64,000 nucleotides of DNA from Spirochaetaceae bacterium (lineage in GTDB: Bacteria; Spirochaetota; Spirochaetia; Treponematales; Treponemataceae): NCBI GenBank assembly GCA_017614995.1, contig JAGAAX010000052.1:62001-126000 (forward strand), given 5' to 3'. Both the position numbers and the translations under genes were made by a program. Shown piece after piece: positions 1 to 64,000 of this stretch. The stretch's first letter is position 1, and each line of letters opens with the position of its first letter. Under the pieces are notes generated by a model. The model was not told where the DNA came from. It saw nothing but the letters and a program-made list of their open reading frames with translations, and did not search any database.

Positions 1-93
1 GAACAGGACATTGCTACTGAAGACGAAAAAATAGAGCGTTTGCGTGCTTTGGTTTTGCAGGAAGCACTTTCTAACGTTCATTTGGAACTATAG
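1..93 (+). CDS. C-terminal end of an unidentified protein (partial)
   Basis: The window opens inside a reading frame that runs 30 codons and stops at a TAG. The visible tail is charged and probably helical (ends in NVHLEL). Too little is present to name a family. The stop lies 20 bases before clpC on the same strand, so the two genes may be co-transcribed. Confidence 0.6.
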   Translation, partial: EQDIATEDEKIERLRALVLQEALSNVHLEL

Positions 94-113
94 TTAAGTT
101 TCAGAGGTTTGGT

Positions 114-2687
114 ATGTTAAAGGGATTGACCGATAGAGCGAAGAAAATTCTAACTGTGCTTGCACAGGAAGAAGGACGTAAAAACGGCAGCGAACAGCTT
201 CTTCCTGAACATGTGCTTTTGGCAATGCTCAGAAACGGAGAAGGCCGGGCTGTTCTTATATTAAAGTCTTTAAAAGTGAATATTCTTTCGTTTCAGCTTG
301 TGCTTGAGCAGTCTCTGCCTATTAAGTCGTCTTCTATGTCTTTCGGTGATTTGCCCCTTTCAAGGCGGCTTAATACGCTTCTCAATACGGCACAGATTGA
401 AGCAAGAAGCCTGCGCCAGGAATATGTCGGCACAGAGCATCTGCTTTTGGCAGCCATAAGAGAAGAAAAAAGCCCGTGTGCCATATTTTTTGAAAAACAG
501 CACCTTTCTATAGATGATGCAAGAAAAGCTGCTGACATTTTAAATAGAACATCAAACGAAGAAAGCCAATATGCGGAACGCGACCCTGATTTTGCGGCGC
601 AGCCGAGATACCCGGTTTTTCCGCAGATGCAGGCTGCCGGTGCTTCTGGCGGCTTTAATGCACAGCCGGGCAGAGCGCAGACAAACGGCATTTTGAAAAA
701 CTATTCGCGTGATTTAACAGCTCTTGCGCGTGCGCAGAAGCTTGACCCTGTTATCGGGCGCGATGCAGAAATTGCCCGCGTTGTTCAGATTCTTTCAAGA
801 CGTTCAAAGAACAACCCTGTGCTTGTCGGCGAGCCGGGTGTGGGCAAAACCGCAATTGTAGAAGGGCTTGCACAGCGCATAGTTTCTGAAAGAGTACCGA
901 GAAATCTCTGCAAAAAGAGAGTGCTTACGCTTGACCTTGCTTCTGTTGTTGCAGGTACAAAATACCGCGGTGAATTTGAAGAGCGTTTCAAGCGTATTAT
1001 GAAAGAAGCAACCGAAAACAAGAACATAATTCTTTTTATAGATGAACTTCATACATTGATTGGTACAGGCGGTGCAGAAGGCGCAATGGATGCGTCAAAT
1101 CTTTTAAAGCCTGCTTTATCAAGAGGAGAGATTCAGTGTATCGGTGCTACAACATCGAAAGAATTCCGCCAGTATTTTGAAAAAGATGCGGCTCTTGCCC
1201 GCCGTTTTCAGCAGGTAAGGGTAGAAGAGCCGTCTGATGCAGATGTCCGCCTGATTCTTGAAGGGCTTAAAAAGAAGTACGAAGAATTTCATGGCGTTAT
1301 CTACGGCGATGATGTAATAGAGCTGATTATGCGCTACAGCCGCCGCTTTATTACAGACCGCTATTTTCCTGATAAGGCTATCGATGTGCTTGACGAAGCA
1401 GGCTCAATGAAAAAAATTGCGGCTGACATAAGACCTCCTGAACTTGCCGACATTGAATCAAATATTGAGCAGCTTAACAAAGAAAAGCAGCAGCTTGTAA
1501 ACAGCCAGAATTACGAGCGCGCCGCCGAGGTCAGAGACCAGGTGCGCGAGCTTAGACAGAAGCTTGATATTGTGCGCAATTACTGGCAGACAGCCGATGT
1601 AAACGGCTCAAATGTCGTTACTCCAAATGATATTAAGAAAGTGCTTGCAATAATGACAGGCATTCCGCTTGAAAATATTGATACTTCTGAATCTGCAAAG
1701 CTTATAAACATGGAAGCAGAGCTGCATAAGACTGTTGTCGGTCAGAATGAGGCTGTTTCGCTTATAAGCTCTGCAATCAGACGCTCGCGTTCCGGCATTT
1801 CGTCTGTGCGCCGTCCTTTGGGTTCGTTTATCTTCTTAGGTCCTACCGGCGTTGGCAAGACACTGCTTGCAAAAACACTTGCAAAGTTCCTTTTCGGCAC
1901 AGAAGATTCGCTTATCAGAATTGACATGAGCGATTATATGGAAAAGCACAATGCAAGCCGCCTTGTCGGCGCACCGCCGGGTTATGTCGGCTACGAGGAA
2001 GGCGGTGTTCTTACTGAAAAAGTGCGCAAAAATCCGTATTCTGTTGTGCTTCTTGATGAAATTGAAAAGGCTCACCCTGATGTGTTCAATCTGCTTTTGC
2101 AGGTGCTTGAAGAAGGCGAGCTTAAAGACAGCCTTGGTCATTCAGTAAACTTTAGAAACACCGTAATTATAATGACGAGCAACGCCGGTGCAAGAGAGAT
2201 AACTACAGAAAGCAGAGTAGGTTTCTCTAATCTTGAAGCAGGGCTGCTTGAGTACGAGGACATAAAGGCAAATGCCCTTTCAGAATTGAAGAAGCTTTTA
2301 AGACCTGAGCTGTTGAACAGAATTGATGACACTGTTGTGTTTACGGCTCTTTCTAAAGAAGAGGTCGGCGCAATTCTGCACATGCAGCTTAAAGAGCTTG
2401 AGGCGCGCCTTGCAGAGCAGAATCTTTCGCTTGCGGTAAGACCTGCTGCCTGCGGCTATCTTGTAGACAACGGCTACGACCCGCAGTATGGCGCGCGGCC
2501 TATGCGGCGTCTGATTCAGCGGAATATAGAAGACCCGCTTTCTATAAAGCTGCTTTCCGGCGAGGCAGAGGGCAAGTCCGCTGTAATTGTAGATTATAAA
2601 GACGGCGAATTTGTCGTTTCGTTCAAGAAAAGCCCGAAACGCAAAAGCCCTGACCGCACTCACGAAATCGAAAGCGTATTAGTCTAA
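114..2687 (+). CDS. clpC: ATP-dependent Clp protease ATP-binding subunit ClpC
   Basis: AAA+ unfoldase that feeds substrates to ClpP or acts as a disaggregase in the cytoplasm. An N-terminal Clp repeat domain (about residues 1-145) is followed by a first AAA+ module with Walker A GEPGVGKT near residue 239 and ILFIDE Walker B. A UVR coiled-coil segment (about 450-490) follows, typical of ClpC rather than ClpA. The second AAA+ module has GPTGVGKT near 576 and VVLLDEIEKAH. A VGF tripeptide near residue 702 sits where the ClpP-docking loop is in ClpC/ClpA, so partnership with ClpP is likely. Length (857 aa) is normal. The linker around 150-190 is rich in Pro, Gln and Gly. Confidence 0.95.
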   Translation: MLKGLTDRAKKILTVLAQEEGRKNGSEQLLPEHVLLAMLRNGEGRAVLILKSLKVNILSFQLVLEQSLPIKSSSMSFGDLPLSRRLNTLLNTAQIEARSLRQEYVGTEHLLLAAIREEKSPCAIFFEKQHLSIDDARKAADILNRTSNEESQYAERDPDFAAQPRYPVFPQMQAAGASGGFNAQPGRAQTNGILKNYSRDLTALARAQKLDPVIGRDAEIARVVQILSRRSKNNPVLVGEPGVGKTAIVEGLAQRIVSERVPRNLCKKRVLTLDLASVVAGTKYRGEFEERFKRIMKEATENKNIILFIDELHTLIGTGGAEGAMDASNLLKPALSRGEIQCIGATTSKEFRQYFEKDAALARRFQQVRVEEPSDADVRLILEGLKKKYEEFHGVIYGDDVIELIMRYSRRFITDRYFPDKAIDVLDEAGSMKKIAADIRPPELADIESNIEQLNKEKQQLVNSQNYERAAEVRDQVRELRQKLDIVRNYWQTADVNGSNVVTPNDIKKVLAIMTGIPLENIDTSESAKLINMEAELHKTVVGQNEAVSLISSAIRRSRSGISSVRRPLGSFIFLGPTGVGKTLLAKTLAKFLFGTEDSLIRIDMSDYMEKHNASRLVGAPPGYVGYEEGGVLTEKVRKNPYSVVLLDEIEKAHPDVFNLLLQVLEEGELKDSLGHSVNFRNTVIIMTSNAGAREITTESRVGFSNLEAGLLEYEDIKANALSELKKLLRPELLNRIDDTVVFTALSKEEVGAILHMQLKELEARLAEQNLSLAVRPAACGYLVDNGYDPQYGARPMRRLIQRNIEDPLSIKLLSGEAEGKSAVIVDYKDGEFVVSFKKSPKRKSPDRTHEIESVLV

Positions 2688-2723
2688 AGCTGTTCCGTTA
2701 TTCGTGTTATGTGCGGAATTAGC

Positions 2724-2752
2724 TTGACTTAGTAATATTGTTGCCTTATTCT
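2724..2752 (+). promoter_or_regulatory. Candidate sigma-70 promoter of the first chemoreceptor gene
   Basis: TTGACT at 2724-2729 and TATTCT at 2747-2752 are separated by exactly 17 bases. The downstream leader (about 2755-2800) resembles the leader of the second chemoreceptor (TTCTAAAAA, then an AATGTG.ATTGTAATA stretch), suggesting that the duplicated unit included the 5' region. Confidence 0.5.
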
Positions 2753-2806
2753 AAAAAGATAGATTGTAAAAATGTGTATTGTAATATGTTAGAGGGAGTT
2801 TTTTCT

Positions 2807-4675
2807 ATGGACGAAAAAAATAAGGTTGTTACAATTCCTCCATTTCCTAAGCGTTGTACTCTTTGGAGTATCACTTGTTTTGTCGGTTACCAGATTTTCT
2901 TTTGGGCAATTTTTGCTTTCTGCGAGATTTATCCTGTTGACCAGCTTTTAAAGCTTATGACATCTGTGCCTTACATCGTGTTTTTGGTTATTGTAACGGC
3001 TATAGGTGTTTCACTTTCAAGCTTTTACAGGCGTTCATTTGATTTTTTTGACGGCTCGGAGTCTAACCTTGACAGGCTTGCAACCAGGTCAAATCTTATT
3101 ACAGTTATTCAGTTTTGTATAACCATTGCAGCCGCGCTTTTTCTGCCGCTTGCATTTAAGCTTTCTTGCAAAGTTACAGGCATTAAGTGCATTATGCATG
3201 ACGCATGGTTCGGCGCATTAGGTTCTCTGTTCTTTATTTCAACCTATTTTTATGTCCGCTGGCTTCAGTGTTTTGAACAGTGGCTTGACTGGCTGCCTTT
3301 GCGCAAAAAGCACATTTCAATGGGTCTTGTAAGACGCCATGTGCTTGTAGTTATGACCGCAACTATCGCGACAGTTCTTTGCGTGCTGCTTTCATGCAGA
3401 AAACTGGAAATTGGTGCTTGTGAGAATGTAACCCAACATTATCTGACAAAAATTCTGCCGGTGGGTGTTTTCTGCATTCTTTTTTCGATTGTTATTATGG
3501 TTGCCGTAACTCACCATGAATCGAAACGTCTGCGCCATGTTGCAAAGATGATGGAAAAAATGGCTGACAACGATTTTGCGCTTCATAGAGAGCCTATTCA
3601 CAGCCGCGACGACTTTGGTCTTCTTGCAACTTCGATTAACACGCTTATCGTTTCAACAAGAAAATTGCTTTCTACAATTAAAGACACAGCTATTGATTCC
3701 GGCAGACGCGCAGAAATTATGCAGGAAGGTGCTGAATCTACAGCCGCCGCAATTACACAGATTGCAAGCACAATTACACAGATAAGAGAATCTGTAGTAA
3801 ATCAGTCAAGCGGCGTTGAAGAAGCCGGCGCAAGCATACGCCAGATTGAGCAGTCAGTCCGCAAGCTTGACAGCGACGTAAACGAGCAGGTTTCAAGCAT
3901 AGCAGAATCTACAGCCGCTGTTGACGAGATGGTTGCAAACATCCGCTCTGTAAACGAAGTTCTCGAAAAGAACTCTGTAGCCGTAGGCCAGCTCCGCAAC
4001 GCCGCCGAGGACGGACAGAAGAGTGTTACAGAAGCTGTAACATCTTCACAGTCAATCCTTGAAGGCTCAAGCTCACTGCTTGAAGCAACAAAAATCATTC
4101 AGTCTATCGCGTCACAGACAAACCTTCTTGCTATGAACGCGGCAATCGAAGCTGCCCATGCAGGCGAGTCTGGAAAAGGCTTTTCTGTTGTTGCAGATGA
4201 AATCCGAAAGCTTGCCGAGCAGTCAAATATGCAGGGCAAGGCAATCAACTCTGAACTTAAGAGCCTTAACGCCGCAATCGAAAAGGTTTCAGAAAGCACC
4301 AAGCTTGTTCAGAATCATTTCTCAAGCATATACAATCTTGCTGAAACCGTTCAGTTGCAGGAGCGTGTGGTTATTTCCGCGATGGAAGAGCAGCAGGAAG
4401 GCAATACACAGGTTCTTGCCTCAATGGAAAAAATCAACAAGATTGCAGACGAGACCCGCAACAGCTCAAAGGAAATGCTCGCCGGTGCAGCCGAAATTGT
4501 CCGCGAAATGGAAGGACTTACAGAAGCGACCGGACAAATCAATATTGCTATGGGCGAGATGCACGCAAGTTCGGACAAAATCCGCGAACTTGCGCTTGAC
4601 TCAAAGAACAAGTCTGTTGAGAATGCTGACAGCGTAACAATCCTCAAGAACGAAGTCGATAAGTTCAAGCTCTAG
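2807..4675 (+). CDS. Methyl-accepting chemotaxis protein, six-TM sensor (copy 1)
   Basis: Inner-membrane chemoreceptor that would signal to CheA/CheW. The N-terminal 240 residues form about six hydrophobic segments with short loops and no large periplasmic sensor, so the signal is probably sensed in or near the membrane. A HAMP-like stretch ([13 protein letters not shown]) precedes a coiled-coil signalling domain with the hairpin tip [18 protein letters not shown]. The start at 2807 is chosen because AGAGGGAG lies just upstream and because copy 2 begins with the matching [14 protein letters not shown]; an in-frame start 69 bases earlier lacks this support. The signalling half is nearly identical to that of the next gene. 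Ligand unknown. Confidence 0.93.
3707..4675 (+). repeat. Duplicated chemoreceptor signalling region, copy 1
   Basis: These 969 bases match 5888-6856 codon for codon without gaps. I find one amino-acid difference (Thr versus Asn in EAV[T/N]SSQS) over about 322 residues; the DNA differences are otherwise synonymous. Confidence 0.9.
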
Positions 4676-4700
4676 CGCACAGCAATTTAGTATATGTACA

Positions 4701-4733
4701 AAAGCCCGGTTTCTATAGCCGGGCTTTTTTTTT
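4701..4733 (+). terminator. Rho-independent terminator after chemoreceptor copy 1
   Basis: AAAGCCCGG (4701-4709) pairs perfectly with CCGGGCTTT (4719-4727) around a 9-base loop and is followed by a T run. Confidence 0.92.
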
Positions 4734-4739
4734 CGAGCT

Positions 4740-4765
4740 GGTCACTGAGCGCAGTCGAAGTGACC
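4740..4765. repeat. Short REP-like palindrome
   Basis: GGTCACT at 4740-4746 and AGTGACC at 4759-4765 are perfect inverted arms around a core containing GAGCGCAGTCGA. Palindromes with a CACTGAGCGnAGTCGAAGTG core are, from general knowledge, dispersed in intergenic regions of many unrelated bacteria. Only one copy is seen in this window. Confidence 0.5.
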
Positions 4766-4990
4766 ATAATACATGTTTTATTTTATCACATTGTCAAAAT
4801 CAGTATTTTTGTCATTTTAAATATTGACTTAAATTTGATTTTGTTCTAAAAACAATTATATTGTAAATTTCAAAATGTGCATTGTAATACTCAAAAGTTA
4901 GTTATTAAATTTGTCGTGCCGAGAATATGGGCATGGAATTGCTTTGAGCACTCTTTGTTGAGGCAGGGCAGTTAAAAAAGGAGTTTTTCA
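4766..4990. promoter_or_regulatory. AT-rich upstream region of chemoreceptor copy 2
   Basis: No open frame is supported here. Two overlapping promoter-like pairs are visible: TTGACT at 4824, which lacks a good -10 at 17 bases, and TTGATT at 4835-4840 with TATATT at 4857-4862 (16-base spacer). The leader ends in AAAAAAGGAG just before the start codon. The long leader (about 120 bases) is partly similar to the leader of copy 1. Confidence 0.4.
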
Positions 4991-6856
4991 ATGGACGGAA
5001 AAAATCAAGTTGTTACAATACCACCGTTTCCAAAAAGGTGTTTTCTTTGGGGACTCTGCTGTTTTGTTCCTTATCAAGTATTAGCTTGGATTTTTTATGT
5101 TTTTTCTGGAACTTATTCAGCTACAGAAGTATCAAAGCTTATATTTTCAATGCCGTATCTGATTTTTTTGGCATACAGCATAGTTTCTGGCATTATCATT
5201 AACAGATCTTATGTAAAAACCTTTGATTTTTTTGACGGTTCAGATTCAAATTTGATGCGTCTTACTTCAAAAGTCAAATTTATAACAACATTTCAGCTTG
5301 TCGGCACAACCATACTTTCATGTTTTATGCCGATGGCAGTTAAAATTGCATGTAATATGAACGGCATCGAATATATCCGCCATGCAACATGGTTTGGGTT
5401 TATCGGCTCGTTCTTCTTTGTTTCAACGAATTTCTACATTTTCTGGCTTCAGACATTTGAACAGTGGCTTGACTGGCTGCCAATGAAACGAGAAGGTGTC
5501 ACAATGGGTCTTGTAAGACGCCATGTTTTCGTTACGATTACAATTACGCTTTCTGCGGTTCTTCTTGTTATGCTTTCTTACAGAGGAATGGAAACAAATG
5601 CCCTGTCTGTCTGGGACTGCTATAAAACGAGAGTTATTCCATGCGGAATATTCGGTATAATTGTCTGTACGATTATTGTAAGAAATGAGGTTGCACACGA
5701 AGCGCACCGTCTTCATCATGTTGTAAAGATGATGGAGAAAATGGCTGACAATGATTTTGCGCTTCATAGAGAGCCTGTGCAGAGCCGCGACGATTACGGT
5801 CTGCTTGCTTCGGCAATCAATACGCTTGTGCTTTCTACAAGAGATTTGCTTAAAACAATTAAAAATACTGCCGTTGAGTCAGGCGACCGCGCAGAAATCA
5901 TGCAGGAAGGTGCTGAATCTACAGCCGCTGCAATTACACAGATTGCAAGCACAATTACACAGATAAGAGAATCTGTAGTAAATCAGTCAAGCGGCGTTGA
6001 AGAAGCCGGTGCAAGCATACGCCAGATTGAGCAGTCTGTACGCAAGCTTGACAGTGACGTAAACGAGCAGGTTTCAAGCATAGCTGAATCTACCGCTGCT
6101 GTTGACGAGATGGTTGCAAACATCCGCTCTGTAAACGAAGTTCTTGAAAAGAACTCTGTAGCCGTAGGTCAGCTCCGCAACGCCGCCGAGGACGGACAGA
6201 AGAGTGTTACAGAAGCTGTAAATTCATCACAGTCAATTCTTGAAGGTTCAAGCTCACTGCTTGAAGCAACAAAAATTATTCAGTCTATCGCGTCGCAGAC
6301 AAACCTTCTTGCTATGAACGCGGCAATCGAAGCTGCTCATGCAGGCGAGTCTGGAAAAGGCTTCTCTGTTGTTGCAGATGAAATCCGAAAGCTTGCCGAG
6401 CAGTCAAATATGCAGGGCAAGGCAATCAACTCTGAACTTAAGAGCCTTAACGCCGCAATCGAGAAGGTTTCAGAAAGCACCAAGCTTGTTCAGAACCATT
6501 TTTCAAGCATATACAATCTTGCAGAAACCGTTCAGCTTCAGGAGCGTGTGGTTATTTCCGCAATGGAAGAGCAGCAGGAAGGTAACACGCAGGTTCTCGC
6601 CTCAATGGAAAAAATCAACAAGATTGCAGACGAGACGCGCAACAGCTCAAAGGAAATGCTCGCCGGTGCAGCCGAAATTGTCCGCGAAATGGAAGGACTT
6701 ACAGAAGCGACCGGACAGATCAATATTGCTATGGGCGAAATGCACGCAAGTTCGGACAAAATCCGCGAGCTTGCGCTTGACTCAAAGAACAAGTCTGTTG
6801 AAAATGCTGACAGCGTAACAATCCTCAAGAACGAAGTCGACAAGTTCAAGCTCTAA
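4991..6856 (+). CDS. Methyl-accepting chemotaxis protein, six-TM sensor (copy 2)
   Basis: Paralogue of the preceding chemoreceptor with the same architecture: short conserved N-terminus ([11 protein letters not shown]), about six membrane segments, HAMP-like linker and MCP signalling domain. A strong AAGGAG precedes the ATG. The membrane half has diverged substantially from copy 1 while retaining landmarks such as [15 protein letters not shown] and MGLVRRHV, whereas the signalling half differs at a single residue. The two receptors therefore probably detect different cues but give the same output to CheA. The gene ends 17 bases from a convergent gene with no obvious terminator between them. 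Confidence 0.93.
5888..6856 (+). repeat. Duplicated chemoreceptor signalling region, copy 2
   Basis: Gap-free counterpart of 3707-4675. Sequence upstream of 5888 diverges sharply between the two genes, so the boundary of high identity is abrupt and lies inside the coding region. Confidence 0.9.
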
Positions 6857-6873
6857 CGCTGTGCAGGTTGCGC

Positions 6874-7875
6874 TCAATTTGGGCGCACATATTTAAAGCC
6901 GGTGTACGGAAGCCATATTCCGCTGTTTTCAAATGTTACGCTTTCTGAAAGGGCGGCGTGAAACATTGAATGTCGGTACTGTCCCAGAATAAGCGCAAGC
7001 TTTGTGTGCGGACAGTTTTCAGGCTTTTGCGCAAGGTCAGTGTCGGTAAGGCTGTCGAGGTACAGCCTTATTTTTTGCTTTGCATGCTCAAAATATGCGG
7101 CAAGCGTTTCTCTCGGAATTATAAAACCGTCGTCCGGGATAAAGCCGTCGCGGCTTTCTGAAATTATGCTGTAGTTTTCGTCAATTCCGCCAGCCTGCTC
7201 TGCGTTGTAGCTGTATACAAACGGGTTTATAAAGTATCTGTCCATCGAATGAATCATGTGAAACAGATAGCGCGAGTTATTCACGTTATCAAGCAGACTT
7301 GAAAGGTCTGCGCCGCTTATCTGGTCATCGATGTTCTTAAAAAGAATTTCAGTCTGCTGTTTTATTATTTCAATAAGCGGGTTCGGTGTTGTGCTTATTT
7401 TCCGCGCAAAAACCTTGGACTCATCGCCATAAATGGTTTTTGCCTTAAAGATGAAACTAAAGCCGTATTTTTCGTAAAGTCCGTTTTCATCTGATGAGAC
7501 AAAAATTTGCTCTGCATCAGGATAGAGTGCGGCAGCCTGTGAAATGCAGTGTTCTATCAGTCTGCCTGCAAGACGTCTGCCGCGGTATTCTGGAAACGTG
7601 AACACAAAGCCAATCCAGGGCTTTAATGCCGGTGCGTCAATTTCGTCTTTGTCGCAAAATGTGACAAACGAAGCAATGCGCGGCAGACCGTTTTTGTCTT
7701 TGCTTTCTTCGTCCAGCATAAGATAAAGTGCGCCGTTTCCAAGTTTTTCGTGAAAAGTGCCTTCTTTTAAAAGCCCTGTCAAATACGGAATTGCGCGCCA
7801 CAAATTTTCTGCATTTTCAAGCTGCTCAAGAACATCGTCTTTGTGCTCATATTCAAAAAAATTAACGGTTTTCAT
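6874..7875 (-). CDS. GNAT N-acetyltransferase fused to a DinB-like domain
   Basis: Residues 1-155 look like a GNAT acetyltransferase: the acetyl-CoA loop PEYRGRRLAGRLIEHC near residue 95 and LYEKYGFSFIFKAKTIY matching the C-terminal GNAT strand. Residues about 160-333 look like a DinB/YfiT-type helical bundle, with His-containing helices (FHMIHSMDRY, GQYRHSMFHAA) that could bind a metal. The two modules are usually separate proteins. The substrate is unknown; DinB-like proteins often act in thiol transfer or are of unknown function. The gene is alone on this strand, convergent with a chemoreceptor and divergent from an ABC importer. Confidence 0.75.
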   Translation of the reverse strand: MKTVNFFEYEHKDDVLEQLENAENLWRAIPYLTGLLKEGTFHEKLGNGALYLMLDEESKDKNGLPRIASFVTFCDKDEIDAPALKPWIGFVFTFPEYRGRRLAGRLIEHCISQAAALYPDAEQIFVSSDENGLYEKYGFSFIFKAKTIYGDESKVFARKISTTPNPLIEIIKQQTEILFKNIDDQISGADLSSLLDNVNNSRYLFHMIHSMDRYFINPFVYSYNAEQAGGIDENYSIISESRDGFIPDDGFIIPRETLAAYFEHAKQKIRLYLDSLTDTDLAQKPENCPHTKLALILGQYRHSMFHAALSESVTFENSGIWLPYTGFKYVRPN

Positions 7876-7923
7876 GCCGCCATTTTACATAAACCCGGCA
7901 AAATTGTACACCACGCGGAAGGT

Positions 7924-7952
7924 TTGCTATTTTTGGCGCTTGCAAGTATAAT
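7924..7952 (+). promoter_or_regulatory. Promoter of the NitT/TauT-type importer, giving a near-leaderless transcript
   Basis: TTGCTA at 7924-7929, 17 bases, then a consensus TATAAT at 7947-7952. Transcription would begin near 7959, about three bases before the ATG at 7962. No Shine-Dalgarno sequence lies before that ATG. Confidence 0.6.
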
Positions 7953-7961
7953 AAGCGCATT

Positions 7962-8957
7962 ATGAATAGCGTTTCAAAAAAGATTGTCTGTGTTTTATGT
8001 GCTTTAATCGTTTCGGGCGGTTTGTTTGTTTCGGCTTTTGCTGCTAAAGAAAAAACTGCCGCGCCAGAATCAATAAATATGGCTGTGCTTAACGGGCCTA
8101 GCGGAATGTGCTTTGCGTGGCTTTTTGAAAATGTTCCGCAGGTGAACAATACCGCAGTTTCGTATGAAGTCTGCGCAAGCCCTGATGTTTTAATTCCGAA
8201 AATGCTCAAAGGCGAAATTGACATAGGCATTCTGCCGCCAAACGCCGCCGCAAAGATTTATGCAAAACAGCCTGATTCAATTGTGCTTGTGGCTGTAAGC
8301 GGCTTAGGAATGCTGAACCTTGTGTCAACAGATAAGTCTGTAAATTCACTTGAGGACTTAAAAGGCAAAACCGTTTTTGTAGCAGGGCAGGGCTCAACGC
8401 CGGAATACGTTTTCCGCGCAATTCTTGAAAAAAACGGATTCAACACCGGCGACGGAAAAGACGCAATAAAGCTTGATTTCAGTATTCCGGCAAGCGAGAT
8501 GGCAGCCGCCATTGCTTCTGGCAAAATCGAATATGCGGTAATGCCTGAACCTTTTGCGACAGTTGCAGTTTCAAAAGGAAGCTGCTGGCGCGCTTTGGAT
8601 TTGCAGACTTTGTGGAAGTCAAGCTTTGACAAAGACACATTCCCTATGACGGCGGTTGTGGTGCGCAAAGAATTTGCCGCTAAATACCCTAAGACGGTGC
8701 GTGCTTTCTTGAAAGAAGCTGAAAAAGCTGTACTCTGGACAGAGCAGAACCCGAAAGATGCCGCCGCACTTGTAGAAAAGCACACTTTGGGCTTAAAGGC
8801 CGCAATTGCAGAAAAAGCAATTCCGAATTGCGCGTTCAGCTATGTGCCTTCAAAAGAAGCCCGGCCGCTTATTGAAGAGCTGCTCAAAGTCTTTTTGAAT
8901 TATGCACCGGAATCTGTCGGCGGCAGGCTGCCGGATAATCCGTTTTATTTTGAATAG
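7962..8957 (+). CDS. ABC transporter substrate-binding protein, NitT/TauT (SsuA-like) family
   Basis: Exported binding protein. An N-terminal signal peptide (lysine, hydrophobic stretch to about residue 26, AFA before the probable cut) is followed by a type II periplasmic-binding fold. Visible family features are PKMLKGEIDIGILPPNAAAKIYA, SLEDLKGKTVFVAGQGSTPEYV and the late YAVMPEPFATVAV. In this family these segments line the ligand pocket for taurine, alkanesulfonates, nitrate or pyrimidine thiamin precursors; the ligand here cannot be assigned. First gene of a binding protein-permease-ATPase operon. Confidence 0.85.
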   Translation: MNSVSKKIVCVLCALIVSGGLFVSAFAAKEKTAAPESINMAVLNGPSGMCFAWLFENVPQVNNTAVSYEVCASPDVLIPKMLKGEIDIGILPPNAAAKIYAKQPDSIVLVAVSGLGMLNLVSTDKSVNSLEDLKGKTVFVAGQGSTPEYVFRAILEKNGFNTGDGKDAIKLDFSIPASEMAAAIASGKIEYAVMPEPFATVAVSKGSCWRALDLQTLWKSSFDKDTFPMTAVVVRKEFAAKYPKTVRAFLKEAEKAVLWTEQNPKDAAALVEKHTLGLKAAIAEKAIPNCAFSYVPSKEARPLIEELLKVFLNYAPESVGGRLPDNPFYFE

Positions 8958-8962
8958 GCAAG

Positions 8963-9757
8963 ATGCGGCGAAAAGTTCTAGTCTGCCTTTCTATAGTTTT
9001 ATTTTTCTCAATATGGCACATAATTTCAGTTTTTATGGCGTCGCCGCTTGTTCTGCCTGAACCGAAAAACGTGTTTTTAAGATTAATCAGCTTGTTGCCG
9101 CAGAAGACCTTTCAGACGGCGGTTCTTTCCACTTTGGCGCGTGCCGTAAAAGCTTTTGCAATTTCGCTGTGCTTTTCGCTTGTTTTGGGCATTCTAATCG
9201 GTGCAGACGAAAATCTCGCGGCTTTTTTCAGGTTTCCGCTTTCGGTTATAAAAGCAACGCCGGTAGTTTCAATAATTCTTGTAGCCATGTTCTGGTTCAA
9301 AAGTTCCGCAGTGCCGGTCTTTGTTTCAGTTTTAATGACGCTGCCTGTTTTAACAGAAACTGTTGCCGCCGGAATTAAGAGCACAGACAAAAAGCTGCTT
9401 GCAATGTCTGAAGTTTACTGCTTTTCATTCTGGCAGAAACTGCGCTTTATTTATGTGCCGTCTGTGCTGCCGTATTTTTTTTCAGGCATGTTGAGCGCGC
9501 TCGGTTTAACTTGGAAAGTTGTTGTCGCAGGTGAAATCTTGAGCCTGCCCAAAAATTCTGTCGGAATGGCGCTTCAGACGGCAAAAGTGCATCTTGAGAC
9601 GGCTGACGTTTTTGCGTGGACTGTAACCGTTGTGGCTTTAAGCTACGGTTTGGAGCTTGTTTTTAACTGGTACATCAGAAAAATCCGCAGCCGCTTTCAG
9701 CCTGAATCTGCTGACGGCGCGCAAGCCCCTCAAGCCGGAGGAGCAGCCAATGGATAG
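8963..9757 (+). CDS. ABC transporter permease, NitT/TauT (SsuC-like) family
   Basis: Integral inner-membrane permease of 264 aa with about six hydrophobic segments. The EAA-type coupling loop is visible as SEVYCFSFWQKLRFIYVPSVLP, the segment that contacts the ATPase. It follows the binding protein by five bases and overlaps the ATPase start by eight, so the three proteins form one importer. The last 20 residues are polar and Ala/Gly rich. Confidence 0.88.
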   Translation: MRRKVLVCLSIVLFFSIWHIISVFMASPLVLPEPKNVFLRLISLLPQKTFQTAVLSTLARAVKAFAISLCFSLVLGILIGADENLAAFFRFPLSVIKATPVVSIILVAMFWFKSSAVPVFVSVLMTLPVLTETVAAGIKSTDKKLLAMSEVYCFSFWQKLRFIYVPSVLPYFFSGMLSALGLTWKVVVAGEILSLPKNSVGMALQTAKVHLETADVFAWTVTVVALSYGLELVFNWYIRKIRSRFQPESADGAQAPQAGGAANG

Positions 9758-10511
9758 CCTTGAGAAAATCAACTTGAGCAAAGACGTGCAGATTGAGAAC
9801 CTCACCGTTGTACGCGGAAAAAAATCGATTTATAAAGATTTTTCTATAAAATTTGAAGCCGGTACAGTAAACGCGCTGCTTGCGCCGAGCGGGGCAGGTA
9901 AAACAACGCTGCTCGACTGCATCGCAGCTTTGCTTGAGCCGTCAGCCGGCACAATCAAAGTCGGGGGAAAAAGCATAAAAGAGTACGGAGAAAAAGCTCT
10001 GATTTACGCCTCGTACCTGTTCCAAGAGCCGCGGCTTCTGCCCTGGTGCTCGGTTCTCCGCAACTGTACGCTTCCATTAGAGAACACAATGCCGAAAGAT
10101 GAAGCCGTCCGGCGCGCAGAAGCTTTTTTGTGCGCGGCAGGGCTTAAAGACAAAATCAACGATTTTCCGCCAAATCTTTCTGGCGGAGAACGGCAGCGCG
10201 CCGCGGTTGCAAGATCTTTCGCCGTAAAAGCGCCGCTTCTGCTCATGGACGAAGCCTTTCAGTCGCAGGACATTATGCTTAAAGAACAGCTCATGCAGCT
10301 TTTAAAAGAACTTCTTGAAACGGAGCGTCGGACTGTGCTTTTTGTGACCCACGACATAAGAGAATCTTTAGAGATGGCTGACAGAATCATCATTTTAAAG
10401 CCGCTCTCAAAACAAGATTCTACGCTGCACGTTGCGCTCGATGCGCTTACAAAAGATTTTGAAAGCGCAACTCTTCGTGATAAAATACTTGAAACTTTTG
10501 CAGCCGGTTAA
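9750..10511 (+). CDS. ABC transporter ATP-binding protein, NitT/TauT (SsuB-like) family
   Basis: Cytoplasmic ATPase of the importer. Walker A is APSGAGKTT, the Q-loop FQEPRLLPW is characteristic of this family, the signature is LSGGERQR and Walker B is LLLMDEAFQSQD, followed by the switch histidine in FVTHDIRES. The ATG at 9750 is preferred over an earlier frame opening because CCGGAGGAG sits 7-8 bases upstream and the ABC fold begins directly after it. Length is then 253 aa, normal for SsuB/TauB. Confidence 0.88.
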   Translation: MDSLEKINLSKDVQIENLTVVRGKKSIYKDFSIKFEAGTVNALLAPSGAGKTTLLDCIAALLEPSAGTIKVGGKSIKEYGEKALIYASYLFQEPRLLPWCSVLRNCTLPLENTMPKDEAVRRAEAFLCAAGLKDKINDFPPNLSGGERQRAAVARSFAVKAPLLLMDEAFQSQDIMLKEQLMQLLKELLETERRTVLFVTHDIRESLEMADRIIILKPLSKQDSTLHVALDALTKDFESATLRDKILETFAAG

Positions 10512-10522
10512 AAGAGGTGAAA

Positions 10523-11101
10523 ATGACATCGGTTTATTTTGTAAGACACTGCCAGCCAGACCACAGCGTTTATGACGACAGAACAAGGCCGCTCTCTAAA
10601 GAGGGTGCGGAAGATTCGTTTGCTGTAATGGAATTTTTCAAAGACAAAAAGATTGACGCATTCTATTCAAGCCCGTACAAGCGCAGTTTTGACACAATTC
10701 TGCACGCGGCAGAAGATCATAAAATGCAGATTACAACAGACGAGCGCCTGCGTGAGCGCAAAGCCGGAATTGACGCCAACAATTTTGAGATGTTCAAAAA
10801 AAGATGGAGCGACAAAACTTTTGCCGAAGCAGAGGGCGAATCGATTGGAGCTGTGCAGAAGCGCAATATCGAGGCACTTTTCGAGATCCTCGACAAAAAT
10901 AAAGGCAAAACCGTTGTAATCGGCACGCATGGCACTGCATTGAGCAGCATTTTCAACTATTTTGAGCCGTCTTTTAACTGCGACGATTTCCTGCGCATAA
11001 TAGATTTTATGCCCTACATTGTGCGCCTCGATTTTGACGGCAGAACGCTTCTTGCAAAAACCGAAGAAATGTATATCGAAAAAGAGTTTAATAAAGCATG
11101 A
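10523..11101 (+). CDS. Histidine phosphatase superfamily protein (phosphoglycerate mutase-like)
   Basis: The catalytic histidine lies in FVRHCQPDH near the N-terminus, with RHC in place of the commoner RHG. The acid/base region SSPYKRSFDT and second histidine GTHGTAL are intact. The family includes phosphoglycerate mutases, sugar phosphatases and the alpha-ribazole phosphatase CobC. The ATG at 10523 is chosen over a GTG six bases earlier because AGAGG is correctly spaced from it. A cobalamin-salvage role is possible given the corrinoid genes downstream, but the sequence does not decide this. Confidence 0.75.
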   Translation: MTSVYFVRHCQPDHSVYDDRTRPLSKEGAEDSFAVMEFFKDKKIDAFYSSPYKRSFDTILHAAEDHKMQITTDERLRERKAGIDANNFEMFKKRWSDKTFAEAEGESIGAVQKRNIEALFEILDKNKGKTVVIGTHGTALSSIFNYFEPSFNCDDFLRIIDFMPYIVRLDFDGRTLLAKTEEMYIEKEFNKA

Positions 11102-11826
11102 AAAAATGCGCCTGCCTTTTTAGCTTCATTCTGATTTTTCTCTCAATTGAGTCGTGTTCAAAAAACAAAGATTCTGCGCCAGCCGTAGAAAATTTGCCTG
11201 AAACTTCTTTGCAGACGGCACAAACGCCCGTAACTGAATACGCGTTTATAAATTCAAAAGGCGGCTTAAAATTGAAGGCTATGCCCGAGACTGAAGGGGA
11301 GTCTGTTTGTGAGCTTAAAGACAAAACGCAGGTAGAAGTTTTAACCCGGCCGGCTGCCGGAGCTGAAGCCGCGGACGGAGAACTTACGGTAAATGAGCCT
11401 GTCTGGGTTCAGATAAAAACCGCTGACGGAAAAACCGGCTATGTTTTAAGCCGCTATATCGAAGATTCACTTGAAGCAATAGACTTTATCCGCAAGGTTG
11501 AAGGTTCTTATAACGAAAGCGGCAAAGATTCAGACCAGAAAATAACGATAAAGTACATCGGTAACAAAAAATTCGATGTTGATGCCAATTGGAAAATGTT
11601 TCAGTCTAAAAATCTGCTTACGGCAGAAGAGATTGAAAAGTCAGATTTTCTAATCCGTTCCGGCAGCCGCGACGGCGTGCAGGTTGATTACAAGCTGCAT
11701 TTTGCAGACGGTGAGCTTAATTATGATTTCGTCGGTCAATACTGGGATTTTGACGCCGACAACAACCCGATAAACAGACGCGAATCAAGAATCAACACAA
11801 AACTGAAAAGGATAGAATCAGAATAG
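11098..11826 (+). CDS. SH3-domain lipoprotein
   Basis: The N-terminus KKCACLFSFILIFLSIESC carries a lipoprotein signal with the modified cysteine at position 20. Residues about 40-125 resemble a bacterial SH3 (SH3b) domain (KGGLKLKAMPETEGESVCEL ... PVWVQIKTADGKTGYVLSRY). The remaining 110 residues look like a beta-rich lipocalin-like or uncharacterised domain. It overlaps the preceding stop by four bases (ATGA), so it is co-translated. Likely anchored in the cell envelope; function unknown. Confidence 0.75.
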   Translation: MKKCACLFSFILIFLSIESCSKNKDSAPAVENLPETSLQTAQTPVTEYAFINSKGGLKLKAMPETEGESVCELKDKTQVEVLTRPAAGAEAADGELTVNEPVWVQIKTADGKTGYVLSRYIEDSLEAIDFIRKVEGSYNESGKDSDQKITIKYIGNKKFDVDANWKMFQSKNLLTAEEIEKSDFLIRSGSRDGVQVDYKLHFADGELNYDFVGQYWDFDADNNPINRRESRINTKLKRIESE

Positions 11827-11829
11827 ACT

Positions 11830-12822
11830 ATGAAATTTACCTGTAAAATTCTGCTTATAATTGCTCTGCTTTTTGCGGCTGTTTTTTTCAGTCTTGCCTT
11901 GGGGGCGGAGCGCATCAGTTTTGCGTCTGTTTTCAACATAAAAGATTATGATTCTTTTACGCATATACTTGTCTTTAAAATAAGAGCACCGCGGACGGTT
12001 ATCGCAATGTTTGCGGGTGCGCTGCTTGCAGGTGCGGGCTGTCTTTTTCAGGGCTTTTTTAGAAACGCTCTGGCAGACCCGGCTATTATGGGCGTGTCAT
12101 CGGGTGCGGCGCTTGGTGCGGTTTTAGTTTCTATTTTGCTCAGCATGTCTGCAATTCAAGGCTCAACGCCGTTTTTGATTCAGTGCGGTGCGTTTATAGG
12201 CGCGTTAGCTGCGGTCTGGGCTGCATATTTTATTGCAGGCAAAAAACGTTACGAGCCGGGTGCGGTTTCGCTGCTGCTCACTGGCATAGCGTTAAGCGCG
12301 TGTTTTTCGGCAATTAATTCGCTTCTGCTGCTTATACATTACAACGAGCTTCATAAAATGTATGCGTGGACTTTGGGTAGCTTCAACGGCAAAACATGGA
12401 ACGATGCGCTGCGGCTGCTGATTCCGGCTGTGTTGGTTATTCCGCTTTATTTTACGGTTGCAAAGCCGCTTGACGTGCTTTCACTTGGCGAGCGGAGCGC
12501 CTCAACTTTGGGCTTGAACACAAAACGCGCAGGGCTTGCAATAATTGCGTTCGGCTCGCTTGGAACGGCACTGGCTGTATGCAGCGGCGGCACAATCGGC
12601 TTTATCGGGCTTATCGGACCGCACATTGCAAGGCTTTTGTTCGGGCCTTCGCACAAAAAGCTTTTGGCTTCAAGTATGCTGCTCGGTGCTCTGCTGCTGC
12701 TTGTCTCTGACATAGTTGCAAGAACCGCCGCCGCACCAATGGAAATTCCTGTGGGAATAATAACATCGCTCATGGGTACGCCGTTTTTTCTTTCAGTTAT
12801 GGCAAAAGGCAGGCTGCGGTGA
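11830..12822 (+). CDS. FecCD/BtuC-type ABC transporter permease
   Basis: A 330-residue multi-spanning permease of the BtuC/FecCD family. Visible hallmarks are KIRAPRTVIAMFAGALLAGAG near the first helices, GCLFQGFFRNALADP, GVSSGAALGA and the coupling region GFIGLIGPHIARLLFG. These transporters import cobalamin, haem or ferric siderophores. The operon ends in a corrinoid activation protein, which favours a corrinoid ligand. The stop overlaps the next start. Confidence 0.9.
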   Translation: MKFTCKILLIIALLFAAVFFSLALGAERISFASVFNIKDYDSFTHILVFKIRAPRTVIAMFAGALLAGAGCLFQGFFRNALADPAIMGVSSGAALGAVLVSILLSMSAIQGSTPFLIQCGAFIGALAAVWAAYFIAGKKRYEPGAVSLLLTGIALSACFSAINSLLLLIHYNELHKMYAWTLGSFNGKTWNDALRLLIPAVLVIPLYFTVAKPLDVLSLGERSASTLGLNTKRAGLAIIAFGSLGTALAVCSGGTIGFIGLIGPHIARLLFGPSHKKLLASSMLLGALLLLVSDIVARTAAAPMEIPVGIITSLMGTPFFLSVMAKGRLR

Positions 12823-13562
12823 TACAGGCTGTAGATTTATGTGCCGGCTACAAAAATAATATGGTTCTCAAAAATCTTTCCTTTACACTGAAAGACAGCG
12901 GCTTGAACGTGCTTTTGGGCGCAAATGGTTCGGGCAAATCTACCTTGCTTTCTATAATTGCAGGTGTGCCGAACAGCTCACTTGAGTGCAGAAACGAGCC
13001 GCTGATTGACGGCAAAAAGGTTCAGGCTTATTCAAGTTTTGAGCGCGCGCAGAAAATTGCATTTACGGCTCAAAGTGAAACATGTGCATGGGCTTATACG
13101 GTGCGCGAATATGTGTCGATGGGGCGTTTTGCCAAAGAAGAAAATCCTCAGATTGTGGAATGGGCTTTAAAAAGCCTTGCACTTGAGGCATTGGCTGACC
13201 GCGCTGTTACAGAAATTTCGGGCGGCGAGTTTGCAAGAGCCGCCATTGCGCGCAGTCTTGTGCAGGACACGCCCTATCTTCTGCTTGATGAACCGCAGGC
13301 GAACCTCGATATTCAGCACCAGTATGCGCTTTTTAACCTTCTTGAAGAAATTGCAAAGACAAAAAGCATTCTTGTAACAATGCACGACATAAACATGGCG
13401 GCTCTGTTTGCGGAAAATATTCTGCTTTTAAAGTCCGGCAGCTTAATCGCAGAAGGTGCGCCAGAAGAAGTAATCACTTCGGCGAATATCCAGAAAGCCT
13501 ACGGCATAACCGTACAGCTCATGGAGCACCCGATAAGAAAGAAAGTGCAGATTTATCTGTGA
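12819..13562 (+). CDS. FecE/BtuD-type ABC transporter ATP-binding protein
   Basis: ATPase partner of the preceding permease. Walker A GANGSGKSTLL, signature ISGGEFARAAIARSL (an unusual GGEFAR in place of GGE.QR), Walker B LLLDEPQANLDIQHQ and a switch histidine in VTMHDINMAA. It starts at a GTG that overlaps the permease stop (GTGA), a typical translational coupling. Length is 247 aa. A stretch of about 117 bases follows before the binding protein, which has its own promoter. Confidence 0.9.
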   Translation: MIQAVDLCAGYKNNMVLKNLSFTLKDSGLNVLLGANGSGKSTLLSIIAGVPNSSLECRNEPLIDGKKVQAYSSFERAQKIAFTAQSETCAWAYTVREYVSMGRFAKEENPQIVEWALKSLALEALADRAVTEISGGEFARAAIARSLVQDTPYLLLDEPQANLDIQHQYALFNLLEEIAKTKSILVTMHDINMAALFAENILLLKSGSLIAEGAPEEVITSANIQKAYGITVQLMEHPIRKKVQIYL

Positions 13563-13644
13563 TAAGGTGAAACCCCAGTTTTATCTTCAAAAATATGGTG
13601 GATAATTCAACATTTGGATTAATTAATAGAATCAGACATATGTC

Positions 13645-13673
13645 TTGTTCAACGCTTGCTTTTGGCTTACTAT
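13645..13673 (+). promoter_or_regulatory. Promoter for the BtuF-like gene, predicting a leaderless mRNA
   Basis: TTGTTC at 13645-13650, 17 bases, TACTAT at 13668-13673. The expected start of transcription, about seven bases after the -10 box, coincides with the A of the ATG at 13680. Only AGGG two bases before the ATG could serve as ribosome-binding site, which is too close to work well. Confidence 0.55.
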
Positions 13674-13679
13674 AGGGCT

Positions 13680-14564
13680 ATGAAAAGGCTTTTAGTTTCG
13701 GTTTTTGCTTTTTGTTTTATATGGTGCTCGGTAGAGGTTTTTGCGTTTGCAAAGCGTGAGAGCGTAAAGGCTCAAGATGCTGTACCTTCGCGGATTGTTT
13801 CGCTTTCGCCTGCGGCAACGGAGATTCTTTTTGCTGTGGGGGCGCAAGACCAGATTGTGGCGCGCACAAATTTGTGCAATTATCCGAAAGAAGCTGAAAA
13901 AATTCCGGCTGTGGGCGGCTTTGACGCCAAGCTTTTCAGTTTGGAGAACATAATCTCTTTTAACCCAGACTTTGTCTATTTGACGGACGGAATGCACAAT
14001 CATCTGATTGAGCCTCTGACTTCTTATGGAATAAAAATCTATGTCTCTAAGGCAAATTCTTTGAACGACGTCCTCGAAGAGATTCAGACTATAGCCGAAA
14101 TTACAGGACACAAAGAGAACGGCGCAAAATGCGTTGAAAGCATTAGAAAAGAATTCGCGCAGGCTCAAGAAGAAACAAAAAAGCTGAATCTTGCCAAAAA
14201 GCCCTCTGTTTACTGGGAAATTTGGAACGCGCCGTACATGAGCATCGGCAGCGCTTCGTTCTTAAACGAAATTATAGAGCTTGCGGGCTTAAACAATATT
14301 TTCGGCACGCTCAATCAGGAATATCCTGTTGTAAGCGAAGAAACCATAATTGCCAGAAATCCTGACATAATTTTGTTTGCTTCTGACGCGAACCTCTCTA
14401 AAGAGGATTTTATGAAGCGCGGTTCATGGAAAAATATTGCTGCGCTGAAAAACGGCAGAATTTATTGCATTGACGCCGATTTGATGACGCGCCCCGGCCC
14501 GAGAGTGGGCAAGGCTGCTCTTGCTTTAAGCGAAATTGCAAAACAAGCTTTTGAAGAACGGTAA
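13680..14564 (+). CDS. BtuF/FecB-type substrate-binding protein
   Basis: Periplasmic binding protein of the BtuCDF/Fec class, starting at MKRLLVSVFAFCF with a signal peptide ending near residue 24. Family landmarks are RIVSLSPAATEILFAVGAQDQIV, YPKEAEKIPAVGGFDA, NPDFVYL and, at the C-terminus, RPGPRVGKAALALSEIA. It completes the importer encoded by the two preceding genes. The arrangement permease-ATPase-binding protein followed directly by a corrinoid activator points to corrinoid, but haem or siderophore cannot be excluded. Confidence 0.88.
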   Translation: MKRLLVSVFAFCFIWCSVEVFAFAKRESVKAQDAVPSRIVSLSPAATEILFAVGAQDQIVARTNLCNYPKEAEKIPAVGGFDAKLFSLENIISFNPDFVYLTDGMHNHLIEPLTSYGIKIYVSKANSLNDVLEEIQTIAEITGHKENGAKCVESIRKEFAQAQEETKKLNLAKKPSVYWEIWNAPYMSIGSASFLNEIIELAGLNNIFGTLNQEYPVVSEETIIARNPDIILFASDANLSKEDFMKRGSWKNIAALKNGRIYCIDADLMTRPGPRVGKAALALSEIAKQAFEER

Positions 14565-14569
14565 AATTA

Positions 14570-16228
14570 GTGGCTTTTTTAACTGTTCATTTTTCAAATA
14601 AAGAAACTCCGTTCAGACTGAAAATCGAAACGCCCTGCGCGGCGTTTGAGGCTTATAATAAAGCCTGCAAATTATGCGGAATTGCGCCAAAGACAAAATA
14701 TTGTGCCGGCGGAATTTGCGGAAAGTGCCGCGCGAAAATTACCGGCAGCCTTTCGGCACATACCCAGACAGAAAAATCAAAGCTTTCGGCGCAAGAGCTA
14801 AGTGAAGGCGTAAGGCTTCTCTGCCAGACTGAAATTCTTGGCGATGCAGAGCTGTTTGCAGATTTTAAGGCTGAAAACATGCAGATTGAATCTGCCGGTT
14901 TTTTGGGACAAATCCATGAATTTGCAGATTATTCTGGTTTTGGTGTTGCTGTCGATTTGGGTACAACCACAATTGCCGGGCTTTTGTTCAGAGCCGGTAG
15001 CGGTGCGCCGTTAGCTTCTGTCGTTCTGCCTAATCCGCAGCGGTGCTTTGGTTCAGACGTAATCACAAGAATAACGGCAAGTCTTGAAGGGCACGCAGAT
15101 GAGCTTTTTCAGCTTGTTTGCGGTGCAATCGACAATCTAATAGAAGAATTGTGTGCAAAAGCTGGCTACGGCTCAAAAGACGTAAGCCGAATCACTATAA
15201 GCGCAAACACCACAATGCTTTATCTTTTAACAGAGCGTGACTGCGCTTCAATTTCTAAAAGCCCGTTTGATGCAGACTGTCTTTTTGGCGTAGAGCTTGA
15301 AGCCGGAAACTTGAATAGAAGGGGCAGCGGCTTAAAAGCTGTAAATGCTTCTGTGCCGGTCTATCTTTTGCCATGCGTGTCTGCCTTTATTGGCGCAGAC
15401 ACAATTGCGTGCATTTTAAGCTTAAACATAGAAAACTGTAAGCGCCCGGCTGTTATTGCTGACTTGGGCACAAACAGCGAGATGGTTTTGTTTGTTCCCC
15501 CTGAAAACGCTAGCCCGGCAGAAATAATTTGCACTTCAAGTGCGGCAGGCCCTGCTTTTGAGGGCGCAAACATTTCATGCGGAATGTGTGCAATAGACGG
15601 CGCAATTGAAAACATTTCGCTGGTCAACGGCAGGGCAGAATATTCGGTTATAGGCGGTGCAGCACTGGCAGGGCTTTGCGGTTCCGGGCTTTTGGACGCT
15701 GTTGCTGTTCTGCGCCAGACTTATCAGCTTGACGAAGCCGGCACATTCACCGCTTTTGACGATGACGAAGGGCTTTTTGAGATAATTCAAGACAATAGCG
15801 GCGCAAAAGCTGTGCTTTACAAAGATGCTTCAAAAGAAATCAGCCTTCTGCAGAGCGATATACGCGCGTTTCAGCTTGCAAAAGCTTCTCTTTGTGCAGG
15901 GCTTGAGTGTCTTATAAGCAAAGCCGGAATCAGCGCGCAGAGCATTGAAAGGGTTTATCTTGCAGGCGGTTTTGCAAAATCTTTTAATGTTGCAAACGCT
16001 GTTTATGTCGGGCTTTTCCCGGACGGAATGGCGAAAAACGTGCAGTATTGCGGAAACGCTTCTCTTATGGGCGCATCACTTGTGCTTCAAGATAAAACCG
16101 CCAAAGCCCGCGCCCAAGCCATAGCAGAAAAAGCCACCGTATTTGAATTAGGCGGCTCAAAACTGTTCCAAGAACTTTTTATAGCAAGAATGAACCTGAA
16201 ATCAGGAAATTTTTTGTGCCGACATTGA
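14570..16228 (+). CDS. Corrinoid activation (RACE/RamA-like) protein: 2Fe-2S ferredoxin plus ASKHA domain
   Basis: ATP-dependent reductive activator of corrinoid proteins by family (ASKHA, DUF4445). The N-terminus carries a plant-type ferredoxin cysteine pattern, CAGGICGKCRAKITG with a later LLCQTE. A nucleotide-binding ASKHA fold follows, with GVAVDLGTTTIAGLLF near residue 125, a second phosphate loop VIADLGTNSEMVLF and the adenosine region VYLAGGFAKSFNV. The GTG start lies five bases after the binding-protein stop. These enzymes reduce Co(II) back to Co(I) in methyltransferase corrinoid proteins, so an unseen methyltransferase elsewhere in the genome is expected. The gene ends before an intrinsic terminator. 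Confidence 0.85.
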   Translation: MAFLTVHFSNKETPFRLKIETPCAAFEAYNKACKLCGIAPKTKYCAGGICGKCRAKITGSLSAHTQTEKSKLSAQELSEGVRLLCQTEILGDAELFADFKAENMQIESAGFLGQIHEFADYSGFGVAVDLGTTTIAGLLFRAGSGAPLASVVLPNPQRCFGSDVITRITASLEGHADELFQLVCGAIDNLIEELCAKAGYGSKDVSRITISANTTMLYLLTERDCASISKSPFDADCLFGVELEAGNLNRRGSGLKAVNASVPVYLLPCVSAFIGADTIACILSLNIENCKRPAVIADLGTNSEMVLFVPPENASPAEIICTSSAAGPAFEGANISCGMCAIDGAIENISLVNGRAEYSVIGGAALAGLCGSGLLDAVAVLRQTYQLDEAGTFTAFDDDEGLFEIIQDNSGAKAVLYKDASKEISLLQSDIRAFQLAKASLCAGLECLISKAGISAQSIERVYLAGGFAKSFNVANAVYVGLFPDGMAKNVQYCGNASLMGASLVLQDKTAKARAQAIAEKATVFELGGSKLFQELFIARMNLKSGNFLCRH

Positions 16229-16243
16229 CAGGTCTTTGATTTT

Positions 16244-16273
16244 TTGATAATTTATATACGAACATATTATAAT
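16244..16273 (+). promoter_or_regulatory. Candidate promoter of the rimP-nusA-infB operon
   Basis: TTGATA at 16244-16249, 18 bases, TATAAT at 16268-16273. The expected start is near 16280, directly upstream of a terminator-like hairpin. A weaker -10-like TATTAT at 16320 downstream of the hairpin could be an alternative promoter. Confidence 0.5.
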
Positions 16274-16285
16274 CTTTCAACATTG

Positions 16286-16311
16286 AGAGTCGTTCAAACG
16301 GCTCTTTTTTT
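16286..16311 (+). terminator. Intrinsic terminator, possibly an attenuator of the nusA operon
   Basis: AGAGTCGT and GCGGCTCT-like arms (AGAGTCGTT at 16286-16294 with AACGGCTCT at 16297-16305, one G-T pair) form a tight hairpin followed by a run of T. It can end the corrinoid-operon transcript, but it also lies just inside the transcript from the TATAAT promoter at 16268. Confidence 0.7.
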
Positions 16312-16339
16312 ATATCTGCTATTATAGATTGGAGTTGCT

Positions 16340-16804
16340 TTGGAATATGCACCGCTTGCGGAAATTCCGCATTATTCAGATTGCGAACCGATTGTTTCAG
16401 GTTTGGGCTATTCGCTCGTAGAACTTCGTATTTTCCGTACAAATGGAACTACACAAGTCAGAGCCGTAATTGCACATGCTGACCCCGATAACCCGAACGG
16501 CATCGGCGTAAACGACTGCGCCAAAGTTCACAGGCTTTTACTTCCGCGTCTTGAGGTAATTCTTGACAATCAGGACATCTATATGGAAGTTACTTCACCT
16601 GGTACAGAAAGACAGATAAAAAATGCGGCAGAATTCGCGTTTTTTGTCAAAAAATATGCGCGTGTCTATGACACTACAATTTCAGACTGGATTGCAGGTC
16701 AGATTGTCAGTGCAGACAAAGAGCAGATAAAACTGATGATAGACGGAACGGAAAAAGTTATTCCGTTTACTAATATAGCAAAAGCAAAGTTACTAAACTC
16801 ATAG
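16340..16804 (+). CDS. rimP: Ribosome maturation factor RimP
   Basis: Cytoplasmic 30S assembly factor. The N-terminal alpha/beta domain contains GLGYSLVELRIFRTNG and ...GIGVNDCAKVHRLLLPRLE, and the segment DIYMEVTSPGTERQIKNAAEF is the RimP signature. The C-terminal SH3-like fold follows. It starts at TTG (16340) with GGAG five bases upstream; no in-frame ATG is available near the start. It is the first gene of the conserved rimP-nusA-infB-rbfA-truB order and ends 11 bases before nusA. Confidence 0.93.
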   Translation: MEYAPLAEIPHYSDCEPIVSGLGYSLVELRIFRTNGTTQVRAVIAHADPDNPNGIGVNDCAKVHRLLLPRLEVILDNQDIYMEVTSPGTERQIKNAAEFAFFVKKYARVYDTTISDWIAGQIVSADKEQIKLMIDGTEKVIPFTNIAKAKLLNS

Positions 16805-16815
16805 GAGGTGCCGGT

Positions 16816-18321
16816 ATGTCATTGGAAATGGCCGAGGCAATTCGTCAGCTTACAGAAGAAGGCGGTTACACAAAAGAATCTGTTAAGCATATTATTGAAG
16901 ATGCTTTAATTTCAGCTTATAAACGCAAATTTGGAACAAGCGAAAATGCAGTTGTCCGTTTTAATGATGATCTTACTGATGTTTCATTGTATTCACGCAA
17001 GGTTATTGTAGACGGAGTTTACGACCCTGTTGTAGAAATGGAGCTCGAAGACGCATTGAAGCTTTCGCCGGACTGCGAAGTTGGCGATGAAATTGAAATT
17101 CTTGTAGATCCGCATGATTTTGACCGCGGTACAGTTCAGACAGGAAAACAGACAGCACAGCAGTCTTTCCGTAATTTTCAGAAAGACAGCCTTTATGCTG
17201 AATTTAAAGACAAAGTCGGTGAGGTTATCATCGGCTATTACCAGCGCGAAAGAAACGGCAACATTTATGTAAATCTTGGCCGTTCTCAGAACGACACAAA
17301 CAATATCGAAGGCGTTCTGCCGAAGAAATTCCAGTCACCACGTGAGACTTACAAAAAAGGCGACAGAATTAAGGCAGTAATCGAAGAAGTAAAGAAGACA
17401 AACGCCGGTGCGCAGATTGTTCTTTCAAGAACATCAAGCAGCTTTGTCCGCAAAATCATCGAAGTTGAAGTTCCTGAAATTTACGACAAAACTGTTGAAA
17501 TTCACAATATTGTCCGCGAGCCGGGCTACCGCACAAAGGTTGCGGTTTATTCTAACAGAGAAGACGTTGACCCTGTAGGCGCATGTGTCGGTCTTAAGGG
17601 TGTGCGCATTCAGAATGTTATCCGCGAGCTTGAAGGTGAAAAAGTTGATGTTCTGAAATATGACAAAGACCCGAGAGTGTTTATCGCAAATGCTCTTTCA
17701 CCGGCAGAAGTTTCTGCTGTAATTATTCTTGACGAGACAAAACGCTCGGCTCTTGCTGTTGTCAATGAGTCTCAGTTCTCGCTTGCTATCGGAAAACAGG
17801 GCTTGAATGTACGTCTTGCAAACCGTCTTGTAGACTGGAGCATTGACGTTAAGACCGAAGACCAGTGCGAAGAAATCGAGAAAATCACAGCCGAATCAAG
17901 AAAAGCAGCCGAGAGCCTCTTTAATGACGCACAAGAAGAAATGGATATCGAGACAATCGCAGATTTGCCTGGCGTAGACATTCACGTTGCAGAGCTGCTT
18001 AAAGCTGCCGGCATTGAAAGAATCGAAGATTATCTTGATGCTGTTGATTCTGGCAAAATCACTTCGATTGACGGTGTTTCAGCCGAAGATAATGATAAAT
18101 TGCAAAAACTTATTGATTCTGTATGCGAGATTATTGACGAGCCTGCAGAATCTGAATCTGCTGACGCTGCCGCTCAAGAAAGTGCTGAATCTGCTGCGGA
18201 CGGAGATGAAGAGCAGATTGAGTTCGAATGCCCTGAATGTGGCGCTCGCGTAACAGAAGATATGACCGTATGTCCAAACTGTGGTGTAGAGCTCAGTTTT
18301 GAATACGAGGATGAAGAATAG
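16816..18321 (+). CDS. nusA: Transcription termination/antitermination factor NusA with a C-terminal zinc ribbon
   Basis: RNA polymerase-binding elongation factor. The N-terminal domain (1-130) is followed by an S1 domain, two KH domains (GACVGLKGVRIQNVIREL, then FSLAIGKQGLNVRLANRL) and a helix-hairpin-helix segment (ETIADLPGVDIHVAELLKAA). After an acidic Ser/Ala/Glu-rich linker the protein ends in a CPEC...CPNC ribbon with cysteines near 472, 475, 486 and 489, a likely zinc site not present in the E. coli or Bacillus proteins. A strong AGGAGG precedes the ATG. Confidence 0.95.
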   Translation: MSLEMAEAIRQLTEEGGYTKESVKHIIEDALISAYKRKFGTSENAVVRFNDDLTDVSLYSRKVIVDGVYDPVVEMELEDALKLSPDCEVGDEIEILVDPHDFDRGTVQTGKQTAQQSFRNFQKDSLYAEFKDKVGEVIIGYYQRERNGNIYVNLGRSQNDTNNIEGVLPKKFQSPRETYKKGDRIKAVIEEVKKTNAGAQIVLSRTSSSFVRKIIEVEVPEIYDKTVEIHNIVREPGYRTKVAVYSNREDVDPVGACVGLKGVRIQNVIRELEGEKVDVLKYDKDPRVFIANALSPAEVSAVIILDETKRSALAVVNESQFSLAIGKQGLNVRLANRLVDWSIDVKTEDQCEEIEKITAESRKAAESLFNDAQEEMDIETIADLPGVDIHVAELLKAAGIERIEDYLDAVDSGKITSIDGVSAEDNDKLQKLIDSVCEIIDEPAESESADAAAQESAESAADGDEEQIEFECPECGARVTEDMTVCPNCGVELSFEYEDEE

Positions 18322-18329
18322 GAAGTAAA

Positions 18330-20918
18330 ATGGCAGAAGATGTAGAAAAAAAACAAGAGTTTATTCTCACAAAAAAAGAAAAGAATTCGGCTTCAGAACC
18401 GGCTGCAGAAAAGACTGAAAAAAAGCCTCAGCAGCAGAATTCTGAGCCGTCTAATGAGAAGACGCCTGTTAGAAAAAAGGTCGTTGTTAAAGCAAAGCCG
18501 AAATCGGCACAACCGCAAGGCAACGGCAGCTCTTCTGCATCTGGTGCTTCTGACAAAAAATCACCTGCTTCTTCCGGCGGAAATGCAGAAAGACGCAAGG
18601 TTTCTTCTTTTGAACTGAATCCGCAGAGACCGAACGTAAAGGCCGGTAACTTAAGCGACAAGCCGCGCTTTTCTGGCAACCGCAGAGACGGCAATTTTCA
18701 GCGCAGAGACAACGGTTCTGGCGGCTTTACAGGCGCACAGGCTAGAGAAGGCTACCGCAACCGCTCGAACAACCAGAACGGCGGGCAGGGCGGACGCAAT
18801 AACGCTAACGGCGGCCAGCGCGGCGGCTTTGGCGGACAGGGCGGACGTAATAACCCTAACGGCGGTCAGCGCGGCGGTTTTGGCGGCGGACAGGGCGGTC
18901 AGCGTAATTCTGCCGGCGGAAGAATGGGCCAGGGCGGTTTCGGCAACCGCGGCGGCTTTGGCGGCGGAATGCCTCCTGCACCTGTTGAAGAAAACAAGAA
19001 GTCTTCACAGAAAAAGTCTTTTAAAGGCAAGAAGCCTGTTTATAACCGCAAAGACAGAGAAGACATTGAGACAGTTGACAAGCTGCTGAACCAGAAGAAA
19101 AAGCAGACTATACATACAAATCCTGTACCAAAAGAAATTGAGATTATGGACTCAATTTCAGTTTCAGAGCTTGCAAAGAAGATGAACCTTAAGGCTTCTG
19201 AAATTATTTCTAAGCTTATGGGTATGGGTATGATGGTATCAATTACACAGACAATTGATGCCGATACAGCGACAATCGTTGCTTCTGAGTTTGACTGCCA
19301 GGTTAAGATTATCAGCCTTTATGATGAGACTGTTATCGAAAGCGAGGCAGACAGAGAAGAGGATATGCAGCCAAGACCGCCTGTTGTTACTGTTATGGGT
19401 CACGTTGACCATGGTAAGACAAAGACACTTGACGCAATCAGAAGTGCAAATGTTGTTGCAAGCGAATTTGGCGGCATTACACAGCACATCGGTGCTTATC
19501 AGGTTGAAACGCCAAAAGGCAAGATTACATTCCTTGATACACCGGGACACGAAGCATTTACAATGATGCGCGCCCGCGGTGCAAAAGTTACAGATATCGT
19601 TGTTCTTGTTGTTGCTGCTGACGACGGCGTAATGCCTCAGACTGTTGAAGCAATCAATCACGCAAAAGACGCAGATGTTCCTATTATTGTTGCTGTAAAC
19701 AAAATAGATAAACCGGAAGCAAATCCTGAGCGCGTAAAGACTCAGCTTTCTGAATATGGTCTTACGCCGGAAGAATGGGGCGGACAGACACAGTACGTCT
19801 ACATCAGTGCTTTGAAAAAGCAGGGCATTGACGATTTGCTTGACGCAATTCTTCTTCAGGCTGAAGTTCTTGAACTTAAGGCTAACTGGAAGTGCCGCGC
19901 TGAAGGTAAGGTTATTGAATCTAAGATTGACCACGGACGCGGTGTTGTCTGTACTGTAATGATTGAGCGCGGTACGCTTCACATTAACGACCCGTATGTC
20001 GGCGGTATTTACGCCGGTCACGTACGCGCAATCTACAACGACCGCGGCAAGAAGCTTAAAGAAGCTTATCCTGCAATGCCTGTCGAAATCGTCGGTTTTG
20101 AGGGAATGCCGAACGCCGGTGATCCTTTCCAGGTAACAGAAACAGAGCGCGACGCACGCGACATTTCGGCAAAACGCCAGGAATTGAAGCGCTTTGAGGA
20201 TTCAAAGGCTGTCAAGAAAGTTAATCTCGACAACTTGTACGATACAATCGAGCAGGGCGAGGTTATGGAGCTCAAGGTTATCATCAAGGCAGACGTTCAG
20301 GGTTCTGCCGAAGCTTTGAAGCAGTCTCTCGAAAAGCTTTCTACAAAAGACATCCGCCTTGTTGTAATTCATTCTTCAGCCGGTGCAATCAACGAAAGCG
20401 ATGTTTCGCTTGCCGCTGCTGACTCAAATGCAATTATTATCGGTTTCAACGTAAGACCTACGCCAAAAGCAAAAGCTCTTGCCGACCAGGAAAAAGTTGA
20501 CATCCGCAAATATAACATCATCTATAAGTGTGTTGAAGAAATCACAGCCGCTATGGAAGGCATGTTGAAGCCTGACGTTAAGGAAGAAGTTATTGGTACT
20601 GTTGAAGTCCGCGACACTTTCAAAGTGCCGAAAATCGGTGTTATTGCCGGTTGTTACGTACTTACAGGCATCGTAAAACGCTCTTGCAGCGTAAATGTTA
20701 TCCGCGACGGCATCGTAATTGCTTCTTCATTGAAGATAACCTCATTGAAGCGTTTCAAAGATGACGTTAAAGAAGTTGCAACAAGCTTTGAATGTGGTAT
20801 GGGACTTGAAAACTGGCAGGATATTCAGGTTGGCGATCAGTTTGAAATTATTGAGATGGTAGAAGTTGCAAGAAAACTGAACGCACCGTCTTCAAGCTCA
20901 ACTAAAAAAGAGGGCTGA
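18330..20918 (+). CDS. infB: Translation initiation factor IF-2
   Basis: GTPase that places initiator tRNA on the 30S subunit. The first 235 residues are low complexity: a Lys/Glu/Ser stretch, then Gly-Arg-Asn-Gln repeats rich in RGGF. An IF2_N domain (about 265-315) leads to the G domain with GHVDHGKT near residue 357, DTPGHEAF and NKID, then the beta-barrel domains II-IV ([21 protein letters not shown] near the end). Length is 862 aa. The glycine-rich section contains a tandem 51-bp repeat. It starts eight bases after nusA. Confidence 0.96.
18780..18881 (+). repeat. Tandem 51-bp repeat inside infB
   Basis: Two adjacent units (18780-18830 and 18831-18881) each encode 17 residues of the form GGQGGRNN[A/P]NGGQRGGF, followed by a degenerate third unit to about 18970. 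The reading frame is kept, so the repeat can expand or contract without breaking IF-2. Confidence 0.85.
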
Positions 20919-20919
20919 T

Positions 20920-21306
20920 ATGTCTGAATTCAGATTAGTACGTCTTGGGGAGCAGATCAGAAACGAAATTTCCCAGATGATTCTAAAACAGCAGATAAAA
21001 GACCCGCGCGTCTCAACTTTTTTGAACATAAACCGCGTCGAAGTTTCACGCGATTTAAGCTACGCAAAAGTGTATGTTTCAAGTTTTATGGACGACAAAA
21101 AGACTGAAAAAGGCGTAAAGGGGCTCGAAAGCGCCGCCGGCTTTATTCAGTCTACGTTGAGCCGTAAGCTTACGCTGCGGCAGTTCCCAAAACTTCAGTT
21201 TGTGTGCGACTCTAGCATTAAAGAAGGCTTTGAAATGGTGCGCAAGCTTGCTGAAATAACAGAAGCTGACGCCGCCACATCTTCGGAGAATAATGCAGCA
21301 GACTGA
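20920..21306 (+). CDS. rbfA: Ribosome-binding factor A
   Basis: Small KH-type 30S maturation and cold-adaptation factor, 128 aa. Signature features are RLGEQIRNEISQMIL near the start, INRVEVSRDLSYAKVYVS, and LSRKLTLRQFPKLQFVCDSS. It begins one base after the infB stop and overlaps the truB start by 14 bases, as expected for a tightly coupled operon. Confidence 0.93.
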   Translation: MSEFRLVRLGEQIRNEISQMILKQQIKDPRVSTFLNINRVEVSRDLSYAKVYVSSFMDDKKTEKGVKGLESAAGFIQSTLSRKLTLRQFPKLQFVCDSSIKEGFEMVRKLAEITEADAATSSENNAAD

Positions 21307-22318
21307 CGGCATTGTTCTTTATGCCAAGCAGCCGGGACTTACAAGCTTTTCTTCTCTTTGGGTGATAAAACACGCGCTGAACACCACAAAAATAGGGCAC
21401 ACAGGCACTCTAGACAATTTTGCTGACGGGCTGCTTGTTGTATGCGCGGGCAGGCTTACGCGGCTTGCCGGTGCAATTACAGCCTTTAACAAAGATTACG
21501 AGGCGATAATAGCCTTTGGTACAGAAACAGACACATTAGACCCGTCCGGCTCTGTGACAAAAACCGCGCCTCTGCCTGTTATAGACGCTCTCAAAAAGTC
21601 AATCGAAAAATTTACAGGCGGAATCATGCAGAGCCCGCCAGCATTCAGTGCGCTGCACATTAACGGAAAGCGCGCAAGCGATTTGGCGCGTGCAGGCAAG
21701 GCGGCAGAACTACCGACGCGGCCTGTTACGGTGTACAAGGCTGAACTCAAAGATGTGGTTTTTGATAACGAACAGCTTAAAACCGTAAAATATGCGCATG
21801 TTGCTTTTTCAGTGAGCAAGGGCACTTATATACGCTGCCTTGCGCGCGATATAGCGTCTGATTGCGGTTCTGCCGCGCATTTAATTGGGCTTAGGCGCAC
21901 AAAAGTGGGCGGTTTTGACTTGCGCGATGCTTCGGGCTTTTCTCTGCTTGATGAATTCAGCATAGAGAACGTGCTTAAAAAGCTTGAAAATGCAGAAAAG
22001 TCAGAAAAAGCGGACAGGCTTTCGGCGCATGACGAAAAGCAGCTTGAAGGCGAAATAACAGGCGGACTTCAAAAAATGAGCGCAAGTCTTGCCGTTCAGT
22101 GTGGCTTTTTTCCATTAACTATAAAGCCTGAATATGAAAAGTGCTTTTTTTCAGGGCAGCCGATAAACCCAAAGTATTTTTCAGATTCAGTTTTTGAGGC
22201 GGCAAAAGACCAGAAAATTGCCGTTTTTTCAGAAAAACAGGATTTTTGCGGCATGATTCATGTTGAAAATAAAAGAATTGTGTACGATTATGTAATTAAT
22301 CCCGGCAAGGAACAGTAA
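21293..22318 (+). CDS. truB: tRNA pseudouridine(55) synthase TruB
   Basis: Makes pseudouridine 55 in the T-arm of tRNA. The catalytic aspartate lies in GHTGTLDNFADGLLVV, a slight variant of the usual HTGTLDPxATG. Other TruB features are the KDYEAIIAFGTETDTLDPSG strand, QSPPAFSALHINGKRA and the SKGTYIRCLARDIA motif. The region after about residue 225 is longer and more charged than usual before a C-terminal PUA-like part. Starts inside rbfA, ends exactly where ribF begins. Confidence 0.93.
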   Translation: MQQTDGIVLYAKQPGLTSFSSLWVIKHALNTTKIGHTGTLDNFADGLLVVCAGRLTRLAGAITAFNKDYEAIIAFGTETDTLDPSGSVTKTAPLPVIDALKKSIEKFTGGIMQSPPAFSALHINGKRASDLARAGKAAELPTRPVTVYKAELKDVVFDNEQLKTVKYAHVAFSVSKGTYIRCLARDIASDCGSAAHLIGLRRTKVGGFDLRDASGFSLLDEFSIENVLKKLENAEKSEKADRLSAHDEKQLEGEITGGLQKMSASLAVQCGFFPLTIKPEYEKCFFSGQPINPKYFSDSVFEAAKDQKIAVFSEKQDFCGMIHVENKRIVYDYVINPGKEQ

Positions 22319-23077
22319 ATGCAGGTTTTATCGTGGAATGACAGTGATTTTCCTCAATTTTTGGGCAAAAAAACGGCCGTTACAATCGGCAGTTTTGACG
22401 GTCTGCACAAAGGTCACCGCGTGCTCATCGACAAACTCACCAAAATCTGCGCCGAAAAGCAATTACATTCTGTTGTAATTACGTTTACGCGTCCTCTGCC
22501 TGCAATAAAGCACGCGGGCGATTATGCCGGAGACATTTCGTCGCTTCCGCAGCGGCTTGCGCTTTTTGAGCAGCTCGGCATTGAAAGCGTTATTCTTGTT
22601 GATTTTACTGATAAGTTCGCCGCAGTTTCAGGTACAGATTTTCTTGCAAGCCTTGTGCAGCGCATAAACATGAAGTGCCTTGTTGAGGGCTTTGATTTTC
22701 ACTGCGGCTACAAAGGAAAGACCACACGCAAAGAGATTGAGGCATGGGCTTCTGCCGCGCAGATTGAAACGCATTTTGTTCCGCCGGTGTACTGCAAGAC
22801 CAAAGACAGCAAAACCGAGCGTATCAGCTCTTCTTTTATACGGCACATGATTCTTGACGGCGATTTTTCTGCCGCCGCAGAGCTTTTGACCCGCCCTTAT
22901 GAGCTTGACCTTGCCGAAATGCGCCGCGCCGCTGCCACAAATTCTGCTTTTACCCAGCTTCTTCCTCCAGACGGAAGCTACCGCACCCTGTCTGAAAGCG
23001 GCAGCCCAATTTCAGTAGTCATAAAAGCCGGCAAGTTGCAGAATCTCCCAAACTGCACCAGCCTAAGATTTGTGTAA
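22319..23077 (+). CDS. ribF: FAD synthetase-like RibF, adenylyltransferase domain with a reduced C-terminus
   Basis: The nucleotidyltransferase module is intact: TIGSFDGLHKGHR (HxGH) near residue 20 and ERISSSFIRHMILDGD near residue 165. In a standard bifunctional RibF this is followed by about 120 residues of riboflavin kinase with a GRxLGFPTAN motif. Here only about 65 residues follow RPYEL; LLPPDGSYRTL recalls the kinase LPxDGxY strand, but the rest is missing. The protein may make FAD from FMN without phosphorylating riboflavin. It is the last gene of the translation operon. Confidence 0.85.
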   Translation: MQVLSWNDSDFPQFLGKKTAVTIGSFDGLHKGHRVLIDKLTKICAEKQLHSVVITFTRPLPAIKHAGDYAGDISSLPQRLALFEQLGIESVILVDFTDKFAAVSGTDFLASLVQRINMKCLVEGFDFHCGYKGKTTRKEIEAWASAAQIETHFVPPVYCKTKDSKTERISSSFIRHMILDGDFSAAAELLTRPYELDLAEMRRAAATNSAFTQLLPPDGSYRTLSESGSPISVVIKAGKLQNLPNCTSLRFV

Positions 23078-23135
23078 ATTCTTGTATCTAAAAACTTTTA
23101 ATGTTGATTATATCGATTTATGTAAAAACAAAGGT

Positions 23136-23321
23136 TTATTTCTGATTTTCTAATTCTTCATTCAAAAGTTCTGCAAAAGATTTTTTCTCAGATTTTGTTG
23201 AGTCTGGTGTTTTTTCGTCGTCAGCGGATACTTTTTTTATGCCCCATACAGGCAGAGTGCCCTGGACTTTATTAGTCCTTTGATTACCCATATAAATTAC
23301 TGTGCTTCCGATTTTATCCAT
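23136..23321 (-). CDS. Small 61-residue protein of unknown function
   Basis: Not recognised. The start is preceded by AGAGGGGA at good spacing, which supports translation. The first half contains VIYMGNQRTNKVQGTLPVWG; the second half is charged and ends in FAELLNEELENQK, likely an amphipathic helix. There is no signal peptide or membrane segment. It is convergent with ribF and divergent from the lipoprotein pair. Cytoplasmic location is inferred. Confidence 0.6.
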   Translation of the reverse strand: MDKIGSTVIYMGNQRTNKVQGTLPVWGIKKVSADDEKTPDSTKSEKKSFAELLNEELENQK

Positions 23322-23500
23322 AGCAAATCCCCTCTTATGTTTTAGCTAATTAATTGTCATTTGCATATATGCAAAGACAATATAGACCTTAATCTATGCA
23401 CTATCTTCTTAAAATATAGGTCTATGAACTAGAAAAGTCAAGAGCAAAGTTTGTTAGTGTAAGTCCATAGAAATAGACAAGTCTGCATAAAAGACTGCTG
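23322..23500. other. Intergenic region with no gene seen
   Basis: AT-rich spacer between the divergent small gene and the first lipoprotein. It contains a complementary pair AGACCTTAATCTATGC / ...TATAGGTCTATG around 23390-23425 (an imperfect dyad TAGACCT/AGGTCTA) and no supported open frame. Confidence 0.35.
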
Positions 23501-23581
23501 TCAGTGAGTTGACTCACTGTTTTTTAGTGGGAGAAACTCACTGGTTTATTGAGTGCACAAAGCTGATAATACAATTACAAA
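23501..23581 (+). repeat. 81-bp upstream repeat with complementary arms, copy 1
   Basis: CAGTGAGT (23502-23509) and ACTCACTG (23512-23519) form a hairpin followed by six T, like a short terminator. A second ACTCACTG at 23536-23543 can compete for the same CAGTGAGT arm or pair with the AGTG at 23526. The block ends in a conserved GCTGATAATACAATTACAAA that could hold a -10 box (GATAAT at 23565). A near copy is at 24284-24364. Confidence 0.8.
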
Positions 23582-23606
23582 AAAGACTTGGCAGAAAACG
23601 ATTGAT

Positions 23607-24269
23607 ATGAAAAAGATGCTGGAAGTTTTAGTTTTATTTTCCATTTTATTGGTTCTTGTAAGTTGCAGCGGCGTTGGCGGCGGCAGTTCTCGTGGTTTAT
23701 TAGTTCCAACTGGCGCGCCTACCGTTGTTGCAAATGATACCCTTGCGGCGTTTGCTGCAAGTTTAGGTGTCAACCTGCTAATGGACTTTAACACAAAAAA
23801 TAATACCGTGGTATATAAAGCCTATATTAATGATAATTTTGTTGTTGATACAAATTATTATGACTTTGTGCTCGACGGCAATTTTGAAAACGGCACGCTT
23901 AGCTTTAACGGAGAAGACAGCATTGCAATAAAAGACGGAACCTTCAATTTTGAAGCAGGTGACGGTGTGCATACATTTAGAAAAACAGCTCAATCATGTG
24001 ATACGGTGCAGTTTACTTGTCCAGTTTCTGAAAAAATCATATTGGATTTTAAAAACACCTTTGTTTATAAACTGAATGGAAGAGGTGTCTTATCAGGAAT
24101 AACAGGTTCTGGTACACATTTAATTACAGACGGAAATTTTAATAGCGGCACAATTATGATAGACGGAAAAAACTATACCATAGCAAATGGAAGCTTCAAT
24201 ATTAATAAAGTCGTTAAAGATGCCTATGGTACTCGCCGTAATTTGCCTCTGACTTTTGTTAAGCAATAG
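23607..24269 (+). CDS. Lipoprotein with a duplicated beta-strand repeat (copy 1)
   Basis: Starting at the ATG at 23607 the protein has a lipoprotein signal, VLFSILLVLVSC, with the lipid-modified cysteine at about position 20 followed by a glycine-serine linker. The mature part contains two related units, DGNFENGTLSFNGEDSIAIK and TDGNFNSGTIMIDGKNYTIA, each followed by a G.FN strand, so it is internally repetitive and beta rich. Ends in LTFVKQ, exactly as the next gene. No clear ribosome-binding site precedes the ATG. Probably displayed at the envelope; function unknown. Confidence 0.75.
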   Translation: MKKMLEVLVLFSILLVLVSCSGVGGGSSRGLLVPTGAPTVVANDTLAAFAASLGVNLLMDFNTKNNTVVYKAYINDNFVVDTNYYDFVLDGNFENGTLSFNGEDSIAIKDGTFNFEAGDGVHTFRKTAQSCDTVQFTCPVSEKIILDFKNTFVYKLNGRGVLSGITGSGTHLITDGNFNSGTIMIDGKNYTIANGSFNINKVVKDAYGTRRNLPLTFVKQ

Positions 24270-24283
24270 TGAAAAACCAAATT

Positions 24284-24364
24284 TCAGTGAGTTTACTCAC
24301 CTGTTTTTAGTGGGAGAAACTCACTGGTTTATTAAGCGCACAAAGCTGATAATACAATTACAAA
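24284..24364 (+). repeat. 81-bp upstream repeat with complementary arms, copy 2
   Basis: Aligned with copy 1 it differs at only a handful of positions, mostly in the first hairpin (GTTTACTCACCTG for GTTGACTCACTGT). The AGTGGGAGAAACTCACTGG and CAAAGCTGATAATACAATTA sections are conserved. Confidence 0.8.
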
Positions 24365-24426
24365 GCCATTATAAAGAAAGCTGAATGTTTTCAGAAAAAC
24401 TTATGGTAAAAAAAGGAGTGTTTGGT

Positions 24427-25083
24427 ATGAAAAAGGTTCTTGGAATTTTTGTTTTAGTTTCAACTGCATTGGTTCTTTTCAGTTGTAAGGGGAATGGCGG
24501 CGGAAACTCTGGCAGCTCTGGCAGTGGAAGTACTGGTGGCACTACAGCGCCTGCAACTGTTGCTACGTTTGCCGCAAATTTTAATATTAATTATGCAATT
24601 GAAGTTAACACAAATACCAATACTGCGGCATTTAGGGCAACTCTGAGTGGAATTGATCTTCTCAATGAAAATTCTCCATGTTCATTTAGCGGTACTTTTG
24701 ATAATGGTACGCTTAGTTTTACAGGTGGAAATACTATTACAATAACAAACGGCTCATTCAATTTGAATACTGGTGATGGTAACCATACATTTACAAAAAC
24801 ATCTTCAACAGCTAATACTGCAACGTATAGTTGTACTATTCCTGGAAGTTACGTACTTGCTTTTAAAAATAACAATACTTATACAATGACCGGAACAGGA
24901 TATCTTACAGGAAACTCTGACTCAGGTGTTTATTCAATTACATCTGGTGATTTTGATAATGGAACAATTGTAATAGATGGAGATAGCTGTACAATTACAA
25001 ATGGAAGGTTTAGTTATACTGAAGAGGTTGAAGATGCTAATGGTACTACCCGTAATTTAACAGTAACTTTCGTTAAGCAATAG
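24427..25083 (+). CDS. Lipoprotein with a duplicated beta-strand repeat (copy 2)
   Basis: Paralogue of the preceding lipoprotein: signal VLVSTALVLFSC with cysteine at about 20, a Gly/Ser/Thr linker, then two units SGTFDNGTLSFTGGNTITIT and SGDFDNGTIVIDGDSCTIT, each followed by NG.F. It ends in LTVTFVKQ. AAGGAG lies eight bases before the chosen ATG at 24427. Codon use is more AT rich than in the surrounding housekeeping genes (many AAT, ACA, TAT), which could reflect surface-protein composition or transfer. Confidence 0.78.
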   Translation: MKKVLGIFVLVSTALVLFSCKGNGGGNSGSSGSGSTGGTTAPATVATFAANFNINYAIEVNTNTNTAAFRATLSGIDLLNENSPCSFSGTFDNGTLSFTGGNTITITNGSFNLNTGDGNHTFTKTSSTANTATYSCTIPGSYVLAFKNNNTYTMTGTGYLTGNSDSGVYSITSGDFDNGTIVIDGDSCTITNGRFSYTEEVEDANGTTRNLTVTFVKQ

Positions 25084-25106
25084 CATAAAGCTAAAAAATG
25101 AAATAA

Positions 25107-25143
25107 CCGCCTGTGTGCAGGGCAAGTCTCTTTGTACAGGCGG
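25107..25143 (+). terminator. Hairpin after the lipoprotein pair
   Basis: CCGCCTGT (25107-25114) pairs perfectly with ACAGGCGG (25136-25143) across a 21-base loop. The downstream tract is AT rich (ATATTTGTAG) rather than a T run, so termination is likely but not certain. Confidence 0.5.
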
Positions 25144-25159
25144 ATATTTGTAGTATAAT
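25132..25159 (+). promoter_or_regulatory. Candidate promoter of the S-component/kinase-LuxR operon
   Basis: A consensus TATAAT at 25154-25159 has TTGTAC at 25132-25137, 16 bases upstream. The -35 box overlaps the right arm of the preceding hairpin. The start of transcription would fall about 12 bases before the ATG at 25178. Confidence 0.45.
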
Positions 25160-25177
25160 GATTTTGGAATAAAGAAA

Positions 25178-25795
25178 ATGGAATCAACAACAAAGAAATA
25201 TCTTACAATCAGTCTTGTGGTAATTGTGGCGGGGGTGCTTGATTTTGCTACGGCGTCGTTTTTTCAGAATGTGCTTCATGTGCCGCTGTTTCTGGATATG
25301 ATTTTTGCAATGGCGGTGCTTTTTGTCTACGGGCCGCTGGTTGCATTGGCTGTTTATGTTGTGAATGTAGTCTGCGCCTGCCTTAAGCTGATTATTCTGT
25401 ATGGCAAGAATGATTACATCTATCTTTTTACGCTATCTGCATTTACCATTATTCTGGTAACATGGTTTTTTGTGCGCAAAAAGGAAAATCTTACAAAAGG
25501 CGTAAATTTCACGTTTTTGTATATTCTTACGGCAGCAGTTTGTGCGGCTCTGGCGTGCGCGGTAGTTAGCGGAATAATCAGCTATTTTACATTCACGCTG
25601 AATGTAGAAGCCGGTCCTTTTGACAAAATCATATTTGCTTTTTCCGGCGACCAGATGAGCGTGCTTGCTTCATGCATTATCGGGCGCATTCCAATTACGG
25701 TTTTAGACAGATGTATTACAACTTTTGCAGGTTTTGGTATTTCTATTGCATATAAAAATATACTAAACAGCCGTATAGGGGGGGGCAGAGGCTGA
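25178..25795 (+). CDS. Polytopic membrane protein resembling an ECF transporter S component
   Basis: A 205-residue protein with about five or six hydrophobic segments. The layout (LFLDMIFAMAVLFVYGPLVALAV, a charged RKKEN loop, then GRIPITVLDRCITTFAGFGI) is like vitamin-binding S components of energy-coupling-factor transporters, where the last segment is conserved. No ECF ATPase or T component is nearby. Instead it abuts, without a gap, a kinase/LuxR fusion, so it may work as the sensory or ligand-binding partner of that protein. Assignment to the S-component family is tentative. Confidence 0.6.
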   Translation: MESTTKKYLTISLVVIVAGVLDFATASFFQNVLHVPLFLDMIFAMAVLFVYGPLVALAVYVVNVVCACLKLIILYGKNDYIYLFTLSAFTIILVTWFFVRKKENLTKGVNFTFLYILTAAVCAALACAVVSGIISYFTFTLNVEAGPFDKIIFAFSGDQMSVLASCIIGRIPITVLDRCITTFAGFGISIAYKNILNSRIGGGRG

Positions 25796-27034
25796 ATGAA
25801 AATCCGGCATATATTGTTGGTAATTCTGCTTTTCTCCCTTGTTTCGTGCTTTCAAAAGCCGCAGCACAAATTTAACGACTCTAAAGTTGTGTATGCGGCT
25901 TGGGCAGAGTTTCATCAGAACAAAGACGCTGCAAGCTGCCAAAAGTTTCTGACTGCTTTAGAAAACTATAAGCCCGAAAATTTCAATTCTTACCCGGAAT
26001 TAAAAAATGCAACCAAAAATCAGATTGAAAACTGCCTGACAACTGGCGCTTCTCTTTTGCAGCAGCTTGAAAATGGTGAAGTTGTCGAGCAGAATTTGAT
26101 TGAGTCACAGATTGAGCAGATAGACCTTAGTATGCTGGCATATCTGCGCAACCAGAACTTTGTGCTGGAAGATACACATAAAAAATTCTATGATTATTAT
26201 CTGATAGCGTTTATAGCCATTATTGCCGGCGCAGTTATACTGATTTATCTAAATGCGCGCGAGATAAAAAAACGCGACAAGATAATCTATAATTCCGAAC
26301 AATTTTTAAAACATTCGATGGAAGTGCAGGAAGCTGAACGGCGGCGCATTTCAATGGAACTTCACGATACTGTCGCGCAAAGTATGCGTTATGTGTCGTT
26401 ATTAGCTGAGAGCCTTGCTGAAAAAGAGACTGCTTCAAAAATCATCAAAACCCAAAACGAGAACATCGACAGTATCCGTAAGTTGTGCTACAACCTTACA
26501 CCGCCCAATTTTTCGGCAGAGAATGTTGCTGGCGCGCTGGAGCTTATGGGGCAAAAGATTTTTGACACAGACAAAAATGACAAAAACGGTTTTCAGTTGC
26601 GCATTGTTGTTGAGGATGCGGTTGATTTTTCGGTATATACGGACGAGCAGCTCATGAACATATACCGCATTGTTCAGGAAGCATTCCAGAATATCAAAAA
26701 GCATGCCTGTGCAAGCGAGGTGACGGTGTTGTTCAAAAAAGACTTGCAGGCGCAGGGCGCTCTTAAAATTATCATAACCGATGACGGCAAAGGCATGAGC
26801 ACTGAAATTGTAGACCAGATAAACACAGGGCTGATTAAATATAACAAGTTTACAGACGCTCTTACCCGCCGCGAAAAAGACGTAATGGAGCTGCTTTTGC
26901 GCCGCTGTACTAACGACCAGATAGCAAATGAGCTGGGTATCAAAAAACGCGCCGTAGAAAACTACATTTCTGTTATTTACGAAAAAACCGGCGTAAATGA
27001 CAGAGCGGAACTTATAACAAAGTACGGTCTGTAG
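25796..27034 (+). CDS. Membrane-anchored HisKA_3 kinase-like protein fused to a LuxR DNA-binding domain
   Basis: The N-terminus has a lipobox-like LLFSLVSC (Cys18), a helical extracytoplasmic part, and a membrane span near 130-150 (YYLIAFIAIIAGAVILIYL). A NarX-type dimerisation/phosphoacceptor helix follows with ERRRISMELHDTVAQS (His190), then an ATPase domain with N box IYRIVQEAFQNIKKH and G1 box ITDDGKGMS near 330. The G2 box and last strands are absent: about 25 residues later a LuxR/NarL helix-turn-helix begins (LTRREKDVMELLLRRC, KKRAVENYISVIYEKTG, residues 356-412). There is no receiver domain. It looks like a one-protein membrane-to-DNA switch formed by fusing a kinase and a response regulator. 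The stop of the upstream gene touches its start. Confidence 0.82.
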   Translation: MKIRHILLVILLFSLVSCFQKPQHKFNDSKVVYAAWAEFHQNKDAASCQKFLTALENYKPENFNSYPELKNATKNQIENCLTTGASLLQQLENGEVVEQNLIESQIEQIDLSMLAYLRNQNFVLEDTHKKFYDYYLIAFIAIIAGAVILIYLNAREIKKRDKIIYNSEQFLKHSMEVQEAERRRISMELHDTVAQSMRYVSLLAESLAEKETASKIIKTQNENIDSIRKLCYNLTPPNFSAENVAGALELMGQKIFDTDKNDKNGFQLRIVVEDAVDFSVYTDEQLMNIYRIVQEAFQNIKKHACASEVTVLFKKDLQAQGALKIIITDDGKGMSTEIVDQINTGLIKYNKFTDALTRREKDVMELLLRRCTNDQIANELGIKKRAVENYISVIYEKTGVNDRAELITKYGL

Positions 27035-27216
27035 TAAGGATAATTCTTTTCAGCCCTGTTGATTAATTCATTGTTTTTCTATAGAATACAGGCAGTCTGT
27101 TTTACGGAATTTATTGTGATTACTTCCTAGAAACCCAGGGCTTAACCTGCAATTATTCCGCTTATCAGGCATTTCCGCTTTATACGGAAATTACATTATT
27201 TTAAGGGGTTCCATTA
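27035..27216 (+). promoter_or_regulatory. Promoter and structured leader of rpsO
   Basis: TTGATT at 27059-27064 with TAGAAT at 27082-27087 (17 bases) could start a leader of about 120 bases. AGCCCTG (27052-27058) and CAGGGCT (27136-27142) are complementary but the first lies upstream of the predicted start. Within the leader, TTTCCG (27172-27177) pairs with CGGAAA (27185-27190) close to the AAGGGG ribosome-binding site, so it could mask translation. S15 represses its own mRNA in other bacteria; whether this leader does the same is inference. Confidence 0.45.
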
Positions 27217-27486
27217 ATGGCACTTTCAAAAGAAAAGACACAGGCACTGGTTTCTACATTCGGTGCAAACGAAAAAGACACAGGCAACATCCGTGTTCAG
27301 GTTGCAATCTTGACAGAACGCATCAAGCAGTTGACAGAACACTGCCAGAATCTTAAAAAAGACAAGAGCGCTTCACGCGGTCTTTTGAAATTGGTTGGTC
27401 AGCGCCGCAATTTGCTGAAATACATGCAGCGCACAGATCTTGAAGGTTACCGTTCGCTTATCAAGGAACTTGGTTTGCGCAAGTAA
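27217..27486 (+). CDS. rpsO: Small ribosomal subunit protein uS15
   Basis: An 89-residue primary 16S rRNA-binding protein. Family landmarks are TGNIRVQVAILTERIKQLTE, HCQNLKKDKSASRGLLKLVG and QRRNLLKYMQRTDLEGYRSL. AAGGGG lies upstream of the ATG. It is followed by a terminator and then pnp, the common rpsO-pnp order. Confidence 0.97.
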   Translation: MALSKEKTQALVSTFGANEKDTGNIRVQVAILTERIKQLTEHCQNLKKDKSASRGLLKLVGQRRNLLKYMQRTDLEGYRSLIKELGLRK

Positions 27487-27495
27487 TGTTGGAAA

Positions 27496-27530
27496 GCGTT
27501 TGCTCCAGTTTTGGGGCAAATGCTTTTTTT
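27496..27530 (+). terminator. Terminator between rpsO and pnp
   Basis: GCGTTTGCTCC (27496-27506) pairs with GGGGCAAATGC (27513-27523) with two G-T pairs and is followed by seven T. Confidence 0.88.
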
Positions 27531-27552
27531 GTCGGATACTGCATTGGAGATG

Positions 27553-27613
27553 GACAGAATTTTTTAGAAAAAGCGTTGAACTTTAAGTTTTGCTTTTTGT
27601 AATGAATTCTGTC
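27553..27613 (+). promoter_or_regulatory. Long two-tier stem-loop in the pnp leader
   Basis: GACAGAATT (27553-27561) pairs perfectly with AATTCTGTC (27605-27613), and inside it AAAAAGC (27568-27574) pairs with GCTTTTT (27592-27598). The structure ends about 40 bases before the pnp start. In E. coli the pnp leader forms a long duplex that is cut by RNase III and then controlled by PNPase itself; a similar role here is inference. Confidence 0.6.
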
Positions 27614-27653
27614 GCGGTGCAGTAATTTTCTTATAAAAAGGAAGAATTTACTC

Positions 27654-29759
27654 ATGGTCGAAAGAGTTTCTTACAAACTTGGTGATGCCGATTTGATTCT
27701 TGAAACAGGAAGAATCGGCAAGCAGGCTAATGGTTGTGTTTATGCCCAGTGGGGCGGTGCAGCCATTATTGCAACAATTTGTGCTTCATCTGCTGTTACA
27801 GAAGGACAGGATTTTGTTCCTGTTACAGTTGAGTACAACGAAAAATTTTATGCTGCCGGAAAAATCCCCGGCGGTTTTGTAAAGCGCGAAGGCCGTCCAA
27901 AAGACAAGGAAATTTTGGTTTCACGTCTTATTGACCGCCCTATGCGCCCGCTTTTTGAGCCGTCATTCGGTCACGAACTTCAGATTGTGCCGACTTGTGT
28001 TTCTTGCGACGGTATTCATACACAGGATATTCTTGCTGTTATCGCAGCATCTGCCGCAACATGTATTTCTGACATTCCGTTCCATGGCCCGGTTGCAGCA
28101 TGCCGCATCGGTTATTTGAACGGCGAATACATTATCAACCCGACATTTGAACAGATTGAAAAGGGCGACCTTGAAATTGTTGTAGCCGGAACAAAAGACG
28201 GCTTTACAATGGTTGAAGGCGGCGCAAACGAAGTTTCAGAAGACATTATGCTTGGCGCACTTGAAAAGGCACAGGGCTTTATCACAGACATGTGTCTTCT
28301 TCAGGAAGAGCTTGTTAAGAAAGCCGGAAAAGAAAAGCTTCCGCTTAACCCGCTTGATGTAACACTTGAAAATGCAGAAGCAATTGAAGCTGAAGCAACA
28401 CCGCTTTTGAAAGAAGCATGTTTCCGCGACGGAAAACAGAACCGCGGCGCAGCTGTTGCAAAAGTTGTTGAACAGATTTCTGAAAAATATGCTGAGCAGA
28501 TGGAAGACGCTGTTCAGGCTAAGCTTTTCATGAACTTGATGGACGATATTCAGTACAAGCTTCTCCGCAAGTCTATTCTTGAGCAGGGCGTGCGCATTGA
28601 CGGCCGCAAAACTGACGAAATCCGTCCGATTACATGCGAAATCAATGTATTGCCTACACCGCATGGAAGTGCGTTGTTTACACGCGGCGAAACACAGTCT
28701 TTGGCTGTTTGTACACTCGGTACAGCTTTGGACGAGCAGACTTATGACGACATTGACGGTGACAGAAGCGAACACTTCATTCTGCACTATAACTTCCCGC
28801 CATATTCAGTTGGCGAGACAGGCAAGCTGACAACAGGCCGCCGCGAAATTGGTCATGGAAACTTGGCACGCCGCTCTTTGGCTGCTATGGTTCCTACACG
28901 TGAAGAATTCCCTTATACAATCCGCGTAGTTTCTGAAATTATGGAATCTAACGGCTCTAGTTCTCAGGCTTCTACCTGCGGCGGCTGTCTTTCAATGCTT
29001 GCTGCCGGTGTTCCAATGAAGAAAATGGTAGCCGGTATTGCTATGGGTCTTATCACAGAGCCGGAAGGCGACAACCCTTATGGCAAATACGCAATTCTTT
29101 CTGATATTCTCGGTGAAGAAGACCATCTCGGCGACATGGACTTTAAAGTTGCCGGTACAGAAGACGGCATCACAGGCTTCCAGATGGACATCAAGATTGC
29201 CGGTGTTACAACTGAAATCATGAAGAAGGCTATGGAACAGGCTCGTGCCGGACGTATGCACATTCTCGGCAAAATGAAAGAATGTATCGACAAACCGGCT
29301 CCGTTAAGCCCACGCGCTCCGCAGATTCTTTCTATGAAGATTCCGTTCGATAAGATTGGTGCTTTAATCGGTCCGGGCGGAAAGACTATCAAGGCAATTT
29401 CTGCTGAATATGCTGTTACAATCAATACAAAAGATGACGGTACTGTAACAATTTACGGCAAGAACGCTGCTGCTACAGAAGGCGCAAAGAAAGCAATCAA
29501 AGGCATTGTTGAAGACCCAGAAGTTGGAACAATCTACAACGGCACTGTAAAGCGCATTATGGATTTTGGTGCTTTCGTTGAGATTCTTCCAGGCAAAGAG
29601 GGCTTGTGCCATATTTCTAAGTTCAGCCGTCAGAAAATCGCAAAAGTTTCTGATGTCGTTTCAGAAGGTCAGCAGATTCCTGTTAAATTGCTCGAAATTG
29701 ACAAGCAGGGCCGCTTGAATCTTTCTTACATTGACGCTATTGAGGCTGAAAAAAAATAA
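27654..29759 (+). CDS. pnp: Polyribonucleotide nucleotidyltransferase (PNPase)
   Basis: Phosphorolytic 3'-5' exoribonuclease of the RNA degradosome. Two RNase PH domains (first with FYAAGKIPGGFVKREGRP, second with RGETQSLAVCTLGTA and MESNGSSSQASTCGG) flank a helical linker. A KH domain (IPFDKIGALIGPGGKTIKAI) and an S1 domain (GTVKRIMDFGAFVEILPGKE) complete the usual 700-residue architecture. The start follows AAAAAGGA. Confidence 0.97.
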   Translation: MVERVSYKLGDADLILETGRIGKQANGCVYAQWGGAAIIATICASSAVTEGQDFVPVTVEYNEKFYAAGKIPGGFVKREGRPKDKEILVSRLIDRPMRPLFEPSFGHELQIVPTCVSCDGIHTQDILAVIAASAATCISDIPFHGPVAACRIGYLNGEYIINPTFEQIEKGDLEIVVAGTKDGFTMVEGGANEVSEDIMLGALEKAQGFITDMCLLQEELVKKAGKEKLPLNPLDVTLENAEAIEAEATPLLKEACFRDGKQNRGAAVAKVVEQISEKYAEQMEDAVQAKLFMNLMDDIQYKLLRKSILEQGVRIDGRKTDEIRPITCEINVLPTPHGSALFTRGETQSLAVCTLGTALDEQTYDDIDGDRSEHFILHYNFPPYSVGETGKLTTGRREIGHGNLARRSLAAMVPTREEFPYTIRVVSEIMESNGSSSQASTCGGCLSMLAAGVPMKKMVAGIAMGLITEPEGDNPYGKYAILSDILGEEDHLGDMDFKVAGTEDGITGFQMDIKIAGVTTEIMKKAMEQARAGRMHILGKMKECIDKPAPLSPRAPQILSMKIPFDKIGALIGPGGKTIKAISAEYAVTINTKDDGTVTIYGKNAAATEGAKKAIKGIVEDPEVGTIYNGTVKRIMDFGAFVEILPGKEGLCHISKFSRQKIAKVSDVVSEGQQIPVKLLEIDKQGRLNLSYIDAIEAEKK

Positions 29760-29765
29760 TTATTC

Positions 29766-31010
29766 ATGGCGATTCAAAAACGCACTTTGAATAATGATAT
29801 AATTCTCATTACAGAACCGATTGCAAGCGCTAAAACCGTAGCAATCGGTTTTTGGTTTCCAGTCGGTTCGCGCTTTGAGTCTGACGGCTGCCGCGGCGTT
29901 ACTCACTTTGTTGAGCACATGCTTTTTAAGCGCACGTCCAAAATGTCGGCGTTTGACATTGCCTGTACTTTTGACAGGGTAGGCGGCTACATCAACGCTT
30001 TTACCGAGCGCGATTTGATGTGCCTTCACGCGACAGTGCCTGCCGAGCATATAAGACAGGCTGTTTCAGTCATGTGCGAAATGGTGGCTGATTCTGTTTT
30101 TAACGAAGATGAGCTTGAAAAAGAGCGGATTGTCATTGAAAGCGAGATTATAACTTCTCAGGACGACCCCGAAGAAGCCGCGTTTGACGAGCTTTATTCG
30201 GTGCTTTTCCCGGAACAGGATATTTCTGAACCGATTGCCGGAACTGTAAGCGATGTTGAGCGGCTTACAAGAGACGGCATTTTCAGCTGGTACAAAGAGA
30301 ACGTGGCTTTTGGCGCGCTTACCGTAAGCATTGCCGGAAACATTGAGCCTGATGAAGTTGTGCCCATGCTTGAGAAGCTTGAGAAAAGAAAGCCGCCCAA
30401 AGAAATTTTGAAAAAGCCCGAATGGAACGCGGCAAAAAAGCTTGTCAGAGCTCCGTTTCATCAGAACCAGATTTTTGTAGCGTTTCCTGTAAAAATGCCA
30501 TTAACCGAAAAAAAGTCGGACTGTCTTACTGTCTTAAACGCTGTAATCGGCGATACAATGTCGAGCAGGCTGTTTCAGCATTTAAGAGAGAAAAACGGCT
30601 ACTGCTATTCGGTTTACAGCTTTGTAACGGCGTTTGCAGACTGCGCCTTTTGGTGCGCATACTCTTCTGTTGCCAAAAAGAATACTGCCGTTGTCTTAAA
30701 AGAGCTTGAAAACGAGCTTAAAAAGCTTTGCTCCGGTGACATTTCTGAAATGGAAATTGTTGCGGCAAAAGAACATATAGTCGGCGAAGAGATAATTTCT
30801 TCCGAAGATGTCGAAGCAAGAATGAAACGGCTTGCAAGGCTTTATTTTTCAAAATTCCCTTTGAATGTTTATACGGAATCTATTGAAAATATCCGCGCGC
30901 TTACAAAAGAAGAGCTTTCGGCTGAGCTTTTGGAGCTTCTGGATTTTTCAAAAGAAACGGCTGTTGTTTATGGAGGTTCTTATGGATTCAAGTCTTTCTT
31001 CAAAAGTTGA
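29766..31010 (+). CDS. M16-family zinc metallopeptidase
   Basis: Pitrilysin-type peptidase with the inverted zinc motif [10 protein letters not shown] (HxxEH) near residue 55 and the downstream third-ligand glutamate region [13 protein letters not shown]. The C-terminal M16 domain contains [20 protein letters not shown], matching the conserved R/Y substrate-binding segment. At 414 residues it is the single-chain, two-domain form often found next to pnp. No signal peptide is visible, so it is probably cytoplasmic. Its end overlaps the dut start by 29 bases. Confidence 0.92.
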
Positions 31011-31437
31011 GATTGAATGCATTGTGCAGGACGGCGCAAAACTGCCCGTCTATCAGACTGCCGGAAGTGCCGGTGCTGATGTCTGTGCATTTCTTAAAGA
31101 AGATTTTGTCCTTGAGCCTATGCAGCGTGCCGCAATTCCGACAGGGCTTTCTTTTGCAATTCCGGCAGGCTACGAAATGCAGGTTAGACCGCGCTCCGGG
31201 CTTGCGCTTAAAAACGGAATAACATGCCTTAATACGCCCGGCACAATCGACAGCGATTACCGCGGCGAAGTAAAGGTGATTCTAATAAATTTGGGCAGCG
31301 AGCCGTTTACAATAAAGAACGGCGAGCGGATTGCGCAGCTTGTCGTAAAGCCTGTGGTTTGCGCAGATTTTGCGCAAGTTTCAGTTTTAGACAAAACGGC
31401 AAGAGGCGCAGGCGGTTTCGGTTCAACAGGAAAGTAG
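30982..31437 (+). CDS. dut: Deoxyuridine 5'-triphosphate nucleotidohydrolase
   Basis: Trimeric dUTPase that converts dUTP to dUMP and keeps uracil out of DNA. The five motifs are visible, including [37 protein letters not shown] and the C-terminal [10 protein letters not shown]. The start at 30982 has GGAGG five bases upstream and gives 151 aa, the normal size; a longer frame opening upstream encodes unrelated residues. Confidence 0.95.
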
Positions 31438-31439
31438 TT

Positions 31440-32552
31440 ATGAAAAAGAACATTCTTGTAAAATATTTTGTCAGAGAACTTTTTGTCTATTATGTAATTG
31501 CTTTTCTGTTCTTTTTTATGATTTTTTTCGTAAATCAGATTCTGCTCATGGTGCAGGACGTTCTAAAGCAGCGCGTGCCGCTCGGTCAGGTTATGCTTTT
31601 AATGCTTTATTGTCTGCCTTTTGTAATTTCGCAGGCCGCGCCCTATGCCACGCTTGTAGGCTTTTTGATGTGCATCGCCAGAATGGTTACCGACAACGAG
31701 ATTCTTGTGCTCCGCGCTTTGGGCATTTCTTACAAGGCATTGCTTGCTTCTGTTCTGATAATGGGCGCGGGCATTTCGGTCGGTTCGTTTGTCGTCAATG
31801 ATGTGCTTTTGCCGCGCGGCGCGATTGCATACAACAACCTTTATAGAAAAATGCTCACATCAAATCCGTCTGTCATTCTTGAGCCGAATTCTGTAAAGCG
31901 CACGCAGAATGCTGTGCTTGTAATCGGCGATGTAACCGGAAACGAAGTTTCTAACCTGCTTATGTTCGACACAGACGCTTCCGGGCATCAGCGCATTATT
32001 GCAAGCGAAGAAGCCGTAATTCAGCAGCCTTCAGACTCGCAGGTTTTGATGCAGCTTAATATGAGCGACTCGCTGATTTTTATTCCGAGCAACATGGATT
32101 ATGCAAGCCTCGACTATCTTACGAGCAAATCAACGGTAATGAACATTTTTGTCTCGTCTTTCGGTACAATGCAGAACGGCTTAAATCCGCAGGAAATGAC
32201 GAGCTACGACTTGAAAAAGTATATCCAAAAGCTTAAAGCCGAAAAAATTGAATCTGACAGATACATAAACATCTTTGAAGTTGAATATAACCGCAAATTT
32301 GCGCTGCCGTTTTCTTCGCTGTTTTTTGCTTTTCTGGCGTTTCCGTTGGCGATAATCTTCGGCAAGCACAACGGTCAGACGGTGGGCTTTATTGTCGGCA
32401 TTGTAATCTGCCTGCTTTATTGGACGGTTCAGACTTTGGGGCAGGTTTTCGGGCAGCGCAACGGCTTAAACGCGTTTTTCGCCATGTGGCTTTCTGATTT
32501 TCTGGTCGGGTTTTTCGGCATTATTTTCTATATAAAGATGAGGCGTTCATGA
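31440..32552 (+). CDS. LptF/LptG-family permease (first of pair)
   Basis: Inner-membrane permease of the YjgP/YjgQ (LptF/LptG) family, 370 aa. The N-terminal KNILVKYFVRELFVYYVIAF, the segments FVISQAAPYATLVGFLMCIAR and NEILVLRALGISYKAL, then a soluble periplasmic beta-jellyroll-like part and three C-terminal spans (RKFALPFSSLFFAFLAFPLAI) match the family. Treponemes generally lack classical LPS, so the cargo may be another glycolipid. Overlaps the next gene by four bases. Confidence 0.9.
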   Translation: MKKNILVKYFVRELFVYYVIAFLFFFMIFFVNQILLMVQDVLKQRVPLGQVMLLMLYCLPFVISQAAPYATLVGFLMCIARMVTDNEILVLRALGISYKALLASVLIMGAGISVGSFVVNDVLLPRGAIAYNNLYRKMLTSNPSVILEPNSVKRTQNAVLVIGDVTGNEVSNLLMFDTDASGHQRIIASEEAVIQQPSDSQVLMQLNMSDSLIFIPSNMDYASLDYLTSKSTVMNIFVSSFGTMQNGLNPQEMTSYDLKKYIQKLKAEKIESDRYINIFEVEYNRKFALPFSSLFFAFLAFPLAIIFGKHNGQTVGFIVGIVICLLYWTVQTLGQVFGQRNGLNAFFAMWLSDFLVGFFGIIFYIKMRRS

Positions 32553-33613
32553 CTTTTATAATGTATTTGTGTAAAAGGTTTTGGGGCGTTTTTCTAGGCG
32601 CGCTGTTCTTTTTTGCCATGGCGCTCTGCCTTGTTGATATGTTTATGAATTTGTGGCGCTATATCGCGCAGAATGTCGCGCCGGGCGCAATCTTTAAAGT
32701 TTCGCTTCTGTACATTCCAAAGGCGGTTTCTTTTTCTGTGCCGCTCGCCATTTTGTTCGGTGCGGCTTATATTTTGAGCGATTTATACGCCAAAAACGAG
32801 CTTACTGCAATTTTTGCTTCCGGCGTTTCACTTTTCAGATTTTCTCTGCCGCTTCTTGTTATTGCAGCAATTCTTGGTGTCGGGCTTTTCTTTTTTGAAG
32901 ACCGCGTTGTTGTGCCGACATATCACCAGAAAAATGAATTGCAGAACACGCTTTTGGGCACAAAGCCGCAGAAAAATGCAAGCAACACTGTTGTAATCTG
33001 CGACGGCGGCAGAACAGTTTACAGGGCGCTGATGTACGATGCGAACATGCAGATTCTTTATGTTCTGTACGTTGTTTCAAGAGATGAAAACAACCATGTG
33101 ACTTCAATTTTGAGAGCGCAGTCTGCTGCATGGAAGGACGATAAGTGGAACATAAACGACGGCGTTTTGTACAGCATTAACGATGGAAAAGTCAGCGTAA
33201 ACATGGATTTGTCGGGCGTGTCTTTGACAGAGCCGCCTGAATCGTTTGAATCCTCTGATATTTCCATTGAAGAAGTAACTGTAGATGACGCAAGAAAATA
33301 CATTGACTACAGGCGGCGGGCAGGGCTACCTTATGCTGAAGCATTGTCCGTCTATTATAAGAAATACTCGTTCCCATGCATTCTTTTTATAGTCGTGTTT
33401 CTTTCAATCGGTCTTTCCGGCAGAACGCGGAAAAACGTGCTTCTTGTAAGCCTGCTTCTCTGCATAGGCGCGGCTGTCGCTTATTATGTCCTGCAGATGG
33501 TCACAATGCTTCTCGCAAAATTTGAGTACATTCCGCCGCTTGCCGGAGCGTGGATGCCGGTTGTGTTTTTTATAATTTGCAGCTGTTTTCTGCTTAAGAC
33601 AAGCCGCACATAA
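32549..33613 (+). CDS. LptF/LptG-family permease (second of pair)
   Basis: Second member of the permease pair, 354 aa, with the same layout: two or three N-terminal spans (SFSVPLAILFGAAYILSDLY, NELTAIFASGVSLFRFSLPL), a periplasmic domain with VVICDGGRTVYRALMYD, and C-terminal spans beginning YYKKYSFPCILFIVVF. LptF and LptG form a heterodimer with the LptB ATPase, which is not encoded here. ATGA coupling to the first permease supports a stoichiometric pair. Confidence 0.9.
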   Translation: MTFIMYLCKRFWGVFLGALFFFAMALCLVDMFMNLWRYIAQNVAPGAIFKVSLLYIPKAVSFSVPLAILFGAAYILSDLYAKNELTAIFASGVSLFRFSLPLLVIAAILGVGLFFFEDRVVVPTYHQKNELQNTLLGTKPQKNASNTVVICDGGRTVYRALMYDANMQILYVLYVVSRDENNHVTSILRAQSAAWKDDKWNINDGVLYSINDGKVSVNMDLSGVSLTEPPESFESSDISIEEVTVDDARKYIDYRRRAGLPYAEALSVYYKKYSFPCILFIVVFLSIGLSGRTRKNVLLVSLLLCIGAAVAYYVLQMVTMLLAKFEYIPPLAGAWMPVVFFIICSCFLLKTSRT

Positions 33614-33670
33614 ACTGATTTTTTCAAACTTTTATTGTTTTTTAATGATTCAGCCGGATTATGCTGATAA

Positions 33671-34831
<1,161 letters not shown>

Positions 34832-34857
34832 TCAAATTACTAACAGGAAGGATTAAA

Positions 34858-36249
34858 ATGACTGTGAAAAAACTTATTTTGGCTTTGTTTATCGTCCTTT
34901 GTACATTGTCAGTTTTATTTGCAGATTCTCCGGCAGAGAATTCTGAAAATACAGAAGAAAAAACACAGTTTGAAGAAAGACGCGAAAAAATATCCTATGG
35001 TCTTGATTCTGAAATCGAGGAATTGATTACAGAAATTGTAAAAGACGAAGACTTTGAATACGGAGACGATCTTTTTGCGTTATTTGATTCTACGCGCAAT
35101 CAGAAGCTTAAAACAAAAATATTCGACTATTATATTGCGGCAAGAGACTTTCATCTTACAGGTTTTGCCCTTGAAGTATTGAATGACCCTATGGATCAAA
35201 AAAGATCCATCGTGAACAAAGTCTTTGAATATGTGTCTGAACTTGAAATAAGAGAAGCCAAAGATGCTGTTATGAAGCTTCTTTTTGAAGAAGACGGAAC
35301 TTATGTTGAGGCAGCCGCCAAAACAATTGGAAAAATCGGCGCACAGGAAGATACAGAAAAATTAGCCGAGATGCTTGATTCGGCAGTTTCTGAAAATGTC
35401 CGGCTGCTTTTAATTTCCGCGCTCGGCGATTTGAATGCAGCAAAATCAGTTGATACAATAATGGCTCTTGCAAAAGACACGTCTGAATCTACTTCTGTGC
35501 GCATGGCTGCGGCAGAAGCTTTGGGCGGCATTGACAGCCCTGAAACAACAGACGCTCTTGTTTCAATTTACGAGGACACTGACTCAAATGTAAGGGTTTC
35601 TGTAATAAAAGCACTTGCCAAGAAAAACAACGAGAATTCCAAGAAAATAATAATTACTGCCGTAAAAGACAGTTTCTATAAGGTACGCCTTGCAGCTTTG
35701 CAGGCTATTATCGACCAGAATATTGAAGACGCTTCAAGCGTTGTGCTTTACCGCGCAAAAAATGACGCAGAAAATGTTGTTAAGCACAAGGCTTATGAAA
35801 CCCTTAGCGCGACACATTCCGCAGAAGGCATTTGGTATCTCTTGAATGTTATAGAAGACAAAAAGAAAAGCGAGACAGACAGGGCAAAGGCTGCTGCTGT
35901 GCTTTTGAAGTACAATTTTGAAACTTCAATTGAGCCTGTTAAATCTGTCGCGAGAGAAACACTTGACGACAAGCGCCTTATAAAGCTCCGCTACGCAATC
36001 GGCAAAGAACTTGCAAGGTACACAAGCCCTGCCATTGAGGACATCTGCGCCGCTTATCTTATAAATGACGATGTTGCCACAAAAGGCACCGCCCTTGACA
36101 TGTTTGAAAAGAACAATTTTGAGTCGCTTCGTCCGCTTGTTGAGGTAATGAGCGTTGACGCAAAAGAAGGCACAAATATGAGAAAAGCCAAAAATGTTCT
36201 TGACCGCATTGAAAGAAACGGTACGCCTTTGACAAAATCTTCAAACTGA
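34858..36249 (+). CDS. Exported HEAT-repeat protein
   Basis: A signal peptide (KKLILALFIVLCTLSVLFA) precedes an acidic segment and then repeating two-helix units of about 30 residues, for example VKDSFYKVRLAALQAIIDQ and ...ESTSVRMAAAEALGGIDSPE. This is a HEAT/PBS-lyase-type solenoid, expected to act as an envelope scaffold or binding surface. GGAAGGA precedes the ATG. Similar proteins are common in treponemes; no enzymatic motif is seen. Confidence 0.82.
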   Translation: MTVKKLILALFIVLCTLSVLFADSPAENSENTEEKTQFEERREKISYGLDSEIEELITEIVKDEDFEYGDDLFALFDSTRNQKLKTKIFDYYIAARDFHLTGFALEVLNDPMDQKRSIVNKVFEYVSELEIREAKDAVMKLLFEEDGTYVEAAAKTIGKIGAQEDTEKLAEMLDSAVSENVRLLLISALGDLNAAKSVDTIMALAKDTSESTSVRMAAAEALGGIDSPETTDALVSIYEDTDSNVRVSVIKALAKKNNENSKKIIITAVKDSFYKVRLAALQAIIDQNIEDASSVVLYRAKNDAENVVKHKAYETLSATHSAEGIWYLLNVIEDKKKSETDRAKAAAVLLKYNFETSIEPVKSVARETLDDKRLIKLRYAIGKELARYTSPAIEDICAAYLINDDVATKGTALDMFEKNNFESLRPLVEVMSVDAKEGTNMRKAKNVLDRIERNGTPLTKSSN

Positions 36250-36263
36250 CGGCGGCTTTATAG

Positions 36264-37667
36264 ATGTTACGCATTGGCTTTTTGATTCATTTGATCGACG
36301 CAGGCTACAGCAAGGAAATGTTGGACGGCATTTCTATGTACTGTCAGGAAAAGGGCATTCAGCTTGTAGTTTTTCCGGCACATACACTTGACTGGCCTTT
36401 CGGAAAATACGGCTACCAGGACACTGTGCTTTTTGAGTTTATCAAAAGCAACAGACTCGACGGTCTTATTATTGAAGCCGGAACACAGTGCTCGTTTTGT
36501 GGCAAAGAACAGTTTGAAAAAGCTTTTATAAATGTAATGAGACCGCTTCCAATGGTAACATTTGCCGTTGGTTTTGACGGAATTCCGCTGGTGCAGGGCG
36601 ACAACGGCCACGGGCTTGAAGCTTTAGTCGAGCACCTTATTTCGGTTCATTCATGCAAGAAGTTTATGCTTGTAACTGGCCCGACTGAAAACCCAGATTC
36701 AATTATCAGAGAAAATTCTGTAAAAAGCGTATTGAAAAGCCATAATATTGAGCTTGAGCCTGATTCAATAATAAGGGGAAATTTTTTCGGGCAGTCGACG
36801 GTTTCTCTTTTAAAAGCTTATCTTGATGAGCATAAAAAACTGGATTTTGACGCAATTGTCTGCTTCAACGATATTATGGCCTTATCGATAATTCATTTTC
36901 TTAATGAGCAGGGCATCCGCGTGCCGGATGATATTATCGTTACAGGCTTTGACGATTCGTTTGTTTCGTCTTTTGATCTGCCGACGCTGACAACCGTAAA
37001 GACGTCGCTTGCACCGCAGGGCTATGCAACCGCAAAAAAGCTGCATGAGCTTATTAAAAACGGAAAAACAGAACCTTATGAAGATTATTCAACCGTTGCG
37101 CTGTACAGGCAGTCCTGCGGGTGCATAAAAGATGACGATTTTTCTTTTAATGCCTATGACGAGCAGATGAGAAAAATCTCATGGGGAAAAGAGTTTAAGC
37201 GTCTTAGAGAGCGCCGCGGCCTTTTTCTGGAAGGTGATTTTGCCCGGATTAGAGATATTGTAAGTGTGCTGCTCACTGTAAAAGATTATTCTGATTTTAT
37301 GAATGCTCTTAAAATGGCTTTTACTGCATTGGAAATAAACAAAGCCGCTGTTGTATTGTACGAAAAGAAAACAGAGCATTTAAAAAATGCAGAATTTACT
37401 GTTCCAGAAAAAGCAAAGCTGATTTATGCCTTTGATGCAGATACAGGTTTCAAAATTACAGAAGCTGTTCCTTTCAGCACAAAAGAAGGCTTTCTGCCGT
37501 TTAATAATTTTGATAATGCTGTGTCGGCTTTTATGCTTAAGCCGCTGTTTTTCTGTGAAAATCAGCTCGGCTATATCTTTTTTAACACAGGCAGTTTTTC
37601 AGGTTCTGTATATGATCTTGTCTGTATGCAGATAAGCAATGCCGTTATTTCGTTGAAACTGAACTGA
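36264..37667 (+). CDS. LacI-type sugar-sensor protein without a DNA-binding domain, with a C-terminal GAF-like region
   Basis: The first 275 residues match the effector-binding core of LacI/GalR regulators: FDAIVCFNDIMALSIIHFL, GIRVPDDIIVTGFDDS and LTTVKTSLAPQGYATAKKL. The protein begins directly with the first strand (MLRIGFLIHL), so the usual N-terminal helix-turn-helix is missing. A cysteine pair SCGC near residue 283 is followed by about 180 residues with a helical stretch and a GAF-like fold. There is no signal peptide, and no kinase or GGDEF output domain. It may pass a cytoplasmic sugar signal by protein contact. Confidence 0.7.
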   Translation: MLRIGFLIHLIDAGYSKEMLDGISMYCQEKGIQLVVFPAHTLDWPFGKYGYQDTVLFEFIKSNRLDGLIIEAGTQCSFCGKEQFEKAFINVMRPLPMVTFAVGFDGIPLVQGDNGHGLEALVEHLISVHSCKKFMLVTGPTENPDSIIRENSVKSVLKSHNIELEPDSIIRGNFFGQSTVSLLKAYLDEHKKLDFDAIVCFNDIMALSIIHFLNEQGIRVPDDIIVTGFDDSFVSSFDLPTLTTVKTSLAPQGYATAKKLHELIKNGKTEPYEDYSTVALYRQSCGCIKDDDFSFNAYDEQMRKISWGKEFKRLRERRGLFLEGDFARIRDIVSVLLTVKDYSDFMNALKMAFTALEINKAAVVLYEKKTEHLKNAEFTVPEKAKLIYAFDADTGFKITEAVPFSTKEGFLPFNNFDNAVSAFMLKPLFFCENQLGYIFFNTGSFSGSVYDLVCMQISNAVISLKLN

Positions 37668-37683
37668 AACAATGCTAATTAAT

Positions 37684-37730
37684 AAAAAAAGCCGGCGATG
37701 AAGTTTAAGCTTCGTTGACCGGCTTTTTTA
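37684..37730. terminator. Bidirectional terminator between convergent genes
   Basis: A run of A and GCCGG (37684-37695) pairs with CCGGC and a T run (37719-37729); an inner GAAG/CTTC pair extends the stem. It serves both the sensor gene on the plus strand and the GreA gene on the minus strand. Confidence 0.9.
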
Positions 37731-37748
37731 TTCAGTTTCTTGCTGAAA

Positions 37749-40448
37749 TTAGATGTCTGCTGCTTTAATTGATTCAACTACATAGTGATAGTTCTGTTCG
37801 TTGACTTCAATGTTAAGCTCTTCTCCGTCTTTTGCGTTGAGGATTTTTTCACCCAACGGAGAAAGATAAGAAATAATGCCGTTGTTCGGGTCTGATTCAA
37901 ACGGACCTAAGATTGTATAAGTTTCTTTTTCTTTTGAATCTTTGTTCAACAGGCATACAGTTGTACCAAAAGATACTCTGGCAGTTGTAATTGTTGTCGG
38001 GTCGAAAACAATTGCTTTATCAAGGTCAGCCTGCAGTCTGCTGATCTGTGCATTAAGAATTCTCTGCTTGTCTCTAGCTGCCTTGTATTCAGCATTTTCT
38101 TTCAAGTCGCCTTTTTCGCGGGCTTCATCAATTTCCTTGGCGTTTGCAGGAAGCTGAACTTTGATAAGGTCATCAAGCAATGCTCTGTTCTTTTCGAGCA
38201 TTTTCATTGTTGTGTAGATGCCTTTCTTTGCAGTTACCTTTTCTTCTGTGCCATAGAACTTGAAGTCTTTGTGTTTGTTAAGAATCTTGTTGCGCATATT
38301 CTGCTTGATTGTCGGATCAAGGTCTTTGATGTCGTCAACAAGTGTGTAAAGGCGTGTAACTGTATCAATGTCGTTTGAAAGCATGTAATCAATAAGCGTG
38401 TTGTTCTTGAAAAGAAGCTGCTGAATATTCTTGTTAATCTTTCTGTTTTCAGTTGTTTCACGGTGATTTTCGATTTCACGGTATGTCAAATCGAGAATGT
38501 GAATAAGAGTAATCAACTGCTTTTCATAAGGAATTTCAGCTTCTTTGAACCATTCTTCATCCTGAGATTCTTTGAAGAAGAAGATAACAGCTTCGCGGTA
38601 ATCGCGGTAGTTTTCAAAGCAGTTCTGAACGAATTTCTTAACCTTTTCTTTGTTGCCGCTGATAATGAGCGCATCAAGAATGTCCTGTGAAAGAACTGTC
38701 GGGAACAATTTGATGTAAATATCCGCCCAGTCTGGAAGAAGCTCTTTGATGCAGTTGAGGAAGTCTCTTTTCAAAGATGTGTTCTTTGTATCTTTAAGCT
38801 CTTCATAAATAACGCGCGGGTCTTCGATTTCTGCGAACAAATCTGCAAAAGAGAACTGAAGGTTCGGGTTAAGATGCGGATTTTCTGCTGAAATGCGTCT
38901 TGCAACAAGATAAGAGGCAATAATCTGCTCGTTTACCTGGCTGAACGACTTGAGATAGCCTACAAAATATTCGAACATTTCTGCAAACTGTTCAGATGTC
39001 TTGTCTGTCTCATCGTCGTTTGCAAATTTCATAAGAATATCGATGCGCGAGAAGAAATTCTTCTGAGCCTTAAACTCGTTTTCAAGCTTTTCTTCCTGTG
39101 TGATTGCGTGGTCGCGTACTGTGTAAAGCGAAATGTCGTTGATGTCTACGCCGAAAGTCGGGTCTTCGTCAAGAATTTTTCTTGCCTGTGTGCTCCAGCT
39201 TGTCCATTCACTTGGTGAAAGAATGCTCGGCACAAGCTCTGATTTAATACGCTTGATGTCGCATTTGTTGTTAAAGCTCTTGATGATAATCTTAAGAATT
39301 TTTGCCTTGTTTTCTTTAACGTCTTTGGCAAGTGCTTCTTTTGACTGTGTCGCCTTAAGAACCCAGATATGGTCTTTAACAAGCGGCTGTAATGCGCTTA
39401 CTGCCATCTTGAGAGACATTTTCTTGATGCCATAAGTTTTGCCAAAGTTGATTGTGATTTCATCGCTGTCAACTTTGCGGATAATACCAACGCCCCATGA
39501 GCGGTGGAAAACGAAATTGTGTGCATCAAAAGAAATGTGCTTTTCAAAGTCTGAAATTGCCTCAAATACGTTGCGCCAGTGCTGGCTCAAGTTTGAAACT
39601 TTAATGTAGTTTTCAAGCTGGCTGTGACCTTCGTATTTTCCGCGGTAGCATTCAATGATTTCTTTGCGTGCCCACTGGTCTTTGTCATCATAAGAGAGAA
39701 TAGTCTTAAGAATGTCTATTGCTGTGTCCCATTTCTGGTTGTCATGGTAATAGTTGTAAAGTTCATGAAGGAGAAGGGCTGCCTTGTCTTTGCTTATAGA
39801 TTTTGCAACTTCTTTCTGAACAAGGTTGAAGAAGTAAATTTCTTCTGGAATCAAAGAAACAAGCTTTGTCCAGATTTCTTTGATTTGGTTTCCGAGATTT
39901 TTGTTTACAAAGCGGAGAAGTGCCTTTTTGTAGTATTCAACTGCTGTCTCAAGGTCGCCGTCCTGCTCGTATTTTTCTGCGAGCGCCTTGGCAAGATCTG
40001 CTTCGTAGCGGTCTAATTTTACAATTCTGGAATAAATATCCCAGAGTTTTTCGTTATTCTCTTCTTTGTAACATTCTGCAAGTTTGCGGAGCGCAAATTT
40101 GTTGTTTTCATCTTCTGCAAGAATAGAATCACAGAGATAAGTAACGATATTGGTTTTATGGTTATCAACGAAAATATTAACAAGTGTAGTAAGAGCTGAT
40201 TCATCAAGATCTTTCTTTTTGAGAGAAAGCATACCTGAAAGATATAAAGCAATGATACTATTTTTTGAATGTGAAAGATGATCGTCACAAATTCCTTTAA
40301 CTTCATCGATACAATTTTGTTTTTTAGCTTCCTCTACTTTGGCTGCAAGTTCAAGAAAGTTGTTTTTTGAATAATTGCTGATGGCAGCACGTGTCCATTG
40401 TTCTTCATTCAGCATATCCTGAACCGATTTCAACAGTTCTTCAGACAT
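37749..40448 (-). CDS. greA: Very long GreA-type transcription factor: helical repeats, Tudor-like domain and GreA
   Basis: The last 160 residues (about 740-899) are a full GreA: a coiled coil with the acidic tip GDLKENAEYKAARD, which reaches the polymerase active site to trigger transcript cleavage, and the C-terminal FKBP-like fold (VSFGTTVCLL ... GIISYLSPLGEKIL). The first 700 residues are TPR-like helical repeats (ETAVEYYKKALLRFV) and near residue 314 contain HRSWGVGIIRKVDSDEITIN, which resembles the CarD/PcrA Tudor module that binds RNA polymerase. Ordinary GreA is about 160 aa. AGGAG precedes the start. A long GreA of this kind is, from general knowledge, typical of treponemes. Confidence 0.88.
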   Translation of the reverse strand: MSEELLKSVQDMLNEEQWTRAAISNYSKNNFLELAAKVEEAKKQNCIDEVKGICDDHLSHSKNSIIALYLSGMLSLKKKDLDESALTTLVNIFVDNHKTNIVTYLCDSILAEDENNKFALRKLAECYKEENNEKLWDIYSRIVKLDRYEADLAKALAEKYEQDGDLETAVEYYKKALLRFVNKNLGNQIKEIWTKLVSLIPEEIYFFNLVQKEVAKSISKDKAALLLHELYNYYHDNQKWDTAIDILKTILSYDDKDQWARKEIIECYRGKYEGHSQLENYIKVSNLSQHWRNVFEAISDFEKHISFDAHNFVFHRSWGVGIIRKVDSDEITINFGKTYGIKKMSLKMAVSALQPLVKDHIWVLKATQSKEALAKDVKENKAKILKIIIKSFNNKCDIKRIKSELVPSILSPSEWTSWSTQARKILDEDPTFGVDINDISLYTVRDHAITQEEKLENEFKAQKNFFSRIDILMKFANDDETDKTSEQFAEMFEYFVGYLKSFSQVNEQIIASYLVARRISAENPHLNPNLQFSFADLFAEIEDPRVIYEELKDTKNTSLKRDFLNCIKELLPDWADIYIKLFPTVLSQDILDALIISGNKEKVKKFVQNCFENYRDYREAVIFFFKESQDEEWFKEAEIPYEKQLITLIHILDLTYREIENHRETTENRKINKNIQQLLFKNNTLIDYMLSNDIDTVTRLYTLVDDIKDLDPTIKQNMRNKILNKHKDFKFYGTEEKVTAKKGIYTTMKMLEKNRALLDDLIKVQLPANAKEIDEAREKGDLKENAEYKAARDKQRILNAQISRLQADLDKAIVFDPTTITTARVSFGTTVCLLNKDSKEKETYTILGPFESDPNNGIISYLSPLGEKILNAKDGEELNIEVNEQNYHYVVESIKAADI

Positions 40449-40492
40449 AAGTACACTCCTAATATGTTTTGCAGCAAAAGCTGCGGGAAAAT

Positions 40493-41428
40493 TTATTTTA
40501 AATATTCATCATAAATATTCTGGTCTAAAAATCTTATCTTAAGCAGAACTTCCTGTATGTGAGAACGTGCCTCATTTGTCATTACATAGTGGTCAATAAG
40601 CCAGAAGTAATGGTTTATAAGGCGCGGTACAATCAAAGCGCGGTCGTTTCCCTGCTCTTTAAGATTATTTTCAAGCGCATATATATTCTGTTTCAGTTTT
40701 CCAATTTCAATAGCACGAAGCTCGCGTTTTACAGAAAAAACACCGTAAAGCACGCCGTAAACAGGAATCCATTCCTGAAGAACCGCGCCGCTGTAGCCAA
40801 GCTGTTCTGTCTGCTTAATCAAATAGCAGATTAATTCAGAGTCAAGAAGGCTTAAATCAACTTTCTGCGGGTCTATAAAAAAAGCTTCTCTGAAAAGAAC
40901 TTTGGCGGTTCTTTCTTCGCCGCACAATGCGTAGCAGTCTGCCATTTCTGACAGAATTGTTGCAGAATCTGATACCATAGAATTAGCTTTGTCCAAATAT
41001 TTCAAAGCTGTTTCATAGTCACCAAGTTTTTTGTGGCACATGCCTGCTTTGCGGTACAAGTCAGGCATAGGCTGAACTTTTCCGCTGTTGTTAATCATGG
41101 AATCATAGCATTCAAGTGCCAGTGCAAAAATGCCCTGTCTTATAGCATAAATACTTCTTTCAAAATACAGACCGTCTTTGCCCATTGTCTGGGTAAAGTC
41201 TTTCCAGTGAGAGACAATACTTTCTCCCTGTTCATAGGGTGAAGTAAGGTTCTGAACACGTGCAAGTTTCTGATTCCAGTAGTTTATGCCTTTTAAAGTA
41301 TACAGAATCTCAATGTTCTCAAGGTCGTCTGTAAGAGCTTCGCTTAAGATTTCGCTTGCTTTTGCCAATTGACCTTTTTTGAGTAATTCGTATGCCTTTG
41401 CCAGTTCATTTTCAGCCTGCGTATTCAT
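40493..41428 (-). CDS. TPR-repeat protein next to greA
   Basis: A 311-residue soluble protein with tetratricopeptide units (ENELAKAYELLKKGQLAKASEI, LYRKAGMCHKKLGDYETALKYL, ILSEMADCYALCGEERTAKV). The second half is helical without repeats. No signal peptide or catalytic motif is visible. It shares the strand with the GreA fusion, 44 bases upstream of it, so the two are probably co-transcribed and may act together. Confidence 0.75.
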   Translation of the reverse strand: MNTQAENELAKAYELLKKGQLAKASEILSEALTDDLENIEILYTLKGINYWNQKLARVQNLTSPYEQGESIVSHWKDFTQTMGKDGLYFERSIYAIRQGIFALALECYDSMINNSGKVQPMPDLYRKAGMCHKKLGDYETALKYLDKANSMVSDSATILSEMADCYALCGEERTAKVLFREAFFIDPQKVDLSLLDSELICYLIKQTEQLGYSGAVLQEWIPVYGVLYGVFSVKRELRAIEIGKLKQNIYALENNLKEQGNDRALIVPRLINHYFWLIDHYVMTNEARSHIQEVLLKIRFLDQNIYDEYLK

Positions 41429-41440
41429 AATGCACTTTCT

Positions 41441-41468
41441 ATTATACTGAATTGCGTTCTTTAGTCAA
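41441..41468 (-). promoter_or_regulatory. Promoter of the TPR-greA unit with a very short leader
   Basis: On the minus strand TTGACT (41468-41463) is followed after 16 bases by TATAAT (41446-41441). The ATG at 41428 is 12 bases beyond the -10 box, leaving a leader of about six bases and no Shine-Dalgarno sequence. Confidence 0.6.
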
Positions 41469-41547
41469 TTGATACAGAAGTTTTTTTGAAAATGGGGCAA
41501 AATTTATAATATGTTTTATATGATTAGTCAAGATATAATTTTCTCTA

Positions 41548-41576
41548 TTTACATACTTAAACGATTCGAGTAATAT
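41548..41576 (+). promoter_or_regulatory. Promoter of rpe, predicting a leaderless mRNA
   Basis: TTTACA at 41548-41553, 17 bases, TAATAT at 41571-41576. The ATG at 41585 lies eight bases after the -10 box, so transcription would start within two or three bases of it. No ribosome-binding site is present (the preceding bases are AT-only apart from two G). Confidence 0.55.
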
Positions 41577-41584
41577 AGTAATAA

Positions 41585-42217
41585 ATGAGTAAATTTATTC
41601 TTTCGCCATCAATATTGGCTGCTGATTTTACAAAATTAGGCGAATCATTACGCTATATTGAATCTAAAAAAGCTTCTTGGGTTCACATTGATGTTATGGA
41701 CGGCTCTTTTGTACCGAACATTACATTCGGTCAGCCCGTTATCTCTGCTTTACGCAAAACAAGCAGTCTCCAGTTTGATGTTCATCTGATGATAGAAAAT
41801 CCTCATCTTCATATAGAAAGCTTTGCCGAGGCCGGTGCCGACTGGATTACGTTCCATTACGAAGCTGCTGTGCATCATCATAGAATTATTCAGCAGATTC
41901 ATGCGCTTGGCAAAAAGGCGGGCATAAGCATTGTGCCGTCAACGCCGGTTTCAGTTTTGGAAGATATTCTGCCGTTTGTTGATTTGGTGCTTGTAATGTC
42001 TGTAAACCCGGGTTTCGGCGGTCAGACATTGATTCCGCGCTGTGTAGAAAAAATTGCACAGCTTAACGAGCTCCGTATGAAAAACGGCTACGGTTTCCGT
42101 CTTTCTGTTGACGGCGGAATAAATAACAAGACCATCGGCATGGCAGTTGATGCCGGTGCTGATGTAATTGTTTCGGGTTCTGCGTTTTTTTCCGGTACAC
42201 TTGATGTAAATAATTGA
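41585..42217 (+). CDS. rpe: Ribulose-phosphate 3-epimerase
   Basis: Interconverts ribulose 5-phosphate and xylulose 5-phosphate in the pentose phosphate pathway. TIM-barrel features are SPSILAADFTKLGESL, WVHIDVMDGSFVPNITFG, FDVHLMIENP, VMSVNPGFGGQ and LSVDGGINNKT, giving the metal-binding His and Asp residues. Length is 210 aa, slightly shorter than the usual 215-225. Confidence 0.95.
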   Translation: MSKFILSPSILAADFTKLGESLRYIESKKASWVHIDVMDGSFVPNITFGQPVISALRKTSSLQFDVHLMIENPHLHIESFAEAGADWITFHYEAAVHHHRIIQQIHALGKKAGISIVPSTPVSVLEDILPFVDLVLVMSVNPGFGGQTLIPRCVEKIAQLNELRMKNGYGFRLSVDGGINNKTIGMAVDAGADVIVSGSAFFSGTLDVNN

Positions 42218-42228
42218 AAGGGGAAGTT

Positions 42229-42930
42229 ATGAAGAAGTTATTGCTGTTGTTGTTTTGTGCTTTGTGTCTGTTTGGGGCGGTTAATGTTTCAGCCCAAGTT
42301 TCTGACGGGCTTCTGCCTGTGCTTGAAGCTTATTCACGCTCGGACTGGGCGCAGGTTTCTGCATTGTGCAAAAAGGGCATGGCAGACAGAACAATAAGCG
42401 AGTCTGACGGGCTTTACTGGCTTGTGCTTGCAGATATGTCAGCAGGCAATTATGCATCTGCCCTTAACGCGTCAACCGAATTCCTGTCGATGTTCGCCAA
42501 TGACAAGAATAAGCCTGAGATTATGTATCAGCGCGGACGGGCTTTGTATGAGCTTAACTATAAAGAAGATTCAATCAAACAGCTTTACGATTTTGTAAAG
42601 GCTTACCCGAATAACGATAAAGTCTCTTTCGGGCTTTTCTGGATTGCGGAATCATTGTTTGATTTTAAGAACTATGAGCGTGCGTCTTTGTTCTACAAAA
42701 TGGTTATAGACGATTATCCTTCAAGCCCTAAGCGTGAAGCTTCGGCTTACCGCCTTGAAATAATTGAACAGAGAAAGCGCGAGGAAGAACTGCTTCAGCT
42801 TCTTAAGGTTACTCACGAAGAGTCGCTTAAGGCTGCCGAGGAATACGAGAAAAAAGTGCGGCGTTATGAGCAGGCTATTCTTGCCTATCAGAAAAGAATT
42901 ATGGAATTAGAGGCTCAATTGAAGAAATAA
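42229..42930 (+). CDS. Exported TPR/YbgF-like protein with a C-terminal coiled coil
   Basis: Starting at ATG 42229 (GGGGAAG upstream) the protein has a signal peptide KKLLLLLFCALCLFGAVNVSA. Tetratricopeptide-like units follow (KPEIMYQRGRALYELNYKED, SFGLFWIAESLFDFKNYERA), similar to YbgF/CpoB or BamD solenoids. The last 55 residues, rich in Glu, Lys and Arg, form a coiled coil. Probably a periplasmic scaffold in envelope assembly; exact role unknown. Confidence 0.75.
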   Translation: MKKLLLLLFCALCLFGAVNVSAQVSDGLLPVLEAYSRSDWAQVSALCKKGMADRTISESDGLYWLVLADMSAGNYASALNASTEFLSMFANDKNKPEIMYQRGRALYELNYKEDSIKQLYDFVKAYPNNDKVSFGLFWIAESLFDFKNYERASLFYKMVIDDYPSSPKREASAYRLEIIEQRKREEELLQLLKVTHEESLKAAEEYEKKVRRYEQAILAYQKRIMELEAQLKK

Positions 42931-42993
42931 TAAAAAAATACATTTGCGTTTTTTGTGTTATAGTGTAATATGTTAGATGGAGTTTGAACCTAA

Positions 42994-44103
42994 ATGTCTG
43001 ATCAGGAATTAAAAAAGGCACAAGTTCTTTTTAAAAGACGAAAATTTTCCGCGGTTATTTCTATGCTCGAACCGAGAGTTATAGATTACCGCGATTCATT
43101 TGAGTTTTTCTATATATTGGGTGTCTCGTGTTTATATATGGGCGATACTGGTGCCGCAAAAGATTATCTTCACCGCTGTGAAACAATAGAAGGCACAAAT
43201 GTTTCTCTTATGATTGCACAGGCGGCAATGTATCTGCGCCGCGGCGACACAAATCAGGCTGTAGAAACATATCTTACAGTTCTTGATTATGAGCCAAGAA
43301 ACAAAATTGCAAGCCGCGCAATGACCTTTATACGTACAAAGGGCGATATTGCTACAATCTCGCAGTGGGTTTCAAGCGGAAAAATAAAACGGTTTTATCC
43401 TGATCCCGGCTTTTATTTTCCAATTGTACCGGTTGCTTCGGTTGCACTTCTGGCTCTTGTGGTATTCCTTTCAGTTCTGCTGATAAGGCATCTGCCAAAG
43501 AAGAGTTCTGTTCACCGGCAGGGCGATTACGGCAATCTTGAGCTTTCAAGCGACGAGAAACGCAATCCGGCTGATTTGCAGAGCGGTGTTGCCTACAACA
43601 CGATTCTGACTTCTGAGCAGATTACAGACGCCTACAACAAGGCAAAAGACTATTTCTTAGACCACCGCGACAATGAGGCACAGGTTGAGATAAACCGCAT
43701 TTTGAATTCAAACGCCAAGAACACAATCCGCGAGAAGGCCAGCACGCTGATGGAATATTTCGACGAGCCGACTTTTGACTCAGTTGCGAAAGACAGCAGA
43801 TTCAAGAATTTCACATTTGAAGAAGTAAAGGCTGACCCGTCGCTCTATCAGGACTGCTGGGTTATCTGGAGCGGCCGCGTGACAAATGTGCGCGCCGACG
43901 ATTCATTCTATGAGTGTGATCTGCTTGTCGGCTACGAGGACTGGAAACGTCTTGAAGGCGTTGTTTCGCTTTCTATGCAGCAGCCTGTTTCAATTGACGA
44001 GGAACGCCCTGTCAAGGTTCTTGCAAAAATCGAGATTCACGACAATAAGGTGCTGCTTACAGGCAAATCTTATACACAGTCAATATCCACTGCAAACAAA
44101 TAG
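42994..44103 (+). CDS. TPR membrane protein with a C-terminal OB-fold-like domain
   Basis: Residues 1-140 hold TPR units (LKKAQVLFKRRKFSAVISML, ...GDTNQAVETYLTVLDYEPRN). A single transmembrane helix lies near 150-170 (PIVPVASVALLALVVFLSVLL). The C-terminal 90 residues (LYQDCWVIWSGRVTNVRADD ... VKVLAKIEIHDNKVLLTGKS) look like a small beta barrel of OB type. Not recognised as a named family. Same strand as the upstream TPR gene, 63 bases away. Confidence 0.72.
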   Translation: MSDQELKKAQVLFKRRKFSAVISMLEPRVIDYRDSFEFFYILGVSCLYMGDTGAAKDYLHRCETIEGTNVSLMIAQAAMYLRRGDTNQAVETYLTVLDYEPRNKIASRAMTFIRTKGDIATISQWVSSGKIKRFYPDPGFYFPIVPVASVALLALVVFLSVLLIRHLPKKSSVHRQGDYGNLELSSDEKRNPADLQSGVAYNTILTSEQITDAYNKAKDYFLDHRDNEAQVEINRILNSNAKNTIREKASTLMEYFDEPTFDSVAKDSRFKNFTFEEVKADPSLYQDCWVIWSGRVTNVRADDSFYECDLLVGYEDWKRLEGVVSLSMQQPVSIDEERPVKVLAKIEIHDNKVLLTGKSYTQSISTANK

Positions 44104-44285
44104 GGGCTTTGAAGCCGGTTTTGGTTCTTAAAGCTCCGCGGTTTTGCGGTATTGCATAATTGCTATACAAATTTTGTGCTTTTTGCGGAAAAATGCAAAA
44201 AAAATGCAGATTTTTTTTCAGTTTTTTTCCCAAAAAGTTACAAAAAAAACTAATTTGCACCTGATTGTATAGTGTGGGAGGAAAG
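44104..44285 (+). promoter_or_regulatory. Leader region of recA
   Basis: AT-rich, with long A and T runs at 44195-44250. TATAGT at 44268-44273 could be a -10 box but has no convincing -35 box. I do not see a LexA-type operator that I can recognise. Confidence 0.3.
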
Positions 44286-45455
44286 GTGGCAAAAATGGCT
44301 AATGAAACAATCAATCCGGCAGATCAGTCGGAAAAAATGAAGGCTCTGGAAGCGGCAAGGCTTCAGATTGAAAAGCAGTTCGGTCAGGGCTCGCTTATGA
44401 AACTCGGTACAAGAACAGACGCAGCCGGAATTGAAGTAATTCCTTCTGGCTCTATTCTGCTTGACGAGGCTCTTGGTATCGGCGGTTATCCGCGCGGACG
44501 TATTATCGAAATTTATGGTCCTGAATCTTCTGGTAAGACTACGCTGGCTTTGCACGCAATTGCAGAGGCACAGAAGAACGGCGGCATCGCGGCTTTTGTT
44601 GACGCGGAGCACGCGCTTGACCCTGTTTATGCAAAAAATCTCGGTGTTGATATAGACAATCTTTGGGTTTCTCAGCCAGATACAGGCGAGCAGGCTCTGG
44701 ACATTACAGAGCATCTTGTAAGGTCAGGAGCTGTTGACATTATCGTTGTAGACTCTGTTGCCGCGCTTACTCCGCAGGCTGAAATCGAAGGCGAGATGGG
44801 CGACTCTCACATGGGCCTTCAGGCAAGGCTTATGAGCCAGGCTTTAAGAAAGCTCACTGCGATAATCGGCAAGTCAAAGTGTATCGTCATTTTTATAAAC
44901 CAGATCCGCATGAAAATCGGTGTTATGTTCGGCAACCCTGAAACAACCACCGGTGGAAATGCCTTGAAATTTTATGCTTCAGTACGTCTTGAAGTGCGCA
45001 GAATTGAGTCAATTGACGCAAAGGGTGCAGAAGATGCTGTGGGCAACAGAGTGCGCGTAAAGGTTGTCAAAAACAAGGTTGCGCCGCCGTTTAGAAAAGT
45101 GGAGCTTGATATTTACTTCGGCAAAGGCATTTCAGCCGTTTCAAGTATTCTTGATGCTGCCGTAAAGCACGAGCTTATCGACAAGCGCGGCGCATGGTTT
45201 GCCGTCGGCGAAGAGAAAATCGGACAGGGACGCGAGAATGCAATTCAGTTCCTTGAGGATAATGCTGATTTCAGAAACGACCTTGAGGCAAAGCTCCGCG
45301 CAAAACTTTTTCCGGGGCAGGTTGTAAGCAAAGAAGCGCCTAAAAAAGCCAAGCCGGACGCCGACGCAAAAGTTTCTGTCGGTGTGCCTGTAAAGCCAGA
45401 CGCAGAAAAACCTGCTGCCAAAAAAGCACCGCTTCCGCCAGAGGAGCTTTTCTAG
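44286..45455 (+). CDS. recA: Recombinase RecA
   Basis: DNA strand-exchange ATPase of homologous recombination. Features are [18 protein letters not shown], Walker [10 protein letters not shown] near residue 65, [33 protein letters not shown] and loop 2 [20 protein letters not shown]. The GTG at 44286 is four bases after GGGAGG; an ATG nine bases later is an alternative start. The C-terminus carries a Lys/Ala/Pro-rich tail ending in PPEELF, longer than in E. coli. Confidence 0.96.
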
Positions 45456-45458
45456 AGC

Positions 45459-46013
45459 ATGAATCTTGTCGTCCTCGGTTTAGGCTCAAACATGCCGTTA
45501 ATGCGGCATGGCAGCAAGGCTTTGCAGCCCGAAGAGATTTTAGACAGGGCGTGTGCCGCGCTGGACGTTCTTTTGCAGAATCTGCGCTGTTCGTCTGTCT
45601 ACAAGACAAAGCCAAGATATGTAGAAAATCAAGATGATTTTTACAACATGGCTGTAGCAGGCGAATGGAACGGCACGCCGCGCGGGCTGCTCGAAGAAAT
45701 TCAGAAAATCGAGAACTGTTTCGGGCGCGACCGCAAAAGTGCTGGTCCTAAAGGTCCGAGAACGCTTGATATAGACATAGAACTTTTTGGTAATCAGATA
45801 ATCAGGGAAGAGGACGCAGTGAATCCGCTGTATGTGCCTCATCCGCTGATGAATGAAAGGCAGTTTGTGCTTGTGCCCTTGCTTGAGATTTTGCCTGATT
45901 TTGCCGACCCTATAACAGGACAGCCGTATTCAAAAATTCTTTCAACGCTGTCTGACCAAGGTGTTGAATTATGGAAGCATTGCAAAAATCTGAAAACACA
46001 GAACAGAACGTAA
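45459..46013 (+). CDS. folK: 2-amino-4-hydroxy-6-hydroxymethyldihydropteridine pyrophosphokinase
   Basis: Transfers pyrophosphate from ATP in folate synthesis. The N-terminal VVLGLGSNMP, the SSVYKTKPRYVENQDDFYNM segment and the signature GPRTLDIDIELFG with its magnesium-binding Asp pair are present. Length is 184 aa. No other folate gene is adjacent. It begins three bases after recA, and its last 43 bases overlap scpA in another frame. Confidence 0.92.
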   Translation: MNLVVLGLGSNMPLMRHGSKALQPEEILDRACAALDVLLQNLRCSSVYKTKPRYVENQDDFYNMAVAGEWNGTPRGLLEEIQKIENCFGRDRKSAGPKGPRTLDIDIELFGNQIIREEDAVNPLYVPHPLMNERQFVLVPLLEILPDFADPITGQPYSKILSTLSDQGVELWKHCKNLKTQNRT

Positions 46014-46720
46014 TAAAATTCAAGGTAGGTCAGTTTGAAGAGCCGCTTGACCTTCTGCTTTATCTCATAAAGAAAAACGAAATAAACATTTACGATATTC
46101 CTATTGCGGAAATAACCGAACAGTATCTTGACTATCTTGATTATGCCGTCTCAATAGATTTGGACAATCTTACAGACTTTTATTCACTTGCCGCAGATTT
46201 GCTCCACATAAAGTCGCGTATGCTTCTGCCTGTTGAAGTTTCATTTGATGACGAGGATCTTAACGACCCGCGTCAGGAACTTGTTGACAAGCTTATCGAG
46301 TACCAGAAATTCAAGAAAATTTCGGAATTGATGGAACAAAAAGAAGAAGAAAACGAATGGAGCTTGGAGCGTAAGAAGATTCAGCGTATTCTTCCGTTTG
46401 AGGACGAAGATTTGTGGGAAAAAGTCGATTCGTGGGACTTGTACAAGGTTTTTTCAAATTTGATTTCTTCGTTTTCTGCTGAAAAAATTCTCGATATGCG
46501 CGAGGATATTACCATAAATGAAAAAATGACCCTTATGAACGAATTTTTTGAAAACAAGGGCGAATGTCTTTTTACAGATTTGATTGTCCGCGAAGGCAGT
46601 CTGCTTGACGTAGTTTGTGCTTTTATGGCAATACTTGAGGCAGTAAAATTTAAACTCGCGGTTATTTATCAGAACCGCATGTTTGGCGATATAAAAATTA
46701 AACCTGCTGAAAAAGAGTGA
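45971..46720 (+). CDS. scpA: Segregation and condensation protein A
   Basis: Kleisin subunit of the SMC-ScpAB condensin. The N-terminal signature FEEPLDLLLYLIKKNEINIYD and DLLHIKSRMLLP are typical, as is the C-terminal winged-helix segment LLDVVCAFMAILEAVKFKLA. AAGGTG lies seven bases before the ATG, which supports a start inside folK. Its stop overlaps the region of the scpB start. Confidence 0.94.
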   Translation: MEALQKSENTEQNVIKFKVGQFEEPLDLLLYLIKKNEINIYDIPIAEITEQYLDYLDYAVSIDLDNLTDFYSLAADLLHIKSRMLLPVEVSFDDEDLNDPRQELVDKLIEYQKFKKISELMEQKEEENEWSLERKKIQRILPFEDEDLWEKVDSWDLYKVFSNLISSFSAEKILDMREDITINEKMTLMNEFFENKGECLFTDLIVREGSLLDVVCAFMAILEAVKFKLAVIYQNRMFGDIKIKPAEKE

Positions 46721-46722
46721 AA

Positions 46723-47268
46723 ATGGAGTTACGTTTGGAAAAAGAGACCGCACTGCTTGAAGCAATTTTTTTTCTTGAGGCAGAACCGTTAGATAACAAT
46801 GCTTTGTCAAAAATTTCAGGACTGGGACCGGAAGTTGTTGAGGCTGCCCTGGAGAATCTGCATGAAAAATATGCAGCAGAAGATTCAGGCATAGAACTTG
46901 TACAGATTTCAGGCGGCTGGATTGTAGCGCCGAAAGCAGAACTTTGGGAATCTCTTAAAGAGCGCTACGGCAAAAAAAGTGACAAAAAGCTTTCGCGCTC
47001 TGCAATGGAAACATTGTCGATTATCGCTTATTCACAGCCGATTACCAAAGGCGAAATCGAAGCAATCCGCGGAGTTTCAGCTGAAAACATGATAAGACTT
47101 TTGATAGAAAGATCGCTTGTAAAAGAAGTCGGAAAAAAGGACATACCCGGCAAACCGATTCAATACGGAACAACAAAAGAATTTCTTAAATTCTTCAGGC
47201 TTAACAGTATAGCAGATCTGCCTAAACTTGACGAAACCGAGAGTGAGCGCTTTGAACTTGCAAGATAA
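46723..47268 (+). CDS. scpB: Segregation and condensation protein B
   Basis: Winged-helix partner that binds ScpA in the condensin complex. Characteristic segments are LEAIFFLEAEPLDNNALSKI, LSRSAMETLSIIAYSQPITKGEIEAIRGV and GKPIQYGTTKEFLKFF. The ATG at 46723 is preferred to a GTG six bases earlier because AAAGAG has better spacing. 181 aa. Confidence 0.94.
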   Translation: MELRLEKETALLEAIFFLEAEPLDNNALSKISGLGPEVVEAALENLHEKYAAEDSGIELVQISGGWIVAPKAELWESLKERYGKKSDKKLSRSAMETLSIIAYSQPITKGEIEAIRGVSAENMIRLLIERSLVKEVGKKDIPGKPIQYGTTKEFLKFFRLNSIADLPKLDETESERFELAR

Positions 47269-48142
47269 CCAGACAAATCAGGACAGCTCAAAAATCCGTC
47301 TGCAAGTTGCGCTTGCACATTCTGGTGTGGCAAGCCGCCGCGCCTGCGAGAAAATCATTACAGACGGGCGCGTTACCGTAAACGGCGAAAAAGTGGTGGA
47401 GCTTGGTACAAAGGTTTCGCCTGATGACATAATCTGCGTTGACGGCAGACAGGTCTTTGTTGAAGCTACTAAGCGTTATGTGCTTTTAAACAAGCCTATA
47501 GGCTATGTCTGCTCGCTTTCAGAAGAGAATGAGCGCCCTGATGAGCCGGCGCGGAGCCTTGCTGTTGATTTGCTCAAGCCGCATTTTTCAGAGCGCCTTT
47601 ACAATGTCGGCAGGCTCGACATGTATTCTTCTGGGCTTATTCTTTTTACAAATGACGGCGATTTTGCCGCTGTTGTTTCGCACCCTTCTGCGGAGCTTGA
47701 AAAAGAATACATAGTGGAAACAAGTCTGCCTTATCCGCGTTTTCTGCCTGAAAAATTTATGCGCGGCGTGCGCGTAGACGGCGTTTTCTATAAGTGCAAA
47801 TTTGCAGAAGGGCTTTCGTCGCATAAAATGCGCATAGTGCTTATCGAAGGCAAAAACCGCGAAATCAGGCGTGTTATAGAATCTTTTGATTTGCGTGTAA
47901 AGTCGCTTGCACGCGTAAGAATCGGTTCAATTACAGCAGATTTGCCCGGCGGCGGAACGCTGAAGCCCGGCGAATTCAGGGAATTGACCGGAGGTGAAGT
48001 AAAGAGCCTTCTTGAGTTATGCCGCAAAAACAAAGAAACGCCGTACAGACACACACATGAAAGAACCCGCACAATAGAAGCCGTACAAAAACAGGGCGGT
48101 GCTTCGCTTTACAAAAGGAGAAACTATGGTAGTGGCAATTGA
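47243..48142 (+). CDS. rRNA pseudouridine synthase, RsuA/RluB family
   Basis: An S4 RNA-binding domain (RLQVALAHSGVASRRACEKI) precedes the catalytic domain with the nucleophilic Asp in YNVGRLDMYSSGLILFTNDG and GKNREIRRVIESF near the end. The family modifies 16S (RsuA) or 23S (RluB) rRNA; the common scpB-rluB-cmk order favours RluB. The start is uncertain: TTG 47228, GTG 47243 and TTG 47252 are all in frame inside scpB. The last residues are basic and overlap cmk by 17 bases. Confidence 0.9.
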   Translation: MSALNLQDNQTNQDSSKIRLQVALAHSGVASRRACEKIITDGRVTVNGEKVVELGTKVSPDDIICVDGRQVFVEATKRYVLLNKPIGYVCSLSEENERPDEPARSLAVDLLKPHFSERLYNVGRLDMYSSGLILFTNDGDFAAVVSHPSAELEKEYIVETSLPYPRFLPEKFMRGVRVDGVFYKCKFAEGLSSHKMRIVLIEGKNREIRRVIESFDLRVKSLARVRIGSITADLPGGGTLKPGEFRELTGGEVKSLLELCRKNKETPYRHTHERTRTIEAVQKQGGASLYKRRNYGSGN

Positions 48143-48758
48143 CGGACCGGCAGGTGCCGGAAAAAGCACAATAGCAAAAGAAATTGCAAAAAGGCTGAAC
48201 ATCACATTTCTTAATTCCGGCAGCTTTTATAGGGCAATTACGCTTTCGCTGCTTGCTTCTAAAGTGAATCTTGCCGACGAAAAAGCCATTATTGCCCACG
48301 CCGCCGCACTTGACATTGACTATGTGAACAGCCGCCTTGTATTGAACGGCGTTGACGTTGAGGATAAGCTTCATACAGATGAAATTGACGCAAACGCTTC
48401 GCGCGTGTCTGCTGTTGTAGAAGTGCGTCACATCGTAAATGACAAAATCCGCAAAATTACAGAAAAAATCAGCATAGTCTGTGAAGGCCGCGACATGACG
48501 ACTGTCGTTTTTCCAAATGCTGAGTACAAATTTTACCTTGATGCTTCTATTGAAGCACAGACTATGCGCCGCTACAAACAGGGTGTAAGCAGCATGTCAC
48601 TTGACGAAATTAAGGCTGCAATCAAAAAAAGAGACGAACTTGACAAAAATAAGGCAGAAGGTTCATTAAAAATTGCACCAGATGCCGTTTACATAGATTC
48701 TTCAGACTTGACGATAGAGCAGGTTTGTGAGATAATTCTAAGCAAAATTCAAATATAA
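48126..48758 (+). CDS. cmk: Cytidylate kinase
   Basis: Phosphorylates CMP and dCMP. The P-loop VAIDGPAGAGKST begins at residue 2; FLNSGSFYRA is the nucleotide-binding segment, and VCEGRDMTTVVFPNA and KRDELDKNKAEGSLK are the conserved CMP-binding and lid regions. AAAGGAG lies upstream of the ATG at 48126. The 210-residue length is slightly short. Confidence 0.94.
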   Translation: MVVAIDGPAGAGKSTIAKEIAKRLNITFLNSGSFYRAITLSLLASKVNLADEKAIIAHAAALDIDYVNSRLVLNGVDVEDKLHTDEIDANASRVSAVVEVRHIVNDKIRKITEKISIVCEGRDMTTVVFPNAEYKFYLDASIEAQTMRRYKQGVSSMSLDEIKAAIKKRDELDKNKAEGSLKIAPDAVYIDSSDLTIEQVCEIILSKIQI

Positions 48759-48767
48759 GGGTTTAAC

Positions 48768-50483
48768 ATGGCAGAGAAGGACGTGGTAATGAACGAATCT
48801 CAGGACGCTAAAGAGAACGTTCAGACACAATTACAGGAAGAGTATCTTAAGAGTCTCGATTCTCTTGAAGAGGGGCAATTAAAAGAAGGCGTAGTCATCC
48901 AGGTAACATCGGATCAGGTTTTTGTTGATATTGGCTATAAGTCAGAGGGAAGAATTCCTATTTCGGAATTTTCAATTCTTCCGAAAATTGGCGATAAAGT
49001 AAATGTCGTTCTTGTTTCAAAAGAAGGACGTCATGGTGAAGTTATTGTTTCAAAACAGAAAGCTGACAGCAAAGCAGCTGTAAAGATTGTTCGTCAGGCA
49101 TTTAATGACAAGACACCTATTGAAGGTACAATTGAAAAAGTAGTAAAGGGCGGTTTTAGCGTAAACTTCGGTGGCGATACAACTGCTTTCTTGCCTATAA
49201 GTCAGTCAGACATATCAAAAGTAGATCATCCAGAAAAACTTGTTGGTCTTAAGAGCAAGTTCTACATTGACCGTTTGTATTCAGATAATAAATTGAATGT
49301 TGTCGTAAGCCGCAGAAAGTATCTTGAAGAGACAATGCAGGCTAACCGCAACGAGTTCTTTAATAATGTCAAGATTGGCAGCACAGTTGAAGGCGAAGTA
49401 AAGAGCTTTACAAGTTTTGGTGCTTTCATCGATTTGGGCGGCTTTGACGGCTTGCTTCACATCAACGATATGAGCTGGGGTCATGTAACACGCCCTAAAG
49501 ACTTTGTTAAGAAAGGTCAGAAGATTAAGCTCAAGGTTATCCGCCTTGACCCGGAAGAAAAGAGAATCAACCTCTCTTTGAAGCACTTTACAGAAGATCC
49601 ATGGCTTCACTTTGAAGAAAAATACCATGTAGATGATATCGTAAAGGGAAAAGTAACAAAGCTTACAGAATTCGGTGCTTTCATTGAACTTGAAGAAGGC
49701 ATTGAAGGTCTTGCCCATATCAGCGAATTCTCTTGGGTTAAGAAGGTAAACAAGCCGGAAGACGTAGTAAAAATCGGCGACGAAGTTGAGTGCATGATTC
49801 TCGGCTACGACATTCAGGCTGGCCGCGTTTCGCTCGGTCTCAAGCAGTGTACAGAAAACCCATGGGACAAAATCGCTGACAAATATCCAGTTGGAACAAA
49901 AATTTCCGGCGAAGTTGCTAAAATTACAAATTCTGGCGCTTTCATCAAGATTGAAGATGGCATCGACGGCTTCCTTCATGCTGATGACTTGTCTTGGACA
50001 AAGAAAGTTAAGCATCCGGGCAGCGAACTGACTGTAGGTCAGAAGCTTGATGTAGTTGTTACAGAGATCGACCCTGAAATGCACCGCATTAAGGTTGGCG
50101 TAAAACAGCTTACAGACGACCCATGGAAGGCATTCTGCGAGAACTACCACCATGGTTCAATCATCGAAGGTGAAGTTGTTTCAATCACTGATTTCGGTGT
50201 ATTCGTACGTGCTCCAGGCGGAATTGAAGGCTTGATTAACAAGGCTAACCTTTCAGAAGACCGCGAAGTTCCTTATGAGGAAGCTGTTAAGAAGTACAAT
50301 GTCGGCGACAAAATCAAAGTATTTGTTGTTGATATTTATCCTGAAAAACAGAAGGTTGCTTTCTCAATCCGCGACATTAAACGCGCACAGGAACGCGAGG
50401 AAATGGCACGCTATCTTTCATCAAACCAGAATGAGGGCGAAGGCTCTTATACTCTTGGTGATATGATTAAGAACAAGAAATAA
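48768..50483 (+). CDS. rpsA: Small ribosomal subunit protein bS1
   Basis: mRNA-binding ribosomal protein, 571 aa, with six consecutive S1 (OB-fold) domains. Each later repeat shows the pattern GxV..[IV]T.FGAF[IV].[IL].G..GL.H, for example VEGEVKSFTSFGAFIDLGGF and GKVTKLTEFGAFIELEEGIE. The first two domains, which dock on the ribosome, are more divergent. AAGGG precedes the ATG. Adjacent to cmk as in many bacteria. Confidence 0.95.
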   Translation: MAEKDVVMNESQDAKENVQTQLQEEYLKSLDSLEEGQLKEGVVIQVTSDQVFVDIGYKSEGRIPISEFSILPKIGDKVNVVLVSKEGRHGEVIVSKQKADSKAAVKIVRQAFNDKTPIEGTIEKVVKGGFSVNFGGDTTAFLPISQSDISKVDHPEKLVGLKSKFYIDRLYSDNKLNVVVSRRKYLEETMQANRNEFFNNVKIGSTVEGEVKSFTSFGAFIDLGGFDGLLHINDMSWGHVTRPKDFVKKGQKIKLKVIRLDPEEKRINLSLKHFTEDPWLHFEEKYHVDDIVKGKVTKLTEFGAFIELEEGIEGLAHISEFSWVKKVNKPEDVVKIGDEVECMILGYDIQAGRVSLGLKQCTENPWDKIADKYPVGTKISGEVAKITNSGAFIKIEDGIDGFLHADDLSWTKKVKHPGSELTVGQKLDVVVTEIDPEMHRIKVGVKQLTDDPWKAFCENYHHGSIIEGEVVSITDFGVFVRAPGGIEGLINKANLSEDREVPYEEAVKKYNVGDKIKVFVVDIYPEKQKVAFSIRDIKRAQEREEMARYLSSNQNEGEGSYTLGDMIKNKK

Positions 50484-50507
50484 CTTTTATAAGTTTGATT
50501 TACAAAG

Positions 50508-50538
50508 ATGCATTGCTTTAGGGCAGTGCATTTTTTTT
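50508..50538 (+). terminator. Terminator after rpsA
   Basis: ATGCATTGC (50508-50516) pairs with GCAGTGCAT (50523-50531, one G-T pair) and is followed by eight T. The AGGAG of the next gene begins only a few bases later. Confidence 0.9.
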
Positions 50539-50549
50539 ATAGGAGTCTT

Positions 50550-51425
50550 ATGGATAAACAGCTGCTTTCTGCAGAATTAATGCCTGTTGTTGCCAACTCA
50601 AATGCCATGCGGAGCGTAGAAACGCTGCTGCAGCATCTGGCTTTGTCAAATGTTCCTGTGCTTTTTATAGGCGAGAAGGGAACAGGACGGGCTTATCTTG
50701 CAAGGCAGCTCTATCTGCTCGGCAAGAACAGCGCAAGACCTTTTGTTCGCATAACAGCAAAAGACGCGTCAAAAAGTAGCTTTGAAAAGGTAACCGCGGT
50801 TGAGCCTGGAATGATTTTTATAGACGAAATCGCCGAAGCTTCCGCGGAATTTCAGGAGATTCTCAACAGCTTTCTTTCGGCGGCTGCTTCGTCTGAGAAT
50901 TTGTGCAGGATAGCCTGTTCAACTGCTGAAAATTTAGAAGAGATGGTTTCAGACGGAAAATTCTCTTCTGATTTGTATTATCAGCTTGCTGTGCTGCCTG
51001 TTCATGTTCCGGCTTTGCGCAACCGCGTTGCAGATATACCAAAACTTTCAGAGATGTTCCTTTCGGTTTATTCAAAGCGCTATAACAAAAACTTTGCAAA
51101 TTTTACAGACGAGGCTTTAAGCGCATTGAGCAGTGCATATTGGACGCTTAATGTTGTAGAGCTTGAGTCTTGCATAGAAAGAGCTTGTGCATTTGCGTTG
51201 CCGCCGACTATAGAAAAAGAAGATTTGCGCTTGAATATATTGAGCGTTTCTGGTATTTTTTTAGAAGGTGACAAAAGCCTTAAATCGGCAGTAGATCAGT
51301 TTAAGAAGCAGTATATTTCGCAGATACTTGCTGAAGTCAGATGGAATCAGACCGAAGCGGCAAAAGTGCTGGATATTCAGCGGACTTATTTATCACGCCT
51401 TATTAAGGAATTGCACATTAAATAA
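50550..51425 (+). CDS. Degenerate sigma-54-activator-like protein with a Fis-type DNA-binding domain
   Basis: Resembles the AAA+ and Fis parts of NtrC-type activators. The P-loop reads LFIGEKGTGRAYLARQLY, with Arg where the Walker A Lys should be. The segment between the P-loop and Walker B (GMIFIDEIAEA) is shortened and lacks the GAFTGA loop that contacts sigma-54. The arginine-finger positions are changed (FSSDLYYQLAVLPVHVP in place of FRxDLYYRL). The C-terminal NQTEAAKVLDIQRTYLSRLI is an intact Fis helix-turn-helix. It probably binds DNA but cannot remodel sigma-54 polymerase in the standard way. AGGAG supports the ATG at 50550. Confidence 0.82.
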   Translation: MDKQLLSAELMPVVANSNAMRSVETLLQHLALSNVPVLFIGEKGTGRAYLARQLYLLGKNSARPFVRITAKDASKSSFEKVTAVEPGMIFIDEIAEASAEFQEILNSFLSAAASSENLCRIACSTAENLEEMVSDGKFSSDLYYQLAVLPVHVPALRNRVADIPKLSEMFLSVYSKRYNKNFANFTDEALSALSSAYWTLNVVELESCIERACAFALPPTIEKEDLRLNILSVSGIFLEGDKSLKSAVDQFKKQYISQILAEVRWNQTEAAKVLDIQRTYLSRLIKELHIK

Positions 51426-51439
51426 ACAGGAGATTTTTT

Positions 51440-52138
51440 ATGTCACAGGAAGAAAATAAACGTTCAGATGAAAAAGAAAAACAGACGTTTAGTGATTTAT
51501 TGACTTTATTTATTGTTAAATTTAAATTCGTTTTTTTAGGAATATTTGTAGTTGGATTAATAGCAATTATTGCTTACGGTGTTATTTCTTCTTCAAATGA
51601 AAAAGCAGTAAAAGCAGGGCTGGCTGAAATTGATGCAGTAACAACAGAATATGCAGAGCTTAAAGTTGCAGAAACAACAGATTCTGCAAAAGAAGATGCT
51701 TTGCTTGCAAGAGCACAGGCTGTAGCAGACAAAAACAACCCGGCTGTTGTAAAAGTCCGTGCACAGATGATTATTGCTGAAATCCAGTTTGACCGCAAAA
51801 ACTACGAAGCAGCCCGCACAGCATGGCTTGCAGCCGCAGAAACAGACAAAAAGTCTTATACTTACGGTCTTTGCAACTATCAGTGCGGCATTTGCAGCGA
51901 AGAGCTTGGCGATTTGGACAAGGCTGTTGCTTACTTAAAAACAGCAGCTGAATCAGACGGTTTTGCAGTTGTTCCACGCGTTTTGTTCAATATCGGTAGA
52001 ATTGAGGAAACACGCGGTAATTTTGATAAAGCGGTTGAATCTTATAAAAAGTTGGTAACAGACTATCCTTCTGATCAATGGGCTTCTTTGGCTAAATCAA
52101 GAATCATTACACTTGATATAGACGGAAAAGCAAACTAA
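51440..52138 (+). CDS. YfgM-like membrane-anchored TPR protein
   Basis: A charged cytoplasmic N-terminus (about 30 residues) is followed by one membrane span (FVFLGIFVVGLIAIIAYGVI) and a periplasmic TPR domain (YGLCNYQCGICSEELGDLDKAVAYL is spread over two helices; FNIGRIEETRGNFDKAVESY). This layout is that of YfgM/TPR_21 proteins, which assist at the SecYEG translocon. CAGGAGA lies before the ATG, 14 bases after the preceding stop. Confidence 0.75.
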   Translation: MSQEENKRSDEKEKQTFSDLLTLFIVKFKFVFLGIFVVGLIAIIAYGVISSSNEKAVKAGLAEIDAVTTEYAELKVAETTDSAKEDALLARAQAVADKNNPAVVKVRAQMIIAEIQFDRKNYEAARTAWLAAAETDKKSYTYGLCNYQCGICSEELGDLDKAVAYLKTAAESDGFAVVPRVLFNIGRIEETRGNFDKAVESYKKLVTDYPSDQWASLAKSRIITLDIDGKAN

Positions 52139-52144
52139 AACTAT

Positions 52145-52195
52145 AAAAGGGTTGCCATTGCAGTAAACTGAGACTGTATGCGGCAGCCCTTTTTA
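52145..52195 (+). terminator. Terminator after the YfgM-like gene
   Basis: AAAAGGGTTGCC (52145-52156) pairs with GGCAGCCCTTTTT (52182-52194) with one G-T pair; the loop can form an inner GCAGT/ACTGT stem. A T-rich tract follows. Confidence 0.85.
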
Positions 52196-52212
52196 ATTTT
52201 CTAGGAGAAGAA

Positions 52213-52875
52213 ATGCATAACACAAAAAGTTTAGTATACATTATTTTAGCTTTATTTGTACTTGTGCTCTGTGTTTCTTGTGGTGTAAGTGGCGGCGGCG
52301 GTGGTGGCTCTAGCCCTTCATCTAATCATTCTCCTGCTGCTGATGACCCTACGCAAAATTATTTCAGTTTTAATACTGAAGCAGCAAGTAATTATAGTAA
52401 TTTTGGTAGTGGCTATAAGGGTGTATGTATCTATTACAAAATTTATACAAATGCCTCAAATATAATAACTCATTATAATACTATTAATGCAGAAAGTACT
52501 GGTGCAGGAGGAGTAAGTAAACTTGAGGGGTTTACTTATAGAAAGTTAAACGGTACAGACTATATAATTCCTTCTTCATCTACAAATCAAAATGTTGTAA
52601 TAAGACTGTTCAATGAAACATCTTATACCAGTGGCATTGAAGTAGACGGAAATTCTATTGCTACTCCAAAGAGGTATTTCTCTAATAAAACGTTCCAATT
52701 CTCTTCAACAGAATATCCAGAAACTGGAGACGGAGATTTTAATGGTACACAAACTACTACCGGTCCTTGGTTTGTGGCTGCTTATGCTGTTTCTGTATCA
52801 CAATCAGAAACTTCCTTGATTCCAGACGTTTTTTCTAAGCCAAAATATTTGGGATACATAAAAATCTATTATTAG
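52213..52875 (+). CDS. Lipoprotein of unknown function
   Basis: The signal YIILALFVLVLCVSC places the lipid-modified cysteine near position 23, followed by a Gly6-Ser-Pro linker. The mature part is rich in Asn, Thr, Ser and Tyr with many probable beta strands and has no motif I recognise. It is AT rich compared with nearby housekeeping genes, like the lipoproteins at 23607-25083, but shows no obvious repeat in common with them. AGGAG lies upstream. Convergent with the FecR-domain gene. Confidence 0.7.
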   Translation: MHNTKSLVYIILALFVLVLCVSCGVSGGGGGGSSPSSNHSPAADDPTQNYFSFNTEAASNYSNFGSGYKGVCIYYKIYTNASNIITHYNTINAESTGAGGVSKLEGFTYRKLNGTDYIIPSSSTNQNVVIRLFNETSYTSGIEVDGNSIATPKRYFSNKTFQFSSTEYPETGDGDFNGTQTTTGPWFVAAYAVSVSQSETSLIPDVFSKPKYLGYIKIYY

Positions 52876-52905
52876 TTCAGTAATTTCAAACCCGCATTTG
52901 TTCTG

Positions 52906-54801
52906 TTATTCTGTCTGATCAGAATCAGCGTCATCTGACTTTATCACAAAACTTCTCGTATTTGTCGAGTAACTTCCGTTGATTATTTTCCAGTAATAGA
53001 AGCCAGGCTCTAACTTTGTTGAGAGCTTGAAGGCTTCAGTCTTGATTTTTGCGTCGATTATCGGGTCGTCAAAGTTTGCATTTGTTGAAACAACAAAACG
53101 GCTGTCAATCGGCATGTTTGTCTCAATGGCGAATATTGCCGCAGATAATTCTTCTTGTGTAAGCGTAATATTGTCGTTTGGCGAAACAGCCTTAAAATAA
53201 GGCGTGTGTGCAAGCGGATAGAATGACTTTACCTCGGTGAACGGTGCTGTGTTTCCGTCTTTGTCAATAAATGTAATTGCCCAATACCAGTGCTTGCCCT
53301 CTGTAATGCTGTACTGGCTTGTATTAAGTGAATAATAAGTCTTATTGCAGGAAATTTCTGCAACCGGGTTTTTGAGCCGCGGATTGTCTGCAATTTTCAA
53401 TATGTAAGAAACAGCGCCGTTAGAAGAAGCCCAGTTAAAGAGAATAGGCTGCCTGTCATTTGCGGTATATGCAATGTAGTTGTCTTCCGGCTTGTATGTA
53501 ACAACCGGCGTAAGCGAAACAGGCTTTTGCACGCTAAACGTATTTGCACTGCCTAAACTTACAGAAGCCTGAATTGAATCGTCGTAAATTGGAATAACCT
53601 GCCAATACCATGTGCCCGATTCAATTAATTCTAACCTTGCCTCTGTTTTGGCTGTTGTGTACGTGATGACAGGATTCAGCATGTCCTGATTGTCTGCTAT
53701 CTGAAGTTCGTAGCCTCTTGCAAGCTCGTCCTGAGTCCATGAAAAATGAATGCCGTTCTGGGCGGCTTTGTAGGTTAAGCCTACATTATTGACCGGCTGC
53801 AATTTTTTAATTGGCGTAATAGAGAAAACAGAAACCGAACCCTCCAATATTGATTCTTTGTATATTTCATCATCTTTTGAAACTGGATAAACCTTCCAAT
53901 AAACAGTACGGTTAGGAAGCGTAAAAACTGTTTCCTGTGTATCAACAGTCTGGTTCTGATACGGATAGATTCCGTCTTTATCGTAGGAAAGCTCAATCTT
54001 TGTTAATGTATCTGGCTCATAGTTCAGGGTCTTCCATGAGAAGAGCAGTGTAGCGGTCTCATTGTCATTTTTGATGATTTTCTGCGACAGTTTCGGACTT
54101 ATCATAATAATAGCAGGATATTTTACCTGGTGGCCTTCGCTGTCCATTACAATCTGCGAGCCGGCATTAAGTTCTATAATTGAACCGTCGCTTTTGCTCT
54201 GGCGGACAGTGCCTTTTTCAACTGAAACGCTTATGAGGTGGTTTGAATTAGCTGCCGCTGCCGGATTTTCCAATGTTCCGTCTGAAAGAACTACCGGCGT
54301 TATGGCATCGTCAGTCTGCGGCAAAAAGTCCGGCTGAATATTCATAGACACGATTGAGTCTTTGCTGATTTCAAGTGTTTCGCGACCGGCTCTTAAAGTG
54401 ATGTTTTTCGGTGTCTTAATGGAAACTGTACCAGAAGTAATCTTTAAGTTAGCAATATCTGATTCAGGAAGAATTTCAATTAAGCTGTTGTGCGACATAT
54501 TGATGATTGTGCCTGAATCAAAGGTAATTTCTGCCTCGGCAAGAGCTGTTGTGCGCACAAAGTCTCCGACATAAAGCGGAGTGTTTTCGCGGATTATATC
54601 CCAGACAAGGCGGTCTCTGAAACGCCGCTGTACAGATTTACTTCTGCCGGTAAGACATGCTATAGGTTTTTCGTCTGCGCGGAGATTTGTTTTGTAGACA
54701 TCATGGAAATAACCTATAAGAGAGAAAATAATGCCCAGCGAGCAAACGAGAATGATAATCTTGTCAGAGTTTTTGAATAGAATATTTCTTTTCTTCTTCA
54801 T
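52906..54801 (-). CDS. FecR-domain membrane protein with tandem fibronectin-like repeats
   Basis: A single N-terminal span (IIILVCSLGIIFSLIGYF) anchors a large extracytoplasmic part. Residues about 70-240 match FecR (GDFVRTTALAEAEITFDSGT, LPESDIANLKITSGTVSIKT). At least three beta-sandwich repeats follow with the pattern FSW......GYELQIADN....P......WYWQV, similar to fibronectin type III. FecR here is not beside a sigma factor gene but overlaps an adenylate cyclase by 38 bases, so the pair is probably translated together. It may tether peptidoglycan or sense envelope state. Confidence 0.82.
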   Translation of the reverse strand: MKKKRNILFKNSDKIIILVCSLGIIFSLIGYFHDVYKTNLRADEKPIACLTGRSKSVQRRFRDRLVWDIIRENTPLYVGDFVRTTALAEAEITFDSGTIINMSHNSLIEILPESDIANLKITSGTVSIKTPKNITLRAGRETLEISKDSIVSMNIQPDFLPQTDDAITPVVLSDGTLENPAAAANSNHLISVSVEKGTVRQSKSDGSIIELNAGSQIVMDSEGHQVKYPAIIMISPKLSQKIIKNDNETATLLFSWKTLNYEPDTLTKIELSYDKDGIYPYQNQTVDTQETVFTLPNRTVYWKVYPVSKDDEIYKESILEGSVSVFSITPIKKLQPVNNVGLTYKAAQNGIHFSWTQDELARGYELQIADNQDMLNPVITYTTAKTEARLELIESGTWYWQVIPIYDDSIQASVSLGSANTFSVQKPVSLTPVVTYKPEDNYIAYTANDRQPILFNWASSNGAVSYILKIADNPRLKNPVAEISCNKTYYSLNTSQYSITEGKHWYWAITFIDKDGNTAPFTEVKSFYPLAHTPYFKAVSPNDNITLTQEELSAAIFAIETNMPIDSRFVVSTNANFDDPIIDAKIKTEAFKLSTKLEPGFYYWKIINGSYSTNTRSFVIKSDDADSDQTE

Positions 54802-56626
54802 TGATGTCCACTTTTGCCAAATCCGGTTCTTCTAAACCCAAAACAGACCGGACTTCATTTAAAGTTGAAGCCTGATGAGTATTCTCAAGAGGCGTATTTG
54901 CTGTGTTTTTCAAGGCGATAACCGCAAAGAGTCTGACAGGCTTGCTCTTGCCCTTAACTGCAAAAGAAGGCATTTCTTCTACGATTATATCGTCTTTCAA
55001 AAATTTATATGTCTGCTCAGAAATAAGAATATCTGTACAGAGCGGCTTGTTGATTGCTTCAATTCTTGAAGCGAGGTTTACAGTGTCGCCTATAACAGTG
55101 TATTCCATTCTCTCTTTAGAGCCGATTTGTCCTGCCGTTACGTCGCCGCTTGAAATGCCGCAGCCAAACTGAATTGGCTCTCTGTTGTTGGCTTTTTCTT
55201 CTTCGTTGAATTTGATGAGCGCATTGCGCATCATCAAGGCTGTCGTAACAGCAGCGAGTGCATTTGCCTTTGGTGATTCACCGGCAAGAGGTGCGCCCCA
55301 GACAGCCATAATTGAGTCGCCAATGAATTTGTCTACACAGCCGCCTGTTTGTGTAACGCACTCAACCATGCGCTCCAAATAGCGGTTCAAGAAAGCAACC
55401 AAAGCTTCTGGCTTCATTTTCTCGGCTTTTGCTGTAAAAGAGCGTATATCTGTAAAGAAAATCGTCACTTTGCGGTTTTCGCCGCCAAGCTTAAGTTCGC
55501 CGCGCATGGCACGTTCTGCAATTTCTGTGTTGATAAAGCGGCCGAAAGTCTCTTTCAGGCGTCCGCGCTCGGCAAGCCCCTGACCCATCTGCTCAATGCT
55601 TTCTGCAAGCACCAAAAGCTCGTCGTGTGTGCGCTTTTTTATTGAAACATCAAACTGCCCCTGCTCGATGCATTTTACAGCTTCTGTAAGCTCTTCAATC
55701 GGTACGCTTATCGTTTTTGAGACAAACCAGACAACAAGAACTGCTGAGAAGAGCAGGGTGAGCTCCAGCCACAAATTGCGGCGGAGCGCGGTTTGCAGCG
55801 CCTCAAAAACAATTTTGTCCTTAATCTGCGTAACAACCGCAATTTCGTCAGACAAAAGCTTGTAATAAGAGGCAAAGTACTCAGAGCCGTCTTTGCCTTT
55901 ATAGACAAGCTGCTGCTGGCGCGATTTATTTTCAAATACAATGCTGTAAATCTGTGTATCTTTGATTGCTTTATTTTCGACAGACGAATTCAAATTGCTG
56001 GAAATCAAAATGTCACCGGCTGTATTAACAAGCATGGCTTCATTTGTCTCACTGGAGAAAGTTTCTGCAAGGCTTTCAGGCGAAAAAATCACCAGAACAG
56101 CAGAAGTCTCACCATTCAGTTCAAGCGGCATAATCAGCGCGAGCAGATTCGCATTAAAATAAGGCGAAGCGTTCAGTACAATTGTTTCGCCGTTTTCTGC
56201 GCGGCTGAAAAATTCACCCTGTTCCTTTATATAAGTTGTAATGTCCTTGTCGTCAATTCCAAGCGGATAGAGGAGCTGCGTGTTCAATAATTGTGCAAAG
56301 CCGCTTACTGAAATTGCACCAATCATTCTGTTGCCGTCAAACAATGAATTAATCTGCTCGTCAGCCAGAACAGAATTTCTTGAGTTCATTACGTTTATAA
56401 TGAAAGAAGTGTTTGTAATAATTGAATTTAGAAAAATCTCTGTTTCAGAGGCGGCATGCTGGTTCAGCGAATAATTGTTGTTTTCAGCTGTTACGCGGAC
56501 GTCCTCTTTGATGATGTTGGTGATTATTTTTGTTGAAACTAGAAGGGCAGCGAGAACAATTGCGATAATAATAATTATTAATTTTAAGGCAATGGGCCGC
56601 AAAGCCCTCTGATGTTTGTTTAACAT
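54764..56626 (-). CDS. Membrane adenylate/guanylate cyclase, class III
   Basis: An N-terminal span, an extracytoplasmic Cache-like sensor (about 35-275), a second span (LLFSAVLVVWFVSKTI), a HAMP domain (PIEELTEAVKCIEQGQFDVS) and a class III cyclase domain. Catalytic features are intact: the metal-binding Asp in TIFFTDIRSF and in FIGDSIMAVWG, and EYTVIGDTVNLASRIE with Asp for adenine recognition and Asn/Arg for catalysis. The product is probably cAMP. No clear ribosome-binding site precedes the start. It lies downstream of tRNA-Pro on the same strand and overlaps the FecR-domain gene. Confidence 0.9.
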   Translation of the reverse strand: MLNKHQRALRPIALKLIIIIIAIVLAALLVSTKIITNIIKEDVRVTAENNNYSLNQHAASETEIFLNSIITNTSFIINVMNSRNSVLADEQINSLFDGNRMIGAISVSGFAQLLNTQLLYPLGIDDKDITTYIKEQGEFFSRAENGETIVLNASPYFNANLLALIMPLELNGETSAVLVIFSPESLAETFSSETNEAMLVNTAGDILISSNLNSSVENKAIKDTQIYSIVFENKSRQQQLVYKGKDGSEYFASYYKLLSDEIAVVTQIKDKIVFEALQTALRRNLWLELTLLFSAVLVVWFVSKTISVPIEELTEAVKCIEQGQFDVSIKKRTHDELLVLAESIEQMGQGLAERGRLKETFGRFINTEIAERAMRGELKLGGENRKVTIFFTDIRSFTAKAEKMKPEALVAFLNRYLERMVECVTQTGGCVDKFIGDSIMAVWGAPLAGESPKANALAAVTTALMMRNALIKFNEEEKANNREPIQFGCGISSGDVTAGQIGSKERMEYTVIGDTVNLASRIEAINKPLCTDILISEQTYKFLKDDIIVEEMPSFAVKGKSKPVRLFAVIALKNTANTPLENTHQASTLNEVRSVLGLEEPDLAKVDINEEEKKYSIQKL

Positions 56627-56681
56627 ATCTAGCTTATTGACTTTGCAGCATTTAAATAGAAAACAGCAATGCTGTTAATAG

Positions 56682-56754
56682 TCGGAATGACAGGATTTGA
56701 ACCTGCGACATTCTGGTCCCAAACCAGACGCGCTACCAGCTGCGCTACATTCCG
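56682..56754 (-). tRNA. tRNA-Pro (anticodon UGG)
   Basis: Read on the minus strand, CGGAATG pairs with CATTCCG to make the acceptor stem. The anticodon stem TCTGG/CCAGA closes a TTTGGGA loop with anticodon TGG, and the T-arm loop is GTTCAAATC. The discriminator is A and CCA is not encoded. 73 bases. Confidence 0.96.
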
Positions 56755-56761
56755 AAACCGT

Positions 56762-56783
56762 TTATCAGGCAAGTGCTTGATAA
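56762..56783. repeat. Imperfect palindrome upstream of tRNA-Pro
   Basis: TTATCA (56762-56767) and TGATAA (56778-56783) are perfect outer arms; the inner GGCA/TGCT positions pair in part. It lies at the -10/-30 position of tRNA-Pro and may be part of its promoter region. Confidence 0.3.
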
Positions 56784-56907
56784 AACTTATGTCTTGATAT
56801 TATCCAAAATCAATAAAAGAGTCAATAGGCTGGACAATAAAGTTCATAAAATAATTGCAAGGTACTCTGTTTTTTGCCCTGTTTTTTGGTGGCTGAAAAA
56901 TGTGCAC

Positions 56908-56936
56908 TTGACAAGGCGTGTGCTTTTTTATAAGAT
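56908..56936 (+). promoter_or_regulatory. Promoter of tRNA-Leu
   Basis: A consensus TTGACA at 56908-56913, 17 bases, TAAGAT at 56931-56936. The start would fall about five bases before the tRNA. Confidence 0.8.
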
Positions 56937-56947
56937 TTTACAGTAAT

Positions 56948-57031
56948 GCCCGGATGGTGGAATTGGTAGACACGCTAGTTTCAGGTACTAGAGCTCTAAC
57001 GGGTGTGCGAGTTCAAGTCTCGCTTCGGGCA
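56948..57031 (+). tRNA. tRNA-Leu (anticodon CAG)
   Basis: GCCCGGA pairs with TTCGGGC (one G-T) as acceptor stem. CTAGT and ACTAG close a TTCAGGT loop with anticodon CAG. A long variable arm (GAGCTCTAACGGGTGT region) is as expected for a class II tRNA, and the T-loop is GTTCAAGTC. Discriminator A; CCA is not encoded. 84 bases. Confidence 0.96.
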
Positions 57032-57032
57032 T

Positions 57033-57063
57033 AAGCCGGTTGATTCGTCAGCCGGCTTTTTTT
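57033..57063 (+). terminator. Terminator after tRNA-Leu
   Basis: AAGCCGGTTGA (57033-57043) and TCAGCCGGCTT (57048-57058) pair around a TTCG tetraloop, followed by a T run. Confidence 0.92.
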
Positions 57064-57091
57064 GTTTAAAGATTTAGAGTTTTTGTGCGCT

Positions 57092-57487
57092 TTAAATTTT
57101 CTTTAAGAAATCTGAAACTGTAATAATCTCGACATTCTCAATCTTGCCAAGCGAGAGTAAGTCGTTGTCGCCGCTCACTATGTAAAGGCATTTACCTTCT
57201 AAAGCGCATGATATAAATTTATCGTCATCACTGTCCCGGCAAATAGAAATTTTATGCTTCGGCTCGATTATGGTAGATTTTTCTATTATTTTTTGTAAAA
57301 CAGCAGAGTTTCCTTTGTCAGCATATTTTTTGTGGATTGCGGTATATGTTTCGAGATACTCTTGTACAATTTGTGGAGAGGCAAAAACTGAAAATTTGCC
57401 GTCAAAAAGGCATTTTATAATTTGTTCTGGAAGTCCGCCAAAGAAGATTGCTGAAATAATAACATTGGTATCGAGTACAATTTTCAT
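57092..57487 (-). CDS. PIN-domain ribonuclease toxin (VapC-like)
   Basis: A 131-residue PIN domain of the type annotated as putative toxin component. The acidic metal-binding residues are visible: Asp in VLDTNVIISA at the N-terminus, Glu in IVQEYLE, the DSDDDKFISCA cluster and Asp in YIVSGDNDLLSLG. Toxins of this class cut specific RNAs. Its start overlaps the antitoxin stop by four bases (ATGA), as expected for toxin-antitoxin pairs. Confidence 0.88.
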   Translation of the reverse strand: MKIVLDTNVIISAIFFGGLPEQIIKCLFDGKFSVFASPQIVQEYLETYTAIHKKYADKGNSAVLQKIIEKSTIIEPKHKISICRDSDDDKFISCALEGKCLYIVSGDNDLLSLGKIENVEIITVSDFLKKI

Positions 57488-57747
57488 TTATGGGCTGCTC
57501 TTACAGTTTCTATCGCCTGTGAGATGTCAGATTCTTTTAAACCGACTTTTTCTGCCCATGCCTGTTCTTTTTCAAGCATTCGGAAAAATTCCTGTTCGTC
57601 AGGTTCTTGAATCGGTTTAAGCATAATATTTGTACCTTCGCTAAAAATAAAGAATTTCTTGCCTTCTGTAAGAGAAAGTTTCTTGCGCAATTCTGCCGGC
57701 AGAACAATCTGACCTTTTGAAGAAAGCGAAGTCATGGCAGTATACAT
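57484..57747 (-). CDS. AbrB/SpoVT-type antitoxin (VapB-like)
   Basis: The N-terminal SLSSKGQIVLPAELRKKLSLTEG is a swapped-hairpin AbrB DNA-binding domain. The C-terminal part (QEFFRMLEKEQAWAEKVGLK) is helical and would wrap the toxin. GGAGG lies five bases before the start. A perfect 17-bp palindrome overlaps its promoter, consistent with autoregulation by the toxin-antitoxin complex. 87 aa. Confidence 0.88.
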   Translation of the reverse strand: MYTAMTSLSSKGQIVLPAELRKKLSLTEGKKFFIFSEGTNIMLKPIQEPDEQEFFRMLEKEQAWAEKVGLKESDISQAIETVRAAHK

Positions 57748-57761
57748 AAGCGCCTCCTGTT

Positions 57762-57799
57762 TGTAAGATAATCTTACATTGCAGTTATATTGCTGTCAA
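57762..57799 (-). promoter_or_regulatory. Promoter and palindromic operator of the VapBC-type module
   Basis: On the minus strand TTGACA (57799-57794), 17 bases, TAAGAT (57776-57771). The perfect palindrome TGTAAGATAATCTTACA (57762-57778) covers the -10 box, so a bound repressor would block polymerase. Confidence 0.8.
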
Positions 57800-57800
57800 G

Positions 57801-57841
57801 CTAAAAAAAGAGCTGATTAATGCTTATGATTAATCAGCCCA
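57801..57841 (-). terminator. Terminator of the CheY-like gene
   Basis: On the minus strand GCTGATTAAT and ATTAATCAGC form a 10-bp stem around a short loop, followed by a T run (A run 57803-57809 on the plus strand). Confidence 0.85.
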
Positions 57842-57857
57842 TTTTTAATTTCTGCCG

Positions 57858-58241
57858 CTATTTTTTCTTAAGCTGTTCTTTAACGTGTGTTAAAAGAGCT
57901 TCTGTTGAAATTGGCTTTAAGATATAGTCTTCGTTTAACGCCTTTACTTTATCGATTATGTCATCGTCCTCAACGCCTGTTAAGAAGATAACAGGAACGC
58001 TTTTTGTTTTTCCTTTTTGCTTGATTTTTTCATACATATCAAAGCCGGACATTTCGGGCATATCTATGTCAAGAATTATTAAGTCGACATCGTTGTTGTC
58101 TAAAAAGGCAAGAGCTTCTTTTACAGTTGCCATCGGCACTATCTGATAGTCAGATTTCAAAGAAGATTTGACATGAATCCTTATTATAGAATCATCATCA
58201 ACAGCCAATATAAGAGGTTGAATGTTTTTTTTAACTGCCAT
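57858..58241 (-). CDS. Single-domain response regulator (CheY-like)
   Basis: A 127-residue receiver domain only. The acidic pocket (AVDDD), the phosphoacceptor Asp in LIILDIDMPEMSG, Thr in VIFLTGV and Lys in YILKPIS are all present. With no output domain it must act by protein contact, for example on a kinase or motor. GGAGG precedes the start. It is divergent from cheW. Confidence 0.88.
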   Translation of the reverse strand: MAVKKNIQPLILAVDDDSIIRIHVKSSLKSDYQIVPMATVKEALAFLDNNDVDLIILDIDMPEMSGFDMYEKIKQKGKTKSVPVIFLTGVEDDDIIDKVKALNEDYILKPISTEALLTHVKEQLKKK

Positions 58242-58460
58242 GCATGGTCCTCCAAAACTGTTTTTGTTTTTTAATGTATTTTGATTATATCATTCAAATG
58301 AATAAATGTGTAATAAAAAATTTCACCTAGAGCAAATTATTCGGTTTGTTTCAATAATTTTATTAACTTCTTACCATAAAAGCTTGTAAAAAAAGAGGTT
58401 TCATTGTATTCTTAAATTATTCTTGAATTGTTTCAAAAGAATGCACTGGTGGAGGCAATT

Positions 58461-58940
58461 ATGGCAGTCGGCGAATCACAGTTTCAGCTTGTAACATTTG
58501 AGCTTGGTGAAGAACTGTATGGTGTTGATATTATGGACGTTAAAGAAATTGTAAAACTTCAGACAGTACGTCCAATTCCGAATGCTCCTTATTATGTAGA
58601 AGGAATTTTCAACCTTCGTAGTGAAATCATTCCTGTTATTAACTTGCATAAGCGTTTTCATTTAAAGGCAAGAGAAAGAACCGAAGATGAGGACGAATTT
58701 GAGGGCGGTTTTATTATCATTAATATGGACGGAACAAAAATCGGCATTATTATCGATAAAATCGCGCGTGTTGTTCAAATTAAAACTGATGAGGTTAAGC
58801 CGCCGCCACAGATGCTTACCGGCATCGGCACAGAATACATCAACGGAGTTGTAAGACAGGAAAACGGCTATCTCATCATTTTGGATATCCGTCGTGTTTT
58901 CAATTCTAGCGAATTAAAGAAGCTGGTCGGCATACAGTAA
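58461..58940 (+). CDS. cheW: Chemotaxis adaptor CheW
   Basis: Couples chemoreceptors to CheA. SH3-like repeats carry the family pattern QLVTFELGEELYGVDIMDVK, IPNAPYYVEGIFNLRSEIIPVINL and GTEYINGVVRQENGYLIILD. The ATG at 58461 lies five bases after GGAGG; an upstream in-frame TTG has no such site. 159-160 aa. Confidence 0.93.
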   Translation: MAVGESQFQLVTFELGEELYGVDIMDVKEIVKLQTVRPIPNAPYYVEGIFNLRSEIIPVINLHKRFHLKARERTEDEDEFEGGFIIINMDGTKIGIIIDKIARVVQIKTDEVKPPPQMLTGIGTEYINGVVRQENGYLIILDIRRVFNSSELKKLVGIQ

Positions 58941-58941
58941 T

Positions 58942-60000
58942 ATGAAGGTTCCGGTTTTTAGTTCTACTATCCGCAGAAAAGAAATGGATGCGGTGCTCTC
59001 GTGTATGGTTTCTGAAAAAATCGGACCTGGCGAAATAAATGCACGGCTTATTCAATGTGTAAAAGAAACTTTTGGTGTTGATGGCTGCGTTGCCGTAAGA
59101 AGCCCTGCCATCGCGCTGAAATATGCGATAAAATGTCTTGGTCTGCCTGAAGGCAGTGCAATTATGATTTCTGCACTTGCGCCTTCATGGCAGATTCCTG
59201 TAATTGAAGAACTCGGCTACAAATATATCATCCTCGATGTTGTTGAAGAGACGGCGCTTGTTTCGGCTGAAGCTGTAGAAAATGGCATGAAAGCCGGCGG
59301 CCGTCTGCTTATTCTTCATGAGCCGCTCGGTAATTTACCAGACTTTGAAAAAATAGCCGCCTTGGGCATTCAATTTATAGAAGATATTTCTCAAAGCGCC
59401 GGTGCTTATGTTGAGATGCCGGCAGAAGAGGGTAAAGAGCCTGAAAAAAAATATGCCGGCACTTACGGTGTTTATACGGTTTTGGGCTTGGAAGAAAAAG
59501 ACATTCTTACAGCAGGCGGCGGTGCTGTTCTTATGGCGCCAAACCGCCGCGAATGGATTGTTCTTAAAAAGCAGATAGAAGATGCACCTTTTATAGATTT
59601 GCTTCCTGACATAAATTCTGCGCTTGCATGGGTTCAGCTTAAAGAAAGAGCGCGGAACGAGCAGCTTCGCAGCGAAATGAAGGAAGTTTACGCCCGTTCT
59701 TTGATGCAGGGGCGGCACAAGTCGTTTATCTGCCAATGCGTAAACGCCGTAACAGCGGTTTATTCGTTCCCGGTTCTGCTTAAAAACGGAGCAAAAGACG
59801 TAAAGCAGTATGCGTCGCGCAAAGAAATTGATGTTGCCGATGCTTTTGAATTTTCAGTTGTTTCAAAATATGAGGAGCTTGCGGCAGATTGTCCTGTAGC
59901 ACGCTCGCTTGCCTTGCGCTGCATTTTGTTTCCGCTTTACCCGAGACTTGGAAACTCGCAGGCTGGTAAAATTGCAAAGGTTCTGGCAACTTTGCCGTAA
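58942..60000 (+). CDS. DegT/DnrJ/EryC1-type PLP-dependent protein, divergent
   Basis: Fold type I aminotransferase-like protein of 352 aa. The cofactor Asp is present in FIEDISQSAGAYV and a lysine is in place in LGLEEKDILTAGGGAVL, at the spacing of the usual K...GEGG. The normal phosphate-binding GT[AS]AL segment is changed to RSPAIAL and the C-terminal region is not well conserved, so activity is uncertain. DegT enzymes transfer amino groups to keto-sugars. It begins one base after cheW and is followed by NAD kinase; no other sugar gene is nearby. Confidence 0.72.
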   Translation: MKVPVFSSTIRRKEMDAVLSCMVSEKIGPGEINARLIQCVKETFGVDGCVAVRSPAIALKYAIKCLGLPEGSAIMISALAPSWQIPVIEELGYKYIILDVVEETALVSAEAVENGMKAGGRLLILHEPLGNLPDFEKIAALGIQFIEDISQSAGAYVEMPAEEGKEPEKKYAGTYGVYTVLGLEEKDILTAGGGAVLMAPNRREWIVLKKQIEDAPFIDLLPDINSALAWVQLKERARNEQLRSEMKEVYARSLMQGRHKSFICQCVNAVTAVYSFPVLLKNGAKDVKQYASRKEIDVADAFEFSVVSKYEELAADCPVARSLALRCILFPLYPRLGNSQAGKIAKVLATLP

Positions 60001-60009
60001 GGCGGCATA

Positions 60010-60858
60010 ATGAGAAAAAAACGCGCCGTAATTGTAATCAACACATATAAAGAAGAAGCTCAGCTTATAGCAAATGACGTAAAAAGATTTTTGGAACAGG
60101 AATCTTGGGCTGTCGATTTTCTTGAATTTTCAGGGCCATGCAGCAAGAGCAGTTTTGACGGCTATAAACTTGCAGTAACTTTGGGCGGAGACGGTACTGT
60201 TCTTTTTGCGGCGCGCGGCTGTCTTGAGCAGAAGATTCCGATTTTTCCGATAAACTTGGGCGAATTCGGTTTTATCGCCGGAATTCAAAAAGAAAGCTGG
60301 CAGGAGCGGCTCTCGCTCTTTTTGCGGAAAAAACTGCCGCTGACGGAGCGGAGCATGATTAGCGTAACGGCTCTGCGCGGCAAAAGCACAATCTTTGAGT
60401 CTTACGCGCTTAACGATGTTGTTGTCTCGGCTGACAGAGCCGCAAAAATTGTTTCGCTCGGCATTACGTTTAACGGCAATTCTTTCGGCAAGTTTCAGTC
60501 AGACGGAATTATTGTGGCAACCGCGACAGGCTCAACCGCATATTCTGCCGCTGCCGGTGGCCCGATTGTAGACCCGGAGCTTGACGCCTTTGTGCTTAGC
60601 CCGATTTGTCCGTTCTCGCTTTCTAACCGCCCGATTGTGCTGCCTTCTAGCGGCGTGCTCTGTGTTGATGTTCTTCCTTCAAGAGATACGGGCGTTTCAA
60701 TAACGGCAGACGGTCAGGTCTTGGAACATCTTGAAACAGGTGATATTGTTTTCTTGCAGAAGGCAAAGGAAAAAGTTCTGCTTGCAGACTGCGGCTCTTC
60801 TGTTTTTTATTCGGCTTTACGATCAAAGCTCCATTGGTCTGGAGGACCCAGTGCTTGA
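60010..60858 (+). CDS. nadK: NAD kinase
   Basis: Phosphorylates NAD to NADP. The catalytic GGDGTVLFAARG near residue 60 and the NAD-binding FQSDGIIVATATGSTAYSAA and SPICPFSLSNRPIVLP are intact. 282 aa. The last eight bases overlap recN, the common nadK-recN order. Confidence 0.94.
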   Translation: MRKKRAVIVINTYKEEAQLIANDVKRFLEQESWAVDFLEFSGPCSKSSFDGYKLAVTLGGDGTVLFAARGCLEQKIPIFPINLGEFGFIAGIQKESWQERLSLFLRKKLPLTERSMISVTALRGKSTIFESYALNDVVVSADRAAKIVSLGITFNGNSFGKFQSDGIIVATATGSTAYSAAAGGPIVDPELDAFVLSPICPFSLSNRPIVLPSSGVLCVDVLPSRDTGVSITADGQVLEHLETGDIVFLQKAKEKVLLADCGSSVFYSALRSKLHWSGGPSA

Positions 60859-62548
60859 AGATTTAACAATAAAAGATTTTGCAATTATAGATTCTGTTCA
60901 GCTTGAATTTACAAAAGGCTTTAACGTTCTCACCGGCGAAACAGGTGCGGGAAAATCAATTCTGATTGGTGCGCTCTCGTTTCTGCTTGGCGGCAAGGCT
61001 GAAGTCTCTCAAATACGCGACGGTGCACAGGAAGCGCGTGTAAGTGGCACAATTCTTATTTCAGACAAACAAAAAGAAGCGCTTGTATGGCTTGCGGAGC
61101 GCAATATAGAGACTGAGAACAGCCGCATTCTTCTTCGCCGCACGATCAAAGATTCAGGCAAAACAGCCGCCTGGATTCAGGACACACCAGTTACAAAGAA
61201 TGAGCTTGCTGATTTTACAGGCTTCCTTGTTGATATTCATGGACAGCACGAGCACCAGTCTTTGATGCGCGTCTCTGAACACAGAAAATTTCTTGATGCT
61301 TATGCCGGAATCGTTCCGCAGGTTGAGGCTTTTACAGAGCTTTATAACCAGCTTGTAGAAAAGCGCAAAATCTTAGCCGAAATGAACACTTCTGACGCGG
61401 AACGTAACCAGAAAATTGAGCTTTTGAAGTTTGCAGTTGACGAAATTGAAAACGCCAATCTAAAGCCGCAGGAAGAAGATGAACTTTCGGCAGAAGAGGC
61501 GAGGCTGACCCAGTACGAAAAGCTTTTTGATGAAATAGACCAGCTTTCGCAGCTTTTCAACAGCGAAGGCGGTGCAGTATCGCTTTTAAAGCGCAGCCGC
61601 CCTGTTATGGAAAAGGTCTCGTCGATTGACTCATCTCTTTCAAGTCTTTCCGGCCGCCTTGAAACAGCTTATTACGAAATTGACGACATTGCAGAAGAAA
61701 TAAAGACTTACAAAAATTCGCTTGTCTTTGATCCTTCGCGGCTTGAACAGGTGCAGGACAGGCTTGCGCTTATTTATAAGCTTAAGAAGAAGTATGTGCC
61801 CAAAAATGACGGCACAATCGCTGATTTGCTTGACTACAAGGCACAGGCAGAAGCCCAGCTTGAGCAGCTTTCTTCTTTTGAGGGCAACCGCTCGGCTTTA
61901 GAGGCAGAAGTAAACGAAATTGCAAAGAAAGTTTCTATAGAAGCAAAAAGCCTTTCTGAAAAGCGCAACGGTGCGGCTAAAGAAATGGCTGAAAAAATTC
62001 AGGCTGTGCTTGCAAACTTGGGCATGAAAGGCACAGTGTTTGATGCAGGGCTTTCGATTAAGCCGCAGACCGGCGGTGTTCAGCGCTGCGGCCCTTATGG
62101 CGTTGACAACATCGAGTTTATGATAAGCGCAAATCCGGGTTCTCCGCTCCGTCCGCTGGCAAAAATTGCTTCAGGCGGTGAACTTTCGCGTGTAATGCTT
62201 GCTTTTAAAACGATTCTGGCTGATACTGATACTACACCGACTTTAATATTTGACGAGATTGATACAGGCATAGGCGGCGAGGTTGCTGTTGCTATCGGCG
62301 ACCATATCAAAAAACTTGCCGCAAAACATCAGATATTGTGCATTTCACATCTAGCGAATATTGCAGTTTGTGCCGATACTCATATAAAGATAGAAAAATC
62401 TGTAAATCATGAAAAGACGACAACATCAGTCCGCGTAATAACAGGTCAGGACAGAATAACTGAAATTGCGCGGATGCTTGCCGGTGACAGTGCAAGTGCT
62501 GCGTCTTTGGAGCATGCAAGAGTTTTACTTTCCAAATATGGAGGATAA
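60851..62548 (+). CDS. recN: DNA repair protein RecN
   Basis: SMC-like ATPase of double-strand-break repair. Walker A GETGAGKSILIGALSFLLGG is near residue 32, the signature is KIASGGELSRVMLAFK, and Walker B is TLIFDEIDTGIGGEVA; a long coiled coil lies between. The GTG at 60851 has GGAGG five bases upstream and gives the normal 565-residue length; a longer upstream frame only repeats the nadK region out of frame. Confidence 0.95.
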   Translation: MLEDLTIKDFAIIDSVQLEFTKGFNVLTGETGAGKSILIGALSFLLGGKAEVSQIRDGAQEARVSGTILISDKQKEALVWLAERNIETENSRILLRRTIKDSGKTAAWIQDTPVTKNELADFTGFLVDIHGQHEHQSLMRVSEHRKFLDAYAGIVPQVEAFTELYNQLVEKRKILAEMNTSDAERNQKIELLKFAVDEIENANLKPQEEDELSAEEARLTQYEKLFDEIDQLSQLFNSEGGAVSLLKRSRPVMEKVSSIDSSLSSLSGRLETAYYEIDDIAEEIKTYKNSLVFDPSRLEQVQDRLALIYKLKKKYVPKNDGTIADLLDYKAQAEAQLEQLSSFEGNRSALEAEVNEIAKKVSIEAKSLSEKRNGAAKEMAEKIQAVLANLGMKGTVFDAGLSIKPQTGGVQRCGPYGVDNIEFMISANPGSPLRPLAKIASGGELSRVMLAFKTILADTDTTPTLIFDEIDTGIGGEVAVAIGDHIKKLAAKHQILCISHLANIAVCADTHIKIEKSVNHEKTTTSVRVITGQDRITEIARMLAGDSASAASLEHARVLLSKYGG

Positions 62549-62556
62549 TTGTAGTT

Positions 62557-63363
62557 ATGGCAAAGATTACCGCCGAGAGCAGGGAAGCTTTTACACAGGA
62601 AAGTGCAAAATACAAAGAGCTTATCAAGGGCGTTTTTGCAAAAGAAAAAGAGATAAAAGCCGAACTTCAAAAAGATAAAACAGACGAAGCTGCAAAAACA
62701 CTTCAGCTTGCAGATTTAATGCTTTATGCAGTTACGCTTTATATTACGATTAACAATCTCTCCGTAGAAATGCTTGGGGTTAAAAATGAAGAAAACCTCA
62801 ACGAAGGCCGCAAGACAATTTATAAGGCAATAATCTATCTTGAAGAGCTTGTATCAAATATAATTGATACCACAGCTGATGATTTGAAAGACCGCTGGGC
62901 AAAACTCGAAGGAATTCCTATTGATAAGAGATATTATCTTTCTCGCAAGCTTGGTCTTGCAATTGAACTTATAATGGACGCTTACGGCGACAACACAAAA
63001 TGGAAATGGTCATTTGTTGAGCTTCAGGGCCGCTTTATTACTGTTGCCAAAAACATGCTTGATATGACAGAAGCTTCAAAAGACTATTTTGACGGACGAG
63101 CAGAGAATCACGATGTTTCAGTCTATTATATGCGTATGCTTAAGACACGCCTTTTGAAGTCAGCCGAAGGTTACCGCGACCGTTATGAGCTTTCTACACG
63201 CCGCGCAGACGATATGCGAAGCGGTATTCAGTATCTGCTTGCTTACAGAAGACTGCTGATAATTCTTGGCGATGCAAACGAAGCAGAAGAAGTCAAGAAA
63301 AAGGCACAGGTCTGGAAAGACAAGATGGAAGCCGACATCAAGAAAGAAAAACAGAAAGCGTAA
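62557..63363 (+). CDS. Helical protein of unknown function
   Basis: A 268-residue, charged, mostly helical protein without signal peptide or membrane span. Notable segments are LADLMLYAVTLYITINNLSV, RYYLSRKLGLAIELIMDAYG and a Lys/Glu-rich C-terminal tail. I do not recognise a family. It lies eight bases after recN and is followed by a terminator, so it is probably the last gene of the nadK-recN transcript. Confidence 0.68.
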   Translation: MAKITAESREAFTQESAKYKELIKGVFAKEKEIKAELQKDKTDEAAKTLQLADLMLYAVTLYITINNLSVEMLGVKNEENLNEGRKTIYKAIIYLEELVSNIIDTTADDLKDRWAKLEGIPIDKRYYLSRKLGLAIELIMDAYGDNTKWKWSFVELQGRFITVAKNMLDMTEASKDYFDGRAENHDVSVYYMRMLKTRLLKSAEGYRDRYELSTRRADDMRSGIQYLLAYRRLLIILGDANEAEEVKKKAQVWKDKMEADIKKEKQKA

Positions 63364-63379
63364 AAAGCTTGGCAATATA

Positions 63380-63408
63380 AAAGCAGGTTGAATCAGCCTG
63401 CTTTTTTT
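63380..63408 (+). terminator. Terminator after the helical protein
   Basis: AAAGCAGG (63380-63387) pairs perfectly with CCTGCTTT (63397-63404), followed by a T run. Confidence 0.92.
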
Positions 63409-63428
63409 GTGCCCGCATTAGCTTTAGA

Positions 63429-63457
63429 TTGAATAAATCTCCAATTTGTCATAGTAT
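63429..63457 (+). promoter_or_regulatory. Candidate promoter of the last gene
   Basis: TTGAAT at 63429-63434, 17 bases, TAGTAT at 63452-63457, about 29 bases before the ATG at 63487. AAGGA supports translation. Confidence 0.5.
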
Positions 63458-63486
63458 TAGGCAACTTTTGTTGCAAGGACACTGAA

Positions 63487-64000
63487 ATGGTCAATAAAGC
63501 ACTCGCGCTTAAAATCTTTGAAGGTTTTTCAATTGAAAGATGGAACGATTTAGTCCGTCCATTTGATTTAATCGAGATGGATAAATCCGCCGAAAAGATG
63601 GTCTTGGTTTACATCATCGGCAAATTTGAAGAGCAGCGCGGAAACAAGGTTGACTGGGAATGGCTTATCTACGCTTCTTTTTTTGAGCTTTTGCGGAAAA
63701 TTGCTTTGTGCGACATAAAGTCGCCGGTGCAGCGCATGATACGTAAGCAGTACCCGGAAGAGTATGCAAAGCTGAACAAGTGGGTCTTGGAGCAGTACAA
63801 AGGTCTTATTACAGACGAATGGCTTATAAAGAAGTTTCAGGCTTATATAGACGAGTCTTCTTCAAGTGAAAAAGCTTCTGGCAAAGAAGCGTCTTTAGAG
63901 ATGCGCATTTTCCGCGCTGCGCACAAATTTTCGACAATGCGCGAATTTGAGATGATTGCCCCTGTAAACGAGCGCTCAAGGTTGCAGCGCATTGAAAAAG
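63487..64000 (+). CDS. Possible HD-domain protein, N-terminal part only
   Basis: An open frame from ATG 63487 runs 171 codons to the window edge. It starts NKALALKIFEGFSIERWNDL, is rich in aromatic and charged residues, and near its visible end has MRIFRAAHKFSTMREFEMIA, where a histidine in a helix of this kind is seen in HD-type hydrolases. The diagnostic HD pair would lie beyond the edge, so the family is a guess. Confidence 0.55.
   Translation, partial: MVNKALALKIFEGFSIERWNDLVRPFDLIEMDKSAEKMVLVYIIGKFEEQRGNKVDWEWLIYASFFELLRKIALCDIKSPVQRMIRKQYPEEYAKLNKWVLEQYKGLITDEWLIKKFQAYIDESSSSEKASGKEASLEMRIFRAAHKFSTMREFEMIAPVNERSRLQRIEK

Follow-up and report, generated by a model that had tools for sequence, protein, structure and literature searches.

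The locus described here is best explained as a conserved three-gene signalling operon that has been broken, in this lineage only, by a single frame-keeping deletion of 557 bp which fused its kinase to its response regulator, a reading to which we assign a probability of roughly three in four. It lies in a 64,000-nt stretch of spirochaete DNA (the window, within which all coordinates below are positions), where a stand-alone membrane protein, hereafter the S protein, is encoded upstream of the fusion gene. The features of the gene pair are as follows.

25178–25795, + strand: S-component-fold membrane protein, 205 aa, intact; proposed receptor (AlphaFold2, Foldseek, VIA-align)
25778–25785, + strand: poly-G tract (8 G) at the 3′ end of the S gene, 10 nt upstream of the kinase start
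25796–27034, + strand: fusion gene, 412 aa; kinase residues 1–343 and the last 69 residues of a response regulator
25796–25849, + strand: signal peptide with lipobox LVSC (Cys18), from sequence reading
26189–26254, + strand: transmembrane span, about residues 132–153, from sequence reading
26336–26506, + strand: HisKA_3 dimerisation/phosphoacceptor domain with His190 (Pfam PF07730, E 3.4e-8, residues 181–237)
26657–26824, + strand: HATPase_c remnant, N and G1 boxes retained, G2 box and C-terminal strands gone (Pfam, residues 288–344)
26824–26825, + strand: deletion junction, between kinase codon AAC and regulator codon ACA
26858–27019, + strand: complete LuxR/NarL (GerE) DNA-binding domain (Pfam PF00196, E 7.4e-13, residues 355–408)

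The two genes abut exactly, the ATG of the fusion gene following directly upon the TGA stop of the S gene. Within the fusion protein the phosphoacceptor His190 sits in a recognisable H box (ELHDTVAQ), and both an N box (YRIVQEAFQNIKKHA) and a G1 box (DDGKG, residues 329–333) are present, with 21 residues between the latter and the GerE domain. The HATPase_c domain is incomplete: the Pfam match covers profile positions 5–59 of 111, as against 5–107 in an intact relative, the G2 box is absent, and no Response_reg match that would indicate a receiver was obtained with Pfam. The initial annotation had read this same anatomy from the sequence (H, N and G1 boxes and a complete LuxR helix-turn-helix, with neither G2 box nor receiver), and the Pfam matches and open reading frames agree with it; the lipobox and membrane span that it proposed were likewise found on reading the sequence. 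The lipobox cysteine is conserved in most relatives with a long N-terminus in the kinase alignment, and the span falls inside a long predicted helix (residues 99–166) in the AlphaFold model. With a membrane span and a GerE domain in one chain, the protein has the structural make-up of a transmembrane transcription regulator. Scans for consensus promoters and terminators returned nothing above shuffled sequences that would define the start of the operon. Two tandem paralogous putative lipoproteins are encoded upstream (23553–25083); as candidate targets of the regulator they were set aside, tight linkage being unsupported and nucleotide similarity to the corresponding loci of G003 and G004 starting only at 25194.

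The ancestral state is provided by three genomes of the window's genus (G001, G003 and G004), which carry relatives at the same locus and emerged from a search of 59 related genomes. All three match the full length of the fusion protein, but in two pieces, residues 1–349 falling in a 392-codon ORF and residues 338–412 in the next ORF downstream. The order of genes in these congeners is the same membrane protein, a kinase of 392 aa, 11 bp, and a regulator of 206 aa, the kinases containing HisKA_3 and a full HATPase_c domain and the regulators a receiver (Response_reg) and GerE (Pfam). At the DNA level the window and congener loci are 87–90% identical on both sides of one gap (BLASTN; 83% downstream in G004), and a multiple alignment of the four loci displays the gap directly. 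Shared kinase sequence ends at codon AAC (residue 343) and shared regulator sequence resumes at codon ACA; the window locus lacks 557 bp that each of the three congeners has between these points. Since the kinase and regulator genes are in different frames, a loss of this size (3n+2) preserves both. It removed the last 44 residues of the kinase, including the G2 box and the last ATPase strands (the G2 region is retained in relatives as HFGxRNIVERVQLLGG), together with residues 1–137 of the regulator, which comprise the receiver. Synteny and the single gap in the DNA alignment thus substantiate the origin suggested by the initial annotation, a deletion between adjacent kinase and regulator genes.

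We considered whether the gap might instead have been introduced during assembly, 557 bp having been dropped while the metagenome-assembled contig was built. The genome is indeed a multi-contig assembly (64 contigs). However, homology at the breakpoints amounts to 1 exact base, or 5 of 6 with one mismatch (TAAACA/TAAAAA), which is too short for a k-mer collapse; moreover, both frames are kept at the join, and the flanks are colinear with the three relatives and lie inside a 190-kb contig. An assembly error at the junction is unlikely on these grounds, and as an account of the locus we regard it as very improbable. A search of the window's own genome, run with positive controls, did not find the lost segment elsewhere, and the same query finds it in G001, G003 and G004.

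The fusion is, as far as the sequences compared attest, a private mutation of the window lineage. Among the matches listed from 274 family genomes, only that of the window's own genome spans the junction, the others lying in separate ORFs and covering one side only, kinase or HTH. A scan of genome contigs returned these three congeners again, along with L064, a Treponema relative at 62% identity; in all four the kinase and the regulator are encoded apart, and the scan found no second genome of the window's species. Relatives carry the full ATPase and receiver which this copy has lost, the very finding that the initial annotation had named as one that would count against its reading. The window's genome also encodes an intact paralogous S-fold/kinase/receiver-LuxR module (L105, G000:C29:161797-163849), on the same contig and some 74 kb downstream of the fusion locus, which includes the closest receiver in that genome (34% identical); cross-talk or compensation between this module and the broken locus is possible.

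A pair of genes never seen together elsewhere would, according to the initial annotation, likewise have counted against its reading. This was not what was found: in a survey of 63 loci with an S-protein homologue, the S protein, a full kinase and a receiver-LuxR regulator are adjacent at 57, and the order S-kinase-regulator is found at 51 of the 63, with genes mostly overlapping or abutting. The six loci outside the 57 are three contig ends and three disrupted kinase frames (L075, L089 and L097), the latter suggesting from sequence that the module is lost repeatedly, now and then. In one of these (L089, G282:C1:456300-461900) the S gene is shortened as well, and a search for a regulator there found none. 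The S-protein family is present in 123 of the 274 family genomes, with weaker matches elsewhere in the phylum. A 603-aa protein from another family in the order (L010, 1234-3042) has kinase, receiver and LuxR domain in a single chain; this fusion is independent, retains HATPase_c, Response_reg and GerE, and has a divergent S-like gene beside it.

Many of the partner kinases are only 262–297 aa long, and the aligned ones have a short hydrophobic segment at the N-terminus and, beyond that, just the kinase core. Because so little besides the core is present in these kinases, and given the genetic linkage, the strongest candidate for the sensor of the system is the S protein. S protein and kinase are encoded separately, both in the window and at the other loci examined, rather than as parts of one chain as in the 5TMR kinases.

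A model of the S protein was built with AlphaFold2 from 56 homologues (mean pLDDT 83.8, pTM 0.79) and compared with known structures. RibU and ThiT occupy the first eight places in a Foldseek search of the PDB, with a probability of 1.00 for the best five, and VIA-align superposes the model on two RibU structures with Z 14.8 over 162 residues (rmsd 3.0). Unrelated helical proteins score lower (Z 10–11 and below, VIA-align), among them subunits of methane/ammonia monooxygenases (Z 10–11), which were rejected as relatives since S components rank higher. The predicted structure thus confirms a six-helix ECF S-component fold for the window protein, and the S-component likeness noticed for this abutting gene by the initial annotation holds at the level of fold. 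The window S protein has no match to a Pfam or NCBIfam family, and its 56 homologues gave only scattered weak matches to Pfam, one of them to ECF_trnsprt at E 0.0015.

Such a fold raises the alternative that the S protein is a true transport S component which uses an EcfT module elsewhere, its adjacency to the kinase being incidental or serving nutrient-dependent regulation. In addition to the fold itself, this would accord with an EcfT-type gene in the same genome, on contig C54 and not near the S-protein locus. However, the AXXXA motif in helix 1, which S components use for docking to EcfT (PMC11109136), is absent from the window protein and from 50 of the 56 homologues, and present in the other six. 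The linkage to kinase and regulator genes is tight across the surveyed loci, and the short partner kinases leave little space for a built-in sensor. We therefore regard a role in transport as improbable and return to the S protein as receptor.

The ancestral system is most likely a three-component sensor in which the stand-alone S-fold receptor drives the kinase. In the intact system, a small molecule would bind to the S-fold protein and alter the dimeric kinase, which would phosphorylate the receiver and so allow the regulator to bind DNA. The G2 box and last ATPase strands of GHKL kinases, and the receiver of NarL regulators, are required for phosphorelay. In the window these are missing, so the phosphorelay would be dead, the ATPase remnant presumably being unable to bind and hydrolyse ATP productively. 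If made, the fusion protein would be a membrane-anchored dimer with two HTH domains flexibly tethered behind the kinase stump. In the AlphaFold model the junction region (residues 333–350) has pLDDT below 50, and is thus predicted to be disordered; the HTH is confident, and on superposition its fold matches the DNA-binding domains of NarL, LiaR and VraR. The protein might bind DNA regardless of signal, interfere at the ancestral sites or have no effect; at best, the product would be a signal-blind, membrane-tethered DNA binder, and in this lineage the S protein, though intact, probably no longer has an output.

Relaxed selection is not visible in the fusion gene. Against relatives, dN/dS is 0.12–0.16 in the kinase remnant and 0.11–0.16 in the HTH, and among the relatives themselves the values are 0.13–0.14 and 0.10–0.12, respectively. 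Because the fusion does not differ from intact relatives in this respect, the comparison fits either a recent deletion or a product still under constraint, and so does the frame kept across the junction. The catalytic residues that are invariant across 25 kinases are all still present in the remnant, which fits a function lost only recently, and the simplest reading is that the deletion is recent. Synonymous divergence from the relatives is uneven along the kinase gene, at about 1.1 in the HisKA_3 region vs 0.22–0.33 in the N-terminal part (window 26276-26824), a pattern which suggests recombination within the gene.

The initial annotation had favoured an evolved one-component switch, in which ligand binding to the S-fold protein shifts the geometry of the kinase-stump dimer and thereby DNA binding by the LuxR domain with no transfer of phosphate. 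Receptor, signal helices, dimerisation domain and HTH are all intact and in frame, selection is not relaxed, the N and G1 boxes are retained, and membrane-bound regulators derived from two-component systems do exist: about 8% of transmembrane transcription regulators have two-component domains and these appear recent in evolution (PMC10269533). On the other hand, the fusion is known from one genome only among the matches listed from the 274, the conserved relatives all employ a receiver and a full ATPase, the low-confidence junction shows no defined packing, and the retained catalytic motifs would be unnecessary for such a switch. A functional switch of this type has an outside chance of being correct, and we think it rather doubtful that a single deletion created a working, phosphate-free device in which the receptor controls DNA binding via a dimeric, ATP-independent stump. 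With the other copies mostly complete two-component systems, the evolved switch is not supported, and a private, disabling deletion remains our preferred reading.

Because a fused kinase/regulator gene is known in Neisseria gonorrhoeae, some function of the window product is nonetheless possible. In the gonococcal gene, rsp, the PilS/PilR-like genes nps and npa are fused (PMC6528607, PMC10269533); like the window gene, it naturally joins the membrane part of a kinase to the DNA-binding part of the regulator next door. Among the points against a working switch is the record of Rsp, which according to one paper appears to have no role in pilE transcription (PMC6528607) and according to another represses pilA (PMC10269533). 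It also differs from the window fusion in that the kinase and regulator families are unrelated and the loss of the system is species-wide, whereas here one genome is known. Hybrid two-component systems of Bacteroides, and the 603-aa protein at L010, similarly place kinase and DNA-binding domain in one chain, but such hybrids keep a full ATPase and receiver (HATPase_c, Response_reg and GerE in L010) and the window protein has neither. The fusion of a kinase with a regulator is thus an event of a known kind, and the window provides a new instance.

For the receptor, the closest parallels are with the 5TMR kinases, whose membrane domains share a fold with S components (Partipilo and Slotboom 2024, PMC11109136). 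As in BtsS and YpdA, a six-helix S-fold membrane domain serves as the proposed kinase receptor and AXXXA is absent (PMC11109136). Unlike in BtsS and YpdA, the window receptor has a gene of its own, next to that of a single-span HisKA_3 kinase, has no Pfam 5TMR match, and lacks the NXR motif expected between helices 1 and 2 of 5TMR kinases (PMC11109136); residues 30–42 of the window S protein read QNVLHVPLFLDMI, and the family consensus in this region is LHxPLFFDTIF. In operon logic the module resembles LiaFSR and UhpC-UhpB-UhpA, in which a membrane protein, a HisKA_3 kinase and a LuxR-type regulator are likewise combined and the kinase depends on the accessory membrane protein. UhpC is a transporter-like sensor of sugar phosphate. 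LiaF is an inhibitor (PMC3543457). Unlike either, the window membrane protein has an S-component fold. A literature search for stand-alone S-fold receptors found only PMC11109136, and a description of a receptor operon of this type was not found among the papers searched.

The boundary between receptor and kinase genes carries a further feature of the operon. The 8-G tract listed above is the only G or C run of at least 7 in the window, and runs of at least 8 number 18 in the whole 3.05-Mb genome when overlapping matches are merged. Of 34 distinct close loci, 21 have a tract of 7–10 G at this boundary, as against 0 of 35 distant ones, duplicates having been merged by hand (loci with the tract include the window, L002, L003, L004, L066, L068-L071, L073, L074, L076-L079 and L084-L087). 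The lengths in four genus members are 8, 7, 10 and 9. At L048, L049 and L050 (G149, G153 and G151), the S genes are identical in DNA over 540 nt, yet the tracts have 9, 8 and 9 G; as these genomes are classed as different species, the identity suggests that the module was transferred recently or that the species are very closely related. At L048 and L049, the reading frame of the S gene would continue into that of the kinase if the tract had 7 or 10 G. In the genus members and at most other loci where the start can be placed, two of the three frames stop the S gene near the kinase start, and in the third the stop lies about 71–146 nt past that start, so that changes in tract length shift the stop codon between these positions. 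In T. pallidum, poly-G tracts of 7–11 G vary within isolates and affect transcription (PMC7864442). It is a plausible hypothesis, to be read with the caveat of homopolymer errors in draft genomes, that tract length makes the coupling of receptor and kinase phase-variable. Related loci that lack the poly-G tract (L055/L083, L058 and L059) have a poly-C run in the N-terminal region of the kinase gene, possibly another contingency tract of the same operon; in L058 the run is 15 C long and leads into AC repeats.

The window locus gives the exact breakpoints of a one-step change from a kinase-regulator pair to a single membrane-tethered DNA-binding protein. The conserved receptor system is of greater interest than this private fusion, for the comparison exposes a recurrent treponeme module in which a kinase appears to take its signal from a separately encoded, stand-alone sensor protein with the S-component fold of vitamin transporters. 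This module would represent a split form of the link between transporters and receptors that was proposed in 2024 for fused S-fold kinases.
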